Positions 1 through 64,000 of a DNA stretch of 64,000 nt are shown here, in pieces. The DNA is from Companilactobacillus kedongensis (GTDB taxonomy: Bacteria; Bacillota; Bacilli; Lactobacillales; Lactobacillaceae), in assembly GCF_003946625.1 (NCBI RefSeq), contig NZ_RHOR01000001.1, positions 124,001-188,000 of the forward strand. Direction: 5' to 3'. The notes beneath the pieces were generated by a model. The model saw only the letters and a list, made by a program, of their open reading frames with translations. It made no database searches and was not told the origin of the DNA. The translations under genes and the position numbers were made by a program. Positions within the stretch are counted from its first letter, which is position 1. Each line of letters opens with the position of its first letter.

Positions 1-2411
1 GTGCCAAAACTCCACCAGAATTAATGGAACAATTGCCAATAATTCAGGAGTTATTGAATCTCAGAGGGATCAAGACTTACGACTTGAAGAATTATGAAGC
101 TGATGACATTATCGGAACAATGTCAAAAAAGGCCGAAGAGGATAACATGGATGTCACTGTCATTACAGGTGATCGTGATTTAACTCAATTAACAACTGAT
201 AAAGTTACTGTCAAAGTTAACGTCAAGGGTGTTACAGAAACAGAAGCCTATACACCAGAGCATGTCAAAGAAAAACTCGGAATAACTCCGTCACAGATCA
301 TTGATATGAAGGGATTGATGGGTGATAATTCTGACCATTACCCTGGAGTTGAAAAAGTCGGCGAAAAGACTGCTATTAAGCTATTAACTGAATATGACAG
401 TATGGAAAATCTCTATGAACATGTCGATGAGATGAAAAAGAGTAAGCTAAAGGAACATTTGATCAACGATAAGGATCAAGCTTTTTTGAGTAAGAAACTT
501 GCTACGATCAATTGCGAAGCTCCGGTTGAACTTGAGTTAGGAAAACTGGAATATCAAGGCGACAATCAAGAACAATTAATCAAGTTTTATCAAAGACTTG
601 GTTTCAATTCATTTTTAGAGAAGATGAATGTTGAACCAGAAGAAACTAAAGAAGCTATGGCTGAAATCAAGTATTCAGAATTGAATGCCGATGCTGCTAA
701 GAATATTTTGAACAGTACTGCACCACAAACATTGATCGTCGAGAGTTTTGGCGGCAATTATCATGTTGATCCGATCATTGGTTTAGCGGTCAAAAGTGAT
801 GATAATTACTATGCTACATCTGACGTTTCTATCTTAGAAAATGAAGATTTGAAGCAGTGGATCGAAGATGAAACAAAAGAGAAATATACCTTCGATAATA
901 AGAAGACAATTGCCTTATTACACCGTTATGGCTGTGATTTGAAAGGTGTAAGTTTTGATTTGTTATTGGTTTCTTACCTATTAGATACGAATGATAATAA
1001 GTCAGATCTCGGTATCGTTGCACAAAACTATGGTTACAATCTTCCAATGGAAGAAGAGTTTTATGGTAAAGGTGTTAAAAAAGCCGTGCCAGAAGACGAT
1101 CAAGTTTTGATGAACTTTATTGCCCAAAAAGCTCAAATTATCGCGACATTAAGAGATAAAATGTTATCAGAATTAAAAGATAATGATCAAGATAGTCTAT
1201 ATGATGAAATTGAATTACCATTGTCAAACGTTTTAGCTGAAATGGAAATCAAGGGTGTTAAAGTAGACGCATCGAGATTAAAAGAAATGGAAAATACTTT
1301 TGCGACAAGATTAACTGAAATTGAGCAAAAGATTTATAAAGAAGCTGGACAAGAATTTAATATCAATTCACCTAAACAACTGGGTGTAGTGTTGTTTGAA
1401 GATTTGAAGTTGCCAGTTATCAAGAAGACCAAGACGGGTTATTCTACATCAGTCGATGTACTTGAAAAATTAAAAGATAAGTCTCCAGTCGTTCAGATGG
1501 TTTTGGATTATCGTCAAATATCCAAAATTCAATCTACTTATGTAGTAGGATTACAGAAATTCATTCAACCAGATAATAAAATTCATACAATTTATTTGCA
1601 GACATTAACTCAAACGGGTAGATTATCTTCAATTGAGCCTAACTTGCAAAACATTCCGATTAGAATTGATGAAGGTCGCCAGATCAGACGTGCTTTTGTC
1701 CCTCAACATCCAGATTGGGAAATGTTCTCTGCCGATTATTCACAAGTTGAGTTGCGTGTGTTGGCCCATATTTCTGGGGACGAACATATGCAGGAGGCAT
1801 TTAAGGAAGATTATGATATCCATGCTCACACTGCCATGAGAATATTTGGCCTCGACAGCACTGACGAAGTTACACCAGATATGCGTCGACAAGCTAAGGC
1901 TACAAACTTTGGTATCGTCTATGGTATCAGTGATTATGGTCTCTCCCAGAATATTGGTATAACTAGAAAACAAGCAGCTGCTTTTATTGATTCATATTTT
2001 GAACAGTATCCTGGCGTTAAGAAATATATGGACGATATTGTTAAATATGCCCGTGAGAACGGTTATGTTGAAACAATCATGCATCGTCGTCGTTATTTAC
2101 CAGATATTCATTCAAAGAATTTCAATGTTAGAAACTTTGCACAAAGAACTGCTATGAATACTCCGATCCAAGGTAGTGCGGCTGATATTATTAAAGTTGC
2201 TATGATCAATATGCAAAAGATGCTTGATAAAGAACAACTGCAAGCTAACTTATTGCTACAAGTACATGATGAAATGATTTTTGAAGCACCAAAATCTGAA
2301 ATACCAATTCTTGAAAAATTAGTTCCAAGTGTTATGGATTCAGCTGTTAAACTGGATGTACCTTTGAAGGTCGAATCAGCCCATGGTAAGACTTGGTATG
2401 AAGCAAAATAA
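1..2411 (+). CDS. polA: DNA polymerase I, 5' end cut by window edge
   Basis: Family A DNA polymerase for Okazaki fragment maturation and repair synthesis. The frame stays open to base 3 and the first visible residues, AKTPPEL, belong to the 5'-3' exonuclease domain, so the ATG at 24 is internal. In order: the rest of the 5' nuclease/helix-hairpin-helix domain (roughly the first 200 visible residues), a 3'-5' exonuclease-like domain in which the usual Asp-X-Glu metal motif is absent (VESFGG in its place), and the polymerase domain. Polymerase motifs A (DYSQVELRVLAH), B (RRQAKATNFGIVYG) and C (VHDEMIFE) are intact. The degenerate proofreading domain is typical of Gram-positive PolI. Followed 29 bases later by mutM. 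Function certain; the true start lies outside the window. Confidence 0.98.
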   Translation, partial: AKTPPELMEQLPIIQELLNLRGIKTYDLKNYEADDIIGTMSKKAEEDNMDVTVITGDRDLTQLTTDKVTVKVNVKGVTETEAYTPEHVKEKLGITPSQIIDMKGLMGDNSDHYPGVEKVGEKTAIKLLTEYDSMENLYEHVDEMKKSKLKEHLINDKDQAFLSKKLATINCEAPVELELGKLEYQGDNQEQLIKFYQRLGFNSFLEKMNVEPEETKEAMAEIKYSELNADAAKNILNSTAPQTLIVESFGGNYHVDPIIGLAVKSDDNYYATSDVSILENEDLKQWIEDETKEKYTFDNKKTIALLHRYGCDLKGVSFDLLLVSYLLDTNDNKSDLGIVAQNYGYNLPMEEEFYGKGVKKAVPEDDQVLMNFIAQKAQIIATLRDKMLSELKDNDQDSLYDEIELPLSNVLAEMEIKGVKVDASRLKEMENTFATRLTEIEQKIYKEAGQEFNINSPKQLGVVLFEDLKLPVIKKTKTGYSTSVDVLEKLKDKSPVVQMVLDYRQISKIQSTYVVGLQKFIQPDNKIHTIYLQTLTQTGRLSSIEPNLQNIPIRIDEGRQIRRAFVPQHPDWEMFSADYSQVELRVLAHISGDEHMQEAFKEDYDIHAHTAMRIFGLDSTDEVTPDMRRQAKATNFGIVYGISDYGLSQNIGITRKQAAAFIDSYFEQYPGVKKYMDDIVKYARENGYVETIMHRRRYLPDIHSKNFNVRNFAQRTAMNTPIQGSAADIIKVAMINMQKMLDKEQLQANLLLQVHDEMIFEAPKSEIPILEKLVPSVMDSAVKLDVPLKVESAHGKTWYEAK

Positions 2412-2440
2412 TTATATAAAATTCAAAGTAGGTGAAGTTA

Positions 2441-3268
2441 ATGCCTGAAATGCCAGAAGTAGAGACAGTCAGACGTGGACTAATTAAACAAGTTCAAGGT
2501 CGTAAGATTACCAATGTCGAGATACGTTATCAAAATTTGATCACTGGGGATGTCGAGCAATTTATTGATATGGTTACCGGTGCAACAATTACTGACATAG
2601 GTCGTCGAGCAAAATTTTTATTGATTCATTTGGATAATGGTTATACAATTATTAGTCATCTCCGAATGGAAGGTAAGTATCGTGTATCCAGTGATCCTGC
2701 TATGATCGACAAGCACTCACATGCAATTTTTAGTTTAGATGATGGGGAAAAACTTATTTATAATGACGTTCGTAAATTTGGTCGCATGCAACTTTGGCGT
2801 ACTCGTGATTTAGCTGTTAATAAGTCGATTCAAAAGCTCGGTCCAGAACCGTTATCTGATGAATTTACTTTTGAAAATGTAAAACCTCGGATCATGCGCC
2901 ATCGAAAAGATATCAAGACGGTATTATTGGATCAGTCGGTGATGAGTGGTCTTGGTAATATCTACGTTGATGAAGTTCTTTGGAATGCTAAAATACATCC
3001 GGAAACACCGGCTAATCATTTGAATGATGAAGAGATCAACAATGTCATTAAATATTCTAATATGGAAATGAAAATGGGTATTGAAGCTGGTGGATCAACT
3101 GTACGTTCATACTTGGACTCCACTGGTCATGCAGGACATATGCAAGACTTTTTGCATGCTTATGGCAAAGAAGGTACGCCGTGCGATCGTTGCGGTACTG
3201 AAATTGAAAAAATCAAGGTTGGTGGACGTGGAACACACTTCTGTCCTAAATGTCAGGTGATCAAATGA
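2441..3268 (+). CDS. mutM: formamidopyrimidine-DNA glycosylase
   Basis: Bifunctional glycosylase/AP lyase that removes 8-oxoguanine and FaPy lesions in base excision repair. The start at 2441 gives MPEMPEVETVRRG, so that after Met removal Pro2 is the Schiff-base nucleophile and Glu3 the acid; an in-frame GTG at 2432 overlaps the Shine-Dalgarno AGGTGA (2429-2434) and would bury Pro2, so it is rejected. The C-terminal zinc finger has Cys248, Cys251, Cys268 and Cys271 with the finger Arg263 in GRGTHFC. Length 275 residues, normal. The stop TGA overlaps the coaE start (ATGA), indicating translational coupling within the polA-mutM-coaE-nrdR-dnaBI operon. Confidence 0.97.
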   Translation: MPEMPEVETVRRGLIKQVQGRKITNVEIRYQNLITGDVEQFIDMVTGATITDIGRRAKFLLIHLDNGYTIISHLRMEGKYRVSSDPAMIDKHSHAIFSLDDGEKLIYNDVRKFGRMQLWRTRDLAVNKSIQKLGPEPLSDEFTFENVKPRIMRHRKDIKTVLLDQSVMSGLGNIYVDEVLWNAKIHPETPANHLNDEEINNVIKYSNMEMKMGIEAGGSTVRSYLDSTGHAGHMQDFLHAYGKEGTPCDRCGTEIEKIKVGGRGTHFCPKCQVIK

Positions 3269-3858
3269 GCAAGATCTATGGCTTAACAGGTGGAATCGCC
3301 TCTGGGAAAACAACTGTTTTGGATGTTTTTGCTGAGAATGGTTGTCGAATCTATAATGCTGACGAAATTGCCCGTGAAGTAGTTAAAATTGGAACTCCAG
3401 GATTAGACCAGATCGTGGCTAGTTTTGGGGATGATATTTTAATGTCCGATGGTACTTTGAATCGTAAAAACTTGAGCCAAATAGTTTTTAGTGACAAAAA
3501 GGAATTGAAAAAATTAACCGATATAACAGCACCTTTGATCAGAAAACGAATTTTGCAAATCGTTGAAGAGGTGCATGCATTAAATGATGGTTTGATTTAT
3601 ATTTTTGAGATTCCACTATTGTTTGAAACTAACTATCAGCCCTATTTTGACGCTGTTATCAGTATTTTTGTTCAGCCGGAAATTCAATTGTCTCGTTTGA
3701 TGAAACGGAATAATATAGATGAACAAACAGCTAAAAATCAGATTGATTCACAAATGCCAATGGAAGAAAAAAAGAAATTAGCAGATTTTGTGATCGATAA
3801 TTCAGGTGATTTAGCTGAATTGAAGAGTGAAATAAAAACGTTATTAAAAAATCTATAA
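3265..3858 (+). CDS. coaE: dephospho-CoA kinase
   Basis: Catalyses the last step of coenzyme A synthesis, ATP-dependent phosphorylation of the 3'-hydroxyl of dephospho-CoA. The P-loop GGIASGKT sits at residues 9-16, followed by the CoaE-typical NADEIARE segment and an IFEIPLLFE stretch. Length 197 residues, normal. The ATG at 3265 overlaps the mutM stop by four bases; an in-frame ATG at 3250 lies inside mutM without a ribosome site and would add five residues before the conserved N-terminus. Gene order mutM-coaE-nrdR-dnaB matches Bacillus. Confidence 0.97.
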   Translation: MSKIYGLTGGIASGKTTVLDVFAENGCRIYNADEIAREVVKIGTPGLDQIVASFGDDILMSDGTLNRKNLSQIVFSDKKELKKLTDITAPLIRKRILQIVEEVHALNDGLIYIFEIPLLFETNYQPYFDAVISIFVQPEIQLSRLMKRNNIDEQTAKNQIDSQMPMEEKKKLADFVIDNSGDLAELKSEIKTLLKNL

Positions 3859-3879
3859 TTAAGAAAAGAGGTCTGTCTT

Positions 3880-4353
3880 ATGATCTGTCCACATTGTCAT
3901 CATGATTCATCAAAGGTTGTCGACAGTCGACCAAGTGATGAAGGACGTGCGATTCGCAGAAGACGTGAATGCGAGTATTGCGGTACTCGTTTTACTACTT
4001 TTGAAAGAATCGAAAAAGCTCCTTTATTAGTAATTAAAAAGAATGGTAATCGTGAGGAATTCAGTCGAGAAAAATTGCTTCGCGGGTTAGTTCGTGCTGC
4101 TGAGAAACGACCAGTTACAATGGACCAAATGAATGAGATCGTTGATAAAGTTGAAAACCAAATTAGAGCAACAGGTGAAAATGAAGTACGTTCGCAAGTA
4201 ATAGGTGAGCATGTCATGAAGATATTGGCCGATGTTGATGACGTTACTTATATTCGCTTTGCCAGTGTTTATCGAGAATTTAAAGATATGAATAACTTCA
4301 TGAAAGAAGTACAAGAAATGATGGCTAACGACGGCCAAAATAAACGTGATTAA
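3880..4353 (+). CDS. nrdR: transcriptional repressor NrdR
   Basis: Nucleotide-sensing repressor of ribonucleotide reductase genes. The N-terminal zinc ribbon uses Cys3, Cys6, Cys31 and Cys34, with the basic RRRRE stretch just before the second pair that contacts DNA. An ATP-cone domain spans roughly residues 49-139 and binds ATP or dATP. Length 157 residues, normal. AAAAGAGG upstream serves as ribosome site. It lies in the coaE-nrdR-dnaB string, coupling dNTP supply to replication genes. I saw no NrdR boxes in this window, so its targets lie elsewhere. Confidence 0.97.
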   Translation: MICPHCHHDSSKVVDSRPSDEGRAIRRRRECEYCGTRFTTFERIEKAPLLVIKKNGNREEFSREKLLRGLVRAAEKRPVTMDQMNEIVDKVENQIRATGENEVRSQVIGEHVMKILADVDDVTYIRFASVYREFKDMNNFMKEVQEMMANDGQNKRD

Positions 4354-4355
4354 GG

Positions 4356-5729
4356 ATGGATAGTTTGGATAGAGAAAATAATTCTGATATAGAAATCAAT
4401 CCTTTAACTGGTTATTGGTGTCTACCACATGGACAGATCAATGACTATGACCGTCATATTTTGACGGATCTTTATTTGCCTCTTTTGGGTACGACTGCTT
4501 ACAGTGTTTATTTATTGCTGTGGGAAAAAGTCCCCAATAAGGAAGTGGTTACTGATCGCAAGAATCACAGTGATCTGTTGAGTCTTTTAAATATTGATTT
4601 GAATAAATTCAACGCTGCCAGAGTTAGAGCTGAGGCATTAGGCCTGATCCGGACATTTACTAAAAACGATGATTTAGGTGATTACTGTATTTATCAGTTG
4701 TTTGAGCCATTAACTCCTAAGGAATTTTTTAAGGATGACCTGATGAGCATTTTTCTATATGAAAAAATTGGACAAGTTAATTACAACGAGTTGATCAAAA
4801 AGTATTCTCGATCGGAAGAAATTTTGGAGCAGTCTACCGAAATAACTAAAGATTTTTTGGAAGTATTTCAACTAAATAATGATGATTTGATCAATACGCC
4901 AACTGATGTTAAAAATGCTCAAAGTGAGTTCACAAGTGAGTCGGACAATAGTAAACCCAAGGTTGATCCTGCAACTATGAATCAATTGGATTGGGAGTTG
5001 ATCGAGGACCGAATCGGTCAGTTATTTAAAATTGACAAAAATGATCTTCTGAAGAATCAGGAATTGATCATTAATTTGCATCTATTTTATGGTATTGATG
5101 AGATCACTCTGATCGACTTGATCGGAAAAACTGCCAATATTGTCGATAATAAAATTGATCCAGAACGTCTGCGTAGATCAGTTCAGGATCGGTTTGAGAA
5201 GAACGCTAATATCTCAGTCAAAAATGTTGAAGAGAAACCAGTTGATGCTCCAGTCACTAATAATTTGAGTCGAGCAGACAATTTGCTGTTACAACAGGCT
5301 AAGTCGATGGTGCCAGCAGATTTCTTGGCAGCTGAAAAGCAAAAGAGCGGTGGTTTTACTGGTGCAGCTGAGTCTAAGGCTTTGCGAGATATGGCTATGA
5401 AGACGTATCTTTCCCCAGCTGTGTTGAATATTTTGGTAGATTATATCCTCCAAAATTCACCTACATTGTCTGTTGCTTTAATGGAAACTGTCGCTAATGA
5501 TTGGCAACAAAATGAAGTTAAAACTCCAGAACAAGCTCTGCAAAGATTGCATGATTTCCAAAATAGGCCACGTAATCCACGTCGTTATAACAATCGAAAT
5601 AAAAAGGTTGAGAAGGCGACTGATTGGAGTAAAGTTCAGTCAAATACTCCAACAAATGACAAGAATGCTCAAATCAAGCGTCAAGAATTGCAGGCAAGAA
5701 TCAGAAAAATGCGGAATAAGGATAATTAA
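4356..5729 (+). CDS. dnaB: replication initiation and membrane attachment protein DnaB
   Basis: Firmicute DnaB, not the helicase: it works with DnaD and DnaI to load the replicative helicase at oriC and at restarting forks. Length 457 residues. The N-terminal winged-helix region begins around PLTGYWCLPHGQINDYD, and a DnaB/DnaD C-terminal domain lies near residues 320-400 (SPAVLNILVDYILQ), followed by a basic, low-complexity tail rich in Arg and Asn. It begins two bases after the nrdR stop with only a weak ribosome site (AAGG at 4352-4355, touching the start), so translation probably depends on coupling. dnaI follows after two bases, the same pairing as in Bacillus. Confidence 0.95.
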   Translation: MDSLDRENNSDIEINPLTGYWCLPHGQINDYDRHILTDLYLPLLGTTAYSVYLLLWEKVPNKEVVTDRKNHSDLLSLLNIDLNKFNAARVRAEALGLIRTFTKNDDLGDYCIYQLFEPLTPKEFFKDDLMSIFLYEKIGQVNYNELIKKYSRSEEILEQSTEITKDFLEVFQLNNDDLINTPTDVKNAQSEFTSESDNSKPKVDPATMNQLDWELIEDRIGQLFKIDKNDLLKNQELIINLHLFYGIDEITLIDLIGKTANIVDNKIDPERLRRSVQDRFEKNANISVKNVEEKPVDAPVTNNLSRADNLLLQQAKSMVPADFLAAEKQKSGGFTGAAESKALRDMAMKTYLSPAVLNILVDYILQNSPTLSVALMETVANDWQQNEVKTPEQALQRLHDFQNRPRNPRRYNNRNKKVEKATDWSKVQSNTPTNDKNAQIKRQELQARIRKMRNKDN

Positions 5730-5731
5730 CT

Positions 5732-6640
5732 ATGGAAAATTTAGGGAAAACAATGTCAGCCTATTTAAGTTCAAAGAATTTGACCGACGACTATCGTAAG
5801 TTGTTGAATCAAGCTTTGAATGATGTTGACGTACAGAGATTTTTAAAAGAAAATCAAGAATCGATCAATGAAGATACGATCTCTGTTAGTGCGGCCAGTA
5901 TTTATGAGTTTTATAATCATAAGACTAACCAGAGTGAACTTTCCAAGGGATATTATCCAAAATTGGTGATCACTAATCATAATATTGAAGTTGCCTATGT
6001 TCCTAATGCTAAGAAGCGTAGTGAAGCCAAGAAATCAGAATACGAGTCTCGCTTTGTTTTAATGGATATGCCAAGTGATATTCGTAAAGCCACATTAGAT
6101 GATTACGATGGTGATGGACGCCAAGAAGCGCTGGCAAGTGCCCTAGACTTTATTGAGAACTACACTGGTCATAAGGGCTATGTTCCCGGTTTATATTTGG
6201 CTGGGGACTTCGGTGTGGGTAAGACATATCTTTTAGGTGCCATTGCCAACGAACTATTTAAGTCTGATGTCAGAACAACGATTATGCATTTTCCAACTTT
6301 TGCGGTCGAAATGAAAAATTCTATCGGACAAAATGACGTTTTGAATCGTGTTAATAAGGTTAAAGATTCAGAAATTTTGATGTTGGATGACATTGGAGCT
6401 GACTCAATGTCGAGCTGGATTCGTGATGAAGTTCTGGGTGTTATTTTGCAATATCGTATGCAAGAAAACTTGCCAACATTTTTTTCATCAAATTTTTCAA
6501 TGAACGAACTCGAAGAACATCTGTCAGTTAACCAACGAGGAGAGCAAGAGCCAGTAAAGGCTAAGCGAATTATGGAACGTGTGAAATATCTTTCTCGTGA
6601 AGTTATTGTCACTGGACCTAACAAAAGATTTCAGCATTAA
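5732..6640 (+). CDS. dnaI: primosomal protein DnaI, helicase loader
   Basis: AAA+ ATPase that delivers the replicative helicase to DNA during primosome assembly. An N-terminal helicase-binding domain (about residues 1-110) precedes an AAA+ domain with Walker A GDFGVGKT at 158-165 and Walker B ILMLDDIGAD near 215-223. A late YLSREV segment is typical of the DnaC/DnaI family. Length 302 residues, normal. Ribosome site AAGGAT at 5718-5723 inside the dnaB tail. It is the last gene before the thrS leader. Function confident by motifs and by position next to dnaB. Confidence 0.96.
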   Translation: MENLGKTMSAYLSSKNLTDDYRKLLNQALNDVDVQRFLKENQESINEDTISVSAASIYEFYNHKTNQSELSKGYYPKLVITNHNIEVAYVPNAKKRSEAKKSEYESRFVLMDMPSDIRKATLDDYDGDGRQEALASALDFIENYTGHKGYVPGLYLAGDFGVGKTYLLGAIANELFKSDVRTTIMHFPTFAVEMKNSIGQNDVLNRVNKVKDSEILMLDDIGADSMSSWIRDEVLGVILQYRMQENLPTFFSSNFSMNELEEHLSVNQRGEQEPVKAKRIMERVKYLSREVIVTGPNKRFQH

Positions 6641-6671
6641 GACTTGCAATAACTAAAAATAAATGTTTCAA

Positions 6672-6917
6672 TGTGTTCATGAAAGACAACACTTCGGTTC
6701 TAATTCAGGGAGGGTACGATTACTGAAAGCTTACCCATTACTGGAGCTACCACTTTCATATTAAAACTGTATATTTGTAGACGGTAACTTTATAACTAAA
6801 GAGAGAAAACTGTTCTTTTGTGTCCAGTTTTAATGTGGGTGGAACCGCGTAGAAATGCGTCCCTGAAGTATATATGCAAATTTTTTGCATGCATACTTCA
6901 GAGACGCATTTTTTTAT
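6672..6917 (+). promoter_or_regulatory. T-box leader of thrS, threonine-specific
   Basis: Transcription-attenuating leader that senses uncharged tRNA-Thr. Stem I closes by pairing ATGAAAG (6679-6685) with CTTTCAT (6753-6759); the triplet ACC at 6749-6751, followed by A, sits where the specifier codon should be and encodes Thr. The T-box core TGGAACCGCG is at 6840-6849, and its TGGA would pair with a tRNA ending UCCA. A terminator hairpin pairs ATGCGTC (6855-6861) with GACGCAT (6903-6909), with further pairing inside, followed by a T run. The leader sits directly upstream of the thrS ribosome site. Stem assignment was done by eye. Confidence 0.95.
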
Positions 6918-6948
6918 TTGTTGTCAAAAACTTAGGAGGAAACAAGAT

Positions 6949-8895
6949 ATGTCAAAAATCAAACTGCAATTCCCAGACGATTCTGTTAAGGAGTTCGATC
7001 AAGGCACTACAGTCTTAGAAGTTGCTAAGTCAATTAGTACATCTCTAGGTAAAAAGGCCGTTGCAGGTAAAGTTAGCGGTATTCTAGTTGATATCGATAG
7101 TCCTATCAATCAAGATGGTAAAATCGAAATTTTATCACAAGATGATAATAAGGATTCATTGATCACTTTGAGAAATACAGCCAGCTTAGTATTCGGTGCT
7201 GCTGCTAAAGAAATCAAAAAAGACTTACACTTTGGTGAAAAACAAAGTAACGATGATGGTTTCTATGTAGATACTGATGACAAAGATGGTCAAATCAGTG
7301 TTGATGAGCTTGAAGATATTGAAAAAGCTATGGAAAAGATCATCAAGAAGAATGACAAGATCGAACGTTCAATGATGGATAAGTCAGAACTTGTAGAAAT
7401 GTTCAAAGACGACCCATACAAGTCATCATTGATCAGTGCCATCGAAGCTGTTCAAATTCCAGTTTACAAGTTAGATAACTTTGTTGACTTTGGCTATTCA
7501 GCTGTTCTTCCTAGTTTAAGTGGTTTGAAACACTTCAAGCTTCTATCAGTTGCTGGTGCATATTGGCAAGGTAAGTCAAGTAATCCAATGCTTCAAAGAA
7601 TTTATGGTACAGCATTCTTCAAGCAAGATGACCTTGATGCAGATATGAAGCGTCGTGCAGAAATTAAAGAACGTGATCACAGAACATTAGGACGTGACCT
7701 TGACTTGTTCTTCGTTGACCCAGAAGTTGGTGCAGGACTTCCATACTGGATGCCAAATGGTGCTACTATCCGTCGTGTTATCGAAAGATACATCATTGAT
7801 AAGGAAGTTGCTTGGGGTTACCAACACGTTTATACACCTATCCTTATGAACTTAAATGCTTATAAGACTTCAGGTCACTGGCAACACTATCGTGAAGACA
7901 TGTTCCCACCAATGGACATGGGTGATGGCGAAATGCTTGAACTTCGTCCTATGAATTGTCCTTCACATATCCAAATTTACAAACATCACATCCGTTCATA
8001 CCGTGAATTACCAGTTCGTATCGCTGAATTAGGTATGATGCACAGATATGAAAAATCAGGTGCTTTAAGTGGTTTACAACGTGTTCGTGAAATGACTCTA
8101 AACGATGGTCACACATTCGTTGCTCTTGATCAAATTCAAGAAGAATTCAAACGTACACTACAATTAATGGTAGAAGTTTATAAAGACTTTGACATTACAG
8201 ATTACTCATTCCGTCTAAGTTACAGAGATCCTGCTAACACAGAAAAATACTTTGATGATGACGAAATGTGGAACAGATCACAATCAATGCTTAAAGGTGC
8301 TATGGATGACCTTGGCTTGGATTACTATGAAGCAGAAGGTGAAGCTGCTTTCTACGGTCCAAAACTTGACGTTCAAACAAAGACAGCCTTAGGTAATGAT
8401 GAAACATTATCAACAATTCAACTTGACTTTATGCAACCAGAACAATTCAAGTTGACATACGTTGGTTCAGATGGTGAAGAACACAGACCAGTTATGATTC
8501 ACCGTGGTATCGTTTCTACAATGGAAAGATTTATTGCTTACTTGATCGAAATGTACAAGGGTGCCTTCCCAACATGGTTAGCTCCTATGCAAGTTAAGAT
8601 CATTCCTGTTAACCAAAAACTTCATGGTGAATATGCTAAGAATCTTCTTTCAGAATTACGTGCTAAGAATATTCGTGCTGAAATCGATGATCGTGACGAA
8701 AAGATGAACTACAAGATTCGTGACGCTCAAACAATGAAGGTTCCATATACAGCTGTTGTTGGTGATCAAGAAATGGCTGACGCAACTGTTTCAGTTAGAA
8801 AATATGGTGAAGACAATTCTAATTCAGAGAATGTTGCCATGTTTGTAGGTAGTGTTGAAGCTGATATTAATAACTTTAGTCGTAGAAATGGCTAA
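6949..8895 (+). CDS. thrS: threonyl-tRNA synthetase
   Basis: Class II synthetase that charges tRNA-Thr. Domains in order: TGS (about 1-65), second additional/editing domain (about 65-230), catalytic core and anticodon-binding domain (from about 540). Zinc-ligand Cys337 lies in PMNCPSH, and motif 2 appears as [18 protein letters not shown]. Length 648 residues. The ATG at 6949 follows AGGAGG (6934-6939) at proper spacing; the in-frame ATG at 6874 lies inside the terminator hairpin and is rejected. Expression should rise when tRNA-Thr is uncharged through the upstream T-box. Confidence 0.98.
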
Positions 8896-8911
8896 AAAAC
8901 ATCACAATTGG

Positions 8912-8940
8912 TTGACAGTTTATTAATAAGATAGTATTAT
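8912..8940 (+). promoter_or_regulatory. sigma-A promoter of infC-rpmI-rplT
   Basis: A consensus -35 TTGACA (8912-8917) and -10 TATTAT (8935-8940) are separated by exactly 17 bases, 17 bases after the thrS stop. Transcription would start near 8947 and run through the leader that precedes infC. Confidence 0.85.
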
Positions 8941-8949
8941 TAATAACTG

Positions 8950-9060
8950 TTGAGATTAAGCAGAAGCGCCCGCTTCTCACCTATGCGTTTGCCTCTAGGT
9001 TATAATACGATTGTATAAATAATGGTGGGCGTTGTATGCGCCCACTTTTTTTGTGGGTCC
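8950..9060 (+). promoter_or_regulatory. infC operon leader with terminator (L20-leader type)
   Basis: This leader contains an early hairpin AGAAGC-GCCC-GCTTCT (8962-8977) and a terminator pairing GTGGGCG (9025-9031) with CGCCCAC (9039-9045) followed by a T run (9046-9052). CGCCC at 8967-8971 can also pair with GGGCG at 9027-9031, giving a plausible antiterminator. In Firmicutes this position carries the L20 leader, in which L20 binds its own mRNA and promotes termination. I infer the same role; I could not score it against the family model. Confidence 0.7.
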
Positions 9061-9084
9061 AAATAATTATGGAGGTGGCTACTC

Positions 9085-9615
9085 ATAGCAAGAGATCTAT
9101 TAATAAACGATCAAATTCGTGCCAAAGAAGTTAGATTAATTTCTGAAACTGGAGATCAAGTTGGGGTTAAACCAAGAGCAGAAGCACAACGTTTAGCTGA
9201 TGCGGCTAGTATGGACTTAGTACTTATGTCCCCTGGTGCAAACCCACCCGTAGCTAGAATCATGGACTACGGTAAATATAAATTTGAACTTCAAAAGAAA
9301 AATCGTGAAGCACGTAAAAAACAAAAAACCGTTAGTTTAAAAGAAGTACGACTAAGTCCTACTATTGAAGATAACGACTTTAATACAAAGCTTAATAATG
9401 CTCGTAAGTTCTTGTCTAAAGGTGATAAGGTCAAGGTTTCTCTTCGCTTTAAGGGTAGAGCTATCACTCATAAAGAGATAGGTAAAGAAGTTTTGGACCG
9501 TGTCGCTGAACAGACCAAGGATATTGCAAATGTAACTACAAGGCCTAAGATGGACGGTCGTAACATGTTCTTAATGCTTGATCCAATTAGTTCAAAAGAT
9601 AATAAGAAAAAATAG
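9085..9615 (+). CDS. infC: translation initiation factor IF-3 with apparent AUA start
   Basis: IF-3 binds the 30S subunit and proofreads start codon and initiator tRNA. The frame reads [18 protein letters not shown] immediately after an ATA codon at 9085, which matches the IF-3 N-terminus, and GGAGGT (9071-9076) lies eight bases upstream. The first in-frame ATG, at 9211, would delete most of the N-terminal domain. No ATG, GTG or TTG lies between the upstream in-frame stop (9064) and 9085. With this start the protein is 176 residues, normal for the family. Non-AUG starts are known for infC and allow autoregulation. First gene of infC-rpmI-rplT. Confidence 0.93.
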
Positions 9616-9629
9616 TGGAGGGACTTTCA

Positions 9630-9827
9630 ATGCCTAAACAAAAAACACACCGCGCATCAGCAAAAAGATTTAAGAAAACTGCTAATGGTGGCTGGAAGAG
9701 AAGTCATGCTTATACAAGTCACCGTTTCCACGGTAAGACAAAGAAGCAACGTCGTCAATTGGCTAAGCCAGGCATGGTAAATGCAAGTGATATGAAGCGT
9801 ATCAAGCAAATGCTCGCTACATACTAA
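9630..9827 (+). CDS. rpmI: 50S ribosomal protein L35
   Basis: Small basic protein of the large subunit, 65 residues, opening [17 protein letters not shown] as expected. The ATG at 9630 follows GGAGGG (9617-9622) with normal spacing; upstream in-frame codons from 9615 overlap the infC stop and are not needed. Sits between infC and rplT in the usual order. Confidence 0.98.
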
Positions 9828-9859
9828 TTAATTTTTGATAATTTAAAGGAGGAGTCATT

Positions 9860-10216
9860 ATGCCACGTGTAAAAGGTGGAACAGTAACTCGCAAACGTCG
9901 TAAAAAGGTATTAAAATTAGCTAAGGGATATCGTGGATCAAAACATATCACTTTTAAAGCAGCACATACACAAATCATGGTTTCATACCGTTATGCATTC
10001 CGTGATCGTCGTCAAAGAAAACGTGATTTCCGTAAGTTATGGATCGCTAGAATCAATGCTGCTGCAAGATTGAATGATATCAGCTACAGCAAGATGATGC
10101 ATGGTTTGAAGTTAGCAAATGTTGACATCAACCGTAAGATGCTAGCACAAATTGCTATTGAAGATCCAAAGGCATTTACAAGTTTAGTAGATACAGCTAA
10201 GAAAGCTTTAGCTTAA
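9860..10216 (+). CDS. rplT: 50S ribosomal protein L20
   Basis: Primary 23S rRNA binding protein needed for early 50S assembly; in Firmicutes it also represses its own operon through the leader. 118 residues, opening [16 protein letters not shown], with the very basic N-terminal arm followed by a globular helical domain. A strong ribosome site AAGGAGGAG lies at 9846-9853. Last gene of the operon, followed by a clear terminator. Confidence 0.98.
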
Positions 10217-10223
10217 TGATGAA

Positions 10224-10257
10224 AACGTAATTTGGACATTCCAAATTACGTTTTTTT
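10224..10257 (+). terminator. terminator of infC-rpmI-rplT
   Basis: A perfect 12-bp stem pairs AACGTAATTTGG (10224-10235) with CCAAATTACGTT (10241-10252), closing a five-base loop and running into seven T. Confidence 0.92.
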
Positions 10258-10278
10258 ACTAAGGATAGAGGATTGAAA

Positions 10279-10806
10279 ATGTTTAAACCATATATTATGC
10301 TCAATAAAATTACTGATATTGATGCTCAAGACTTAAAAAAAATGGGCGTTACAACAATAATGACTGATCTTGATAACACTTTGTTGCCATGGGATAGTAA
10401 CGAATATAATTTGTCACTACGAAAATGGCTTAATCAAATGAATCGTGCAGATGTCGAGGTAATGGTGGTTTCAAATAACAGTTATGAACGTGTAGAGAAG
10501 GCCGTATTAGATCTACCAGTAAGTATTGTTGCCAGAGCCGTTAAACCATTGCCATTTGTAATTATGAAACACTTACATGAGATGCAGATCGATCCGCAAA
10601 GTGTTTTATTTGTCGGTGATCAAGTGATGACAGATGTTTTAGCTGGTAATATGTCAGGTCTAAAAACAGTCTTAGTAAAACCATTGGTTGATACCGATGC
10701 TAAAAAAACTCGTGTGAATAGATTTTTTGAACGTCCTCTTTTAAAATTTATGCAGAGTCATGATTCAAATTTAAATTGGAAGGATTCATTAAATGACAGA
10801 GACTAG
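10279..10806 (+). CDS. yqeG: YqeG family HAD-superfamily phosphatase
   Basis: HAD-type hydrolase of unknown physiological substrate, conserved at the head of the yqeH ribosome-assembly cluster. Motif I is TDLDNTLLPW (DxDxT type), motif II VVSNNS, and motif IV is VGDQVMTDVLAGN. Length 175 residues. The ATG at 10279 is chosen because GAGG (10268-10271) is correctly spaced for it; the in-frame TTG at 10273 abuts the ribosome site. The stop overlaps yqeH by 14 bases, so the two are co-translated. Confidence 0.93.
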   Translation: MFKPYIMLNKITDIDAQDLKKMGVTTIMTDLDNTLLPWDSNEYNLSLRKWLNQMNRADVEVMVVSNNSYERVEKAVLDLPVSIVARAVKPLPFVIMKHLHEMQIDPQSVLFVGDQVMTDVLAGNMSGLKTVLVKPLVDTDAKKTRVNRFFERPLLKFMQSHDSNLNWKDSLNDRD

Positions 10807-11908
10807 TGAAAAAATGTATTGTATTGGCTGTGGAGCTGAACTTCAAACCGAAGATAAAACAAAGCCTGGCTATGTACAAAATTCTACCTTGAAAAAATAT
10901 CAAGAAGATGATTCACGGGAACTCTTTTGCAAGAGATGCTTTAGATTAAGAAATTACAACGAGATAACTGATGTTGATATCAGTGACGATGATTTCTTGA
11001 AACTATTAGATTCCATCGCCCAAAAAGATGGATTGATCGTTAACGTAATTGATATTTTTGACTACGAAGGCAGTGTGATCCCAGGATTACAACGTTTTGT
11101 CGGAGATAAAGATATCTTAGTAGTAGGAAACAAAGTTGACCTATTGCCAAAGTCAGTTAACCAAAACCGTCTTTTAAACTGGTTACAACAAAAGAGTAAA
11201 GAAAATGGTATTAAGTCAGTTAACCAAATCATGGTATCAGCTGAAAAAGGTACCAATATTGATAAATTGATGAGATTGATCGAAAAATACCGTCATGGTA
11301 AAGACGTATATGTTGTTGGAACAACAAATACTGGTAAATCAACACTTATCAATAAGATCATTAGCCAAAACTCTGATGTTAAAAATTTGATCACAACTTC
11401 AAGATTTCCCGGAACTACTTTGGATAGAATTGATATTCCATTGGATGACGGCAAGAGTTTGATCGATACACCGGGAATTATCCACAAGTATCAATTAGCT
11501 CATTTCTTGAATGATGAAGATCTGAAGGCTGTTACACCTAAAAAGCCGCTTAGACCATCAACTTTCCAATTAAGAGATGGACAAACTATCTTTGTTGCAG
11601 GATTGGCTAGATTTGATTTTCTTGATGAAAAAACAAATGTTACTTTCTATGTAAATCAAAACTTACTTTTGCATAGAACTAAGACAGTCAATGCTGAAGA
11701 ATTTTACCAGAAGCATTTAGGTGAAATGTTGACACCACCATCTGATGTCGATGAATTTCCAACTTTGAAAAAAGAGGAATTCGTTGCACATGAGAAATCA
11801 GATATCGTTATCTATGGTTTAGGTTGGGTCGTAATTCCTGCCGGCAGCAAAGTTAGAGTATATGTTCCGGATGGCGTGAGCATTTCTATTCGCGATGCCA
11901 TCATTTAA
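10793..11908 (+). CDS. yqeH: ribosome biogenesis GTPase YqeH
   Basis: Circularly permuted GTPase required for 30S assembly. An N-terminal zinc finger uses Cys10, Cys13, Cys46 and Cys49. The G motifs then appear in permuted order: G4 NKVD at 113-116, G5 SAEKG at 149-153, G1 GTTNTGKST at 176-184 and G3 DTPG at 225-228. The C-terminal domain is likely RNA-binding. Length 371 residues, normal. It overlaps yqeG by 14 bases and precedes yhbY; aroE, which sits between them in Bacillus, is absent here. Confidence 0.97.
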   Translation: MTETSEKMYCIGCGAELQTEDKTKPGYVQNSTLKKYQEDDSRELFCKRCFRLRNYNEITDVDISDDDFLKLLDSIAQKDGLIVNVIDIFDYEGSVIPGLQRFVGDKDILVVGNKVDLLPKSVNQNRLLNWLQQKSKENGIKSVNQIMVSAEKGTNIDKLMRLIEKYRHGKDVYVVGTTNTGKSTLINKIISQNSDVKNLITTSRFPGTTLDRIDIPLDDGKSLIDTPGIIHKYQLAHFLNDEDLKAVTPKKPLRPSTFQLRDGQTIFVAGLARFDFLDEKTNVTFYVNQNLLLHRTKTVNAEEFYQKHLGEMLTPPSDVDEFPTLKKEEFVAHEKSDIVIYGLGWVVIPAGSKVRVYVPDGVSISIRDAII

Positions 11909-11937
11909 TTGTTAAACTGGAGATAAGGAAAAAATTA

Positions 11938-12255
11938 ATGATAATAAAAGGTAAGAAGAACCGCTATTTGAGAAGTCAGGCCGCCACTATGAAGCCATTG
12001 ATTCAAGTTGGACGAGAAGGAATCAGTGAAAATCTTTTGAATCAACTTGAATTGTTGATCAACAAAAATGAATTGATCAAAGTATCATTACTTCAAAATA
12101 CTATAGTTGAGCCAAGTGAGTTAATTGAAGCATTAGCAGAATTCGACGAAAAAATCGTCCATATTCAAACAATCGGTTCAAAGATGGTTTTCTATAAGAA
12201 AGCACCTAAAATCAAATATCGTAAGTATTCGAACGAATTAGAAAATATTCAGTAA
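11938..12255 (+). CDS. yhbY: ribosome assembly RNA-binding protein YhbY
   Basis: Single CRS1-YhbY (CRM) domain protein that associates with pre-50S particles. It opens with a basic stretch (KGKKNRYLRSQA) and carries the family LIQVGREGIS segment (GxxG-type loop) near residues 21-30. Length 105 residues, a little longer than E. coli YhbY because of a basic C-terminal tail. AAGGAA lies just upstream of the ATG. Cluster position between yqeH and nadD matches Bacillus yqeI. Confidence 0.93.
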   Translation: MIIKGKKNRYLRSQAATMKPLIQVGREGISENLLNQLELLINKNELIKVSLLQNTIVEPSELIEALAEFDEKIVHIQTIGSKMVFYKKAPKIKYRKYSNELENIQ

Positions 12256-12268
12256 TAAGTGATGAAAA

Positions 12269-12904
12269 ATGAACACACAACAACAAATATTAACTAAAGT
12301 AAAACCACAATTTCAAACAAATCATAAAAAACGTCATGTCGGTATTTTGGGTGGAACTTTCAACCCAATTCACTTAGGGCATTTAGTGATAGCTGATCAA
12401 GTTTCAGAACAACTTTGTTTAAACAAGATCTTATTTTTACCAGATAAGATCCCACCACATCGTGGTGTTAAGAAACAGAGTCCGATTGATAGTGACGATC
12501 GAATCAAAATGATCAAACTAGCAATTGAAGATAATATTCACTTTGATTTAGATCTAACCGATGTAAACCGTGGTGGAATCAGCTATACATATGAAACCAT
12601 CAAATTACTCAAGCAATATAATCCAGATACTGAATATTATTTCATTATCGGTGGAGATATGGTTGAGAATTTGTCGAAGTGGGCCCATATTGATGAGCTA
12701 GTTAACATGGTTCATTTTGTTGGAGTCTGTCGAAAGGGCTTTGAGAAGAAGTCTAAATATCCTATACTTTGGGTAAATACTCCAGAATTAGAAATCAGTT
12801 CCAGTATGATTCGCCGACATGTTAAAAAGGGACAGTCGATTAAATACATTGTTCCCAAAAAAGTCGAGGAGTATATAAAGAATAGGAGGTTATATCTTGA
12901 CTAA
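12269..12904 (+). CDS. nadD: nicotinate-nucleotide adenylyltransferase
   Basis: Transfers AMP to nicotinate mononucleotide in NAD synthesis. The nucleotidyltransferase motif GGTFNPIHLGH occupies residues 28-38 and the second signature ISSSMIR residues 176-182. Length 211 residues with a 23-residue N-terminal extension ahead of the core, common in lactobacilli. The ribosome site before 12269 is weak (AAGTGATG). The stop overlaps the yqeK start by eight bases. Confidence 0.96.
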   Translation: MNTQQQILTKVKPQFQTNHKKRHVGILGGTFNPIHLGHLVIADQVSEQLCLNKILFLPDKIPPHRGVKKQSPIDSDDRIKMIKLAIEDNIHFDLDLTDVNRGGISYTYETIKLLKQYNPDTEYYFIIGGDMVENLSKWAHIDELVNMVHFVGVCRKGFEKKSKYPILWVNTPELEISSSMIRRHVKKGQSIKYIVPKKVEEYIKNRRLYLD

Positions 12905-13499
12905 GTTCAATTATGAAAATGTTCAACACAATCTTGATCGTGACGAATTGTTGAATCGTATGAAGACACAATTGAGTGACTTTCGATTCAACCATTGTTT
13001 ACGAGTAGAGAAAACTAGTCGTGGTTTAGCTGCGGAATACAAGATCGATGTTGATAGAGCTGGATTAGCTGGCCTTTTACATGACTATGCTAAAGAACGC
13101 TCTGATGAAGAATTTATAGAAGTTATTAAAACTAAACATCTGGATAAAGATCTACTGAATTATGGAAATGCCATTTGGCATGGAATTGTCGGTGCAGAGA
13201 TCGTTAAAGATGAGTTAGGTATTTATGATGAGGATGTTTTAAATGCAATTCGTCGTCATACTGTTGGATCGACAAACATGACGGGAGTCGATAAGTGTGT
13301 CTTTGTTGCTGACTTTATTGAACCGGAAAGAGATTTTCCGGGTATTGATAAAGCTCGCAAATATGCTGAAAAATCCATAGATGCTGCTGTTGCATTTGAA
13401 CTTAAACATTCAGTGGCATACTTGGTAAAGAAAAATCGCGTAATCTATCCTACAACCTTTGATAGTTACAATTATTGGATAGCTAAAGGAGAACTTTAA
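12897..13499 (+). CDS. yqeK: HD-domain hydrolase YqeK (diadenosine tetraphosphatase type)
   Basis: HD-superfamily phosphohydrolase; family members cleave Ap4A symmetrically to ADP. The metal-binding HD pair is His62-Asp63 in LLHDYAK, with His33 in the FNHCLRV segment and a further RRHTVG segment near residue 120. Length 200 residues. A TTG start at 12897 is supported by AGGAGGT at 12884-12890 and by the normal family length; it overlaps the nadD end by eight bases. rsfS begins at the base after its stop. Confidence 0.93.
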   Translation: MTKFNYENVQHNLDRDELLNRMKTQLSDFRFNHCLRVEKTSRGLAAEYKIDVDRAGLAGLLHDYAKERSDEEFIEVIKTKHLDKDLLNYGNAIWHGIVGAEIVKDELGIYDEDVLNAIRRHTVGSTNMTGVDKCVFVADFIEPERDFPGIDKARKYAEKSIDAAVAFELKHSVAYLVKKNRVIYPTTFDSYNYWIAKGEL

Positions 13500-13856
13500 T
13501 TGAATTCAAAAGAAATGATGGAAATTGCTGTTAAGGCAGCAGATAGTAAACATGCTAATGATATTAGTGTGTTAAATATTAGTGAAGTAAGTATTATGGC
13601 TGATTACTTTGTCATTATGGACGCAAGTTCACAACGTCAAGTAGATGCTATTGTTCAAGCTATTTTGGATGAAATGGGCAAGAACGATGTCGAAGTAGGT
13701 CATGTTGAAGGTAAACGTGATTCTAAGTGGATCTTGATCGATTTACACGATATTGTTATTCATGTCTTTGTTTCTGAAGAACGTGACTTCTACAATTTGG
13801 AAAAACTTTGGTCAGATGCTCCAAGTGTTGATATTTCAAACTTGGTAACTGAATAA
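13500..13856 (+). CDS. rsfS: ribosomal silencing factor RsfS
   Basis: Iojap-family protein that binds L14 and blocks subunit joining when nutrients are short. Length 118 residues, with the family segments VSIMADYFVIMDASS, GHVEGKRDSKWILID and HVFVSEERDFYNLEKLW. The start is TTG at 13500, directly after the yqeK stop, with AAGGAG (13486-13491) correctly spaced. It overlaps the following methyltransferase by one base (TAATG). Confidence 0.96.
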   Translation: MNSKEMMEIAVKAADSKHANDISVLNISEVSIMADYFVIMDASSQRQVDAIVQAILDEMGKNDVEVGHVEGKRDSKWILIDLHDIVIHVFVSEERDFYNLEKLWSDAPSVDISNLVTE

Positions 13857-14584
13857 TGATTTATAATTCATTTGCACGTGTCTACAGTGAATTGATGGAT
13901 GATTCACTATATGCAAAGTGGGCTGACTATGTTCAAAAACAGGCTCATGAAGCTAAGAATTTATTAGATGTAGCCTGTGGTACAGGAGATCTTACGATTG
14001 AGTTGGCTGGTAATTATCAGGTAACTGGAACGGATCTGTCCGAAGAAATGCTCAAAATTGCTGAGGAAAAAGCAGCCGATCATAAGGTTGAAATTCCCTT
14101 TATTCAAAGTAATATGATGGATCTATATGATTTCAAAAAATATGATGTCATAACATGTTTTGATGATTCTATCTGTTATTTGAATGGTGAAGAAGAGTTG
14201 GAAATTGCATTTAACCAAGCTTTTGAACATTTAAATGAAGGTGGACGTTATTTATTTGATGCTCATTCCTTATACCAAATGGATGAAGTATTTCCAGGTT
14301 ATATGTTCAATCATAAGAGTGAAGATTCAGCCTTCATGTGGAGTAGTTTTGAGGGTGAATATCCTCATAGTATCGAACATGAATTGACATTCTTTGATTG
14401 GAATGAAAAAATTGGTGGATACTCAGTTAACACTGAGATCCATCGTGAGAGAACCTATCCAATTGAAACTTTTGTTGATATTTTAAAAGATACAGGTTTC
14501 AAAAATATCTCGGTCAGTGCTGATTTTGGCAATTCTGAGGTTTTGGATGATTCAAATCGCTGGTTTTTCTCTGCTCAGAAATAG
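13856..14584 (+). CDS. class I SAM-dependent methyltransferase (YqeM-like)
   Basis: Rossmann-fold methyltransferase with SAM motif I LLDVACGTGDL at residues 36-46, the acidic loop TGTDLSEEML just after, and a DVITCFDDSICYL post-motif. Length 242 residues. The substrate is not known. It starts at the last base of the rsfS stop and occupies the same place as yqeM in Bacillus, so a role in ribosome or tRNA modification is an inference from context only. Confidence 0.88.
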   Translation: MIYNSFARVYSELMDDSLYAKWADYVQKQAHEAKNLLDVACGTGDLTIELAGNYQVTGTDLSEEMLKIAEEKAADHKVEIPFIQSNMMDLYDFKKYDVITCFDDSICYLNGEEELEIAFNQAFEHLNEGGRYLFDAHSLYQMDEVFPGYMFNHKSEDSAFMWSSFEGEYPHSIEHELTFFDWNEKIGGYSVNTEIHRERTYPIETFVDILKDTGFKNISVSADFGNSEVLDDSNRWFFSAQK

Positions 14585-14592
14585 AGGTTAAT

Positions 14593-15684
14593 ATGCAAAA
14601 AATCTACGGATTTGTCGCTGAATTTAATCCATTTCATAATGGACATAAGTTATTTATAGATGAAATAAAACAAAAATTTCACCCCGATGTTTTAATTGCC
14701 GTCATGTCTGGCAATTATGTACAACGAGGTGATTTTGCCGTTCTCGACAAATGGAAAAGAGCTCAAATCGCCATTGAAAATGGGGTCGATCTAGTTGTCG
14801 AATTGCCATTTGCTTATGCGGTTGAACCAGCTGATTTGTTTGCAAAAGGTGCGATATTACTGCTTGATAAGTTGAAAGTAAATAATCTGGTATTTGGCAC
14901 TGAAAATGATCTAGATTTTGAATCAGTAGCAAGTGAAATGTTAGAACTCAACACAGAATTTAAGCAGGATTATCAAAATAACTATGCAACAAACCTGACT
15001 GAGTTCTATAAAAAATCTGGGATCGATGTGTTGGAACATCCCAATCAACTTTTGGGAATAAATTACGTCCAGCAGATTTTAAAAAATGCTTATTCAATGA
15101 AAGTAAACACGATTATTCGTCAAGGATCTGTCAGTGCAACTAAGATCAGACAAGATTTTCATGATGGAATTACAATCGAGGATTCGGTACCTAAGAGTTC
15201 ATTGTCAGCTTTGAAAAATGATAAAATTATCTCGTGGGATGATTTATTTCCCTATTTAAAGTATCGGATCTTGAGTGACTCTTCTTGTGAGCTGCATGGT
15301 ATCTATCAAATGGTCGAAGGATTGGAAAATAAATTCAAGAAAGAAATCTCGAATGATGATTTTTCTGGATTCTTGGATGGTGTGAAGTCCAAACGATATA
15401 CTAGAGCACGTTTGCGAAGACTAGCTCTGTACACATTGATGAATATTCATGATGAAGAGATCAATGCGGTCTATGATGATCCTTATTTAAGAGTTCTTGG
15501 GTTTGATCGAATTGGTCAAAATTACTTAAATGAGTTGAAAAAGGACTCTGAATTTATTGTCAGAGTAGGGAAAAACGAGCGTAATACTTTGAGCTTGGAC
15601 TTAAAAGCTGATAGTATTAGAAAGCTAATAGATAATAGAGAACAAAATTTTGGAAAAATTCCTTTTATGGAGGGAAAAGATTAA
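14593..15684 (+). CDS. tmcAL: tRNA(Met) cytidine acetate ligase
   Basis: Belongs to the TmcAL (YlbM) family, which uses acetate and ATP to make N4-acetylcytidine at position 34 of elongator tRNA-Met. The N-terminal nucleotidyltransferase motif is AEFNPFHNGH at residues 9-18; a second SATKIR segment corresponds to the ISSTKIR-type signature. Length 363 residues, slightly shorter than Bacillus YlbM. It follows the methyltransferase after eight bases and its stop overlaps the next gene start by one base. Confidence 0.92.
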   Translation: MQKIYGFVAEFNPFHNGHKLFIDEIKQKFHPDVLIAVMSGNYVQRGDFAVLDKWKRAQIAIENGVDLVVELPFAYAVEPADLFAKGAILLLDKLKVNNLVFGTENDLDFESVASEMLELNTEFKQDYQNNYATNLTEFYKKSGIDVLEHPNQLLGINYVQQILKNAYSMKVNTIIRQGSVSATKIRQDFHDGITIEDSVPKSSLSALKNDKIISWDDLFPYLKYRILSDSSCELHGIYQMVEGLENKFKKEISNDDFSGFLDGVKSKRYTRARLRRLALYTLMNIHDEEINAVYDDPYLRVLGFDRIGQNYLNELKKDSEFIVRVGKNERNTLSLDLKADSIRKLIDNREQNFGKIPFMEGKD

Positions 15685-16241
15685 TGCTTAATTGGAATGT
15701 TTCAGATATTCGAAAGTACAAAGATAAGCCATTTTCTTTTAAAGAGGAAATCGATCTGGAAACAGAATTAAAGAGTCGTTCAAAAGATATTTTGAACGTT
15801 GGAAAAGTAAATGTTGATGGTCAATTATTTAATGATAACGGATTAGTTATTTCAGATATCAAAGTAGCAACAAATGTTACTTTGCCATCAACCAGAAGTC
15901 TTGAGGAAGTTTCAGTACCATTGAAATTTCGTATTAACGAAGCTTATAACATCGATAATATTGATACTGAAGAATTTGAAGAGGATACGATCATTATTCC
16001 GATCGATGAAGAAGATCCGGTAATTGATGTGTACGAATCAGTTTTGGATAATATTCTATTGAATATTCCGACACAAGTTTTGACTGAGAAGGAACGCAGT
16101 GAAAATATTATGCCATCAGGTAATAATTGGACTGTTATTTCAGAAGAAGAATACAACAAGCAAAAGGAAGAGGATAAACAAGTTAATCCTGAATTTGCTA
16201 AACTTAAAAATTTATTTAAAGATAATAACGAAGAGGAGTAG
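15684..16241 (+). CDS. YceD family protein (DUF177)
   Basis: DUF177/YceD protein, 185 residues, acidic, with the family pattern of an N-terminal beta-rich region and the VTLPSTRSLEEVSVPL segment. YceD proteins normally sit upstream of rpmF and are linked to 23S rRNA accumulation. Here a terminator and then gnd follow, so rpmF must be elsewhere. Starts at the last base of the tmcAL stop. Confidence 0.85.
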   Translation: MLNWNVSDIRKYKDKPFSFKEEIDLETELKSRSKDILNVGKVNVDGQLFNDNGLVISDIKVATNVTLPSTRSLEEVSVPLKFRINEAYNIDNIDTEEFEEDTIIIPIDEEDPVIDVYESVLDNILLNIPTQVLTEKERSENIMPSGNNWTVISEEEYNKQKEEDKQVNPEFAKLKNLFKDNNEEE

Positions 16242-16261
16242 TTTTTTTATACTCCTTTTTT
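16234..16261 (+). terminator. terminator after the yqeG-DUF177 cluster
   Basis: AGGAGTA (16234-16240) pairs with TACTCCT (16250-16256) and is followed by a T tract; the left arm lies in the last codons of the DUF177 gene. Confidence 0.7.
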
Positions 16262-16313
16262 GTTTTTTTGTTACTATTAAATATGTAAGTAATTACAAGT
16301 CGGAGGTATTAGT

Positions 16314-17735
16314 ATGTCAAAACCACAAATTGGTGTTATTGGAATGGCTGTTATGGGTAAGAACTTAGCCCTTAACATTGAAAGCCGTGGATATGAGGTT
16401 GCTATTTTCAACAGAACTGGTTCAAAGACCGAGAATGTTGTTAAAGAACATCCTGATAAGAAATTGGTACCAAGCTATACAATTGAGGATTTTGTTGCTT
16501 CATTGGAGAAACCACGTCGTATCTTGATGATGGTCAAGGCCGGTGCAGGTACAGATGCTGTTATCAAAGAATTGATCCCATTACTTGATAAAGGTGATGT
16601 TTTGATCGATGGTGGTAACACATTCTTCGAAGATACTATTAAGAGAAGTGAATTATTAGATAAATCCGGTATCAACTTCATCGGAATGGGAGTTTCCGGT
16701 GGTGAATTAGGTGCTCTTGAAGGACCTTCATTGATGCCAGGTGGTCAAAAAGAAGCTTATGATCTAGTTGCCCCTATCTTGGAACAAATCTCTTCTAAAG
16801 CAGATGAAGATGGTGCTCCATGTGTTTCATATATTGGACCAAATGGTGCCGGTCATTATGTAAAGATGGTACATAATGGTATTGAATATGGTGATATGGA
16901 ATTGATCTCTGAAAGTTATAACTTGTTGACACACTTATTCAACAACGACTTGAACAAAGTTGCTGATGTCTTCAAGGACTGGAATAAGGGTGAGCTTTCA
17001 AGTTACTTGATCGAAATCACAGCTGAGATCCTAACAAGAAAAGATGACGAAGGCAGCGATGACTTTATCGTTAATAAGATCATGGATAAAGCTGGTAACA
17101 AAGGTACTGGTAAGTGGAGTTCACAAAGTGCACTTGAACTTGGTGTACCTCAATCACTTATTACTTCAGCTGTTTATTCACGTTACATTTCTGCTTATAA
17201 AGATGAACGTGTTAAGGCAAGCAAGGTTCTTGCTGCACCAGCAAATAAACCAGAAATAAATATTGATGAATTCGTTGAAAAGATCCGCAAGGCTTTATAC
17301 TTCAGTAAGATCATGAGTTATGCTCAAGGATTTGCTCAAATGAAAGCTGCTTCAGATCACTATGATTGGAATTTACAATATGGTGAAATTGCTCAAATTT
17401 GGCGTGCTGGATGTATCATCCGTGCTCAATTCCTACAAAAGATCACTGATGCATATGACAAAGATGCTGATCTTGATAACTTGTTGTTAGACGATTACTT
17501 TAAAGATATCGTTGAAAAGTATCAAGCTGCTGTTCGTGACGTTGTAAGCTATGCTGTTCAAGCAGGAATTCCTGTTTCAGGATTCATGTCAGCCGTTTCT
17601 TACTACGATCAATATCGTTCAGAAGTATTGCCAGCTAACTTAGTACAAGCTCAGAGAGATTACTTTGGTGCTCATACTTATGAGAGAAATGATAAACCAG
17701 GTATTTTCCACTACACATGGTACAAGGAACAATAG
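16314..17735 (+). CDS. gnd: 6-phosphogluconate dehydrogenase, decarboxylating
   Basis: NADP-dependent oxidative pentose phosphate enzyme that converts 6-phosphogluconate to ribulose 5-phosphate and CO2. The N-terminal dinucleotide-binding motif is [12 protein letters not shown], the substrate signature includes [23 protein letters not shown], and the catalytic region reads [18 protein letters not shown]. Length 473 residues, normal. GGAGG lies upstream of the ATG. Monocistronic between two terminators. Its product is a substrate of Rpe, encoded at 63267. Confidence 0.98.
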
Positions 17736-17746
17736 AAATTAATTTT

Positions 17747-17783
17747 AACCTCGGATAATTAAGTTTATCTGAGGTTTTTTTTT
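17747..17783 (+). terminator. terminator of gnd
   Basis: AACCTCGGATAA (17747-17758) pairs with TTATCTGAGGTT (17765-17776), one wobble, followed by a T run. Confidence 0.9.
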
Positions 17784-17938
17784 ACTTTCTAAATTTTTGT
17801 GAAAGAATAAAAATAAAAACTTGCCTTCTTTTAATATTTGCTATATGTTAAAATCATTAATGCATGTCCATAGACGGGCAATACAAATAAAATTGATTAA
17901 GTTATGATTAAAGATTATTTAATATATAGGAGAATAAG

Positions 17939-18625
17939 ATGGCTAAGATACTTGTTATTGAAGATGAAGAAAACATGGCCAAATTCGTTCAACTTGAGTT
18001 ACAACATGAAAATTATGATGTAACCGTAGAACGAGATGGCCGTACAGGTCTAGAAGCCGCATTGAATGAAGAGTGGGATTTGATTTTGCTTGATTTGATG
18101 TTGCCAGAATTAAACGGAATTGAAGTATGTCGTCGTGTCAGACAAGAAAAGAACACACCAGTTATTATGATGACTGCACGTGATTCTATTATTGACCGTG
18201 TCTCAGGACTCGATCATGGTGCTGATGATTATATCGTTAAACCATTTGCGATTGAGGAACTTCTTGCAAGAATCCGTGCTTTGCTTAGAAGAATCGATTT
18301 AGATATCGATGTTACAAGAAATAATGATCAAGTTTTGAAGTACAAGAACTTGGTTATCGATAAGACTACTCAAACATTGAAACGTAATGGTGAAGTGATC
18401 GACCTTACAAGACGTGAATATGATTTATTAAGTGCTTTGATGGAAAATGTAGGCACAGTTTTGAGCCGTGACGACTTATTGGAACGTGTCTGGGGTTCAG
18501 GTTCAAGTACAGAGACAAACGTCGTTGATGTTTACATCAAGTACCTTAGAAACAAGATCGACCGTGGTGGTGCACCTAGTTATATCTCAACAGTTCGTGG
18601 TAAAGGATATGTGATGAGACGATGA
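17939..18625 (+). CDS. OmpR-family response regulator
   Basis: Two-component regulator of 228 residues. The receiver domain has the phosphoacceptor Asp52 in LLLDLMLPE, the conserved Thr79 and Lys101 (IVKPF), and the C-terminal winged helix ends STVRGKGYVMRR as in OmpR/PhoB proteins. The best resemblance is to ArlR/CsrR-type regulators. The stop overlaps the kinase gene by four bases (ATGA). A possible promoter TTGCCT (17821) with TATGTT 17 bases later lies upstream, but the -10 is weak. Regulon unknown. Confidence 0.92.
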   Translation: MAKILVIEDEENMAKFVQLELQHENYDVTVERDGRTGLEAALNEEWDLILLDLMLPELNGIEVCRRVRQEKNTPVIMMTARDSIIDRVSGLDHGADDYIVKPFAIEELLARIRALLRRIDLDIDVTRNNDQVLKYKNLVIDKTTQTLKRNGEVIDLTRREYDLLSALMENVGTVLSRDDLLERVWGSGSSTETNVVDVYIKYLRNKIDRGGAPSYISTVRGKGYVMRR

Positions 18626-19722
18626 GAATTTCAATCAAATTCAAATGGACCTCGTTGATATCTCTGGTTATTTTGGCGGCCTACGTAATTGTGGCAGTTA
18701 TCGCTTCAAAAACAGTTGATGGCATAGCTACTGCCAACGAGATTCAAGCCTTTAATCTTAAATTGATCGTCGGTGGGGTAGTGATATTCCTTATCGGCGT
18801 CTTGATAAGTTATTTAGCAGTCAATCAAGTTCTGAATAATTTGAAGGTTATCAATCGTACAATCGATGACTTAAATAAAAAGCCTGACTCTGATTCCAGA
18901 ATCAAGCTTCGTAAACGCGATGACGAAATTTATGATTTAACTGTCAATATCAATAAGATGTTGGATCGTATGCAAGCTTATACAAATCAGCAAAAAGAAT
19001 TCGTTGAGGATGTTTCTCATGAGTTGAGAACTCCAGTTGCTGTTTTGGAAGGTCACTTGAACATGTTGCAACGTTGGGGTAAAGATGACCCTGAAGTCTT
19101 AAACGATTCGATCAATTCTTCATTACAAGAATTGAAACGTATGCAGTCATTGATTCAAGAAATGCTTGATTTAACTCGTGTTGAACAGATCGACAGTGAT
19201 TATCTGAAGCAAACAACAGAAGTTAAGCCACTATTTATTCAAGTTTATAATGACTTTAAGATGTTGCACCCTGATTTTGTGATCAATTTTGATGATGATA
19301 TTAGAGAGGGCAGTTTAGTCCAGATATATCGCAATCACCTGGAACAAGTTTTGGTTATTCTATTGGATAATGCCTTTAAGTATTCAGCCGATCGTAAAGA
19401 GATTAGTCTGTCAGCCTCAACTAACTCCGCATTGCTGGAAGTAGTTGTTCAAGATTATGGTCTAGGAATCGCTAAAAATGACCTTAAACGCATTTTTAAT
19501 AGATTCTATAGAGTTGACAAGGCTCGCTCTAGAAAACGTGGTGGAAACGGTCTAGGGCTTTCCATAGTCAAAAGATTGATCGAGATCTATCATGGTAGTT
19601 TGGAAGTTGAAAGTGTCGTCGGTTCTGGAACAGTTTTTAAGATTGAATTACCGATCGTAACGATTGAACCGGATGATGACGATGATGATAAACCAAAAAA
19701 AGATAATAAGAAAAAAGACTAA
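18622..19722 (+). CDS. sensor histidine kinase with very short outer loop
   Basis: Partner of the preceding regulator. Membrane segments lie at about residues 10-30 and 47-69 with only about 16 residues between them; a HAMP-like linker follows, then HisKA with His133 in FVEDVSHELRTP and a HATPase domain with LLDNAFKYS, DYGLGI and RGGNGLGLS boxes. Length 366 residues, shorter than ArlS-type kinases (about 450), the difference being the missing sensor domain. The tail is an unusual acidic then basic stretch (EPDDDDDDKPKKDNKKKD). Signal unknown; a membrane-internal signal or a partner protein is an inference. Confidence 0.9.
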   Translation: MRISIKFKWTSLISLVILAAYVIVAVIASKTVDGIATANEIQAFNLKLIVGGVVIFLIGVLISYLAVNQVLNNLKVINRTIDDLNKKPDSDSRIKLRKRDDEIYDLTVNINKMLDRMQAYTNQQKEFVEDVSHELRTPVAVLEGHLNMLQRWGKDDPEVLNDSINSSLQELKRMQSLIQEMLDLTRVEQIDSDYLKQTTEVKPLFIQVYNDFKMLHPDFVINFDDDIREGSLVQIYRNHLEQVLVILLDNAFKYSADRKEISLSASTNSALLEVVVQDYGLGIAKNDLKRIFNRFYRVDKARSRKRGGNGLGLSIVKRLIEIYHGSLEVESVVGSGTVFKIELPIVTIEPDDDDDDKPKKDNKKKD

Positions 19723-19724
19723 AT

Positions 19725-19760
19725 AATAGCCGATGAGAAATTCAATTCTCATCGGCTATT
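19725..19760. terminator. bidirectional terminator between kinase and metF
   Basis: A perfect 15-bp stem pairs 19725-19739 with 19746-19760 around a six-base loop. The T-rich right flank and A-rich left flank suit both the kinase gene (plus) and metF (minus). Confidence 0.85.
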
Positions 19761-19763
19761 TAT

Positions 19764-20627
19764 TTAGTCTTCAAATTTAAAAAAAGAAGCGGTATTTTTG
19801 TAGATATGTTTAGCAGTTTTGGAGTCATTCATTGTATAGATATGGATTCCAGAAACGTCGTTAGTTACGAGATCGACAATTTGATCTACTGCATAAGCTA
19901 AGCCAGCATCGCGTAGTGCAATTGGGTTGTCTTTGTATTTATCTAAAATTGACAGGAATTTCTTAGGTAAGTGTGCGGCACAATTTTCCAAAACGTGCAG
20001 TGCTTGTTTACGATTTATGATTGGCATAATGCCAGCCAGGATCGGTACATTGATATTGGCAATGGCGCACTCTTCTTGAAATCTAAAAAACTGTTCATTG
20101 TCATAGAAAAGCTGCGTTATCAATTGACCACAACCGGCGTCAACTTTTTCTTTCAGATGCTTGATATCATCGACTCGATTTGCTGATTCTGGATGTACCT
20201 CCGGATAGCAGGCACCACTGACTTCAAAATTTGGTTTTTGTGACTTGATAAACCTGCTTAGATCACTGGCATATTTAAAATCAGTTTCAGGCGCATGTCC
20301 ATCGACGATATCGCCACGCAACGCCAATACTTGGTTGATATCGAGTTCTTCCAATTCATTAAGTATCCGACTGACTTGTTCTTTATTTACGTAAGCAGCC
20401 GGCATATGGACCATTGCGGGCAGATTTAATTCGTTGTGAACATGTTTGGCTAATTTGATAGTATTTTTTTCGTAATCTACATTGTGATTACTGCAGGTCA
20501 CACTAATAAAACTGGGATGAAGTTCTTTTAAGTCATCTAAGGTTTTGGTCAATTTATCAACGCCCACTTTAGAATTGGGAGGAAAGACTTCAAATGATAA
20601 GGTGGAGCCAATTGTCGTTTCAGCCAT
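19764..20627 (-). CDS. metF: 5,10-methylenetetrahydrofolate reductase
   Basis: Flavoprotein of 287 residues that reduces methylene-THF to 5-methyl-THF, the methyl donor used by MetE. The N-terminal LSFEVFPPNS segment carries the catalytic Glu, and the LALRGDIVD and GQLITQLFYD segments match the family barrel. Its ribosome site, AAGGAG, lies at the end of metE and the start codon is one base after the metE stop, so the two form an operon transcribed from the MET-box promoter. Confidence 0.96.
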   Translation of the reverse strand: MAETTIGSTLSFEVFPPNSKVGVDKLTKTLDDLKELHPSFISVTCSNHNVDYEKNTIKLAKHVHNELNLPAMVHMPAAYVNKEQVSRILNELEELDINQVLALRGDIVDGHAPETDFKYASDLSRFIKSQKPNFEVSGACYPEVHPESANRVDDIKHLKEKVDAGCGQLITQLFYDNEQFFRFQEECAIANINVPILAGIMPIINRKQALHVLENCAAHLPKKFLSILDKYKDNPIALRDAGLAYAVDQIVDLVTNDVSGIHIYTMNDSKTAKHIYKNTASFFKFED

Positions 20628-20628
20628 A

Positions 20629-22875
20629 TTAAAGCTCCTTTCTTACTTCCTTAGCAGCAGTAGTCAAATTTTCAACGCTGGCTTTAGCTTCGGTGATCCC
20701 ACGTGTCTTTAAACCACAATCAGGATTGATCCAAACTTTTTCTTTAGGTACTTTTGAAAGAATGGCATGGATCGTATCAGTGATTTCGTTGACAGAAGGG
20801 ATACGAGGTGAATGGATGTCATAAACGCCAGGACCAACTTGTAGTTTAAAATGCTGTTTTTGTAATTCATCAAGGATTTCTAGATTTGAACGTGATGCTT
20901 CAAAGGAGATAACGTCAGCATCCATACTTTCAATAGCGGGGATGATATCAGTAAATTCACTGTAGCACATGTGAGTGTGAATTTGAGTTTCAGGTTTGAC
21001 TTGGCTGTGAACCAATCTAAAAGCGGGGATGGCCCAATCCAGATATTCAGAATACCAATCAGTTTTTCTCAATGGTAGTTTCTCACGAAGGGCAGCTTCA
21101 TCAATTTGAATAATCTTGATACCATTTTTTTCGAGATCAAGCACTTCTTCTTGAATTGCTAAAGCAATCTGCAAAGTAGATTCCTTGATAGAAATATCTT
21201 CACGAGGGAAGGACCAGTTCAAAATAGTAACAGGACCTGTCAGCATACCCTTAACGATTTTTTTAGTCTTACTTTGAGCATATTTTGACCATTTAACTGT
21301 GATAGGTCTAGTTCTGGCTACATCACCCCAGATGATTGGAGGTTTAACCCCACGAGTACCATATGATTGTACCCAACCATTTTTACTAAAGAGGTATCCA
21401 TCGAGGTTTTGACCAAAATATTCAACCATGTCATTACGTTCAAATTCACCATGAACAAGAATATCCAGACCAATATCTTCTTGCCATTTTAACCATTCAT
21501 CAATATGTCCAGCAATAAATTTGTCGTATTCTGCTTGAGAAATTTCATGATGTCTAAATTTAGAACGAGTTTTTTTGACTTCTCTAGTCTGTGGGAAGGA
21601 TCCAATGGTTGTTGTTGGTAGAAGTGGTAAATTGAATTCTTCTTTTTGAATCTGGGCACGTTTTTCTAATGAAGGTTTTCTGGTAAATGAATCTTCGTTG
21701 AGATTTTTAATTATTTCGGCAACTTTTTGGTTTGGAGTTACACGAGTTTTCTCAAATAATGCAATATTCTGTGATTCTGCTACAGTATCTTGACCATTTA
21801 GAATATTTTGAATTTCAACTAATTCCGTTAATTTTTCTTTAGCAAAGGCAAAGTGATTCTTTATTTCTTCAGGAAACTCTTCGTTTTCAATGGTGAAAGG
21901 CACGTGCAAAAGAGAACAGGATGTTGATAGAACAATGTTTTTAACATCAAGACTCTTTAACAGTTCCAAAGAATGCTGATAGTGATTGCGCCAGATGTTT
22001 TTGCCATTAACGATACCAGCAAAAAGTATTTTGTCATCAGGAAATCCCGATTGAACAAGTTCTTTAGTTTTGCGTCCCTCGATAAAATCCAGACCAATGC
22101 CTTCGACAGGTAACTCGATCAAATCATTATAGACATCGCGTACATCGCCGAAATAAGTTTGGATCAACACTTTTAAGCCAAATTTATTGTTGAGTAATTT
22201 TTGATAAATTTGTTTGAATAATTCTTTATCATCACCAACAACGTCTTTCACTAACTCTGGTTCGTCTAATTGAATCCATTCAGCACCTTCAGCGGCCAGC
22301 TTTTGGAATACTTCTTTGTATGCGGAAATGAGATCATCAACAAAATTTTCTCGATCGGTATCGTGAAATTCACTTAAACTAAGTAATGTAAATGGTCCTA
22401 CGATGACTGGACGTGTTTTTATGCCAGCTTCTTTTGCCTCTTTAAATTCGTCAAAAATTTTGCTGTCGGTTAACTTAATGTCAGTTGCTTTAGAAAATTG
22501 TGGAACCAAATAATGGTAATTAGTATTGAACCATTTCTTCATGGGGAGGGCTTTAATGTCACCTTTTTCACCTTGGTAGCCACGTGCTAAAGCAAAATAG
22601 CGGTCTAGTTGTGATAATTTTAGATTCTGGTTTGCTTCAGGAACGATATTAAAGAGAAAGGCGGTGTCTAAAGTTGTGTCAAAGAATGAAAAATCGTTGC
22701 TGGGAATATCGTCGATACCAGCGTCTTTGATCAACTGCCAATGCTTTAACCGCAGTTCTTTAGCGAAGTCTTGTAGTTCCTGTTCCGAAATTTCCTTACG
22801 GAAATATTTCTCTGTTTTAAATTTTAATTCACGTTTTTCACCGATGCGTGGAAAACCAATAATTGATGTTGTCAT
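20629..22875 (-). CDS. metE: cobalamin-independent methionine synthase
   Basis: Transfers the methyl group of 5-methyl-THF (triglutamate) to homocysteine. Two related barrels: the N-terminal half begins [16 protein letters not shown], and the C-terminal half holds the zinc site, with HTHMCYSEF supplying His and Cys and [11 protein letters not shown] the last Cys. Length 748 residues, normal. GGGGG just upstream of the ATG acts as ribosome site. First gene of metE-metF, divergent from a LysR regulator, with a perfect MET-box upstream of its promoter. Confidence 0.97.
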
Positions 22876-22916
22876 ATGAAAGCCCCCTTGTTATTGGTAT
22901 ATACATTAGCATCGTT

Positions 22917-22945
22917 AGATTAGATTGGGTAACTGAGAAAAACAA
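22917..22945 (-). promoter_or_regulatory. probable metE promoter
   Basis: On the minus strand TTGTTT (22945-22940) and TAATCT (22922-22917) are 17 bases apart. The -10 is weak, as expected for an activator-dependent promoter, and the MET-box ends 7 bp upstream of the -35. Confidence 0.55.
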
Positions 22946-22952
22946 TTAGTTA

Positions 22953-22971
22953 TTATAGTTTAAAACTATAA
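22953..22971. promoter_or_regulatory. MET-box, LysR regulator operator
   Basis: Perfect inverted repeat TTATAGTTT-A-AAACTATAA, 9+1+9 bases, in the space between metE and the divergent LysR gene. It matches the MtaR/MetR MET-box consensus known from streptococci (TATAGTTTnAAACTATA). Placement just upstream of the metE -35 fits activation of metEF and autoregulation of the LysR gene. Confidence 0.92.
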
Positions 22972-23005
22972 CCTGACATATACTTATAAAAACAGGAGGG
23001 TAAAG

Positions 23006-23926
23006 ATGCGAATTCAACAGTTGGAATATTTAGAAACAATCGTCAAAATGGGATCGATCAATGAAGCAGCCAAAAAGTTATATTTAACTCAACCTAGTTT
23101 GTCGAATGCCATCAAAGAACTGGAAAAAGAAATGGGTATTACGATCTTAAAACGTAGTAAGCTCGGTGTTTCTCTAACAAATGAGGGACGTGAATTTATG
23201 ATATATTCTCGACAAGTTTTGGATCAGGTGCAACTGCTAGAAGGCAGATATCAAAAACAGGTTGTCAGAAAACAGGCTTTTTCAGTATCAGCGCAACATT
23301 ATGCATTTGTGGTCCATGCATTTGTCCAGTTGATCAAAACAGTTGATGCTGATGAGTATCAATTTACCTTGCGAGAAACCGAAACTGAAAATATTTTAAG
23401 TGATTTGACTAGTTTTAAAAGTGAAATCGGGATTTTGTATTTAAATCATTTTAATGAAAGAGTCATGCAAAAATTATTCAAGGAAAAGGATTTAGTATTT
23501 ACACCTCTATTTAAGGCCTGGCCACATGTCTTTGTTGGGCGTCAAAATCCTTTAACAAAGAAAGATAAAGTAAGTTTAGATGATTTGGTTGATTATCCTT
23601 ATTTATCTTATGAACAGGGTGAGAGTAATTCATTTTATTTTTCAGAGGAAATATTGAGTACGCTAGATCATAAAAAGAGTATTAAAGTCAGTGATCGTGC
23701 AACTATTTTTAATCTGATGGTTGGTTTAAATGGCTATACGATCAGCTCGGGGATAATTAGTAGTGCTTTGAATGATGACAAAATCGTAGCGATCCCACTT
23801 GATGTCGATGATTCAATGACATTGGGATGGCTTAAACCTAGACAGTTGAAACTTAGTCCGATTGCGGAAACATATTTAGAGATGTTGAAGCAGCATATTA
23901 AAGGTTATGGTTTTGATATTATATAG
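23006..23926 (+). CDS. LysR-family regulator of methionine synthesis (MtaR/MetR-like)
   Basis: LysR-type regulator, 306 residues. The winged helix-turn-helix is at the N-terminus (GSINEAAKKLYLTQPSLSNA), followed by a linker helix and a two-lobed effector domain. It resembles the CpsY/MtaR branch. Its divergent position to metE and the perfect MET-box between them make it the likely regulator of metEF, with homocysteine or a related metabolite as coinducer by analogy. ATG at 23006 follows ACAGGAGGG. The gene ends just before the branched repeat element. Confidence 0.9.
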   Translation: MRIQQLEYLETIVKMGSINEAAKKLYLTQPSLSNAIKELEKEMGITILKRSKLGVSLTNEGREFMIYSRQVLDQVQLLEGRYQKQVVRKQAFSVSAQHYAFVVHAFVQLIKTVDADEYQFTLRETETENILSDLTSFKSEIGILYLNHFNERVMQKLFKEKDLVFTPLFKAWPHVFVGRQNPLTKKDKVSLDDLVDYPYLSYEQGESNSFYFSEEILSTLDHKKSIKVSDRATIFNLMVGLNGYTISSGIISSALNDDKIVAIPLDVDDSMTLGWLKPRQLKLSPIAETYLEMLKQHIKGYGFDII

Positions 23927-23931
23927 TCTCC

Positions 23932-24099
23932 GCTTGTGAGAACAAAATTTGCCTGTGGTTGGACCGTTCCAAGCCTTGACCTTGGAACTCGCTTTTGAGC
24001 TTTGCTTGCGCAAATCTCGAAAGCGTCCATTCCGTAAGATCGGCACAAATCGCCGGTCTAACGGAATTTTAACCACAGGCAAATTTTGTTCTCACAAGC
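23932..24099. repeat. 168-base cloverleaf-like inverted repeat element
   Basis: A perfect 29-bp inverted repeat (23932-23960 with 24071-24099) encloses 110 bases that fold into three further hairpins: GTTCCAAG (23966-23973) with CTTGGAAC (23981-23988); CGCTTTTGAG (23990-23999) with CTCGAAAGCG (24016-24025), capped by TTTGC (24001-24005) with GCAAA (24010-24014); and ATTCCGT (24029-24035) with ACGGAAT (24061-24067), extended by AGA/TCT and CGGC/GCCG. No reading frame of note. The form suggests a non-coding mobile or structural repeat. Start and end are defined by pairing only. Confidence 0.85.
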
Positions 24100-24146
24100 T
24101 CCGTATCTTTGTAGTGCATTAGTATTATAAATACAGAATTAAAAAT

Positions 24147-24185
24147 ACCCTTCAGATATGTGCAATATAAGCATATCTGAAGGGT
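24147..24185. terminator. 14-bp hairpin, possible minus-strand terminator
   Basis: ACCCTTCAGATATG (24147-24160) pairs perfectly with CATATCTGAAGGGT (24172-24185). On the minus strand it is followed by ATTTTTAATT; on the plus strand by a weaker TTAATTAATTTT. It may backstop yidC or end transcription from the LysR gene. Confidence 0.55.
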
Positions 24186-24212
24186 GTTAATTAATTTTAT
24201 TAAGTAATAGCA

Positions 24213-24263
24213 AGAAGAATCAGAGTAATTCTACACGACAGGTGGAATTACTCTGATCCTTCT
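24213..24263. repeat. 18-bp interrupted hairpin in intergenic gap
   Basis: AGAAG (24213-24217) and ATCAGAGTAATTC (24219-24231) pair with GAATTACTCTGAT (24245-24257) and CTTCT (24259-24263), one A-C mismatch, 13-base loop. No T run follows closely on either strand, so it is not an obvious terminator. Function unknown. Confidence 0.6.
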
Positions 24264-24283
24264 GCGGCTGTTAACAAAAATAC

Positions 24284-24319
24284 AAAAAAATAGACCCATA
24301 CCAATCCTAGGTATAGGTC
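24284..24319 (-). terminator. terminator of yidC
   Basis: On the minus strand, the complement of GGTATAGGTC (24310-24319) pairs with that of GACCCATACC (24293-24302), one mismatch, and is followed by the complement of the A-run 24284-24290, giving seven T. It lies about 100 bases beyond the yidC stop. The 24320-24420 interval between holds a 19-base palindrome (24366-24384) and nothing else recognised. Confidence 0.75.
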
Positions 24320-24420
24320 CGAGACTACATTATAGAAATCTTTGGAATGTATAATGCAATCACATTGCAGGTAGGCTACCTGCACAAATAAGAATACACT
24401 TTTTATACCAAAATAGCTAA

Positions 24421-25410
24421 CTATTTTTTATCAATATTTTGTTTACCCTTATTTAATTCACGTAATTTAGCATGTTCATCCTTAGGTGTATCAGAACTTT
24501 CAGTACCTTCAACGGCTTTAGCTGAACCATTTGATGAGCCGTTAATGATCTTTTCAAGTATTTCTTCATTAACAACAACTTCGATTGGATGTTCTTTAAG
24601 ATATTCGTCAGTTTCACGTCTAACTTTAGGAACCATGACATAGTTTGTTAATGCTTGTTGAATCAAGATAACAACACCACCGACTAAGAAATAAAGAGCC
24701 AAGGCGGCTGAAGCATACATTGAGATGAAGAATGTGAACATTGGATTCATGAACAACATCATTTGCATTTGTTTTCTTTGTTCTTGTGGAACGATTTGTA
24801 GTGACATCCAACTTTGGATAACGTAGAAAACAGTAGCAACCATTGCAATGACAAAACTTGGTTTACCAAGTGGGATCGACAAGAAGACAGCTGAACCAAT
24901 TTGTTTTGAATATTGCACAGCCTGATAAATAGCAATCAAGATCGGCATTTGAAGTAACAATGGCAAGCATCCCATTCCACCGGTGATGCTTAAATTATTC
25001 TTCTTGTAAATATCCATCATTAAAGCACTTAATTTTTGAGAAACAGCAGGATCTTTAACTTCTTTTTGTTTTTCTTGAAGTAAGGCTAATTGTGGTTGTA
25101 CAGCACGCATTTTTTCTTGTTGTGTTGTTGATTTGTATTGTTGGTTCAAAGAAAGTGGCAATAGTAGTAAACGAACAACGAAGGAAATGATAACGATTCC
25201 CCAAGCGTAGGCATTTTTACCGCCAACTATCTTAGCTGTAGCTAAAATCAAGTTTTGGAAAGGAACCCCAAGATACTTGTAGATCAGTCCGTAGGGTCCG
25301 CCAGTTGGTGCATGCATATGAGCGCCTGTTTGAGCACAACCTGAGACGACCAATGCCAGCACTACAACGACTGATAGCACTGAAACGTATTTGATAAATT
25401 TTTTATTCAA
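24421..25410 (-). CDS. yidC: membrane protein insertase YidC/OxaA, lipoprotein form
   Basis: Inserts and folds membrane proteins alone or with SecYEG. An N-terminal lipoprotein signal ends VVSGC with Cys25 as lipidation site. The OxaA core follows with about five membrane segments between residues 50 and 265, including PLSLNQQYKS, LPLLLQMPILIAIYQAV and MLFMNPMFTFFISMYAS. The tail is charged. Length 329 residues. In Firmicutes a paralogue next to rnpA is usual; this is a separately placed copy (YidC2-like), an inference as the other locus is outside the window. Confidence 0.95.
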   Translation of the reverse strand: MNKKFIKYVSVLSVVVVLALVVSGCAQTGAHMHAPTGGPYGLIYKYLGVPFQNLILATAKIVGGKNAYAWGIVIISFVVRLLLLPLSLNQQYKSTTQQEKMRAVQPQLALLQEKQKEVKDPAVSQKLSALMMDIYKKNNLSITGGMGCLPLLLQMPILIAIYQAVQYSKQIGSAVFLSIPLGKPSFVIAMVATVFYVIQSWMSLQIVPQEQRKQMQMMLFMNPMFTFFISMYASAALALYFLVGGVVILIQQALTNYVMVPKVRRETDEYLKEHPIEVVVNEEILEKIINGSSNGSAKAVEGTESSDTPKDEHAKLRELNKGKQNIDKK

Positions 25411-25466
25411 TTATAAACCACCCTTTTAATCATATAAAAGTAATATACTTTAAAGCATTTGGTCTT

Positions 25467-25742
25467 TCAACCAATGACCTTGAAATTCTTGTATGATTTT
25501 AAATTATCTGAGAAAGTATAATCCAAATGTTTTACTTTTCCAAATGGGGATGGAGATTGTTGAACTTTACTTAGAAAAATATATAGCAGGCGCTCATCTG
25601 CCTCAGCTTCAATAGAAACAGATCCGTCGCGCTCGTTTTTAACAGTGCCATTGACGCCTACATCATTGGCCACTTGAACGGTTGAATATCTAAAACCGAC
25701 CCCTTGTACGAAGCCAGTTACTTTAATTGAAAGATGTTTCAT
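25467..25742 (-). CDS. acylphosphatase
   Basis: Small enzyme that hydrolyses acyl phosphates. 91 residues from the ATG at 25742; longer in-frame starts further upstream are not needed and GGAG is spaced correctly for this one. Catalytic Arg18 lies in GFVQGVGFRYS and Asn36 in GTVKNERDGSV, both intact. Transcribed divergently from the neighbouring rRNA methyltransferase gene, as in many lactobacilli. Confidence 0.94.
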   Translation of the reverse strand: MKHLSIKVTGFVQGVGFRYSTVQVANDVGVNGTVKNERDGSVSIEAEADERLLYIFLSKVQQSPSPFGKVKHLDYTFSDNLKSYKNFKVIG

Positions 25743-25807
25743 TTTATTTTCACTCCAGATTGTTGTGTATGTTACCATCTAATTATAAAACAAGAGGGAA
25801 GAAACCT

Positions 25808-26566
25808 ATGAAATACATTGAATCTAAAAAAAATGACGAGATAAAACAGATTGCTAAACTTTCTGCTACTAAGTATATCAAGAAAACTGGTACTTACTTA
25901 ATTGAAGGTTTTCATCTAGTTCGTGAAGCTGATGCTAATGGACAAAAGATCATCAAGATCTTGGTAACTGAAAACAATGAAGACGACCGTTTAGTTAAAA
26001 AATACTATGATGATGCAATCGGAATTTCAGATGATATAGCACAAAGTTTATCTGAAACTAAGACACCTCAAGGAATTTTTGCCGTGATCGAAGTTCAAAA
26101 AACTGCCGAATTAACTGAATTATCTGGACAATGGGTCATGCTTTCAGATGTCCAAGATCCTGGTAATGTCGGAACCATTATTAGAACAGCTGACGCCGCT
26201 GGATATGATGGAGTGATCACAAGTCTTGATTCTGCGGACTTTTATCAGCCAAAAGTTCAACGTGCTATGCAAGGAAGTCAATTCCACTTGCCAATTTATC
26301 GTATGGATCTAACTAAAGCTATCGAATTGGCTAAAAAATCAAACATGCCTGTTTACGGTTCAGAAGTAAACGACCAAGCACAATCATATACTGAATTAAC
26401 TAAAGTATCTGATTTTGCTGTGATCATGGGTAATGAAGCACATGGTTTAACTGCAGATATTTTAAAAGAAACAGATAAAAATATCTATATTCCAATTTTA
26501 GGCAAGGCTGAATCGCTTAACGTTGCCGTTGCAGCAGGTATTTTATTGTATGGTTTAAAGATCTAG
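25808..26566 (+). CDS. TrmH-family RNA 2'-O-methyltransferase (SpoU, YsgA-like)
   Basis: SPOUT methyltransferase, 252 residues. An N-terminal L30e-like substrate-binding region (about 1-95) precedes the knotted SAM domain with motif 1 VQDPGNVGTIIRTADA (from about 115), motif 2 VIMGNEAHGL and motif 3 SLNVAVAAGILLYG. Probably modifies rRNA; the exact base is not predictable. The ATG at 25808 has AGAGGGAAG upstream; earlier in-frame codons from 25727 run into the divergent acylphosphatase promoter region. Lies upstream of pheST, as in Bacillus. Confidence 0.92.
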   Translation: MKYIESKKNDEIKQIAKLSATKYIKKTGTYLIEGFHLVREADANGQKIIKILVTENNEDDRLVKKYYDDAIGISDDIAQSLSETKTPQGIFAVIEVQKTAELTELSGQWVMLSDVQDPGNVGTIIRTADAAGYDGVITSLDSADFYQPKVQRAMQGSQFHLPIYRMDLTKAIELAKKSNMPVYGSEVNDQAQSYTELTKVSDFAVIMGNEAHGLTADILKETDKNIYIPILGKAESLNVAVAAGILLYGLKI

Positions 26567-26570
26567 AAAC

Positions 26571-26598
26571 TTGATTAAATAAATACTTTTTGTATAAT
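26571..26598 (+). promoter_or_regulatory. promoter of the pheST T-box transcript
   Basis: TTGATT (26571-26576) and TATAAT (26593-26598) separated by 16 bases, just after the methyltransferase stop. Transcription would start near 26605, about 30 bases before T-box stem I. Confidence 0.75.
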
Positions 26599-26633
26599 CG
26601 TAGATATATTAATAATTAAAACATTGAAGAAAA

Positions 26634-26817
26634 ATAGTAACTAACAAGTTTGTGACAGGAAGAATCGGAAACTGAGAAGATTTGACAGACGAATTAGTGA
26701 ATTCACTTTCGGAGTTTTAAAGTTGGTTACTATATAGCCATTTGAGTGCATGTCTTTAACATGAACTAGGGTGGTACCGCGAGTCCTCGTCCCTTATTTG
26801 GGATGAGGACTTTTTTT
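26634..26817 (+). promoter_or_regulatory. T-box leader of pheST
   Basis: Leader sensing uncharged tRNA-Phe. Stem I closes by ATAGTAACTAAC (26634-26645) with GTTGGTTACTAT (26722-26733), one wobble. The T-box core TGGTACCGCG is at 26772-26781; TGGT would pair with a tRNA ending ACCA. The terminator pairs GTCCTCGTCCC (26783-26793) with GGGATGAGGAC (26800-26810) and runs into seven T. Two TTC triplets (26702-26704 and 26708-26710) are candidate Phe specifiers; I could not choose between them. Confidence 0.94.
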
Positions 26818-26850
26818 GTGTAGAAATAGTAACTCGTGTAGGAGGAAAAT

Positions 26851-27897
26851 ATGTCATTAAATGATAAGTTAAAAGATTTAAGAAAAAATGGTATTAACGA
26901 AGCCAAACGTGCTGAAAGATTACAAGAATTAAACGATTTGAGAGTTAATCTCTTGGGTAAAAAGGGTCCTATCACAAAGGCCTTGCGTGGTATGAAAGAT
27001 GTTCCCGCTGAAGAACGACCAGAAATTGGTACTTTAGCTAATAATGTTAAAAAAGATATTCAATTAGCCATTGAAGAAAAAATGGATGAATTGAATCAAC
27101 AAATGATTGCCAAGAAACTTGAAGATGAAAAAATTGATGTAACTTTGCCTGCACAATCAAGAACAATCGGAACAAGACATATTTTGAAACAGACGATCGA
27201 AGACATCGAAGAGTTCTTTATTGGTCTTGGCTATCGTGTTGACGCTGGTCATGAAGTTGAAGAAGACCACTATAATTTTGAGAGATTAAATATCCCTAAG
27301 GATCACCCTGCACGTGATATGCAAGATACATTTTATTTGACTGATGAATTATTGATGAGAACACAAACATCTGCTCAAGAAGGTCGTGATATGGAATCTC
27401 ATGACTTTTCAAAGGGACCTTTGAAGGTTGTTTCACCAGGTGTTGTTTATCGTCGTGATGATGACGATGCTACTCATTCACATCAATTCCATCAAATTGA
27501 AGGTCTAGTTGTTGATAAAAATGTCAGCATGGCAGATTTAAAAGGAACACTAGAAGCCTTATGTCGTCACGTCTTTGGACCAAACAGAGAAATTCGTTTC
27601 CGTCCAAGTTACTTCCCATTTACCGAACCATCAGTTGAAGTTGACATTTCTTGTTTCAACTGTAATGGGGAAGGTTGTCGTATTTGTAAATATACTGGTT
27701 GGATCGAAGTTTTAGGTGCTGGACTTACTCATCCTAATGTTTTGGAAATGTCTGGTATCGACTCAACTGTATATAGTGGTATCGCCTTTGGCCTTGGCCC
27801 AGAGAGATTCGCTATGCTTAAATATGGGATCACTGATATTCGTGATTTCTATCTAAATGATGTTAGATTCTTAGAACAATTCAAAGGAGTAAATTAG
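26851..27897 (+). CDS. pheS: phenylalanyl-tRNA synthetase alpha subunit
   Basis: Catalytic subunit of the alpha2-beta2 class II enzyme. An N-terminal coiled-coil arm (about 1-85) is followed by the catalytic domain with motif 2 ([20 protein letters not shown]), the [21 protein letters not shown] segment and motif 3 [14 protein letters not shown]. Length 348 residues. AGGAGG precedes the ATG. Followed by pheT after four bases; both are under the T-box. Confidence 0.98.
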
Positions 27898-27901
27898 TAA
27901 T

Positions 27902-30310
27902 ATGAAAATTTCACTAAATTGGTTAAAAGAGTACATCCCGGTTACTCATACCGTTGAAGAAATAGCAAATAAAGTATCATTAACAGGTATTGAATCAAGT
28001 CCCGTAACCTTGGGTCAAGGATTAGATAAATTGGTTGTTGGTCATATTACTAGTATCAAGTCTCATCCAGATTCAGATCATTTAAATATTTGTACCGTTG
28101 ATGTTGGCGAAGATGAAGACATTCAAATTGTTTGTGGTGCTCCTAATGTTGCTGATGGACAATATGTCATTGTTGCTAGACATGGTGCACATTTGCCGGA
28201 AGGAAAACGTATCAAGCATGGTAAGATCCGTGGCATCGAATCTAACGGTATGATCTGTGGATTAGATGAGATCGGTGTTCCTGAAAAATATGTTCCAGAA
28301 GCCTTCCAAAATGGGATCTATGTTTTTCCAGAAGCTGAAAAAACTGGCTCAAATGCCCTAGAATTATTAGGCTTAACTGATGAAATGGTTGATTTAGATA
28401 TTACTCCTAATAGAGCTGATACTTTAGGTATGCATGGTGCCGCTTGGGAAATTGGTGCTACTTATGATGAAAAACCAGATATTAAGAAGGCAGAATTAGA
28501 TGATTCAAAAGTTAAAGAATTATCTGATATTACTGCTGAAGTAAAAGATGATAAATTAGTTCCTGACTTTTTATTACGTGAATTAAAGGATATTACAGTT
28601 GGTGAAAGTCCACTCTGGATGCAACGTCGTTTGTGGAATCAAAATATTCAACCGGTAAATAATGTCATTGATGCTACTAATTACGTTATGATCGAATATG
28701 GTCAACCTATTCAAGCCTATGATCTTGATAAGTTACAAGAAAACAAATTGGTTGTAAGAAATGCCAAGAGCGGTGAGAAATTTACACTAGAGGATGATAC
28801 TGAAAAGTCATTGAGTCACAACGACCTTGTTGTAGCATCTGGCGCACAAATCTTAGGTATAGCTGGTGTTGCTGGCGGAATTGAAGCCCGTGTTACAGCA
28901 GATACCAAGAATGTATTACTTGAAAGTGCTGTATTTGATGGAGCAAGTGTACGTAAGTCTGCTCAACGTCATGATCTTCGTGGGGATGCGTCAAACCGTT
29001 ACGAAAAGGGCGTTGATAATGGCAGCGTTTCTGAAGCTTTGGAGCGTGCTGTTCAATTGGTCGATCAAACTGGTTCAGTAAGTGTTATCTCTCAAGAAAT
29101 CGTTGGGAGTAGGACAGAAGCTAAACCAACCGTTATCACTGGTAGCATTAAGCACATTAATCATTTGATGGGATTAGATCTATCTTCATATAAGATTATG
29201 AAAATCATTGATCAACTTGGCTTTGAAGCTAAACTTGATGGTGATGCAGTTACAGTTACGATTCCTACAAGACGTTGGGATATGGCAATTGAGGCAGATC
29301 TTATTGAAGAAGTTATTAGAATTTATGGATATGACAACTTGAAGGGAACATTACCATCAGGTATGGAAACTAGTGGTGGTTATTCTCCAAAACGTGAGTT
29401 TAGTAATAAATTAAGTAACTCGTTGTTAAGCCAAGGATTAGACGAAGTTATCAACTTTGCACTTTTAAGCAAGAATGAAGTTAAAGATTTCAATATCAAA
29501 GAAACCAATTTAACTAAATTGTTACATCCAATGACAGAAGATCATGAATATCTCAGAACTAGTTTGATTCCTGGATTGGTCAATAATGTTGCTTACAATC
29601 AAGCTAGAAACAATAATGACGTCGCCATTTTTGAACAAGCAAGAATTTTTGATCGTCAGCAAGGTGAAGATCGTCCAGCTGAAGTTGAATATATCTCTGG
29701 TGCAGTCAGTGGAAATATTGCTAATGATTCATGGAATACTACTAAAAAGGCAGTAGATTTCTATGACGTTAAAGGTATTGTGGAAGAATTGCTTTCATTT
29801 ACAAATGCTAAGAGTCATTTTGAATATGTTGCAACTGATGAAATTACTAACTTACATCCAGGACAATCAGCATTTATAACAGCAGATGGACAAAGGGTCG
29901 GTTATATTGGTAAACTACATCCTAGTTACCAAAGCGAACATAATGTTGACGATACATTTGTCTTTGAATTGAATATTGATGAATTGTTTGAACTTAATAA
30001 ACGCAAGGTTCAATCGCAATCAGCACCTAAATACCCTAGTGTAAGTCGTGACTTGGCTATTCTAGTTGATAAGGATGTTGAAAGCGGACAAATCGTCAAT
30101 GATATTTTCACTAATGGTGGCAAATACTTGATTGATGCTAATATCTTTGACCTTTACCAAGGTTCACACGTCAAACCGGGACATAAGTCATTGGGTTATC
30201 ATTTGGTCTTCCAAAACCCTAATGACACACTAACTGACGAAACAGTTGAACAAGCTTTTGATGTTATTAAAGAAAGTCTTGTTCAAAAATTTAATGTGGA
30301 AATAAGATAA
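27902..30310 (+). CDS. pheT: phenylalanyl-tRNA synthetase beta subunit
   Basis: Beta subunit, 802 residues, responsible for tRNA binding and editing of Tyr-tRNA-Phe. Domains in order: EMAP-like tRNA-binding domain (about 40-150, VVGHITSIKSHPDSDHLNIC), B3/B4 editing domain (about 210-385), B5 domain (about 405-475), inactive synthetase-like core, and a C-terminal ferredoxin-fold anticodon-binding domain (SAPKYPSVSRDLAILVD onward). Full length. Starts four bases after pheS. Confidence 0.98.
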   Translation: MKISLNWLKEYIPVTHTVEEIANKVSLTGIESSPVTLGQGLDKLVVGHITSIKSHPDSDHLNICTVDVGEDEDIQIVCGAPNVADGQYVIVARHGAHLPEGKRIKHGKIRGIESNGMICGLDEIGVPEKYVPEAFQNGIYVFPEAEKTGSNALELLGLTDEMVDLDITPNRADTLGMHGAAWEIGATYDEKPDIKKAELDDSKVKELSDITAEVKDDKLVPDFLLRELKDITVGESPLWMQRRLWNQNIQPVNNVIDATNYVMIEYGQPIQAYDLDKLQENKLVVRNAKSGEKFTLEDDTEKSLSHNDLVVASGAQILGIAGVAGGIEARVTADTKNVLLESAVFDGASVRKSAQRHDLRGDASNRYEKGVDNGSVSEALERAVQLVDQTGSVSVISQEIVGSRTEAKPTVITGSIKHINHLMGLDLSSYKIMKIIDQLGFEAKLDGDAVTVTIPTRRWDMAIEADLIEEVIRIYGYDNLKGTLPSGMETSGGYSPKREFSNKLSNSLLSQGLDEVINFALLSKNEVKDFNIKETNLTKLLHPMTEDHEYLRTSLIPGLVNNVAYNQARNNNDVAIFEQARIFDRQQGEDRPAEVEYISGAVSGNIANDSWNTTKKAVDFYDVKGIVEELLSFTNAKSHFEYVATDEITNLHPGQSAFITADGQRVGYIGKLHPSYQSEHNVDDTFVFELNIDELFELNKRKVQSQSAPKYPSVSRDLAILVDKDVESGQIVNDIFTNGGKYLIDANIFDLYQGSHVKPGHKSLGYHLVFQNPNDTLTDETVEQAFDVIKESLVQKFNVEIR

Positions 30311-30325
30311 TAGCGCCCAAACTAA

Positions 30326-30334
30326 TGGTATAAT
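30326..30334 (+). promoter_or_regulatory. extended -10 element before mltG
   Basis: TGGTATAAT (extended TGn plus TATAAT at 30329-30334) lies 16 bases after the pheT stop and 28 bases before the mltG start codon. No good -35 accompanies it. Confidence 0.5.
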
Positions 30335-30362
30335 TTAATAAATTAACTCGGGAGGCTGTGTC

Positions 30363-31511
30363 TTGAGCCAAAAGGATGACAAGAAAGAAGCATTAAAGAA
30401 AGAATCAGAGGATAAAATTTCAACACGTGCTAAAGAACGAACTGTTGCAAACCATATTGCATACTGGATCGTTGGGGTTATCGCTGTTTTAGCGGTCGTT
30501 GTGGCTATTATTGGATTTAATTACGTTAATAGTTCATTACAACCATATAATTCAAAGAATACCGATGAGATCGTGGTGAAAGTTCCCGTAGGTTCTTCTA
30601 GCAAAGATATTGCTAAAGAATTAGAGCAAGATAAAGTTATTAAAAGTGGTACTGTTTTTAATTTCTATATTAAGGCTCAAAATTACACTGATTTTCAGGC
30701 CGGATACTATCATTTTAAGCAATCAATGTCGATGAACGAAGTCGTTAAACAATTGCAAAAGGGTGGAAGTGCCGTGCCTACCGGTGCAGCTTCTGATACT
30801 GTACTAGTCCGTGAAGGTGTAACGATCGATCAAATTGGTGATCAAATTCAAAAGAGCACTAACTTTAAGAAGAAGGATTTCTTGAAGTTAATGAAGAACA
30901 AGGAGTATTTGGCTACACTTCAAAAGAAGTATCCTGAATTGTTGGATTCGTCAATGAAGAAGAAAAATGTCAGATATCATCTTGAAGGTTACTTGTTCCC
31001 AGCCACTTATGGACTTTATAAGGGGATGACTATGAAGGAATTAGTTAACCAAATGGTCGCTAATGAAGATGAGAAGATGAGACCTTATTATGATCAAATC
31101 AAGGAGAAGAACTTAACAGTTCAACAAGTGTTAACACTTGCTTCATTGGTTGAACGTGAAGGTGTTACTAACAAGGATCGTAAGAAGATCGCTGGTGTAT
31201 TCTTCAACCGTATCGATGTAGATATGCCATTGCAATCAGATATCTCTGTTATGTACGCTTTAAACACACATAAAACTAGTTTGACAAATAAGGATACCAG
31301 TGTAAAATCTCCATATAACTTATATAAGAATAAGGGATATGGACCTGGTCCATTTAATACACCAAGTTTACAATCTATCGAAGCCGTCTTGAATCCTTCC
31401 GATAGAAATGAAGATTATCTATACTTCGTCGCCAACTTGAAGACGGGTAAAGTTTATTACTCACATACTCTTGAAGAGCACGAAACTAAGAATTCTTCAT
31501 TAGGACAATAG
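30363..31511 (+). CDS. mltG: endolytic murein transglycosylase MltG
   Basis: Membrane-anchored lytic transglycosylase that cleaves nascent peptidoglycan glycan strands and sets their length. A basic cytoplasmic tail precedes one membrane segment (about residues 31-53), a LysM-like region and the YceG catalytic domain; the catalytic Glu is Glu264 in LASLVEREG. Length 382 residues. The start is TTG at 30363 with GGAGG (30351-30355) correctly placed. greA follows downstream, as in many lactobacilli. Confidence 0.96.
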   Translation: MSQKDDKKEALKKESEDKISTRAKERTVANHIAYWIVGVIAVLAVVVAIIGFNYVNSSLQPYNSKNTDEIVVKVPVGSSSKDIAKELEQDKVIKSGTVFNFYIKAQNYTDFQAGYYHFKQSMSMNEVVKQLQKGGSAVPTGAASDTVLVREGVTIDQIGDQIQKSTNFKKKDFLKLMKNKEYLATLQKKYPELLDSSMKKKNVRYHLEGYLFPATYGLYKGMTMKELVNQMVANEDEKMRPYYDQIKEKNLTVQQVLTLASLVEREGVTNKDRKKIAGVFFNRIDVDMPLQSDISVMYALNTHKTSLTNKDTSVKSPYNLYKNKGYGPGPFNTPSLQSIEAVLNPSDRNEDYLYFVANLKTGKVYYSHTLEEHETKNSSLGQ

Positions 31512-31536
31512 TCCGAAGTTAGATATAATGGATAAG

Positions 31537-31568
31537 TGTCATCTGGCCCTCTTGGTTAGATGACATTT
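31537..31568 (+). terminator. weak hairpin between mltG and greA
   Basis: TGTCATCT (31537-31544) pairs with AGATGACA (31558-31565), followed by only four T. A TATAAT at 31524-31529 just upstream means it could instead lie in the greA leader. Confidence 0.45.
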
Positions 31569-31621
31569 TGAAGTTTCAACAAAAATTAATAAAGATATTT
31601 TAAAAGTGAGGAAGTTTAATA

Positions 31622-32098
31622 ATGGCAGACAAAAGTTATCCAATGACTGCAGAAGGTAAGCAAAAACTTGAAGAAGAATTGGAAGATCTAAAAAAGGTAA
31701 AAAGACCAGAAGTAATCAATAGAATTAAGATTGCCAGAGGTTTTGGTGACCTTTCAGAAAATTCTGAATATACATCAGCTAAAGATGAACAAAGTGTTGT
31801 AGAATCACGTATTTCACAAATTATTGAAATGCTTCAATATGCTAACGTTATTGATACTGATAAAGTCGCTAATGATGAGGTATCAGTTGGTAAAAAAGTT
31901 ACAGTTCAAGAAGACGATGATGATCCTGAAGAATACATCATTGTTGGTTCTGCTGAATCTGATCCAGATGATGGTAAAATTTCAAATGATTCACCTATTG
32001 CTAAAGCATTGATCGGTAAACATGTTGGTGATGTTGTTACTGTTGAAACACCAGTAGGTAGCTATGACTTAACTATAAAAGCCGTCGGAGTTGCATAA
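31622..32098 (+). CDS. greA: transcription elongation factor GreA
   Basis: Binds the RNA polymerase secondary channel and stimulates cleavage of backtracked RNA. N-terminal coiled coil (about 1-75) carries the acidic tip region [13 protein letters not shown], and the C-terminal FKBP-like domain contains [16 protein letters not shown]. Length 158 residues, normal. GTGAGGAAG upstream of the ATG. Confidence 0.97.
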
Positions 32099-32148
32099 TG
32101 TAATCGTTTTCTGCTATGTTTATTTTATAAAATAGTGGGGTGAAAAAA

Positions 32149-32445
32149 ATGAAAATTGAATTAACTGAGGAAGCATCTAAATGGTTTGAAGATGAAGTTG
32201 GTGTTCAACCTGGAGATGGAATTCATTTTTATGGTAAAGTTTATGGCAAAACAATGGTCCATGAAGGTTTCTCGATCGCATTTAGAACTGAAAAACCAGT
32301 AGAACCTGAATCAAGTACAGAGATCAATGGTGTTACGTATTTTATTACTGACAGTGATGTTTGGTTCTTTGCACGCTATGACTTATTAGTAGAATATGAT
32401 CCTGACCTAGATGGTCCCAAGTATATTTTTAAATCTAATGAATAA
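32149..32445 (+). CDS. HesB/YneR-like protein without cysteines
   Basis: 98-residue protein of the HesB-like (YneR) group. It opens KIELTEEASKWFEDEVGV, as A-type Fe-S carrier folds do, but contains no cysteine, so it cannot be a standard Fe-S scaffold. The ATG at 32149 is chosen over an in-frame GTG at 32140 because GGGGTG lies directly before it. Function unknown; often found near greA in lactobacilli. Confidence 0.75.
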   Translation: MKIELTEEASKWFEDEVGVQPGDGIHFYGKVYGKTMVHEGFSIAFRTEKPVEPESSTEINGVTYFITDSDVWFFARYDLLVEYDPDLDGPKYIFKSNE

Positions 32446-32473
32446 TGCTTTTTAGTGTTTTGAAGGGAAACCT

Positions 32474-34585
32474 ATGAGAAAAATACTCGATATAATAAAG
32501 AAAAGAACAGGTAGTCAAGCAAAGTCTACTATTCCATTTAGACTGAACCTGCTTTTTTTTATTGTTTTTGCCTTGTTTGCTTTATTAGTAGGACAACTTG
32601 CATATTTACAAATTGTTTATGGTGGTAAGTTTGCCGCTGAAGTGGATCGAACGGACAAAACAGTAATGAGCGGTAATGTGCCTCGTGGAATGATCTATGA
32701 TTCAAAAGGAAGATTACTAGTTGGTAATTCAACCGAAAATTCAATAACTTATACAAAGAGCTCAAGTGTTAAGTCGAGTGATATTTATCAAATCGTTAAT
32801 CGTTTGACGAAGTACGTCTCATTTGATAAAGATAATTTATCAACTCGTGACAAAGCTGATTATATTTTGGCCGCACCTGGTAAATCTGCTAAGGTGGCCA
32901 AACAGATGCCTAAGTCATATAGAGTCGACTCAAATGGTGATCAACTCTCTTCAAGTAAGACTTATAACAATGAAATCAAATATATTAAAGATCAAGGGAT
33001 TCATCTAAGTGATGCTGATCTTTCAAAAGCATCGGTCTTTAAAAAGATGAGTTCTGCTTATTCACTTTCAACGGTTTATTTGAAAGATAAGAATTTAAAG
33101 GCTAAAGAAATTGCCCAAGTCAGTGAACATTTAACTGAACTTCCTGGTGTAAGTATTGGTACAAACTGGAATCGAGAATATCCTCAAGGAAAATCTATCG
33201 CAAGTATTATTGGTGGTGTTTCAACTGAGAGACAAGGTATTCCGGATGATGAATTGAATACAATGCTTGCCTATGGTTATTCACGAAATGATCGTGTTGG
33301 TACTAGTTATTTGGAAAAGAGTTACGAAACGCTACTTTCTGGTACTAAGAGCCAAAAAGAAGTTCAAATTGGCGGTAATAACCAGATTAAGAAGAGCAAG
33401 GTAGTCTATAAGGGACAAAAGGGTAGTAACTTAAACCTAACAATTGATTCTAAGTTCCAGAAGAAAGTACAAAGTATCCTACAATCAGCTTATAGTTCCG
33501 CTAAAGCTGATGGTGTTACACCATATTCTGACGGTGCCTACGTTGTTGTTACTAATCCTAAGACTGGTGCTATTATGGCCTTAGCTGGTATTAAGAATGA
33601 TCCAACGACAGGTAAAACGACTGAGGATTCCTTAGGTGTTATAAATAGAGCCTTTGTTATGGGATCTGCCGTTAAGGGTGCCACAGTTCTAGGTGCTTTG
33701 ATGGATGGTGTAATTACACCAACGAATAATACTCAAGCTGATGTTCCTATTTATTTACCAGGTACAGCTATTAAAAAATCTGTATATCCAATTGGTACTT
33801 TCAGCAGTTTAAATGCTGAGATGGCGCTTCAAGTTTCATCCAATGAGTATATGATGGCTTTGGCAATGAAAGAAGCTAACGCAAAATATACTCCTAATAC
33901 CTATATTCATATGGATTCTGATATCTTCTCCAAGATGAGAGGGTACTTTAATCAATTTGGATTAGGTGTTAAGACAGGTGTTGATATTTCTGGTGAAACA
34001 ACTGGACTTGTCGGTTCAACACACACTAGTGATGGTCATTTGAAGACTGGTTCTGCGCTTGATTTATCCTTTGGTAACTATGATTCATATACTTTGATGG
34101 AAATGGCTCAGTATATTTCTACTATTGCTAATGGTGGATATAGAATGCGTCCTTATATTGTTCAATCAACCCAAAATACCAGCAATAATGGAGATAGAGG
34201 GACTATTGAATCAGTTACTCAACCTAAAGTATTAAATCGTGTTGGTTTTACCAATGCTGAACTTAATGTCGTTAAAAGAGGTATGTATGCTGCGGTTCAT
34301 GGTACTAATGGTTGGACGACAGCTACTAAACTTAAAGATTTGAAACCAGCAGTTGCTGCTAAAACTGGTACTGCTCAAACGTTCTACTTTAATCCTAATG
34401 ATCCTAATAACCCTGATCCACCTGAAACTATTAATAATAGTTTGGTATCATTTGGTCCATATGATGACCCTAATATTGCTATGGCAGTTGTCTTTCCTAA
34501 CATAACTTCTGAGACGGGTGGTTACTCTCAAGTTGTTGCTAAGGCAATTTATGAGTACTATTATAAGATGACCGGACAGGATTAA
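32474..34585 (+). CDS. class B penicillin-binding protein (PBP2b-type transpeptidase)
   Basis: Peptidoglycan transpeptidase anchored by one membrane segment (about residues 24-45). The N-terminal dimerisation domain begins around NVPRGMIYDSKGRLL; the transpeptidase domain has the active-site Ser398 in GSAVKGATV (SxxK, Lys401), an SSN triad near residue 453 and KTGT at 630-633. No PASTA domains. Length 703 residues, typical of PBP2b-like elongation or division enzymes; I cannot decide which. Monocistronic upstream of rpmG. Confidence 0.93.
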   Translation: MRKILDIIKKRTGSQAKSTIPFRLNLLFFIVFALFALLVGQLAYLQIVYGGKFAAEVDRTDKTVMSGNVPRGMIYDSKGRLLVGNSTENSITYTKSSSVKSSDIYQIVNRLTKYVSFDKDNLSTRDKADYILAAPGKSAKVAKQMPKSYRVDSNGDQLSSSKTYNNEIKYIKDQGIHLSDADLSKASVFKKMSSAYSLSTVYLKDKNLKAKEIAQVSEHLTELPGVSIGTNWNREYPQGKSIASIIGGVSTERQGIPDDELNTMLAYGYSRNDRVGTSYLEKSYETLLSGTKSQKEVQIGGNNQIKKSKVVYKGQKGSNLNLTIDSKFQKKVQSILQSAYSSAKADGVTPYSDGAYVVVTNPKTGAIMALAGIKNDPTTGKTTEDSLGVINRAFVMGSAVKGATVLGALMDGVITPTNNTQADVPIYLPGTAIKKSVYPIGTFSSLNAEMALQVSSNEYMMALAMKEANAKYTPNTYIHMDSDIFSKMRGYFNQFGLGVKTGVDISGETTGLVGSTHTSDGHLKTGSALDLSFGNYDSYTLMEMAQYISTIANGGYRMRPYIVQSTQNTSNNGDRGTIESVTQPKVLNRVGFTNAELNVVKRGMYAAVHGTNGWTTATKLKDLKPAVAAKTGTAQTFYFNPNDPNNPDPPETINNSLVSFGPYDDPNIAMAVVFPNITSETGGYSQVVAKAIYEYYYKMTGQD

Positions 34586-34671
34586 TCTAAATTAGTTCTT
34601 TTAATATAACTGAAAAAATGGTATATTTAATTAGTTGAATTTTAGTTAAGTATAATGAAAGGATGTTCCCA

Positions 34672-34821
34672 ATGAGAGTAAATATAACAATGGAATGTAC
34701 TTCATGTCATGAACGTACATATCTAACAAACAAGAGCAAACGTAACAATCCAGAGCGTCTTGAACTTAAGAAGTACTGTCCACGCGAACGTACTGTTACA
34801 TTGCACCGTGAAACAAAATAA
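34672..34821 (+). CDS. rpmG: 50S ribosomal protein L33
   Basis: 49-residue ribosomal protein reading [18 protein letters not shown] at the N-terminus and ending TLHRETK. It has the first CxxC pair (CTSC) but the second motif is CPRE, so only three of the four zinc-ribbon cysteines remain; similar forms occur in other Lactobacillales. AAAGGATG lies upstream of the ATG and a TATAAT at 34651-34656. The stop is the first base of the terminator stem region. Confidence 0.96.
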
Positions 34822-34853
34822 ACAACAGGTGAATAGCCCTGTTGTTTTTTTTT
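34821..34853 (+). terminator. terminator of rpmG
   Basis: AACAACAGG (34821-34829) pairs with CCTGTTGTT (34838-34846), followed by nine T. Confidence 0.9.
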
Positions 34854-34870
34854 ACTAGGGAGGCAAAAAT

Positions 34871-35434
34871 TTGGACAAAGTAAGCTTTAGAAAAAGGCAA
34901 ATAGACTTAATTGATGATTTTATGAAATCTGGAAATGCACAACAAGAGATCAATGATCTTTACATGCAATTATTCCAAAATGAGGAATTCATCAATTCAA
35001 AGAATATCGGCATTACTTTGAGTATGAATAATGAAATTCCTACTTTTCCAATTATCAAGTATTGTTGGGATATGGGGAAAGATGTCTATATACCAAAGAC
35101 TTTTGCAGATTATACAATGACGTTTGTTAAGTACACGAGTGAAACTCCACTTGAAGATAGTTCGTTTGGTGTTAAAGAACCAGTTAACTATGAAGTGGAT
35201 ACTGTAAATCCTCCAGAACTGATCATTGTTCCAGGTTTGGCTTTTTCCAAACAAGATAATAATCGTTTAGGCTTTGGTGCAGGATATTATGATCGTTATC
35301 TAGCTTCACATCCTACAAGAACCATTTCTTTGGCAATGTCTGAACAATACTATTTACAAACTCCCTGGCCAGTTTACGTACTAGATAAATCAGTTGATGA
35401 AATCATCACTGTGAAAGGCGAGAATAATGTATAG
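34871..35434 (+). CDS. 5-formyltetrahydrofolate cyclo-ligase
   Basis: Converts 5-formyl-THF to 5,10-methenyl-THF with ATP. Length 187 residues. The substrate-site motif GFGAGYYDRYL near residue 137 is the family signature, and N-terminal KVSFRKRQID carries the basic residues. TTG start at 34871 is supported by GGGAGG (34858-34863). It overlaps the rhomboid gene by eight bases; rpmG, this gene, rhomboid, yqgQ and glcK keep the Bacillus order. Confidence 0.93.
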   Translation: MDKVSFRKRQIDLIDDFMKSGNAQQEINDLYMQLFQNEEFINSKNIGITLSMNNEIPTFPIIKYCWDMGKDVYIPKTFADYTMTFVKYTSETPLEDSSFGVKEPVNYEVDTVNPPELIIVPGLAFSKQDNNRLGFGAGYYDRYLASHPTRTISLAMSEQYYLQTPWPVYVLDKSVDEIITVKGENNV

Positions 35435-36092
35435 AGAAAGAGAGCCTTATGTTACATGGTTTCTTTTGGCTTTAACAGTTGGCGTCTTTGTATTAGAAAC
35501 AATTAGTGGTGGTTCTCAAAGTACAAGTACTTTAGTTAACTTTGGCGCAAAATTTACACCGATGATCCAAGACGGCCAATGGTGGCGTCTGATTGCACCG
35601 ATATTTTTACATATAGGTATCTTTCATATTTTGATGAATGGATTTACGCTATATATTATGGGTAGATCATTAGAACCGTTGATGGGACATTGGCGATTTT
35701 TTGTTTTATACATGCTAAGTGGGATAGTTGGCAACTTGGCTAGCTTTGCTTTTGGTGGATATTATACGATTTCCGCTGGAGCAAGTACCTCACTATTCGG
35801 AACTTTCGCTGCATTCTTGGCCTTTGCCTTGATGTACCGCGATAATCCTGGATTTCAAGAGTTAGGAAAATCATTTCTAACATTGATTGTTCTAAACTTG
35901 ATAATAAGTTTAGTAGGATCAAGCTTTGACGTTTGGGGTCATATCGGCGGTATTGTAGGTGGCTTTTTCCTAGGCTTTGTTTTAGGTTTGCCAAAAGGAG
36001 ACCGTCCAAAGTTGATAATTAGGATAATTTCAGTGATAATTATTGTTGTTGTTTCTTACTTTATGTATGCAAGAGGTATGAACATTGGATAA
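35427..36092 (+). CDS. rhomboid family intramembrane serine protease
   Basis: Six-helix intramembrane protease of 221 residues, GluP/YqgP-like but without the cytosolic N-terminal domain of the Bacillus protein. Catalytic Ser is near residue 120 in GASTSLFG and catalytic His near 172 in WGHIGGIVGG. The HILMNGFTLY segment in helix 2 provides the conserved His and Asn of the oxyanion hole. Overlaps its neighbours by eight bases on each side. Substrates unknown. Confidence 0.93.
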   Translation: MYREREPYVTWFLLALTVGVFVLETISGGSQSTSTLVNFGAKFTPMIQDGQWWRLIAPIFLHIGIFHILMNGFTLYIMGRSLEPLMGHWRFFVLYMLSGIVGNLASFAFGGYYTISAGASTSLFGTFAAFLAFALMYRDNPGFQELGKSFLTLIVLNLIISLVGSSFDVWGHIGGIVGGFFLGFVLGLPKGDRPKLIIRIISVIIIVVVSYFMYARGMNIG

Positions 36093-36318
36093 TGTAAGTT
36101 TAAAAAATCTCTATGATGTACAACAGTTATTGAAGCGTTTTGGTACTTATGTTCATTTAGGTAAAAGACTCTGGGATATTGAACTAATGTCAATTGAAGT
36201 CAGAAATTTATTTGATAATGAAATGATCGATAAGGATACCTTTATTAGAGCTCAGCTGGTGTTAAAGTCAGAACACAGAAAAGAAGAGAATAAAGATAAA
36301 GAAGAGAAGGAAAGATAA
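36085..36318 (+). CDS. yqgQ: YqgQ family protein (DUF910)
   Basis: 77-residue cytosolic protein of unknown function; the YDVQQLLKRFGTYVHLGKR and DIELMSIEVRNLFD segments are characteristic of YqgQ. Nucleic-acid binding has been suggested for the family. TTG start at 36085 overlapping the rhomboid end by eight bases. C-terminus is a charged Lys/Glu tail. Always found between rhomboid and glucokinase in Firmicutes. Confidence 0.88.
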   Translation: MDNVSLKNLYDVQQLLKRFGTYVHLGKRLWDIELMSIEVRNLFDNEMIDKDTFIRAQLVLKSEHRKEENKDKEEKER

Positions 36319-36320
36319 CA

Positions 36321-37283
36321 GTGACAGAGAAAAAACTAATCGGTGTTGATCTAGGTGGCACAACAATCAAATTTGCAATACTTACTGCTGATGGAGATAT
36401 CCAACAGAAGTGGAGTATGGAAACTAACGTTTTAGCAGATGGACAAATGATTATTCCTGACATTATTGACTCGATCAATCATCATCTAAAGATGTATGAG
36501 ATGAAAGCAGATCAATTTGATGGAATTGGCTTAGGTTCACCAGGTACTATTAATTTTAAAGAAGGTACAATTAAGGGAGCTTATAACTTAAATTGGACTG
36601 ATTCAGTATATCCTGTTCGTGATATTGAAGAAGGTACTGGAATTCCTGTTACAATTGAAAATGACGCAAACGTTGCTGCCCTTGGTGAAAGATGGAAGGG
36701 TGCTGGTAATAATGCGGATGATGTTGTCTTTGTTACTCTAGGTACTGGCGTTGGTGGTGGTATCATTGCTGGCGGTAATTTATTGCATGGTGCAAATGGA
36801 GCTGCGGGTGAGATCGGTCATATTACTGTTGATCCTCATGGTTTCTTATGTACATGTGGTAAGCGCGGATGTTTGGAAACTATTGCATCTGCAACTGGAA
36901 TCGTACATGTTGCTCGAGATCGTGCTAGCGAATACGCTGGTGATTCAGAACTTAAAGCTATGCTTGATGATGGTCAAGACATTTCAGCAAAAGATGTTTT
37001 TGATTTAGCTAAGAAAAATGATGATCTTGCATTGATCGTTGCAGATTATGTTTGTGATTCATTAGGTTTTGCTTTGGCTAATGTTGCCAACTCACTAAAT
37101 CCTAAGTATGTCGTTATTGGTGGTGGTGTTTCAGCTGCAGGTGACTTTTTACTGGATAAAGTTAACAAGGCAATGCGTGTTAATGAGTTCGCTACTATCA
37201 AAGATTCAACCGAATTACGTTTGGCTAGTCTTGGTAACGGTGCAGGAGTTATTGGCGCTGCCTCATTGATCAAGATGAAATAG
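36321..37283 (+). CDS. glcK: ROK-family glucokinase
   Basis: Phosphorylates glucose to glucose 6-phosphate. Length 320 residues. ATP-binding GVDLGGTTIKFA at the N-terminus, catalytic Asp in ENDANVAALGE, glucose-site Glu and His in GEIGHITV, and the zinc motif CTCGKRGCLE. A GTG start at 36321 with AAGGAAAG upstream, two bases after yqgQ. Feeds glycolysis and the pentose pathway (gnd, rpe in this window). Confidence 0.96.
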   Translation: MTEKKLIGVDLGGTTIKFAILTADGDIQQKWSMETNVLADGQMIIPDIIDSINHHLKMYEMKADQFDGIGLGSPGTINFKEGTIKGAYNLNWTDSVYPVRDIEEGTGIPVTIENDANVAALGERWKGAGNNADDVVFVTLGTGVGGGIIAGGNLLHGANGAAGEIGHITVDPHGFLCTCGKRGCLETIASATGIVHVARDRASEYAGDSELKAMLDDGQDISAKDVFDLAKKNDDLALIVADYVCDSLGFALANVANSLNPKYVVIGGGVSAAGDFLLDKVNKAMRVNEFATIKDSTELRLASLGNGAGVIGAASLIKMK

Positions 37284-37295
37284 GGGGTATTTTTG

Positions 37296-37706
37296 ATGGA
37301 TATGAAGGTTTTAAATATAATTTTGTACATAATCGTAATTGCAGTTTTTGCATATATGGTTGGTTCATGGGCATATTATAAGATTCAAGCAAGAAGATTA
37401 AAGGGTGCTATTGATCAAGATGAATTTGAAGAAAATATGAGAAAAGCACAAATCATTGATTTGCGTGAAAAAAACAATTTTGATTCAAAACATATCTTGG
37501 GTGCTAGAAATTTACCATATACTCAATTGAAGTATAACGAAGGTGAATTAAGACCTGACTTGCCGGTTTATTTGTATGAAGAACGTCCTTCTGTAAGTAT
37601 CAGAGCAGCTTTAAAACTCAAAAAATGGGGATTTGAAGATGTTAAATGGTTAGATGAACGCTTTTCCGAATGGAAAGGTAAGACTAAAAAAACTACTAAA
37701 TTATAA
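37296..37706 (+). CDS. membrane-anchored rhodanese-like protein lacking catalytic Cys
   Basis: 136 residues: one N-terminal membrane segment (about 5-27) and a rhodanese-fold domain with IIDLREKNNFDSKHILGARNLP typical of the fold. The active-site loop, normally starting with Cys, reads YEERPSVS, so sulfurtransferase activity is unlikely. ATG at 37296 is chosen over the TTG at 37293 from its spacing to GGGGG. Last gene of the glcK string. Perhaps a binding or regulatory module; function unknown. Confidence 0.85.
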   Translation: MDMKVLNIILYIIVIAVFAYMVGSWAYYKIQARRLKGAIDQDEFEENMRKAQIIDLREKNNFDSKHILGARNLPYTQLKYNEGELRPDLPVYLYEERPSVSIRAALKLKKWGFEDVKWLDERFSEWKGKTKKTTKL

Positions 37707-37710
37707 AATA

Positions 37711-37740
37711 AAAAAAGTCGAGACATTGTCTCGACTTTTT
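37711..37740. terminator. bidirectional terminator after rhodanese-like gene
   Basis: GTCGAGA (37717-37723) pairs with TCTCGAC (37729-37735), extended by A and T runs on the two flanks, so it can serve the plus-strand operon and the minus-strand DUF3042 gene. Confidence 0.88.
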
Positions 37741-37758
37741 GCTATGGATTTTTAATTA

Positions 37759-37953
37759 TTAGCCTTGGTGTGCTTGTAGGCTTTTACGGTTTGCACGACG
37801 ACGGTTAGCTTCGATGCGGTCGTTTTCTTGATCTTCAGGTTCGATCACGTGTTTCTTGAATGCGTGAAGAGCACCATAAACTGCAGTTGCAGTAGTTACT
37901 GAACCAATTAAGAAACCTTTAGCGAAGCGAAAATGTTTTTGTTGTTTTGCCAT
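37759..37953 (-). CDS. DUF3042 family protein
   Basis: 64-residue protein conserved in Lactobacillales. FAKGFLIGSVTTATAVYGALHAF forms a single membrane-like helix (about residues 11-32), followed by a basic, Arg- and Asn-rich tail. Strong ribosome site AGGAGG upstream. Function unknown. Divergent from miaA. Confidence 0.85.
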   Translation of the reverse strand: MAKQQKHFRFAKGFLIGSVTTATAVYGALHAFKKHVIEPEDQENDRIEANRRRANRKSLQAHQG

Positions 37954-38035
37954 AATGTCATACCTCCTATCCTTGGTTATATTATGGCGTATTTTAGGGA
38001 AAATATCTATAAAATTAGCGTTAGAGGTGAGTTTT

Positions 38036-38971
38036 TTGGAAAAAATTATCGCAATTGTTGGTCCAACGGCAGTGGGTAAAAGTGCTTTAGGTATTAATTT
38101 GGCACAAAAGTTCTCTGGAGAGATAATTTCTGGTGATTCGATGCAGATATATCGTCATTTAGATATTGGAACCGCTAAGGATTCAAAAGAAGAATTAAAG
38201 CTTGTTAAACATCATTTGGTAGATATTTGTGACGTTGACCAGCGTTATACAGTCAAAGATTTTCAAGAAAAGGCTGTTTCGATCATTCACGAACTTAATA
38301 TAAATAATAAACCGCCATTTGTTGTTGGAGGAACCGGCTTTTATTTGAATTCATTGGTTAAAAATTTAAACTTAGGTGGATCTGCTTCAGGAGATGACGA
38401 TCTTCGTGACAGCCTGCTTCAAATAGAAAAAAGTGGTAACCTAGAGAAATTACAGGAAATATTAAAAAGTACTGATCCAAAAGCTTACGATTCAATTGAC
38501 ATAAGTAATTCCAGACGAGTTATTAGAGCTATCGAAGTATATCAAACAACTGGTGAATCAATTACTCAACAGAATAACGGGGACAAGTGGGCTGACTTCT
38601 ATATTATTGGTTTAACAGATGATCGAGAGAAACTTTATGATCGCATTAACCAGAGAGTCGATAAAATGGTTGATATGGGGCTTATTGAGGAAGCTAAGGC
38701 TGTTTTTGATGATCGGGAGTCTATTCCTCAGGCTAAGAATGGAATTGGTTATAAGGAACTATTTCCATACTTTTCAGGTGTTTCAGACTTGGACAGTTGT
38801 TTAAATGAAATAAAAAAGAATTCTCGACACTTTGCAAAGCGACAATTAACATATTTTAGAAATCAAATGGATGTGGATTGGTATAATATCAGTGAGGTAA
38901 ATGATTATCAATCGGTAATCAGCCAAAAGATAGAGAAATTTTTAGGAGGAAAATATGACAACTTGGGATAA
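38036..38971 (+). CDS. miaA: tRNA dimethylallyltransferase
   Basis: Adds a dimethylallyl group to A37 of tRNAs reading UNN codons. P-loop GPTAVGKS at residues 9-16, DSMQIYRHLDIGTAK substrate motif and ISNSRRVIRAIEVY following. The start is the TTG at 38036 after AGAGGTGA (38023-38030), giving 311 residues, a normal length; the open frame upstream to 37955 runs into the divergent gene. Overlaps the next gene by 17 bases. Confidence 0.95.
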   Translation: MEKIIAIVGPTAVGKSALGINLAQKFSGEIISGDSMQIYRHLDIGTAKDSKEELKLVKHHLVDICDVDQRYTVKDFQEKAVSIIHELNINNKPPFVVGGTGFYLNSLVKNLNLGGSASGDDDLRDSLLQIEKSGNLEKLQEILKSTDPKAYDSIDISNSRRVIRAIEVYQTTGESITQQNNGDKWADFYIIGLTDDREKLYDRINQRVDKMVDMGLIEEAKAVFDDRESIPQAKNGIGYKELFPYFSGVSDLDSCLNEIKKNSRHFAKRQLTYFRNQMDVDWYNISEVNDYQSVISQKIEKFLGGKYDNLG

Positions 38972-40211
38972 GAATTTTCCAGAAGGACTAAAAGAGGTCA
39001 TAAAAAAAACTGATCAACAGATCGCTGGACAACTAGCAGAAATTGATGATCGTGTTTTAGATAATCAAGATAAAGTTTTAAATGCCTTTCGCAATGAGGG
39101 AATTGATGAGAGCAGTTTGCTTGGCACGACAGGTTATGGTGACGATGATCGTGGTCGTGATCAATTAGAAGCTATTTATTCAGACGTTTTTAAGACGGAA
39201 GCTGCGCTAGTGCGTCCACAATTTGTTTCAGGAACACATACTCTAGCTACTGCTTTATTCGGTATGTTGCGTCCCGGAGATAATCTATTGTATGTAACCG
39301 GTGAGCCATACGATACTATGCAAGAGGTTGTTGGTACAGCAGGTAATAAGAAGGGTTCATTGATCGATTATAAAATTGGTTTTGATTATGTTGAAATGAT
39401 CGGTGACAAAGTTGACTTTGAGACAATGTCTAAGAAAATCAAGAAACAACATCCTAAAGTGGTAGCTATTCAAAGATCTCGTGGTTATTCAACACGTAAG
39501 AGCTTGACGGTGGCTGAAATTGCTGAAATCATCAAACATGTACGTGAAGTTGAACCCGAAGCAATCATCTTTGTTGATAACTGCTATGGGGAATTCTCTG
39601 AAACTATTGAACCAACTGAAGTTGGAGCTGACATAATGGCTGGTTCATTGATCAAAAACGCTGGTGGTGGTATCGCTAGAACTGGTGGTTACATCGTTGG
39701 TAAAAAAGAACTTGTTGAACTATCTAGTTACCGTCTGACTGCTCCTGGTATTGGTGATTCAGAAGGTGCTACGATCGACCGTCTGGCTGAAATGTTCCAA
39801 GGATTTTTCTTAGCACCAAGAGTTACGGGTAATGCTATTAAGGGAGCAATCTTTGAGGCAGCCATTTTTGAAAATCTTGGTTTGAATGTTTCGCCAAAAT
39901 GGAATGCTGATAGAACCGATTTGATTCAAACTATTACCTTTAATGATCCCGATAAGATGGTTCAATTTGCCAAAGTCGTTCAAAAATTTTCGCCGATCGA
40001 TTCTAATGTTTTACCAATTCCAAGTGAAATGTCAGGTTACGAAGATGAAGTAGTCATGGCAGCGGGAACATTTGTGTCAGGAGCTAGTGTAGAGTTTTCT
40101 GCAGATGGTCCAATGCGTGCTCCATATATTATCTATATTCAAGGTGGATTAACATATGAACATGTGAAAATTGCTATTTCGAATGCTTGTAACGAGTTAT
40201 TTTTTAAGTAA
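38955..40211 (+). CDS. PLP-dependent YnbB family protein (methionine gamma-lyase-like)
   Basis: Fold-type I PLP enzyme, 418 residues, of the group annotated as aluminium resistance or methionine gamma-lyase family (YnbB). The PLP lysine is Lys234 in AGSLIKNAGGG; VDNCYGEF holds the ring-binding Asp, and SGTHTLATALFG the phosphate-site region. True substrate not established. Follows miaA as in Bacillus, but glnR and glnA, usually next, are absent. Confidence 0.85.
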   Translation: MTTWDKNFPEGLKEVIKKTDQQIAGQLAEIDDRVLDNQDKVLNAFRNEGIDESSLLGTTGYGDDDRGRDQLEAIYSDVFKTEAALVRPQFVSGTHTLATALFGMLRPGDNLLYVTGEPYDTMQEVVGTAGNKKGSLIDYKIGFDYVEMIGDKVDFETMSKKIKKQHPKVVAIQRSRGYSTRKSLTVAEIAEIIKHVREVEPEAIIFVDNCYGEFSETIEPTEVGADIMAGSLIKNAGGGIARTGGYIVGKKELVELSSYRLTAPGIGDSEGATIDRLAEMFQGFFLAPRVTGNAIKGAIFEAAIFENLGLNVSPKWNADRTDLIQTITFNDPDKMVQFAKVVQKFSPIDSNVLPIPSEMSGYEDEVVMAAGTFVSGASVEFSADGPMRAPYIIYIQGGLTYEHVKIAISNACNELFFK

Positions 40212-40262
40212 AGAAATATGTTTAAACAAGTGAGCTGATTTGTTAATAAAATAAATAAGATT

Positions 40263-40271
40263 TGTTATAAT
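40263..40271 (+). promoter_or_regulatory. extended -10 element before small gene
   Basis: TGTTATAAT (TGn plus TATAAT at 40266-40271) starts 52 bases after the ynbB-like stop. The -35 is not consensus. Transcription would start near 40278, some 65 bases before the small reading frame. Confidence 0.55.
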
Positions 40272-40342
40272 ATCGGCAATTGATAATGTTGTCCAGATAC
40301 TGAAGACATAAAAAGCTGTAAAGATACCTGGAGTGTGGGCCT

Positions 40343-40453
40343 ATGAAAATAGAAAATTTGATTCAATTAGTAAAGAATAGTAGTCCTAAGGATTCCGAGG
40401 ATACAGTGCATGATAGAGAAATTGCCGCTGAATTAGAAAAAGAAAATAAGTAA
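40343..40453 (+). CDS. hypothetical 36-residue protein
   Basis: Starts at ATG 40343 with GGAG (40330-40333) nine bases upstream and reads MKIENLIQLVKNSSPKDSED and then a Glu/Lys-rich end. It has its own extended -10 promoter and a terminator directly after, so it is a complete small transcription unit. TCCAG (40292-40296) can pair with CTGGA (40328-40332) and cover the ribosome site. No family recognised; it could alternatively be a structured RNA with a chance frame. Confidence 0.5.
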   Translation: MKIENLIQLVKNSSPKDSEDTVHDREIAAELEKENK

Positions 40454-40462
40454 TAAATTAAG

Positions 40463-40487
40463 CTAGGTCGTTAGATCTAGTTTTTTT
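40463..40487 (+). terminator. terminator of the small gene
   Basis: CTAGGTC (40463-40469) pairs with GATCTAG (40474-40480), one wobble, GTTA loop, then seven T. Confidence 0.85.
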
Positions 40488-40520
40488 AGTCTAATAAAAT
40501 GATTTTTTTTATTTTTTCCG

Positions 40521-40550
40521 TTGACATCATTGGGGTACATTCTCTATAAT
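40521..40550 (+). promoter_or_regulatory. promoter of tRNA-Arg
   Basis: Consensus TTGACA (40521-40526) and TATAAT (40545-40550) with an 18-base spacer; transcription would start about 5 bases before the tRNA. Confidence 0.88.
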
Positions 40551-40562
40551 AATACAAGTGAT

Positions 40563-40636
40563 GTTGCAGTGGCTCAGTTGGATAGAGCAACGGTCTTCTA
40601 AACCGTAGGTCGTGAGTTCGAATCTCACCTGCAGCA
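40563..40636 (+). tRNA. tRNA-Arg (anticodon TCT)
   Basis: 74-base cloverleaf. Acceptor arms GTTGCAG (40563-40569) and CTGCAGC (40629-40635) pair with one G-T; D arm GCTC...GAGC; anticodon loop TTCTAAA reads AGA; T arm GTGAG-TTCGAAT-CTCAC. Discriminator A at 40636; CCA is not encoded. Single-gene transcript with its own promoter and terminator. I found no duplicated 3' end that would mark an integrated element. Confidence 0.97.
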
Positions 40637-40641
40637 TAATT

Positions 40642-40682
40642 AAAAGCTGTAAGTATTGTTTATCAATACTTACAGCTTTTTC
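40642..40682. terminator. terminator of tRNA-Arg, also serving the minus strand
   Basis: Perfect 17-bp stem pairing 40642-40658 with 40664-40680 around a five-base loop, with T on the right and A on the left, so it also ends transcription from the convergent gene at 40718-41002. Confidence 0.92.
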
Positions 40683-40717
40683 TTTTGCTTTTTTTTACTT
40701 TTTATTAACATTAAATT

Positions 40718-41002
40718 CTATTCTCGTTCAATACTTAGGATCGATGAAGTTTTGATTGACTTGGTGCTGTCCTTACCAACACTGAACCAATCACTAGTTC
40801 CAAGTAGTCCTTCGATTTTAGCCACTTCGTCAATTGAATTATATTGTTTCCCATCTTTGAAGTTACCTTCAAAGATTTGTTCAAGATAATATGTATCTCC
40901 CTCATCACTGAAACGAGATGAGAGGGCTTTACTAGTTCTAATATATGTATCAGGTTTGATTCTAAGCTTTTCTCCATTTAGAAATGTAATGATTATACTC
41001 AT
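40718..41002 (-). CDS. hypothetical protein, 94 residues
   Basis: Starts at ATG 41002 behind GGGGG (complement of 41011-41015) and reads MSIIITFLNGEKLRIKPDTY. It has alternating short hydrophobic and charged segments suggesting a beta-rich small domain, no membrane segment and no cysteine. No family recognised. Flanked by tRNA-Arg and another small minus-strand gene, a typical place for strain-variable genes. The shorter overlapping frame at 40735-40977 has no ribosome site and is less likely. Confidence 0.65.
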   Translation of the reverse strand: MSIIITFLNGEKLRIKPDTYIRTSKALSSRFSDEGDTYYLEQIFEGNFKDGKQYNSIDEVAKIEGLLGTSDWFSVGKDSTKSIKTSSILSIERE

Positions 41003-41108
41003 ATTTTTTACCCCCTATGCCAAGTATAGCAAAATCTTACTATTATATGATTGTAAGCCCTAACTTTTTGAAAAAATAAGAAGATTCTAAAAAATGATAA
41101 ATAAAAAA

Positions 41109-41144
41109 GTCGATAACCGAAAGATTTACTTTCGATATATCGAC
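41109..41144 (-). terminator. terminator of small minus-strand gene
   Basis: GTCGATA (41109-41115) pairs with TATCGAC (41138-41144) and, inside, CGAAAG (41118-41123) with CTTTCG (41129-41134). On the minus strand a T run (complement of 41103-41108) follows. Confidence 0.85.
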
Positions 41145-41149
41145 TAAAC

Positions 41150-41335
41150 TTATTCATCAACCAGTTCTTTTTTTCGATTATTAATTATTTGTTCTAATTC
41201 CTTAAGATCATCGAGAGTTGACTTCTTGCGGATAAAACTTCTAGCCGATGATCGCATGGCAATATAGTTTGCACGTTCTTTGTTGTTCTTATGCCATTTT
41301 TTGTTTGCCTTTCGTTGAGCATCAGATAAAACCAT
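41150..41335 (-). CDS. small basic hypothetical protein, 61 residues
   Basis: Reads SDAQRKANKKWHKNNKERAN, then an Arg-rich middle and a helical DDLKELEQIINNRKKEL end, probably a short helical protein. AAAGGAG lies upstream of ATG 41335 and a terminator follows, so it is a genuine gene. Similar small proteins occur on plasmids and mobile regions of lactic acid bacteria as far as I recall, without known function. Role unknown; nucleic-acid binding is possible from its charge. Confidence 0.7.
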   Translation of the reverse strand: MVLSDAQRKANKKWHKNNKERANYIAMRSSARSFIRKKSTLDDLKELEQIINNRKKELVDE

Positions 41336-41545
41336 AGTAATCTCCTTTAATTCCCCTGTTTACAAGATTATACACAGTAGCTTTAAATGAAATCAAGAAA
41401 ATTCATAAATTGAACCTGTAAAAAAATAATCAGTTCGTTTAAATACTCATAATAGATATTTCTTGTAGATTATCTTGATTGTTATACAATAATTATTAAA
41501 ATAATTCTTTATATAGTAAGTTTTAAAAGAGGGTTGATAAAGTTT

Positions 41546-42916
41546 ATGGAAAAAGTTATTGATACTACAACCGGAAGATTTCAGGGGATAGAATCAACAA
41601 ACGGTGTTAAATTTATTGGTGTTAAATTTGGACATCCGAGACGATTCAAACGTGCGGTTCCATATCGGGCTAAAAGTAAATTAACTTTTGCGACTAAAGT
41701 TGGTACTCAGCCAATGCAGGAAGCGGCACTTGATAATAGTCTAGCCGAAATTAAATTTGGCGAGGATTGTTTGAATCTTGACATTTCAACACCAGATCCA
41801 AATGGTAAATACCCAATTGTAATTGAGTTTTACGGTGGAGGATTCTTGCGTGGAGGGACTCTAAAAAGAGTCATGCCATGGCTTGATAATCAAAATGTCG
41901 TTCATATCGTACCAAATTATCGTTTGGGTTTGTTTGGTTGGGCAAATGTCGAAGGTGGAGACACTAATGTCGGTCTTTCTGATCAAATTTTAGCTATCAA
42001 ATGGGTGATCGATAATGCGTCTAGATTTGGCGGGGATGTTAATGACATTAGTCTGGTTGGACATTCCGCAGGTGGTAAGTCGATCGCAGCTTTGATGGCC
42101 TCAAATGAAGCTGTTATGGATCAAATAAAAAAAATCGTCTTATTTAGCGGCTCGTTGCAAACAATCAGAGATGAAGGGACTGCCAAAAGGGTTTTAAATC
42201 GTTTTTGTTCTGCCAATAAACTCGACCCTAAAGATTTGTTTAACTTAACTGACGACGGTATGTTGATTGCACAGAATAAATGTATCGGCGATCATTTGGC
42301 TACTAACTGGTTTGGTCCGATCATTGATAATGATTTGATCTCGGATAACTGGCGAGACGTTTTGATCAGTCGTCAAAAACGCACAGAGTTTAAGACACTG
42401 GTTGAGGCAGGCAGTAATGAATTGATCCATTTGAAGACTTATTCACTTGAAGAATTAAAATCAAATGTCATTGTTGATCTTTTTGGTGAGAATTCAAAAA
42501 TAATTTTGAAGCAATTGCCGAACAGTGATCAAAAAGAGCATTTGTTAAAGTTGATCGGAGAATCAATGTATACTTTTCCAGCCGATCGGACGGCACAGTT
42601 ATTAAAAGATAACGGTGAGGTCTACGGAAACTATTCTAATGTGCTTGATGGTCGACATGGCGGGAATGTCACTTATCTGGCTACTAAAAATGCAGACTTA
42701 CCGATCAATCAAAGAAAGAACCAGAAATTTTATTTGCAGCTTATAATGGATTTCATTATTAATGGCAAACCATATAATGATGATTTGAAGTACGAATGGC
42801 CATTATTTGATGATAATCAATTGGTCATGAAACTGGATCCGGATGACATTAGTAGTGTTTCGATGATCAGTCATCAATGGATCAAAAATCTACCCTGGCA
42901 GACGTACAAATTATAA
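41546..42916 (+). CDS. carboxylesterase (para-nitrobenzyl esterase type)
   Basis: Alpha/beta hydrolase of 456 residues, type B carboxylesterase. Oxyanion hole FYGGGFLRGG, nucleophile Ser174 in GHSAG (172-176), and a late GRHGGN segment with the probable catalytic His. No signal peptide, so it is cytosolic. The ATG at 41546 is the likely start; a TTG at 41534 directly follows the AAGAGGG ribosome site and is too close. A possible promoter TTGTAG (41463) and TACAAT (41485) lies upstream. Substrate unknown. Confidence 0.88.
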   Translation: MEKVIDTTTGRFQGIESTNGVKFIGVKFGHPRRFKRAVPYRAKSKLTFATKVGTQPMQEAALDNSLAEIKFGEDCLNLDISTPDPNGKYPIVIEFYGGGFLRGGTLKRVMPWLDNQNVVHIVPNYRLGLFGWANVEGGDTNVGLSDQILAIKWVIDNASRFGGDVNDISLVGHSAGGKSIAALMASNEAVMDQIKKIVLFSGSLQTIRDEGTAKRVLNRFCSANKLDPKDLFNLTDDGMLIAQNKCIGDHLATNWFGPIIDNDLISDNWRDVLISRQKRTEFKTLVEAGSNELIHLKTYSLEELKSNVIVDLFGENSKIILKQLPNSDQKEHLLKLIGESMYTFPADRTAQLLKDNGEVYGNYSNVLDGRHGGNVTYLATKNADLPINQRKNQKFYLQLIMDFIINGKPYNDDLKYEWPLFDDNQLVMKLDPDDISSVSMISHQWIKNLPWQTYKL

Positions 42917-43028
42917 AAAAATAATTCTTAATTTATGCTGATGTATCAATTATTCTTAAGAGCGATAAAAATATAGTATTGCATTTTAAAAAGAATGATT
43001 CTAAAATGATGTTGTTGTGCTTAAAGTT

Positions 43029-43046
43029 TAAGCGTTTAAACGCTTA
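43029..43046. promoter_or_regulatory. 18-bp perfect palindrome, candidate operator
   Basis: TAAGCGTTT-AAACGCTTA, fully symmetric with no spacer, 21 bases before the start of the small membrane protein gene. No T run follows, so it is not a terminator. It resembles LacI-family operators in its flanks but lacks the central CG. The regulator is unknown. Confidence 0.5.
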
Positions 43047-43066
43047 GGATTTTAGAGGTGGGATGC

Positions 43067-43315
43067 TTGAAAAGGGAGTATTCATATTTTATTACGATAG
43101 CTTTTATATTGCTTGATTTAGTTGTTTCGTTTTTAACACAGTTGAATATTATAAGTAATGTAGCTGGAATAATTATAGGAATCGTTTTGATAGGAATTTT
43201 AGTTATTTTGACTAGGGTTGCCAAAGGAATTAACCTTAGACGGGGAAGAATGGCATTTTCATTCTTTATGGCGTTATTTTTATCACTTATGTTTATGACG
43301 TCATTAGCAGTTTAA
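43067..43315 (+). CDS. small hypothetical membrane protein
   Basis: 82 residues from TTG 43067 with AGAGGTGGG (43054-43062) upstream; an in-frame GTG at 43058 lies inside that ribosome site. Three hydrophobic segments are visible (about residues 6-25, 28-50 and 60-80), joined by a basic loop KGINLRRGR. No family recognised. Monocistronic: palindromic site upstream, terminator downstream. Confidence 0.65.
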   Translation: MKREYSYFITIAFILLDLVVSFLTQLNIISNVAGIIIGIVLIGILVILTRVAKGINLRRGRMAFSFFMALFLSLMFMTSLAV

Positions 43316-43330
43316 TTATCTGAATATTAA

Positions 43331-43369
43331 AAAAAGATTGTTGCAATGTATTTTGCTTCAATCTTTTTT
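43331..43369 (+). terminator. terminator after small membrane protein
   Basis: AAAAAGATTG (43331-43340) pairs with CAATCTTTTT (43359-43368), loop partly self-paired, ending in a T run. Confidence 0.8.
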
Positions 43370-43412
43370 AGTGTACTCTAAAATATATATTGTTTTTAAG
43401 AGGGGTATTTGC

Positions 43413-45068
43413 ATGTCCAACAAAGCTTTGAAGAGAACCATTTTGGGAACGATTTTTTTGGTTCTCAGTATTCTATATACGGTATTATTTTCCCCGCATG
43501 CGACAATTCGTTTATTGGATAGCTATGATATGCTATTTCATCTTAATCGGGTCAATAGTTTGGGTAATATTTTGGTGTCGCCGGTCAATTTCAACTATTG
43601 GGATCATGTCGGTAACTTTACTAGTGTATTTTATCCTTGGTTCACCCTTTCACCGGGATATTTAATATTCAAGATGGTGAGTGATCCAATAATAAGTTTT
43701 TTGATTTTTCTAACCTTGATAACATTTTTAACATTCATTAGTTCGTATTATTTTATGGCTAAATTCTCTAAAGATACGTTACAAGCATTTTTATTTTCAA
43801 TTCTATATACTTTGTCATTCTTTAGAGTTGCCAGTGTGTTTTATCGGGTCGGATTGGCAGAATATATTTCATATATATTTATTCCGTTAATTTTCTATGC
43901 TTTTGCGGAGATATTATCAGGTAATTTTAATAAATGGCCTTTATTTGCCACCGGATTAACGTTAACTGTCCTAACTCATCCACTTACGGCTTTTATTACG
44001 GTCATTATGCTGATACCTTTGGTGATCTTGGTTATTTTTTCAAAGGTATCTCACAGTTTTAGGTATTGGGGACAATTGATTTGGGCTGGAGTTCAATCAA
44101 TTATTCTAGTTATTGTTGCTTCAAGTGGTTTTATTTTGCCAATGATAGAACAAAAGAGGGCATTGGCCACTAATAGACCGGCACTCTTGGATCTAGCACA
44201 AATGGCACAGAAGCCGATGGACCTATTCAACAACGCATTGCATACTGATGTGAGAAGTTATTCGATCGGGATTATTTCTTTACTGACAATTGTTTTGATT
44301 GTGATATTTATTTGGAAAGATAAATTTTCATACCGTCTTGTTGCTATCGAAGGATTACTTGCTTTGGTATTATCGACAAATCTATTTCCATGGCATCTAG
44401 TTCAAAATACTTTCTTTAATTTGATGCAATTTCCATGGCGCTTTTTAAATATGGTCACCTTCTTCTTTGCCATTTATCTAAGTCATATTTTGGCCAAATT
44501 GATGAAAAACAGATCTTCATTAACTAAATTGTCGGTTTTAGTTTTGATGACAGTAGCCTGCGGCAGTCAGGTTTATTTAAGCGGTATGAAGGTCAACAGT
44601 CAGCCTTCTCCATTTGCCACAGTCACATCAAAAAATGCTGATCAAAAAATCAAGAGTTTTCATCAAGAAGACTATTATCCGGTACAAAGCCTTCCTTACA
44701 GCGATGAGATCAAAAGTCACAAGTTTGTTATTAATGATAAAAAGGTCAAAGTCCCGTTTGAAACTACGGCTAACACGTATTCAATTAAGTACTACAGTAA
44801 GAATGCTGTAAAAATGGATATTCCGGTATTATTTTATAAAGGAATTAAGGTTTCAATAAATAATGAAGTCGTAAGTCCTAAGATTTCTGAGCGTGGTACG
44901 GTTGAAATCAAAACAGCACAAGGTCAAAATAATATTCAAATTCAGTATTATTATACTAAAATTGCCAGAGTATCTATGGCGGTCAGTGTCGTCGGTTTTA
45001 TTATTTTAATTTGGTTATTATTTAACAATGGACATTGGTCATTTAGAAAACTTCTTAAAGATAGTTGA
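43413..45068 (+). CDS. polytopic membrane protein (YfhO/GT-C-like, PTPS-related)
   Basis: 551-residue integral membrane protein with about ten segments in residues 10-395, a soluble outer domain (about 400-520) and a last membrane helix near 525-545. The first outer loop has SYDMLFHLNRVNSLG, recalling the acidic loop of GT-C glycosyltransferases and of proteins annotated as 6-pyruvoyl-tetrahydropterin synthase-related. ATG 43413 follows AAGAGGGG; upstream in-frame codons lie within the preceding terminator. A role in transferring sugars to envelope polymers is an inference. Confidence 0.75.
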   Translation: MSNKALKRTILGTIFLVLSILYTVLFSPHATIRLLDSYDMLFHLNRVNSLGNILVSPVNFNYWDHVGNFTSVFYPWFTLSPGYLIFKMVSDPIISFLIFLTLITFLTFISSYYFMAKFSKDTLQAFLFSILYTLSFFRVASVFYRVGLAEYISYIFIPLIFYAFAEILSGNFNKWPLFATGLTLTVLTHPLTAFITVIMLIPLVILVIFSKVSHSFRYWGQLIWAGVQSIILVIVASSGFILPMIEQKRALATNRPALLDLAQMAQKPMDLFNNALHTDVRSYSIGIISLLTIVLIVIFIWKDKFSYRLVAIEGLLALVLSTNLFPWHLVQNTFFNLMQFPWRFLNMVTFFFAIYLSHILAKLMKNRSSLTKLSVLVLMTVACGSQVYLSGMKVNSQPSPFATVTSKNADQKIKSFHQEDYYPVQSLPYSDEIKSHKFVINDKKVKVPFETTANTYSIKYYSKNAVKMDIPVLFYKGIKVSINNEVVSPKISERGTVEIKTAQGQNNIQIQYYYTKIARVSMAVSVVGFIILIWLLFNNGHWSFRKLLKDS

Positions 45069-45093
45069 AAAATATCTTAATATTTGCTATATT
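45065..45093 (+). promoter_or_regulatory. promoter of rplU-prp-rpmA
   Basis: TTGAAA (45065-45070), 17-base spacer and TATATT (45088-45093) preceded by TGC (extended -10). The -35 overlaps the stop codon of the preceding gene. Confidence 0.82.
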
Positions 45094-45099
45094 TTATTA

Positions 45100-45180
45100 G
45101 TTGCAATCACTATTGCATCTACAACCGCTCAAAATCAGGTTTAAGCTATAGGCACCTGATTGGCGAGTCTTAGAAGGGAG
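45100..45180 (+). promoter_or_regulatory. L21 ribosomal protein leader
   Basis: The stretch with ACAACCGCTC, the stem AATCAGGT (45133-45140) with ACCTGATT (45154-45161) and the trailing GGCGAGTCTTAGAAGGGAG matches the conserved L21 leader found before rplU in Firmicutes, thought to mediate autogenous control by L21. Ends at the rplU ribosome site. Confidence 0.88.
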
Positions 45181-45190
45181 TGTACACGCT

Positions 45191-45502
45191 ATGTACGCAA
45201 TTATTAAAACTGGTGGTAAGCAATATAAGGTTGAAGAAAATGACTCAATCTTTATTGAAAAACTTGATGTTAAAGAAGGGGACGCTGTTACATTTGATGA
45301 TGTAATTTTAGTTTCTGACGGAGACAGTATTAAAGTTGGAGATCCTGTTGTAGCAGGTGCTTCAGTTACAGGTAAAGTTGAAAAACAAGGTAAGGACAAG
45401 AAAGTTGTTACTTACAAATACAAACCTAAGAAGCATTCACATACTAAGACAGGCCACCGTCAACCATATACAAGAGTACTTATTGACAGTATCAAGGCTT
45501 AG
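45191..45502 (+). CDS. rplU: 50S ribosomal protein L21
   Basis: Large-subunit protein of 103 residues opening [16 protein letters not shown] and ending with the basic [15 protein letters not shown] rRNA-binding segment. GGGAG (45176-45180) lies ten bases upstream. First gene of rplU-prp-rpmA. Confidence 0.98.
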
Positions 45503-45504
45503 TT

Positions 45505-45849
45505 ATGATTAGAGCAAGTTTTTACCAGAATGAAGACCAAAAATTTGAATCTTTTTTGATTCTAGGACATGCAGATTCTGGACCATACGGTCAGGACCTT
45601 GTCTGTGCAGCTGTTTCGGCAGTTTCAATTGGAACAATCAATAATCTGGAAAAACTTACTGAGGATACTCCACTCGTAGTTCTCGACGAGGAAAACGGTG
45701 GACACCTTGGTTGTCGCTTTGACAAAGCAGTATCACATGATACAGCTTTGTTATTGGAAAACTTATATTGGACATTGAAAGATATTCAAGATAGTTATCC
45801 TAAAAACATAGAAGTTCAGATTCAAAAAAATAAAATCGACTTTAATTAG
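45505..45849 (+). CDS. prp: ribosomal-processing cysteine protease Prp
   Basis: Cysteine protease that removes the N-terminal extension of L27. 114 residues; catalytic His22 is in GHAD and Cys34 in DLVCAAVS, the same positions as in staphylococcal Prp. Starts two bases after rplU and lies just before its substrate gene rpmA, which carries the matching cleavage sequence. Confidence 0.96.
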   Translation: MIRASFYQNEDQKFESFLILGHADSGPYGQDLVCAAVSAVSIGTINNLEKLTEDTPLVVLDEENGGHLGCRFDKAVSHDTALLLENLYWTLKDIQDSYPKNIEVQIQKNKIDFN

Positions 45850-45861
45850 GAGGTAAATTTC

Positions 45862-46134
45862 ATGCTTAAAATGAATTTACAATTTTTCTCTCACCACAAG
45901 GGTGGTGGATCAACTGCTAATGGACGTGATTCAGCTGGTCGTAGACTAGGCGCAAAACGTGCTGATGGTCAAGCTATCACTGCCGGTGCAATTATTTATA
46001 GACAACGTGGAACAAAGATTCATCCTGGAGCTAATGTTGGTCGCGGTGGCGATGACACATTATTTGCTCTTGCAGATGGCGTTGTTAAGTTCGAAAGACT
46101 TGGTAGAGACAAGAAACAAGTTTCAGTTTACTAA
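45862..46134 (+). CDS. rpmA: 50S ribosomal protein L27 with Prp-cleavable extension
   Basis: 90 residues. The N-terminus [18 protein letters not shown] contains the Firmicute-specific extension; Prp should cut after Phe9, leaving SHHKGG, whose tail reaches the peptidyl transferase centre. GGAGG upstream of the ATG. Last gene of the operon before a terminator. Confidence 0.98.
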
Positions 46135-46177
46135 TAAGAGTTAGAGGGATCACCTCTAAACAACTCAAATTGTTGAA

Positions 46178-46204
46178 AAAAGAGGACATAGTCCTCTTTT
46201 TTTT
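46178..46204 (+). terminator. terminator of rplU-prp-rpmA
   Basis: AAAAGAGGAC (46178-46187) pairs with GTCCTCTTTT (46191-46200) with a three-base loop and a T run. A smaller hairpin, TTAGAGG with CCTCTAA, precedes it at 46141-46159. Confidence 0.9.
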
Positions 46205-46301
46205 ATATAATAAGCGTGGGTTATTGCCATATTCATAGAAATATTGGTAAGATAATATGTAAAGTGTTTTTTAACGTTTAAAGTAATCGAGGAGATAAAT
46301 T

Positions 46302-46865
46302 ATGTCAATTTCAGTAAATGAATTTAAAAATGGCCTAACTATTGAAGTAAAAGATGGTTTATGGCGTGTTATTGAGTTCCAACATGTTAAGCCAGGTAAA
46401 GGTAGTGCTTTCGTACGTTCTAAGTTAAAGAACTTGAGAACAGGTGCCGTTCAAGAAATGACTTTTAGATCAACTGCTAAAGTTGAAAAAGCTCAAATTG
46501 AAAATAAGAAGATGCAATATCTATACGCTGACGGTACAAACCACGTCTTCATGGATATGACTACTTATGAACAATTATCACTTCCACAAGAACAAATCAC
46601 GAACGAACTTAAGTATCTTAAGGAAAACATGGAAGTTAACATCATGATGTACGGTGGTGAAACTCTTGGTGTAGATATCCCTAATACGGTTGATCTTGAA
46701 GTTACAGAAACTGAAGCATCCATTAAGGGTGATACACAATCAGGTGGTTCAAAACCAGCTACTATGGAAACTGGTCTTGTTGTCCAAGTTCCATTCTTTG
46801 TTAACCAAGGTGATATGCTAACAATTAACACGCAAGATGGTACATACATTTCACGTGCTAACTAA
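46302..46865 (+). CDS. efp: elongation factor P
   Basis: Relieves ribosome stalling at polyproline stretches. 187 residues; the KOW-like domain I carries the loop KPGKGSAF with Lys33 as the modified residue position, followed by two OB-fold domains. No EpmA/EarP-type modification gene lies nearby. ATG after GAGGAG. Followed by the Asp23-family gene, nusB and folD, the common Firmicute order. Confidence 0.97.
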
Positions 46866-46888
46866 TTTTTGATTATGGAGATAAGTTT

Positions 46889-47308
46889 ATGGCTGAACAA
46901 AAATATGTTTCTCTAAAACAAGATAGTGGAAAAATAAATGGAAACGTTGAAATCTCACATCAAGTTATTGAGATTCTTTTAGGAATCGCTACTAGTCAGG
47001 TCGAAGGCGTTTATGAAATGAGAGGAAGTCTATCCAGTCGTTTAGATTCTTTATTTGGAAGAATCAATCACGGTAAAGGTGTAGATGTTGTCTTTAATGA
47101 TAATCAAGTTTCTGCTGACGTGTTTGTTTATCTAGAGTACGGCGTATCTATTCCCAAAGTATCCTTAGAAATTCAAAAATCAGCCATTGAACAACTTGAA
47201 TTCATGACCGATTTAACTTTGAATGAGATCAATGTACATGTTGTAGGTTTGATCGCTAAAAAAGAAGATGGCGAAATAGAACGTGTAACAACGGAAAAAA
47301 AGGAATAA
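46889..47308 (+). CDS. Asp23/Gls24 family protein (YqhY-like)
   Basis: 139-residue Asp23/Gls24-family protein. The family core is EISHQVIEILLGIATSQVEGVYEM, followed by VSADVFVYLEYGVSIPKV. Located between efp and nusB as yqhY is in Bacillus, where it is linked to control of acetyl-CoA carboxylase activity. No membrane segment. Confidence 0.9.
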   Translation: MAEQKYVSLKQDSGKINGNVEISHQVIEILLGIATSQVEGVYEMRGSLSSRLDSLFGRINHGKGVDVVFNDNQVSADVFVYLEYGVSIPKVSLEIQKSAIEQLEFMTDLTLNEINVHVVGLIAKKEDGEIERVTTEKKE

Positions 47309-47313
47309 AACGA

Positions 47314-47721
47314 GTGAGTATGAATAGACATAAAATCAGAGAACTTGCAGTTCAATCGCTTTTTTCCATTGAAACAACAAAAGACGATTCGCAAACAGCA
47401 ATTAATTCAGTTATGGATATAGCTGATTTGGGTGAGGAAGAAGCTCCTGAATATCTAACTTTCTTAGTATCTGGAACTTTGGAAAAACAAGCCGAATTAG
47501 ATAAAGAAATTGCCGATCACTTGAAGAAAAAGTGGACAATTCAAAGATTATCACGAATTGATCGGGTTATTTTGCGTGTGGGATTGTTTGAAATGGAAAA
47601 TAGTTTAGAAGTCCCCAAAAAAGTAGCAATTGATGAAGCAATCGAATTAGCCGGTGAATTTGGCGATAAAGATTCAAAATCATTTGTTAACGGTATATTA
47701 TCTAACTTTGTTGAAGGGTAA
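47314..47721 (+). CDS. nusB: transcription antitermination factor NusB
   Basis: 135-residue all-helical protein that binds BoxA with S10 for rRNA antitermination. Opens RHKIRELAVQSLFSIE and contains SRIDRVILRVGLFEM. GTG at 47314 is used because AAGGAA (47300-47305) is spaced for it; an ATG two codons on is the alternative. Followed by a terminator that overlaps the upstream region of folD. Confidence 0.95.
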   Translation: MSMNRHKIRELAVQSLFSIETTKDDSQTAINSVMDIADLGEEEAPEYLTFLVSGTLEKQAELDKEIADHLKKKWTIQRLSRIDRVILRVGLFEMENSLEVPKKVAIDEAIELAGEFGDKDSKSFVNGILSNFVEG

Positions 47722-47747
47722 GGCTGGTACTTTGTACCAGCCTTTTT
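47721..47747 (+). terminator. terminator between nusB and folD
   Basis: AGGCTGGTAC (47721-47730) pairs with GTACCAGCCT (47734-47743), three-base loop, followed by TTTTT. It starts at the last base of the nusB stop. Confidence 0.85.
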
Positions 47748-47759
47748 ATGGTGAATAAA

Positions 47760-48608
47760 TTGGAAATTTTAGATGGTAAAAAAGTAGCTGGTGCATTAGA
47801 TGAGAAAATGGCTAAACGAGTTGCTGATTTAAAAAATCAAAATGTGACTCCAGGTTTAGCCGTAATTTTAGTTGGAGACAATAGCGCCAGTGCAATCTAT
47901 GTTAGAAATAAGAAGCGTCGTGCGGAGAAATTGGGTATCAACTTTCAATTGATCCACTTTGACGATTCAGTTGCAGAAAATGAATTATTAGAAAAAATTG
48001 ATCAGTTGAATCACGATGATACTGTTGATGGTTTTATTGTTCAATTACCATTGCCAGATCATATTGACGAAGAAAAAGTTATTCAAGCAATCGATTCCAA
48101 AAAGGACGTTGATGGTTTTGCACCAGAGAATGTTGGTAATCTTTGGACTGGTGAACCTCACACATTACCTGCTACAGCTTCAGGTATCATGATGATGCTA
48201 GACTTTTATAATGTTGATATCGACGGTAAGAATGTTGTAATAATTGGTCGCAGTAATATCGTTGGTAAGCCAGTTGCTGCTATGATGCTTGCTAAGAATG
48301 CAACCGTTACTATGACACATTCTCATACTAAAAATTTAGCTGATATTGCTAAACGGGCTGATATTTTGGTCGTTGCCATTGGACAGGCCAAGTTTGTTAA
48401 CAAGAATTTTGTTAAAGACGGTGCTGTTGTGGTTGATGTTGGTATGGATCATGATGAAAATGGTAAGTTATGTGGAGATGTAGACTTTGACGATGTTAAA
48501 GATACTGTCAGCTTTATTTCTCCTGTGCCTGGTGGTGTTGGTCCGATGACGATTACAGCATTAATGGACCAAGTTATTGAGCTTGCCGAAGGCCGTGCTA
48601 ATGGATAA
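47760..48608 (+). CDS. folD: methylene-THF dehydrogenase / methenyl-THF cyclohydrolase
   Basis: Bifunctional one-carbon enzyme, 282 residues. Signatures GFIVQLPLPDHID, the NADP-binding GRSNIVGKPVA and the C-terminal SPVPGGVGPMT are present. The start is set at TTG 47760 with GGTGA upstream, giving MEILDGKKVAG; the in-frame ATG at 47748 directly abuts the terminator T run and has no ribosome site. Works in the same folate pool as metF and the 5-formyl-THF cyclo-ligase. Overlaps xseA by eight bases. Confidence 0.95.
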   Translation: MEILDGKKVAGALDEKMAKRVADLKNQNVTPGLAVILVGDNSASAIYVRNKKRRAEKLGINFQLIHFDDSVAENELLEKIDQLNHDDTVDGFIVQLPLPDHIDEEKVIQAIDSKKDVDGFAPENVGNLWTGEPHTLPATASGIMMMLDFYNVDIDGKNVVIIGRSNIVGKPVAAMMLAKNATVTMTHSHTKNLADIAKRADILVVAIGQAKFVNKNFVKDGAVVVDVGMDHDENGKLCGDVDFDDVKDTVSFISPVPGGVGPMTITALMDQVIELAEGRANG

Positions 48609-49947
48609 TTCCAAATATTTAACGGTCACTGCACTAACGCAATATCTTAAACGAAAATTTGACGTTGACCCTTATTTGGGGCACGTTTATTTGATGGGGG
48701 AGATTTCTAATTTTCGATTACGACCCTCACACCAATATTTTTCTTTAAAAGATGATAAAGCTAAAATATCGGCAATAATGTTCAAATCTAATTTCAGTAA
48801 AGTGAAATTTAAACCTGAAGAAGGTATGAAAGTACTTGTAAAGGGCAGAATCTCACTCTATGAGCCAAGTGGAACTTATCAGATGTATGTTGAGTCAATG
48901 GAACCTGATGGATTAGGAGCCTTGTATTTGGCACTAGAGCAATTAAAGAAAAAACTTTCTCAACAAGGTGTTTTTGATTTGCCTAAACGTCCAATATCAC
49001 AATTTCCTAAACGAATAGCTGTTGTGACTAGTCAATCTGGAGCTGTTATTCATGATATTATGACAACCGTTAAAAGACGCTATCCAATCGTTCAGTTGGT
49101 ATTATTTCCAGCTCAGGTTCAAGGTGATTTGGCTGCAGCTACAATTGTTGAACAATTAAAGAGAATCAATGAAATCGGAAACTTTGATACGATCATTATT
49201 GGTCGTGGTGGTGGTTCGATCGAGGATCTCTGGCCATTTAATGAGGAAGTAGTAGCTCAAGCGATTGTTCAAAGTCAGATACCGATCATCTCATCAGTTG
49301 GACATGAAACAGATACTACGATTGCAGATATGGTTGCCGATTTAAGAGCAGCTACACCAACAGCCGCGGCAGAATTGGCCACACCAGTTTTACGTGATGT
49401 CTTGATGCATATTCAAGACTTGAAAGCTCGTTTGGGTAATGCTCAAGTTAAATTGATTCAAAATTATCGCGACCAAGTTAGAAATTATGCTCAAAATACA
49501 TTCTTACAGCATCCAGAGCGTATTTATGAAGTTTATTTGCAAAAAGTTGATAATTTGACATCTCGATTAAATAAAGTGGTTTCAGAGCAGATCTATAATC
49601 AAAGACAATCTTTGTGGGATTTACGTGGTCGCTTAAATAATCAATCGCCGATGAGCCAATTGCATTATTACGATACAATGGTAAATAATTATCAACAAAG
49701 GATTCTAAATTCTACTAATAAGATTATTAATAACAATAGAAACTCCTTCAGTAAAGAAGTTGCTGCACTAGATTCATTGAGCCCATTAAAAACCTTGAGT
49801 CGTGGTTATGCTATTGCGACTAATGATGATGGTAAAATATTAAAACAAGCAAAAGATTATCAAGTTGATCAAACAATCAATTTAAAAGTTACTGATGGTA
49901 ATGTTAAATTAATAACCAAGGAAATAAGTGAGGAAAATAATGGCTGA
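48601..49947 (+). CDS. xseA: exodeoxyribonuclease VII large subunit
   Basis: 448 residues. An N-terminal OB-fold ([19 protein letters not shown]) is followed by the catalytic domain with [16 protein letters not shown] and [16 protein letters not shown], then a long coiled coil. Together with XseB it degrades single-stranded DNA to oligonucleotides. The ATG at 48601 overlaps the folD end by eight bases; upstream TTG and GTG codons in frame are less well placed. Confidence 0.96.
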
Positions 49948-50179
49948 AGAAAAGAAATCATTTGAAGATAATTTGAAAGATTTAGAAGACATTGTAACTA
50001 ATCTTGAAAATGGAAATGTTCCTTTGGAAGAAGCTATGGAGAATTTCAAAAAGGGAATTTCATTAAGTAAAAAGCTTGAAAAAACTCTCGGTGATGCTGA
50101 AACAACCGTCACAAAAATCATGCAAAAAGATGGTTCAGAGTCTACATTAGAAGATAAAGATAATGAAGGTAATGAATAG
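49940..50179 (+). CDS. xseB: exodeoxyribonuclease VII small subunit
   Basis: 79-residue helical partner of XseA, with [19 protein letters not shown] and [14 protein letters not shown] segments typical of the family. ATG 49940 with GAGG (49930-49933) upstream; overlaps the xseA end by eight bases. ispA begins two bases after the stop. Confidence 0.96.
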
Positions 50180-50181
50180 TT

Positions 50182-51021
50182 ATGGATATAAAAGAATTTC
50201 GTGATTTTCATGAAAAAGTCCTACCTGAATTTGACCAATTTTTAACTGCTAAATTAAATAAGGAAATAAAGCAACCCAAATTAAGGGATGCTATGCTTTA
50301 TTCTTTAAATTCTGGTGGAAAAAGAGTTCGACCAGTTTTGATGTTAGCCGTAATATATTCTTGTGGTGTGAAACTGGAAGATTTAAAGGACTATTATGAT
50401 ATTGCTGGTGCTATCGAATTGATCCATACGTATTCATTGATCCATGACGATTTACCCGAAATGGATAATGATGATTATCGTCGTGGTAAGTTAACTAGTC
50501 ATAAGAAATTTGGAACTGGTCCAGCGGTATTGGCTGGCGATGGATTATTGACGCAAGCATTTTATTGGATAGCTAAGTCTAATTTAGATGCATCTAAACG
50601 TATGGCTGCTGTTAGAATATTGAGTCATAATGCTGGTCCAATGGGTATGGTTGCCGGTCAAATGACAGATATTAGCCATCAGAAATTAAATGAAGATGAA
50701 TTAACATTATTGCATCAACATAAAACGGCAGATTTAATCGTTGCTGCAATTACTATTGGATCGTTTTGTGCGGATCATGAATTATCAAGTCATTTAGTAG
50801 AATATGGACAAAAGGTGGGACTAGCCTTTCAATTAAAAGATGATTTAGATGACAGTGATGATGGGGAAGATGTCAACAAGAATACTTTTCCTAATCTGAT
50901 CGGAAAATCTGCTACCGAAGAAAAATTACGTAATTTAGTTAAAGATGCTTTGAATGCAGTATTAAAGGAAGAAAAGTTTGATAAGAATTTGATGGTCAGT
51001 TTCTTAGACTATTTTAAATAG
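50182..51021 (+). CDS. ispA: farnesyl/geranyl diphosphate synthase
   Basis: Short-chain trans-prenyltransferase, 279 residues. First aspartate-rich motif DDLPEMDND near residues 92-100, second DDLDD near 224. Builds the C15 precursor for undecaprenyl and quinone chains. dxs, which follows ispA in Bacillus, is missing here, as expected for an organism using the mevalonate route (inference). Confidence 0.95.
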   Translation: MDIKEFRDFHEKVLPEFDQFLTAKLNKEIKQPKLRDAMLYSLNSGGKRVRPVLMLAVIYSCGVKLEDLKDYYDIAGAIELIHTYSLIHDDLPEMDNDDYRRGKLTSHKKFGTGPAVLAGDGLLTQAFYWIAKSNLDASKRMAAVRILSHNAGPMGMVAGQMTDISHQKLNEDELTLLHQHKTADLIVAAITIGSFCADHELSSHLVEYGQKVGLAFQLKDDLDDSDDGEDVNKNTFPNLIGKSATEEKLRNLVKDALNAVLKEEKFDKNLMVSFLDYFK

Positions 51022-51035
51022 ACAGGTGAAAATTT

Positions 51036-51860
51036 TTGGCAAAAAAAAGAGTAGATGTATTATTAGTCGAGCAAAATTTATTTGAATCACGTGAACAAGC
51101 TAAGCGTTCAATTATGGCGGGGGAAGTCTATAACCAAGATAATTTACGTTTTGACAAGCCGGGTGAAAAAATCGATCCAGACACGATCCTTCATGTTGTC
51201 GCAGGTGCGCATAGTAAATATGTTAGTCGTGGTGGTTATAAGTTAGAAAAAGCTGTGGAATCATTTAATATTGATCTACAGGATAAAATCTGTCTTGATA
51301 TTGGTTCGTCAACCGGTGGATTTACTGATGTAGCTTTGCAGAATGGTGCCAAGATGGTGTATGCCTTAGACGTTGGTTATAATCAATTGGCTTGGAAATT
51401 GCGCAGTGATGATCGTGTTGTAGTGATGGAACGAGTTAATTTTCGTTACAGCAAACCTGATGACTTTCACGATGGATTGCCAGAATTTGCTATGACTGAT
51501 GTTTCATTTATCTCTTTGGAGCTGATCTTACCACCAATGTTTAATATCATATTGCCCGGTTCTGAAGCTGTTTGTCTAATCAAACCACAATTTGAAGCTG
51601 GTCCAGAGAATGTTGGTAAGCATGGTATCGTGCGTGATCATAAAGTTCATCAGATGGTTTTAGAGAAGATTTTGAATTTCGCTAAAGAGTCAGGATTTAT
51701 CGTTAAAGGATTAGACTTTTCTCCTATTAAAGGTGGAGAGGGTAATATTGAATTCTTGATGAATATTCAAAAACCTCAAACAGAACAACCTGGCGAGATT
51801 TTAGATAGTGTATCGATTGAAGATACTATGAATGCAGCGTACACAAGTCTTAATAAATAG
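51036..51860 (+). CDS. tlyA: TlyA-family rRNA methyltransferase
   Basis: 274 residues: an N-terminal S4 RNA-binding domain (about 5-65) and an FtsJ-like Rossmann methyltransferase domain with SAM motif CLDIGSSTGGFTDV. Family members 2'-O-methylate 16S and 23S rRNA; older annotation as hemolysin is doubtful. TTG start at 51036 behind AGGTGA. argR, which lies between this gene and recN in Bacillus, is absent. Confidence 0.93.
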   Translation: MAKKRVDVLLVEQNLFESREQAKRSIMAGEVYNQDNLRFDKPGEKIDPDTILHVVAGAHSKYVSRGGYKLEKAVESFNIDLQDKICLDIGSSTGGFTDVALQNGAKMVYALDVGYNQLAWKLRSDDRVVVMERVNFRYSKPDDFHDGLPEFAMTDVSFISLELILPPMFNIILPGSEAVCLIKPQFEAGPENVGKHGIVRDHKVHQMVLEKILNFAKESGFIVKGLDFSPIKGGEGNIEFLMNIQKPQTEQPGEILDSVSIEDTMNAAYTSLNK

Positions 51861-51868
51861 GTGATTTG

Positions 51869-53566
51869 ATGTTAAAGGAATTAATAATCAATAATTTTGC
51901 AATTATTAATGAATTACGGCTTGACTTTAAAAAGGGTATGACAGCTTTAACTGGTGAAACTGGTGCAGGTAAGTCGATTATTATAGATGCCCTAGGTTTG
52001 TTAGTAGGAAGTCGTTCGTCAATTGATTTTATTCGAACAGGACAAGATAAGTTAAAAGTGCAGGGATTATTTGAAGTTCATTCAGATAGTCCTATTTTTG
52101 CCACTTTGGATCACTACGGAATTGACCATTCGGATAATTCGATCATTGTAAATCGAGAAATAAATCGTAAAGGTCGAAATGTTTGTCGTATTAATAACGA
52201 ATTGGTTAATACAAACACATTAAAAGATATTGGCCGTTTCTTAGTTGAAATTCACGGACAAAACCAGCAACAGGAACTATTGGACGAAGATAACCACATT
52301 GATATATTAGACAGATTCTCTGATGACGAATTCAAAGATAATTTAGTAAAATATCAGGAATTATTTAGTCAATATCAAGAAAAAATGGCACGTTTACGAG
52401 CGATTCAGAAGGATTCACAGAATATCGTTCAAAGGATCGATATGTTAAAATTCCAAATTGAAGAAATTGATTCAGCTCAGTTAAAAAAGGGTGAAGATGA
52501 AGTTTTGGAAACGGAGAAGAATCATCTAGCCAATTTTGAGAAGATCAATAGTAGCCTTCAAGAGAGCTATCGTATTCTGTCAGAAAATAACATTGGTTCA
52601 GTTGATTCGTTAGGTAATGTTCGTGATAGTCTCGACGATATTAAAGAATTTGATAAAACGTATCAAGAATTATATGACTCAATCAATGGTGCTTATTATC
52701 AAATTCAAGATGACGCCGCTACTATTTCAGATGCCTTGGATAATCTTGATTTTGATGAAGACCGATTAGATGAGATCCAAAAACGTTTAACGGTAATTGA
52801 TAATTTGGAAAAGAAATATGGTCCTACTTTAGATGAAGTTATTCAATATGGACAAAATGCACATGATGAACTAGATAAAATTGATATTGATGATTCAACT
52901 GAGGACAAATTGACTGCGGCTATTGAAGATGATAAGAATGCATTGTTGGAATTAGGCAAGATATTATCTGACAAGCGACACACAACGGCAAATGAATTAG
53001 AGAAATCAATCAATAAACAGCTAGAAGAATTATTTATGAAAAATTCTAAATTCAATGTTCAATTTAAAACTTTGGACAGTGAATCTTTGACTAATAAGGG
53101 TATCGATCAAATAAGATTTAATCTTAAAACTAATGTCGGTGAGGATTTCAAACCGTTAGTCAGAGTTGCTTCTGGTGGTGAATTATCTCGTGTTATCCTT
53201 GCATTTGAGTCAATTATTGCTGAAAAAATGAATGTTGATACGATTATCTTTGATGAAATTGATACCGGTGTTAGTGGAAGGGTCGCCCAAGCAATCGGTG
53301 ATAAGATCTATCGAGTTGCCCAGTCGGTACAAGTATTATGTATTACTCATCTACCTCAAGTTGCGGCTATGAGTGATCAACAATTTGAGATAAAAAAAGA
53401 GACCGTTAAGAATAAGACACAAACTAAAGTCTCATTACTTAACGATCAAGATCGAATTGAAGCTGTTTCATTAATGTTGGCTGGTACCAAAATCACTGAC
53501 CTTACAAGAGAACATGCTCAAGAATTGTTGGAGTTAGCACAGGGTGAACAAAAAAGGTTAGATTAA
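51869..53566 (+). CDS. recN: DNA repair protein RecN
   Basis: SMC-like ATPase that gathers at double-strand breaks. Walker A GETGAGKS at residues 29-36, long coiled coil in the middle (about 150-360), signature ASGGELSR and Walker B TIIFDEIDTGVSG towards the C-terminus. 565 residues from ATG 51869 (a TTG one codon earlier is possible). No LexA box is seen before it. Its last nine bases overlap the end of the convergent SOS-type gene. Confidence 0.96.
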   Translation: MLKELIINNFAIINELRLDFKKGMTALTGETGAGKSIIIDALGLLVGSRSSIDFIRTGQDKLKVQGLFEVHSDSPIFATLDHYGIDHSDNSIIVNREINRKGRNVCRINNELVNTNTLKDIGRFLVEIHGQNQQQELLDEDNHIDILDRFSDDEFKDNLVKYQELFSQYQEKMARLRAIQKDSQNIVQRIDMLKFQIEEIDSAQLKKGEDEVLETEKNHLANFEKINSSLQESYRILSENNIGSVDSLGNVRDSLDDIKEFDKTYQELYDSINGAYYQIQDDAATISDALDNLDFDEDRLDEIQKRLTVIDNLEKKYGPTLDEVIQYGQNAHDELDKIDIDDSTEDKLTAAIEDDKNALLELGKILSDKRHTTANELEKSINKQLEELFMKNSKFNVQFKTLDSESLTNKGIDQIRFNLKTNVGEDFKPLVRVASGGELSRVILAFESIIAEKMNVDTIIFDEIDTGVSGRVAQAIGDKIYRVAQSVQVLCITHLPQVAAMSDQQFEIKKETVKNKTQTKVSLLNDQDRIEAVSLMLAGTKITDLTREHAQELLELAQGEQKRLD

Positions 53567-53881
53567 CTTTATTGATTTAAGATTATTGATATCAACTATT
53601 TGAAATAGATTTTTATTAACTTCCAGAATATATTTATTTGGATTAATTCTTTTAATCAACTTGCCTTGCATAGATGTTTCGTTTACCATAGTTACATTAA
53701 TATAATATTGTTTTTGAAAACTTTGTTTAGCAAAAATAAACAGTTGTCTAATAGGCATTTGCTTGATTTGGGAAACACTTTTACTATCCATATTGAAATC
53801 GAAGTTCCTATCGATGAATTTAGCAGTATTGTTAATGATGTTCTTAGTGAAGGTATTTGATTGATTTTGTTTTAGTTCCAT
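53558..53881 (-). CDS. small SOS-regulated hypothetical protein (YolD-like?)
   Basis: 107 residues. The C-terminal half, GKLIKRINPNKYILEVNKNLFQIVDINNL, resembles the beta-barrel of YolD-like proteins, which are often linked to SOS-induced Y-family polymerases; the match is by eye and weak. The N-terminal half is Asn- and Lys-rich. GGGGGAA precedes the ATG at 53881. The promoter carries two LexA-type boxes. It converges with recN and overlaps it by nine bases, with no terminator between. No polymerase gene accompanies it. Confidence 0.7.
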   Translation of the reverse strand: MELKQNQSNTFTKNIINNTAKFIDRNFDFNMDSKSVSQIKQMPIRQLFIFAKQSFQKQYYINVTMVNETSMQGKLIKRINPNKYILEVNKNLFQIVDINNLKSIKLI

Positions 53882-53892
53882 ATTCGATTCCC

Positions 53893-53906
53893 CCGAACGC
53901 TTGTTT
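53893..53906. promoter_or_regulatory. LexA-type box 2
   Basis: CGAACGCTTGTTTG: GAAC-N4-GTTT, one base off the symmetric Gram-positive LexA (DinR) box. It covers the predicted transcript start of the minus-strand gene. Confidence 0.72.
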
Positions 53907-53913
53907 GTGTCTT

Positions 53914-53942
53914 TATTATACGAACCTTTGTTCGCATAAGCA
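53914..53942 (-). promoter_or_regulatory. promoter of the SOS-type gene
   Basis: On the minus strand TTGCTT (53942-53937) and TATAAT (53919-53914) are separated by 17 bases; the spacer is almost filled by LexA box 1. Confidence 0.8.
53920..53933. promoter_or_regulatory. LexA-type box 1
   Basis: CGAACCTTTGTTCG fits the Gram-positive LexA consensus CGAAC-N4-GTTCG exactly and lies between the -35 and -10, where a bound repressor would block RNA polymerase. Confidence 0.88.
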
Positions 53943-54027
53943 ACTTTATTTTAGTATTTCTTAATATTTATTTGTGTGTAACAAGTTTTTGATCAAAAGA
54001 AAATAAGAATAAGTAGGGATAAATGAT

Positions 54028-54639
54028 ATGTCAACAAGGGGAATGTTAATCGTTCTATCAGGCCCATCCGGTGTTGGAAAAGGGACTGTTAGAAAAGCAA
54101 TGGTAAAGAAATCTTCGATCAGATTTGATTATTCTGTATCAATGACAACTAGAAATATGAGACCTGGAGAAGAAGACGGTATCGATTACTATTTCCGGAC
54201 CAATGAAGAGTTCGAGGAAGAAATTGAAAATGGCGGAATGTTAGAATATGCCAAATATGTTGACCATTATTATGGAACACCATTAAAATATGTTAATCAA
54301 AAGCTTGATGCTGGTATCGACGTTTTATTAGAAATAGAAGTTAACGGTGCTATGCAAGTGCGTGAAAAGATGCCTGATGGTGTATTTATCTTCTTAACAC
54401 CACCTGATTTACCAAGTCTTCGTCGTCGTATTACACATCGTGGAACTGACGATGTAAAGACTATTGATAAACGTATGGAACAAGCCAAAAAAGAAATTGA
54501 AATGATGTCAAACTATGACTATGCCGTAGTTAATGATAAAATACCTAATGCAGTCAAAAAAATTGAAGGTATAATTAGAAGTGAACACTTAAGAGTGACA
54601 CGTGTAATTGACAAATATAAAAAAATAATAGGAGAATGA
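54028..54639 (+). CDS. gmk: guanylate kinase
   Basis: Phosphorylates GMP to GDP. P-loop GPSGVGKGT at residues 12-20, GMP-binding segment [19 protein letters not shown] and the lid with [14 protein letters not shown]. 203 residues, normal. Followed by rpoZ after four bases, the usual Firmicute pair, and then priA. Confidence 0.97.
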
Positions 54640-54643
54640 TAAT

Positions 54644-54898
54644 ATGATTATTTATCCATCGATCGATAAACTATTAGACCAAGTTGATTCAAGATATTCT
54701 TTGGCCGTTTTAGCAGCAAAACGTGCTCATCAACTAGAAGATGGTGATGTTGAATTACTTAACAAGTATGAATCACCAAGAACTATCGGAAAGGCTTTTG
54801 AAGAAATTGCCGACGATAAAATTGAAATTGATCCTAATTCAATTCTTCTTGAAAAAGAAGCCGAACGAGTTGAGGAAGAGAAAAAAGAAGAAAAATAG
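54644..54898 (+). CDS. rpoZ: RNA polymerase omega subunit
   Basis: 84 residues. [19 protein letters not shown] and [11 protein letters not shown] are the conserved omega segments that clamp the beta' subunit; the tail is Glu/Lys-rich. GGAGAATG upstream of ATG 54644. Confidence 0.95.
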
Positions 54899-54908
54899 TT
54901 TTAAAATT

Positions 54909-54948
54909 CCTTCACTGATTGTCTGAATGATAATTGTGAGGGTTTTTT
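54909..54948 (+). terminator. possible terminator or attenuator before priA
   Basis: CCTTCAC (54909-54915) pairs with GTGAGGG (54936-54942), one wobble, followed by six T; the 20-base loop makes it weak. Confidence 0.5.
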
Positions 54949-54974
54949 ATTTATTGCGTAGGTGAAGTTAATTT

Positions 54975-57380
54975 ATGACAGTTGCAGAAGTAATTGTTGA
55001 TGTGCCAACAATGCAAACTAATCGTCCTTTTGAATATGATGTTCCAAGCAGCCTGTCAGAAGTTGTTGAACCGGGGATGCGTGTTGAAGTACCTTTTGGA
55101 CGTGGTAAGCGAAAGATACAAGGTTTTGTAATGAAATTGAAAGATACAAGTGATTTTAAAGGAAAACTAAAGCCGATCGATCGAGTTATTGATCTTCGGC
55201 CTGTTTTGTCGTCTGAAATGTTGGATTTGTCATCATGGTTAGCGGATAGAACATATTCATTTCAAATATCGTGTTTACAAACAATGTTACCCAATGTGAT
55301 GCGAGCTAAATATCATCAGCTAGTTATTCCTAAAGATGCTGCTGATCCGGAAAATCAAGAATTATTTCAGGGACAAGATAGTATAGAAGTAACAAGTCAA
55401 ATGAGTGATGAAACTATTAGAATGATCAAACATTTGAAAAGACAAGATAAAGTTGAAATTGAGTATGTTGTAGAAAACAAGGCCAGTCAGATTAAAAGAC
55501 AAGCTATAACCACTAGCTTGAATCCGATTCAATTACGTGAAAAGCGCAGTGAGTTGAGATCAAACGCTAAAGCTCAATTAAAGTTAGTAAACTATTTAAT
55601 AGATAACTTAAATAACTTGCCAATTGAATTAAGTGATCTAGTTTCAAAAGGGGTAAATCGTGCGGCTATTAAAACAGCCGATAAAAATGACATTTTGTCA
55701 GTTATCGAAGTAACAAAGAGAAGAAAGCCAGTAGGCATCACGCCCGAAAAAACTACTAAAATGGATCTTTCAGAAGAACAGACTCAGGCAGTAGAACAAA
55801 TTGATCAAGCTATAGACTCCAAAGATGCTAAGACATTTTTGATCGAAGGTGTTACTGGTAGTGGTAAGACTGAAGTTTATTTACAGACTATTGATCGAGC
55901 TGTAACTGAAAATAAGACTGCATTAATGCTAGTTCCAGAAATTTCGCTTACTCCGCAGATGGTCAATCGAGTAACTGGTCGATTTGGCAATAAAGTTGCT
56001 GTTCTACACAGCGGTCTATCTAGTGGTGAACGATATGACGAGTGGACTCGAATCGAAAATGGCAGTGTTCAAGTAGTTGTAGGAGCCCGCAGTGCAGTTT
56101 TTGCTCCATTAAAGAATATTGGTTTGATTATTATTGATGAAGAACATGAGGCTAGTTACAAGCAAGATGATAATCCTAGATATCATGCTCGAGATGTGGC
56201 TCTGTGGAGAGCCAAGAAACATAACTGTCCGGTTGTTTTGGGAAGTGCAACACCAAGTTTGGAATCTCGCGCTCGTGCTCAAAAAGGTGTTTATCAGTTG
56301 ATTAGAATGAAGAAACGCATCAATCAACAGCCTTTGCCTCATGTTCAAATAGTTGATATGCGTGATTCTGAAAATTCTGCAGTTAAGGGTGACTTATCAC
56401 CTTTATTGCAAGATAAACTTTGGCGAATCTTAAAACGTCATGAGCAGGCGATCATCCTTTTGAATCGAAGAGGATATTCGTCCTTTATGATGTGTCGTGA
56501 GTGCGGATTTGTTTTGAAATGCCCTAATTGTGATGTTTCGTTGACGTATCATAAGGATCTAGGGAAAATGAAGTGCCATTATTGTGGTCATGAGGAGGAA
56601 GTACCACAGTCTTGTCCTCAATGTCACAGCAAAAAAATTGGTTTTTATGGAACCGGAACGCAAAATTTGGAACGTCAATTAAATGAATTACTGCCGGAAG
56701 CACGAATTTTACGAATGGATGTCGATACGACTCGTAGAAAAGGTGCACATGCTAAAATATTGAAACAGTTTGGTGATAAAAATGCCGATATTTTACTTGG
56801 TACCCAAATGATTGCTAAAGGATTGGATTTCCCAAATGTTACTTTAGTGGGGATTGTTAATGCCGATACCACGCTAAGTTTGTCCGATTATCGAGCTAGT
56901 GAGCGAACCTTTCAGTTACTTACTCAAGCCAGTGGTCGAGCCGGTCGAGCTGACAAATCAGGTAATGTAATAATTCAAACTTTTAATCCTGATCATTATG
57001 CGATAAAAGATGCAGCCGTACAGGATTATGAAACCTTTTATAAACAAGAAATGTATCTACGCCATCAAGCAAACTATACGCCGTATTATTTTACGACTTT
57101 GATCAGCGTCTCCCACAAAGATGAGGGTCAGACATTGAAGCAGGCTTATTGGCTTAAACGCCAATTGGCAACGGCTCTATCTGATAGTGCAATTCTGTTA
57201 GGACCAAGTCCGACAATGGTTTCTCGAAAACAAAATAAGTATTATTATCAAATTATTGTAAAATATAAACGTGAACCAAAATTACATCAAAAATTGCTTG
57301 AGATATTAAATGATACACAAGCAGATACAAAAAAGGGCTTCACCGTCGCTATTGACAATGAGCCGCAACATATTGATTAA
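54975..57380 (+). CDS. priA: primosomal replication restart helicase PriA
   Basis: 3'-5' helicase that reloads the replisome at collapsed forks. 801 residues: N-terminal DNA-binding domain (about 1-110), helicase lobes with Walker A GVTGSGKTE and the DEEH box, and a zinc-binding insert with CRECG, CPNC, CHYCG and CPQC pairs. QASGRAGR in motif VI. Works with DnaB and DnaI encoded at 4356-6640. ATG 54975 with AGGTGAAG upstream. Confidence 0.97.
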   Translation: MTVAEVIVDVPTMQTNRPFEYDVPSSLSEVVEPGMRVEVPFGRGKRKIQGFVMKLKDTSDFKGKLKPIDRVIDLRPVLSSEMLDLSSWLADRTYSFQISCLQTMLPNVMRAKYHQLVIPKDAADPENQELFQGQDSIEVTSQMSDETIRMIKHLKRQDKVEIEYVVENKASQIKRQAITTSLNPIQLREKRSELRSNAKAQLKLVNYLIDNLNNLPIELSDLVSKGVNRAAIKTADKNDILSVIEVTKRRKPVGITPEKTTKMDLSEEQTQAVEQIDQAIDSKDAKTFLIEGVTGSGKTEVYLQTIDRAVTENKTALMLVPEISLTPQMVNRVTGRFGNKVAVLHSGLSSGERYDEWTRIENGSVQVVVGARSAVFAPLKNIGLIIIDEEHEASYKQDDNPRYHARDVALWRAKKHNCPVVLGSATPSLESRARAQKGVYQLIRMKKRINQQPLPHVQIVDMRDSENSAVKGDLSPLLQDKLWRILKRHEQAIILLNRRGYSSFMMCRECGFVLKCPNCDVSLTYHKDLGKMKCHYCGHEEEVPQSCPQCHSKKIGFYGTGTQNLERQLNELLPEARILRMDVDTTRRKGAHAKILKQFGDKNADILLGTQMIAKGLDFPNVTLVGIVNADTTLSLSDYRASERTFQLLTQASGRAGRADKSGNVIIQTFNPDHYAIKDAAVQDYETFYKQEMYLRHQANYTPYYFTTLISVSHKDEGQTLKQAYWLKRQLATALSDSAILLGPSPTMVSRKQNKYYYQIIVKYKREPKLHQKLLEILNDTQADTKKGFTVAIDNEPQHID

Positions 57381-57393
57381 GGAGCATAACTAA

Positions 57394-58350
57394 ATGACAA
57401 GTGTAATATTTTTAGGTACACCAGAATTTTCAGCCACCGTTTTAAAGGGCCTTTTAAAAACAGATTATGAGATCAAAGCAATTGTGACTCAGCCGGACAA
57501 GCCAGTTGGGCGTAAACAAAAACTACAAAAGAGTCCAGTTAAATTGATTGCTGAAGAAGAAAACATTCATTTATATCAACCAGCTAAACTTTCAGGGAGT
57601 CCAGAAGTTGAAGAATTGAAGTCCTTGAATGCAGATTTGATCATTACAGCTGCCTTCGGACAATTCTTGCCAACATCATTTCTAAATTCAGCTAAAGTAG
57701 CTGCAATAAACGTTCATGGTTCACTTTTACCTAAGTATCGTGGCGGAGCACCTATTCAATGGTCGATCATGAATGGTGATAAAGAAACTGGTATCACCAT
57801 CATGTACATGGTTAAAGCTATGGATGCTGGTGATATTATCAGTCAAGCTAAAGTGGCAATCACACCAGAAGATGACAATGGTTCTATCTTTGACAAAATG
57901 GCAATCGTTGGTCGAGACTTATTGATCGAAACTATTCCACATATCCTAGATAATACAATCAAACCTATTAAACAAGATGAAGATAAAGTTGTCTTTTCAC
58001 CTAATATATCTAAAGAACAAGAGAAACTAGATTTTACACAATCTGCAGAACAGATCTTTAATCATATTAGAGCTTTGAGCCCAGAACCTGGTGCTTGGGA
58101 AATGTTCAATGGTCAAAGAACCAAATTTTATAAGAGTGAAGTAGTTTCCATCGAAACAGATCAAGCAGCTGGAACTGTTTTTGAAACTGGTAAGAAAAAG
58201 TTAGTTGTAGTTGCTGGTGACAAGCAGGGTCTCTCAATCAAAAAAATTCAACCAGCAGGTAAGAAAGTTATGGATATTGCCAACTATATGAATGGTTTAG
58301 GCAGTAATTTAGAAAAAGGACAAGTAGTGGTCAATACAAATGAAAAATAA
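57394..58350 (+). CDS. fmt: methionyl-tRNA formyltransferase
   Basis: Formylates initiator Met-tRNA using 10-formyl-THF. 318 residues; the catalytic Asn-His pair lies in INVHGSLLPKYRGGAPI and the Asp in MDAGDI. A C-terminal OB-like domain follows from about residue 205. AAGGAG upstream of ATG 57394. Overlaps rsmB by 11 bases. Confidence 0.97.
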   Translation: MTSVIFLGTPEFSATVLKGLLKTDYEIKAIVTQPDKPVGRKQKLQKSPVKLIAEEENIHLYQPAKLSGSPEVEELKSLNADLIITAAFGQFLPTSFLNSAKVAAINVHGSLLPKYRGGAPIQWSIMNGDKETGITIMYMVKAMDAGDIISQAKVAITPEDDNGSIFDKMAIVGRDLLIETIPHILDNTIKPIKQDEDKVVFSPNISKEQEKLDFTQSAEQIFNHIRALSPEPGAWEMFNGQRTKFYKSEVVSIETDQAAGTVFETGKKKLVVVAGDKQGLSIKKIQPAGKKVMDIANYMNGLGSNLEKGQVVVNTNEK

Positions 58351-59650
58351 TCCTCGTGCAGTAGCAGTGGAAGCATTAACTAGAATTTTACAAAACAAAG
58401 CATATTCAAATATCGAGATCAGTAACTTGTTACAACGCTCGGATATGTCAAATGTCGATTCAAGACTGATGACAAATATTGTTTATGGGGTTTTACAGAA
58501 TATGTATGTGCTCCAATATCAATTGAAGCCATATCTTAAAGATAAAACAGTTAAACCTTGGATCATGAATCTTTTGATGAGTGCTATATATCAGATGCAT
58601 TATTTGGATAAAATTCCAGACCATGCTGTTTTAAATGAATCAACAGAGATCGCTAAACAAAATGGAAGTATTGGCTTAGCTAAGTTGGTAACAGGTGTTT
58701 TGAGAAATTATCAGCGTCATGGCTTTAAGGATCTACCAACGGGTCATGGTGAAGAGGATTTAAGTATTCGTTACAGCACACCGTTATGGTTAGTAAAACT
58801 CTTGATCGAACAACAAGGCATTAATAAAATAATTGAAATTTTGGAATCGATCAATCAACCCTCACATGTTTCTATCCGGGTAAATACTAATAAAATTAGT
58901 GTTGAAGATTTGAAGAATCGTTTAGAAGAATTAGATTTTGAAGTTGAAAATAGTCGCATTTCACCGGTTGGATTAACACTTAATAGTGGTAATTTATTTG
59001 ACACACCAGAGTTCCAAGAAGGATTATTTACGATTCAAGATGAAAGCTCAATGTTAGTTGCTCCAGCCTTGGACTTGAAACCTGATGATCAAGTTTTGGA
59101 TACGTGTGCTGCACCGGGTGGTAAAACAACACATATTGCCAGTTATTTAAAAGATGGTCGTGTTACTGCTTTAGACATCCATGAGCGTAAAACAAAATTA
59201 ATTCGAGAAAATGGTCAGAGACTGGGTTATAAGGATATAATACAGACGAAAGCTATGGACGCTAGAAAAGCTAAAGATAATTTTCCTGCCCAGAGCTTTG
59301 ATAAGATTTTGGTAGATGCTCCTTGTTCCGGACTTGGATTGATCAGAAGAAAACCTGAGTTGCGTTATTTTAGAGAATTCGAAGATCTGCTAAATTTGCA
59401 AAAGATTCAACTCGATATCCTGAATAGTATCAGTGATTTATTAAAAGTAGATGGTAGATTAGTTTTCAGTACATGTACTTTTGATGATGAAGAAAATGAA
59501 GCAATTGTTACGAAATTTTTGAATAATCACAAAAACTATGAATTGGTTTCAATAAAAAATGACCTGTCTAATGAAGATACTATAAAATTATTCCCTAGTG
59601 ACTATTTCACTGATGGATTCTTTATAGCAGCATTTAGGCGAAAAAATTAA
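58340..59650 (+). CDS. rsmB: 16S rRNA (cytosine-967-C5)-methyltransferase
   Basis: 436 residues: an N-terminal NusB-like RNA-binding domain (about 1-130) and a Rossmann methyltransferase domain with SAM motif CAAPGGKTTH, catalytic DAPCSGLGLIRRKPELR and the second Cys in STCTF. ATG 58340 lies inside the end of fmt, pointing to coupling. The fmt-rsmB-stp-pknB order is standard. Confidence 0.96.
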   Translation: MKNNPRAVAVEALTRILQNKAYSNIEISNLLQRSDMSNVDSRLMTNIVYGVLQNMYVLQYQLKPYLKDKTVKPWIMNLLMSAIYQMHYLDKIPDHAVLNESTEIAKQNGSIGLAKLVTGVLRNYQRHGFKDLPTGHGEEDLSIRYSTPLWLVKLLIEQQGINKIIEILESINQPSHVSIRVNTNKISVEDLKNRLEELDFEVENSRISPVGLTLNSGNLFDTPEFQEGLFTIQDESSMLVAPALDLKPDDQVLDTCAAPGGKTTHIASYLKDGRVTALDIHERKTKLIRENGQRLGYKDIIQTKAMDARKAKDNFPAQSFDKILVDAPCSGLGLIRRKPELRYFREFEDLLNLQKIQLDILNSISDLLKVDGRLVFSTCTFDDEENEAIVTKFLNNHKNYELVSIKNDLSNEDTIKLFPSDYFTDGFFIAAFRRKN

Positions 59651-59666
59651 TGAGGTAAAGTTGGAT

Positions 59667-60410
59667 ATGGATTACGCGTTATTAACCGACGTCGGTAAAT
59701 TAAGAAAAAATAATCAAGATTATGTAAATGTATTTAAGAATAAAAAAGATGTTATTTTCGGTATCGTTGCTGACGGTATGGGAGGACATCGTGGTGGGGA
59801 TGTTGCTTCAGATATGGCAGTTTCTCACTTGGGACACAACTTTGAACAGTCGAATATTAATGACTTAGATGATTTGCGTGAATGGATCATCAAAGAAATC
59901 AGTAAAGAGAATGATCGAATAGTCTCCGTTTCAAATCAATTTGATGATTTGAATGGTATGGGAACAACTATGGTTGGCGTATTTTTTGTCGATAAGAAAA
60001 TGATGGTAGTAAATGTTGGCGATTCACGTTGCTATATCTATCACGACAAGGAATTGGAACAGCTTAGTGTTGACCATTCTTTAGTTCATGAACTATTAGA
60101 GACTGGACAAATTAGTCCTGAAGAGGCTGAGAACCATCCACAAAAGAATATTATTACTCAAACATTGGGTGTTTCTCAGACTGTTCAACCACGAATCAAA
60201 AATTTTGATCTTATCGATGATGCAATTATTCTTTTATGTACTGACGGACTTACTAATATGGTTCCTGAAAAGGAAATGAAGAAAGTATTGAGTGAGAAAA
60301 TTAGTTTAGACGCTAAGTGCCATATTCTGATCGATAAAGCTAATCAAGCTGGTGGGAGAGATAATATCACCGCTTTACTTTTTGCCTCGGGAAATGGAGG
60401 TAATAAGTAA
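59667..60410 (+). CDS. stp: PP2C-type serine/threonine phosphatase
   Basis: Mn-dependent phosphatase that opposes PknB. 247 residues; metal-binding Asp residues lie in NNQDYV, VADGMGGH, LLCTDGLTNMV and GGRDNITALL, all intact. ATG 59667 is preferred over TTG 59661 because GAGGT (59652-59656) is too near the latter. The kinase gene begins directly after the stop. Confidence 0.96.
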   Translation: MDYALLTDVGKLRKNNQDYVNVFKNKKDVIFGIVADGMGGHRGGDVASDMAVSHLGHNFEQSNINDLDDLREWIIKEISKENDRIVSVSNQFDDLNGMGTTMVGVFFVDKKMMVVNVGDSRCYIYHDKELEQLSVDHSLVHELLETGQISPEEAENHPQKNIITQTLGVSQTVQPRIKNFDLIDDAIILLCTDGLTNMVPEKEMKKVLSEKISLDAKCHILIDKANQAGGRDNITALLFASGNGGNK

Positions 60411-62360
60411 ATGGATAAAGGTTACCTTGTTGGTGGCCGTTATGAGATCTTAGGTACGCTTGGCGAAGGCGGTATGGCTAATGTTTATTTAGCAAATGAT
60501 ATAAGACTCAACAGAAAAGTTGCTGTTAAGGCTTTGAGATATGATCTTCAAGATGACGAATCTGTTCAGAGAAGATTTGGCCGTGAAGCTAAAGCTACCA
60601 GTGGTCTTTCAAGCCCTAATATTGTTAACGTTTTGGATGTTGGCAATGATAATGGGATTCAATTCATTGTAATTGAATATGTTGACGGTCCTAATTTAAA
60701 GAGATATATCAAAACACACTTTCCGATTCCTTATCATGAAGTTGTTGATATTATGGAACAAATTTGTTCAGCCGTAACAACTGCTCATGATCACGGAATA
60801 ATTCATCGTGATTTGAAACCAGAGAATATTTTAGTAGATGAAGCTAAAGATCCGATACAAGTTAAAGTATCAGATTTTGGGATAGCTTTGGCATTGAGTG
60901 ACCAGTCGATAACAAGAACTAATTCATTGTTAGGTTCGGTCCACTATATGTCTCCAGAACAAATACGTGGTAAATCGGCCACAGTATTGTCTGATATCTA
61001 TGCTTTGGGAATCATTTTATTTGAATTATTAGCTAAGCACGTGCCATTTACAGGAGATACAGCTGTATCTGTTGCTCTAAAGCATTCTAAGGAGGATATT
61101 CCGGATCTGCATGCAATTGATCACAATATTCCACAACCCTTGGAGAACGTAGTTTTAAAGGCAACAGCTAAAGATCCAGAAGAACGTTACCAATCAGTAA
61201 GAGAAATGTGTGAAGATATTAGTACTTGTTTACTTCCAGAACGTGCCAATGAACCTAAGTTTATTCCGGTGGTTCATAATAATTTGGAAGAAACTAAAGT
61301 TATGGAACCATTAAGAGATGTTGATCAAGATAAGCCTGCCAAAAAGAAAAGTAGCAAACGAAAAAAAATAATGTGGATGTCTATTATCCCGATTCTATTG
61401 TTGCTGTTTTTAATTTTTGCCATTGTCCGTGGAAGTGCGGAAACTTCGGTACCAGATCTGCATAACTTAACTATCAAACAGGCCACAGTCATGCTCAAGG
61501 GTTCTAACTTGCAAGTGGGTTCCATTTCAAAGGAAAATGATGATGATATAATTGCGGGACATGTTATTAAGTCAATACCGGCGAAAGGGCTTAAACTGAA
61601 AAATAATGCCAAAGTTAATTTAGTTGTCAGTTTAGGAGCCACATATTATAAGATGCCAAAAGTTACTGGAAAACAGTATGTTGAGGTATCTAACGGTCTG
61701 AAGAAACGTGGATTCAGTATCCATTTGAAGTACAAGTCTACTAATGATTACTCCGCAGGAGTGGTTATGAAGCAAAGTATTAAAGCTGGTAGTAAAGTCG
61801 TTGCTAAGAAGAAAAAATTGGTTTTAACGATTGCTAAAACACCAACAGTAAAGAAAAAATCTTATAAAGTACGTGATCTGTCAGGCTACAATCTTAAGAG
61901 TATTCAAGATTATGCCGATGAAATAGATGCTGTATTAGATGTTACATATCAGTATTCTGATACCGTTGCATCTGGAGTGTTGATTTCTCAAACACCAACG
62001 GCAGGAAGTAATATAACTCAAGGATCTACATTGTCAGTCGTAATGTCTAAAGGTAAAGATGAAAGTAATAGCAACAATTCGGACACTGATAAAGACAATT
62101 CAGACAGTGACAGTGATTCGAACACTAAAAATGTAACAAAAGATGTTCAAATACCATTTGATGACAGCAATGGTAGCAGTAATACCGTTACAATTTATCT
62201 TGGGGATGCTACACATAGTATTAGTAATCCTTATAAAACGATGACAATAACACAAACAACATCAACAACATTGAATTTCAATTTAAAGAGTGGTCAAACG
62301 GGGACTTATAATATCGTCCGTGACAATCAAACGATTGCGACCGGCTCAGTAAGCGGGTAG
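60411..62360 (+). CDS. pknB: PASTA-domain serine/threonine kinase (PknB/PrkC)
   Basis: Membrane kinase of 649 residues. Kinase domain about 10-275 with GEGGMANVY, catalytic HRDLKPENIL and DFGIAL; a membrane helix near 322-342 after a basic stretch; three PASTA repeats outside (about 344-410, 411-480, 482-550), which bind cell-wall muropeptides; then an Asn/Ser/Asp-rich linker and a C-terminal beta-rich domain of about 80 residues not present in the Bacillus protein. GGAGGT (60396-60401) within stp serves as ribosome site. Confidence 0.96.
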   Translation: MDKGYLVGGRYEILGTLGEGGMANVYLANDIRLNRKVAVKALRYDLQDDESVQRRFGREAKATSGLSSPNIVNVLDVGNDNGIQFIVIEYVDGPNLKRYIKTHFPIPYHEVVDIMEQICSAVTTAHDHGIIHRDLKPENILVDEAKDPIQVKVSDFGIALALSDQSITRTNSLLGSVHYMSPEQIRGKSATVLSDIYALGIILFELLAKHVPFTGDTAVSVALKHSKEDIPDLHAIDHNIPQPLENVVLKATAKDPEERYQSVREMCEDISTCLLPERANEPKFIPVVHNNLEETKVMEPLRDVDQDKPAKKKSSKRKKIMWMSIIPILLLLFLIFAIVRGSAETSVPDLHNLTIKQATVMLKGSNLQVGSISKENDDDIIAGHVIKSIPAKGLKLKNNAKVNLVVSLGATYYKMPKVTGKQYVEVSNGLKKRGFSIHLKYKSTNDYSAGVVMKQSIKAGSKVVAKKKKLVLTIAKTPTVKKKSYKVRDLSGYNLKSIQDYADEIDAVLDVTYQYSDTVASGVLISQTPTAGSNITQGSTLSVVMSKGKDESNSNNSDTDKDNSDSDSDSNTKNVTKDVQIPFDDSNGSSNTVTIYLGDATHSISNPYKTMTITQTTSTTLNFNLKSGQTGTYNIVRDNQTIATGSVSG

Positions 62361-62363
62361 TAG

Positions 62364-63254
62364 ATGGAAAGAGAAGGAAGAATTATCAAATCAATCAGTG
62401 GATTTTATGATGTTTTAGATCATGAAAGCCATGAGTTGGTTAGAACTAGAGCGCGAGGTAATTTTAGAAAGCGTAAGATCAAACCGATCGTAGGTGATAT
62501 GGTCACCTATGAAGCAAGTGGAGATCTTGGCTATATTCTAAAAATAGAAGATCGAGAAAATAGTCTTGTTCGTCCGCCAATAGCTAATATTGATCAAGCT
62601 ATTGTTGTAACTTCGTCTGTAGAACCTAATTTTTCTAGCAACCTATTAGATAAAATTTTGGTGAATATCGAACATAATGACATTGAACCGTTAATTTATT
62701 TAACAAAAACTGATTTATTAGATGATGATAAGTATGCAGATCTTAAAGTCGTCTTGGATGGATATCGTAAAGCTGGCTATGTTGTATTTGATGGCCGAGA
62801 CAGCTACAGCGATGATCAAGTTCAAGATTTGATAAAGCATTTTGCTGACAAGATAACTGTTTTTACTGGCCAATCAGGTGCTGGTAAATCTACCTTGCTT
62901 AATCATATTGATCCAGAATTAGGATTGGCCACAGCGGCAATTTCTCAGACTTTGAATCGTGGTAAACATACGACTAGACAAGTTTCTCTATTTAATATAG
63001 AAGGTGGACTAGTTGCTGATACACCAGGATTCTCCTCATTGGAACTGATCGAGATAGATCAAGAAGAACTGCCAACGCTTTTTCCAGAATTTGTTCAATA
63101 CAGTGGCGAATGTCAATTCAGAGGTTGTCACCATGTTAATGAACCTAACTGTAAAGTCAAAGAAATGGTTGAAAATGGTACGATCATGAAAAGTCGTTAT
63201 GACGATTATTTATACTTTTTAAATGAAATAAATTCTTACAAGAAAAAATATTAA
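62364..63254 (+). CDS. rsgA: ribosome small subunit GTPase RsgA
   Basis: Circularly permuted GTPase that checks late 30S maturation. 296 residues: OB-fold (about 1-65), G4 LTKTDLL, G1 GQSGAGKST, G3 DTPGF and a C-terminal zinc finger with CQFRGCHHVNEPNC. Starts three bases after pknB. Same order as Bacillus prkC-cpgA-rpe. With YqeH it makes two permuted ribosome-assembly GTPases in the window. Confidence 0.96.
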   Translation: MEREGRIIKSISGFYDVLDHESHELVRTRARGNFRKRKIKPIVGDMVTYEASGDLGYILKIEDRENSLVRPPIANIDQAIVVTSSVEPNFSSNLLDKILVNIEHNDIEPLIYLTKTDLLDDDKYADLKVVLDGYRKAGYVVFDGRDSYSDDQVQDLIKHFADKITVFTGQSGAGKSTLLNHIDPELGLATAAISQTLNRGKHTTRQVSLFNIEGGLVADTPGFSSLELIEIDQEELPTLFPEFVQYSGECQFRGCHHVNEPNCKVKEMVENGTIMKSRYDDYLYFLNEINSYKKKY

Positions 63255-63266
63255 GGAGTGTTTTTA

Positions 63267-63929
63267 ATGACAAACAAGATAGCTCCATCGATTCTCTCCG
63301 CTGATATTATGAATTTGGAGAGGGACGTTAAAATGGCTGAGGCAGCTGGTGCAGATTTGTTCCATATTGATATTATGGATGGACACTTCGTACCAAATAT
63401 GTCTTTTAGTCCTAGTGTCGTCAAAGGAATGAGAAGAATCACTGATAAACCTTTAGATGTACATTTGATGATCGACAATCCGGAGGAATATATTGAACCA
63501 ATCGTAAAAGCTGGTGCTGATACTGTTTTAGTTCATGCCGAGAGTACCAATCACACTTATCGTTCAATTCAAATGATCAAGCAATTAGGCGCTAAAGCTG
63601 GAATCGTAGTTAATCCGGGGACAGCTTTGGAAAATGTTAAAGAATTATTTCCAATTATTAATCAAATTTTAGTTATGACTGTTAATCCTGGATTTGGCGG
63701 TCAAGAATTTTTGTCAGGTATGACAAAGAAGATCCAACGTTTGGATCAATTACGCCAAACATCTGCCGCTGACGATTTTCAAATTGAAGTTGATGGCGGA
63801 ATTAATGATAAAACAATTACTAAATGTGCTGATGCTGGAGCTGATATTTTCGTTGCTGGTTCATATCTCTTCGGTAGTGATGATTTTGAGGGTAGGATCA
63901 ATAAATTAAAGGACCTCGTGGAAGACTAA
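63267..63929 (+). CDS. rpe: ribulose-phosphate 3-epimerase
   Basis: Interconverts ribulose 5-phosphate and xylulose 5-phosphate. 220-residue TIM barrel with IAPSILSADIMN, FHIDIMDGHFVPN metal site, VMTVNPGFGGQ and EVDGGI. ATG 63267 follows AAGGAG (63253-63258); an in-frame GTG at 63258 overlaps that site and is rejected. Overlaps the next gene by one base. Confidence 0.97.
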   Translation: MTNKIAPSILSADIMNLERDVKMAEAAGADLFHIDIMDGHFVPNMSFSPSVVKGMRRITDKPLDVHLMIDNPEEYIEPIVKAGADTVLVHAESTNHTYRSIQMIKQLGAKAGIVVNPGTALENVKELFPIINQILVMTVNPGFGGQEFLSGMTKKIQRLDQLRQTSAADDFQIEVDGGINDKTITKCADAGADIFVAGSYLFGSDDFEGRINKLKDLVED

Positions 63930-64000
63930 TGAAACGAGTTAATGTTTTATTAGGTGGTCCCAAAAGTGAATATCCTGAGGAAATGAACAGTATCAAAGCA
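63929..64000 (+). CDS. probable thiamine diphosphokinase, 3' end beyond window
   Basis: Only 24 codons are visible, starting at ATG 63929 (overlapping the rpe stop) and reading MKRVNVLLGGPKSEYPEE. The LLGGP start and the position after rpe match thiamine diphosphokinase (ThiN/YloS) in Bacillus. Function is inferred mainly from gene order. Confidence 0.7.
   Translation, partial: MKRVNVLLGGPKSEYPEEMNSIKA

Follow-up and report, generated by a model that had tools for sequence, protein, structure and literature searches.

A branched palindrome of Companilactobacillus kedongensis belongs to a high-copy, dispersed, non-coding repeat with a conserved four-way-junction fold

Introduction

Between two convergent genes in a 64,000-nucleotide stretch of the Companilactobacillus kedongensis genome (hereafter the window) lies a 168-base palindrome, in which a perfect 29-bp inverted repeat surrounds three hairpins. 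What kind of sequence folds into such a cloverleaf, is it one of many, and how do two arms of this length stay complementary? Template switching is one process reported to create hairpin stems and to maintain them (PMC8794818).

Results

The window palindrome folds into a cloverleaf

A base-by-base check of the window found the two outer arms complementary at 29/29 positions. RNA folding of the + strand gave -103.5 kcal/mol (z -15.3, with 0 of 200 shuffles as low) and of the - strand -98.3 (z -12.5), while DNA folding of positions 23925-24106 gave z -14.3. The layout described in a sequence-only reading of this locus, three inner hairpins within a perfect 29-bp inverted repeat, is thus confirmed with its coordinates (Table 1). 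That reading had overlooked two things: the element begins 5 nt after the stop codon of ORF 23006-23926, and a family member without a core stands at 24210-24268 on the - strand. No second intact copy lies in the 64-kb window, whose other RNA features are all ordinary: a T-box leader (26615-26797), a tRNA gene (40563-40636) and an L21 leader (45113-45180).

Table 1 Features of the palindrome and its surroundings, in window coordinates. R1 is the covariance model described in the next section; the two genes are named from their sequences.
Feature	Position	Strand	Basis and remarks
Gene, presumably of a LysR-type regulator	23006..23926	+	ORF; stop codon just ahead of the cloverleaf element
Cloverleaf element, subtype A	23932..24099	+	Sense orientation; R1 match 23936-24095, 148.4 bits
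Outer stem, 5' arm (variable and inner part)	23932..23960	+	Pairing check
Hairpin 1	23966..23988	+	8 bp, from RNA fold; loop region GCCTTGACC in the window copy, GCCWWGGTC in most family members
Hairpin 2	23990..24025	+	10+5 bp, from RNA fold; AGCTTTGC..GCAAATCT; sequence-wise the most conserved hairpin
Hairpin 3	24029..24067	+	7+8 bp, from RNA fold
Outer stem, 3' arm	24071..24099	+	29/29 complementary; T-A where most copies have a T.T mismatch
Simple 15-bp hairpin lying between cloverleaf element and partner, placed like a terminator	24147..24185		Sequence and fold
Partner element, subtype B, core lost, only outer hairpin left	24210..24268	-	Comparison with 250 compiled elements
Intrinsic terminator-like site of the yidC-type gene	24292..24320	-	Consensus match only
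Gene, presumably of a YidC-type insertase	24421..25410	-	ORF; convergent neighbour of the element

The element is one of many non-coding copies

The sequence-only reading had proposed a copy count by BLASTN, and had held that a single copy, unconserved in relatives and free of compensatory changes, would point to a chance or decaying structure. A blastn search of the C. kedongensis genome gave 49 matches, so the element is not single-copy. Once 13 of 52 copies with unclear ends had been left out, the remaining 39 full copies were aligned (A1), and RNAalifold returned 51 consensus pairs, 41 of them with compensatory changes; the case for a chance structure set out in that reading thus fails. 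A covariance model built after this alignment (R1) gave at least 150 matches in the same genome. In the 906,810 bases examined (40% of the genome) we counted 158 non-overlapping sense copies, namely rows 1-122 of a list of 198 together with 36 of the 37 rows of a second set, from which one antisense row was left out; the 76 rows of the first list below rank 122, mostly antisense matches at places already kept and a few weaker places, were also left out. These copies cover about 28 kb, or 1.2% of the genome. Cut out by folding, with 4 ambiguous rows left out, the units measure 126-239 bp, most of them 150-180, and no gene lies inside the element. A single-copy chance palindrome is ruled out by the blastn and R1 copy counts. 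Density is patchy: among the best 150 matches listed, more than 20 fall on one contig (C23, 177 kb) and 3 on another of similar length (C32, 164 kb).

The genome thus holds many similar non-coding copies (158 sense elements), as a MITE-like repeat in the broad sense does, and the earlier suggestion of a non-autonomous repeat family is borne out by this number, by the spread over many genomes reported below and by the lack of a gene inside. These data show that the element is a member of a dispersed repeat family, small, palindromic and non-coding, that occurs in high copy number and folds into a conserved four-way junction.

No Rfam family scored above its gathering threshold at the window element or at elements in 11 other loci, and a known RNA family was rejected on this ground. 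The tRNA covariance model had no match on the elements, and matched only elsewhere, at window positions 40563-40636 and at L008:903-976. Searches for plasmid or phage relatives (plasmids with four queries) gave no match, and such an origin was rejected. A literature search, judged by titles and mostly made without the genus name, found no title on these elements.

Anatomy, subtypes and the facing partner

For the comparisons that follow, the 158 copies were compiled with 34, 31 and 27 from three relatives (G017, G020 and G023, respectively) into a set of 250 elements. By eye, these have conserved tips that read about GCCG(C/T)CT(A/C)C and CTCCGRCTA and are accompanied by a small internal loop of pyrimidines; the tips sit outside a stem that is variable but complementary. 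Inside the variable stem come an inner stem with a T.T mismatch (170/250 copies) and then the three hairpins. Three subtypes, A, B and C, are set apart by the outer stem and count 75, 56 and 27 copies in C. kedongensis. Just 2 of the 250, the window copy among them, have Watson-Crick pairs at all of the first 25 stem positions. The window copy owes this to the loss of the mismatch that most copies keep, as expected of a template-corrected palindrome. Among the 178 elements with a clamped tip (the other 72 were left out), 116 have an unpaired tip loop and 33 a fully paired one, the remaining 29 being intermediate. In the fully paired ones the 5' side copies the canonical other side in 8 cases and the 3' side does so in 1, neither side being canonical in the other 24. 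At one orthologous pair, own_L172_4101p and G023_L219_6267m ("own" denoting C. kedongensis), the outer stem is common to both and the hairpin 1 stem is largely different yet complementary in each, which suggests module exchange.

On the - strand, positions 24210-24268 of the window matched the compiled set of 250 elements 50 times, and 49 of these matches were to type B; none of 20 shuffles gave a match. At the window site two elements thus face each other, an A-type copy with a perfected stem standing opposite a core-less B-type copy.

Elements lie behind stop codons and face each other

Gene context, with long ORFs taken as genes, was available for 235 of the 250 elements (the 15 without context being left out): 122 lie between convergent, 106 between co-directional and 7 between divergent genes. 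Sense-downstream placement was found for 185. When the tip is set 12 nt beyond the model, it comes 0-25 nt after the stop codon in 117 of these, overlaps the ORF end in 11 and is farther away in 57. Of the single elements (n = 95), 40/46 in convergent regions are nearer the gene of the same sense and 33/46 in co-directional regions are in sense; 3 are in divergent regions. At the sites inspected, separate terminator-like hairpins come after the element and persist in relatives where it is absent, and the idea that the element is itself the terminator was rejected.

All but 2 of the 74 pairs of neighbouring elements (72) are in facing orientation, at a median gap of 134.5 bp. In C. kedongensis, a B element stands opposite a non-B one in 37 of the 51 such pairs (24.8 expected, permutation p 0.0001), and 38/51 are unlike when all three subtypes are counted (30.6 expected, p 0.016). 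The three relatives have 11/21 B with non-B pairs, with no clear excess (G017 3/7, G020 5/7, G023 3/7). A possible reason for the bias in C. kedongensis is that long identical inverted repeats would be unstable.

Two further arrangements were observed. At L022:1480-2676, two facing B elements stand about 0.9 kb apart around three small ORFs (80, 83 and 101 aa), none of them transposase-like by eye, which may be cargo. At L008:999-1396, two B elements in direct repeat follow a tRNA gene; their cores are 96% identical and their outer stems are different and complementary.

Turnover at orthologous sites

We compared orthologous sites in 64 pairs, 36 of them with both flanks. The product of the yidC-type gene beside the window element is 94% identical in C. 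keshanensis, 91% in C. baiquanensis and 90% in C. tucceti. By eye, the latter two species lack the element at the window site; C. keshanensis has a half-deleted element whose remaining arms carry a compensated change (likewise by eye). Other sites in relatives hold empty gaps, remnants or full copies. The element is therefore present at some orthologous sites and absent from others, a pattern in which gain and loss are not separable: several copy-less sites carry remnants, so that loss is as visible as gain. No fresh insertion was caught, the relatives having diverged too far for junctions to be placed exactly or target duplications to be read. Own-G023 orthologues with a core identity of at least 0.82 have the same or a closely similar stem, and those with lower core identity do not. 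Between C. kedongensis and G017 or G020, site and orientation are often the same and subtype and stem are other.

Spread across the genus and the order

R1 has matches in 28 of 36 Companilactobacillus genomes, C. kedongensis included and some with one or two weak matches; 8/36 have no match. Counts, antisense matches included, reach at least 83 per genome. Under a stricter filter, R1 matched 17 of 198 genomes in a sample of the order, again including C. kedongensis, and C. kedongensis alone in a class-level sample of 200. A homology-test model, R2, was built solely from 28 copies of another family (f5). Run on the C. kedongensis stretches, R2 marked 80 places, nearly all of them already-known elements. 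It matched 30/198 genomes under five family labels, one of which is a single match in a single genome, and found copies in 11 genomes of a family of the same order (f2) that might include enterococci. Common to the R1 and R2 families are a junction around GTGGnACC and a hairpin 1 with the loop GCC(WW)GGTC; hairpins 2 and 3 differ between the Companilactobacillus and f5 copies. By these matches, the element has homologues in other families of the Lactobacillales. Placement is looser in f5: with duplicate locus L131 left out, 19 of 29 copies are sense-downstream, at a median distance of 83; of six elements in G198, three are in divergent regions. Five or six copies with identical scores were seen in each of two genomes of other families (G028 C1, G133 C1), and may be recent amplifications suited to a mobiliser search.

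The Y1 transposase domain (PF01797) was found in 9 of the 21 genomes tested. It is present in copy-rich G017, G043 and G001 and also in G006, G048, G024 and G051, which have no R1 matches; it is absent from copy-rich G020, G023, G002, G005, G008 and G015, and C. kedongensis has only a contig-edge fragment. Mobilisation by RAYT/IS200 enzymes was rejected, since Y1 transposases do not track copy number. The PF01797 test in these 21 genomes thus identified no mobilising enzyme.

How the outer stem stays complementary

The outer 12 pairs of the 250 copies comprise 2760 Watson-Crick pairs, 65 G-U, 77 A-C, 93 other mismatches and 10 gaps, with all 12 paired in 107 copies. A separate count over 122 C. 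kedongensis copies gave 43 G-U and 43 A-C. Hairpin 1 has 40 G-U versus 46 A-C (3/250 copies without a readable hairpin 1 left out), and hairpin 2 has 162 versus 77, concentrated in few columns (10/250 unreadable copies left out). The wobble tolerance of an RNA helix is thus absent from the outer stem and hairpin 1, and a G-U excess is found in hairpin 2. An RNA helix under selection would be expected to be rich in G-U relative to A-C, and the outer stem, having no such excess, therefore argues against RNA selection; the excess in hairpin 2 leaves room for an RNA-level constraint on the core. An early hand tally of the core hairpins (34 G-U versus 12 A-C in 39 copies) had looked RNA-like, and was set aside when the larger recount failed to reproduce it for hairpin 1.

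We then compared stems between copies. In C. kedongensis, stem pairing drops with distance to the closest paralogue (0.970, 0.947, 0.914 and 0.825); in the relatives the relation is uneven (0.958, 0.899, 0.950 and 0.869). Between closest paralogues, counting reciprocal-best ones only (43 pairs, 408 stem bp), 104 changes are double and complementary and 32 single, and in another 15 cases a double change has left one of the two copies mismatched. Between own-G023 orthologues (10 pairs, 102 bp; 4 pairs with shifted or eroded arms left out), 6 are double and 15 single. Two G020 copies with a single core difference in 120 positions carry unlike stems, both of them complementary; in other cases nearly identical copies have one stem in common (the two copies of G017_L194; own_L173 and own_L184). 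Contrary to the sequence-only reading, which had taken the perfect stem as a sign of recent duplication or continuing selection, these near-identical copies with different stems and the missing wobble excess do not support that claim as it was stated. Together, the stem patterns fit fold-back template switching better than RNA selection, and gene conversion of the cores is a rival.

That rival holds that the elements are old fixed sites, where gene conversion homogenises the cores and every locus retains a stem of its own that slowly co-evolves. We regard it as possible, if on the doubtful side. It fits one locus well, since G020_L253 and own_L189 have an unusual stem in common (86% over stem and tips) around cores that are 70% identical. 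The remnants at orthologous sites also speak for it, as does the pair own_L172_4101 / G023_L219_6267, with the same outer stem and a different hairpin 1. At low core identity, however, orthologous stems hardly exceed random ones of the same type (type A, 0.51 versus 0.46, with 50/5000 draws as high; type B, 0.60 versus 0.58, with 2086/5000). Moreover, conversion tracts ending in the stem should leave mismatched arms, so that the best Watson-Crick pairing in the C. kedongensis copies with the closest paralogues counts against conversion. The present comparisons could not separate the birth of each copy with a new stem from gene conversion of the core.

Selection on the transcript might instead maintain pairing of the outer stem, the element then being a structured RNA at the 3' end of mRNAs or a small RNA. 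This reading would account for the sense orientation behind stop codons, for compensatory changes throughout the element and for the few G-U-rich columns of hairpin 2. We consider it unlikely, given the near-equal G-U and A-C counts in the outer stem (in both counts) and in hairpin 1, the fall of stem pairing with distance from the closest paralogue in C. kedongensis, and the lack of an Rfam match.

Stems that are specific to a copy and still complementary might also have been captured from the target. EFAR, a repeat of Enterococcus faecalis, reportedly enters hairpins unrelated to itself and retains some of their stem sequence, and by the same mechanism the cloverleaf core would enter existing hairpins, whose arms become the outer stem. 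We hold this to be quite improbable: the variable stem is enclosed by the conserved tips, own-G023 orthologues whose cores are similar have the same stem, and a search for hairpins that bear both tips but no core gave one remnant, read on both strands. That search is a weak one, its motifs having recovered 11 tip pairs at full length where 122 elements lie and having missed 24210-24268.

The chance that we are dealing with a random or decaying palindrome or a plain terminator is next to nil, for although T-rich sequence is common after the 3' tip, the z -15 fold, the 158 copies, the covariation and the separate terminator-like hairpins beside copies all speak against it.

Discussion

Taken as a whole, the cloverleaf elements are probably a REP/BIME- or EFAR-like dispersed palindrome with a stem kept complementary by fold-back copying, an explanation that we favour with some reserve. 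Copies would probably be spread by an enzyme encoded elsewhere. Fold-back copying at the DNA level (template switching) would keep the outer arms complementary, and the stem would change by paired substitutions and then decay by ordinary mutation with no wobble bias; both steps are supported by the comparisons above, not proven. Judging by position alone, an element carried in an mRNA probably serves as a structural block at the 3' end. What counts against the favoured explanation is that own-G023 orthologues have mostly single changes, that some stems are identical and that the rule of unlike pairs is not evident in the relatives; the G-U excess of hairpin 2, the G020_L253 and own_L189 locus, and the lack of a caught insertion or of a transposase in the genomes tested stand on the same side. 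A more far-reaching version seems rather improbable to us: a cloverleaf DNA class across the Lactobacillales that would move through a fold-back intermediate by means of an unrecognised non-Y1 enzyme, each copy being born with a rewritten perfect stem, settling after stop codons in the transcribed orientation, and facing unlike partners because like pairs are unstable.

The elements matter in three respects. Firstly, a repeat without an Rfam entry takes up 1.2% of this genome in 158 copies, and its class is found under five family labels of the order. Secondly, the placement behind stop codons, taken by itself, suggests broad effects on mRNA ends. Thirdly, the 250 copies are a natural data set for a question raised in PMC8794818: is it selection or template switching that produces the compensatory changes of hairpins?

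How do the cloverleaf elements compare with known systems? ERIC, BOX, RUP and SPRITE are likewise short, repeated and structured. We know of no sequence that they have in common with the cloverleaf elements, and their fold and pairing rule differ. The hairpins described by Monttinen and Loytynoja (2022, PMC8794818) likewise have multi-base compensatory changes and perfect stems, which that work explains by DNA template switching; that study reconstructs histories of RNA genes, whereas here the object is a dispersed repeat in 250 compiled copies.

With the REPs and BIMEs of enterobacteria and pseudomonads the elements have in common a high copy number and a location outside genes. BIMEs consist of Y/Z pairs, which the inverted unlike-subtype pairs of cloverleaf elements resemble. 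REPs themselves measure 20-40 bp and carry GTAG or CGTC tags, those with GTAG being linked to RAYT transposases (PMC3733652); the cloverleaf elements, at about 170 bp, do not have a unit of that size, nor do the copy-rich genomes consistently hold a RAYT-type transposase. REP/BIME is thus nearest by pairing habit, and fails the tests of size and transposase.

Nearest by size and habit, compared by description only, is EFAR/Efa-1 of E. faecalis, which is also structured, intergenic and of high copy number. Efa-1 is listed at 163 bp with 65 members, mostly intergenic (PMC2267715), and EFAR is counted among bacterial MITEs (PMC3733652); we infer that the two names denote the same repeat. Efa-1 is described there as a pair of adjacent stem-loops (PMC2267715), whereas the cloverleaf has three hairpins. 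We file the cloverleaf elements among the small palindromic repeats, in no named family.
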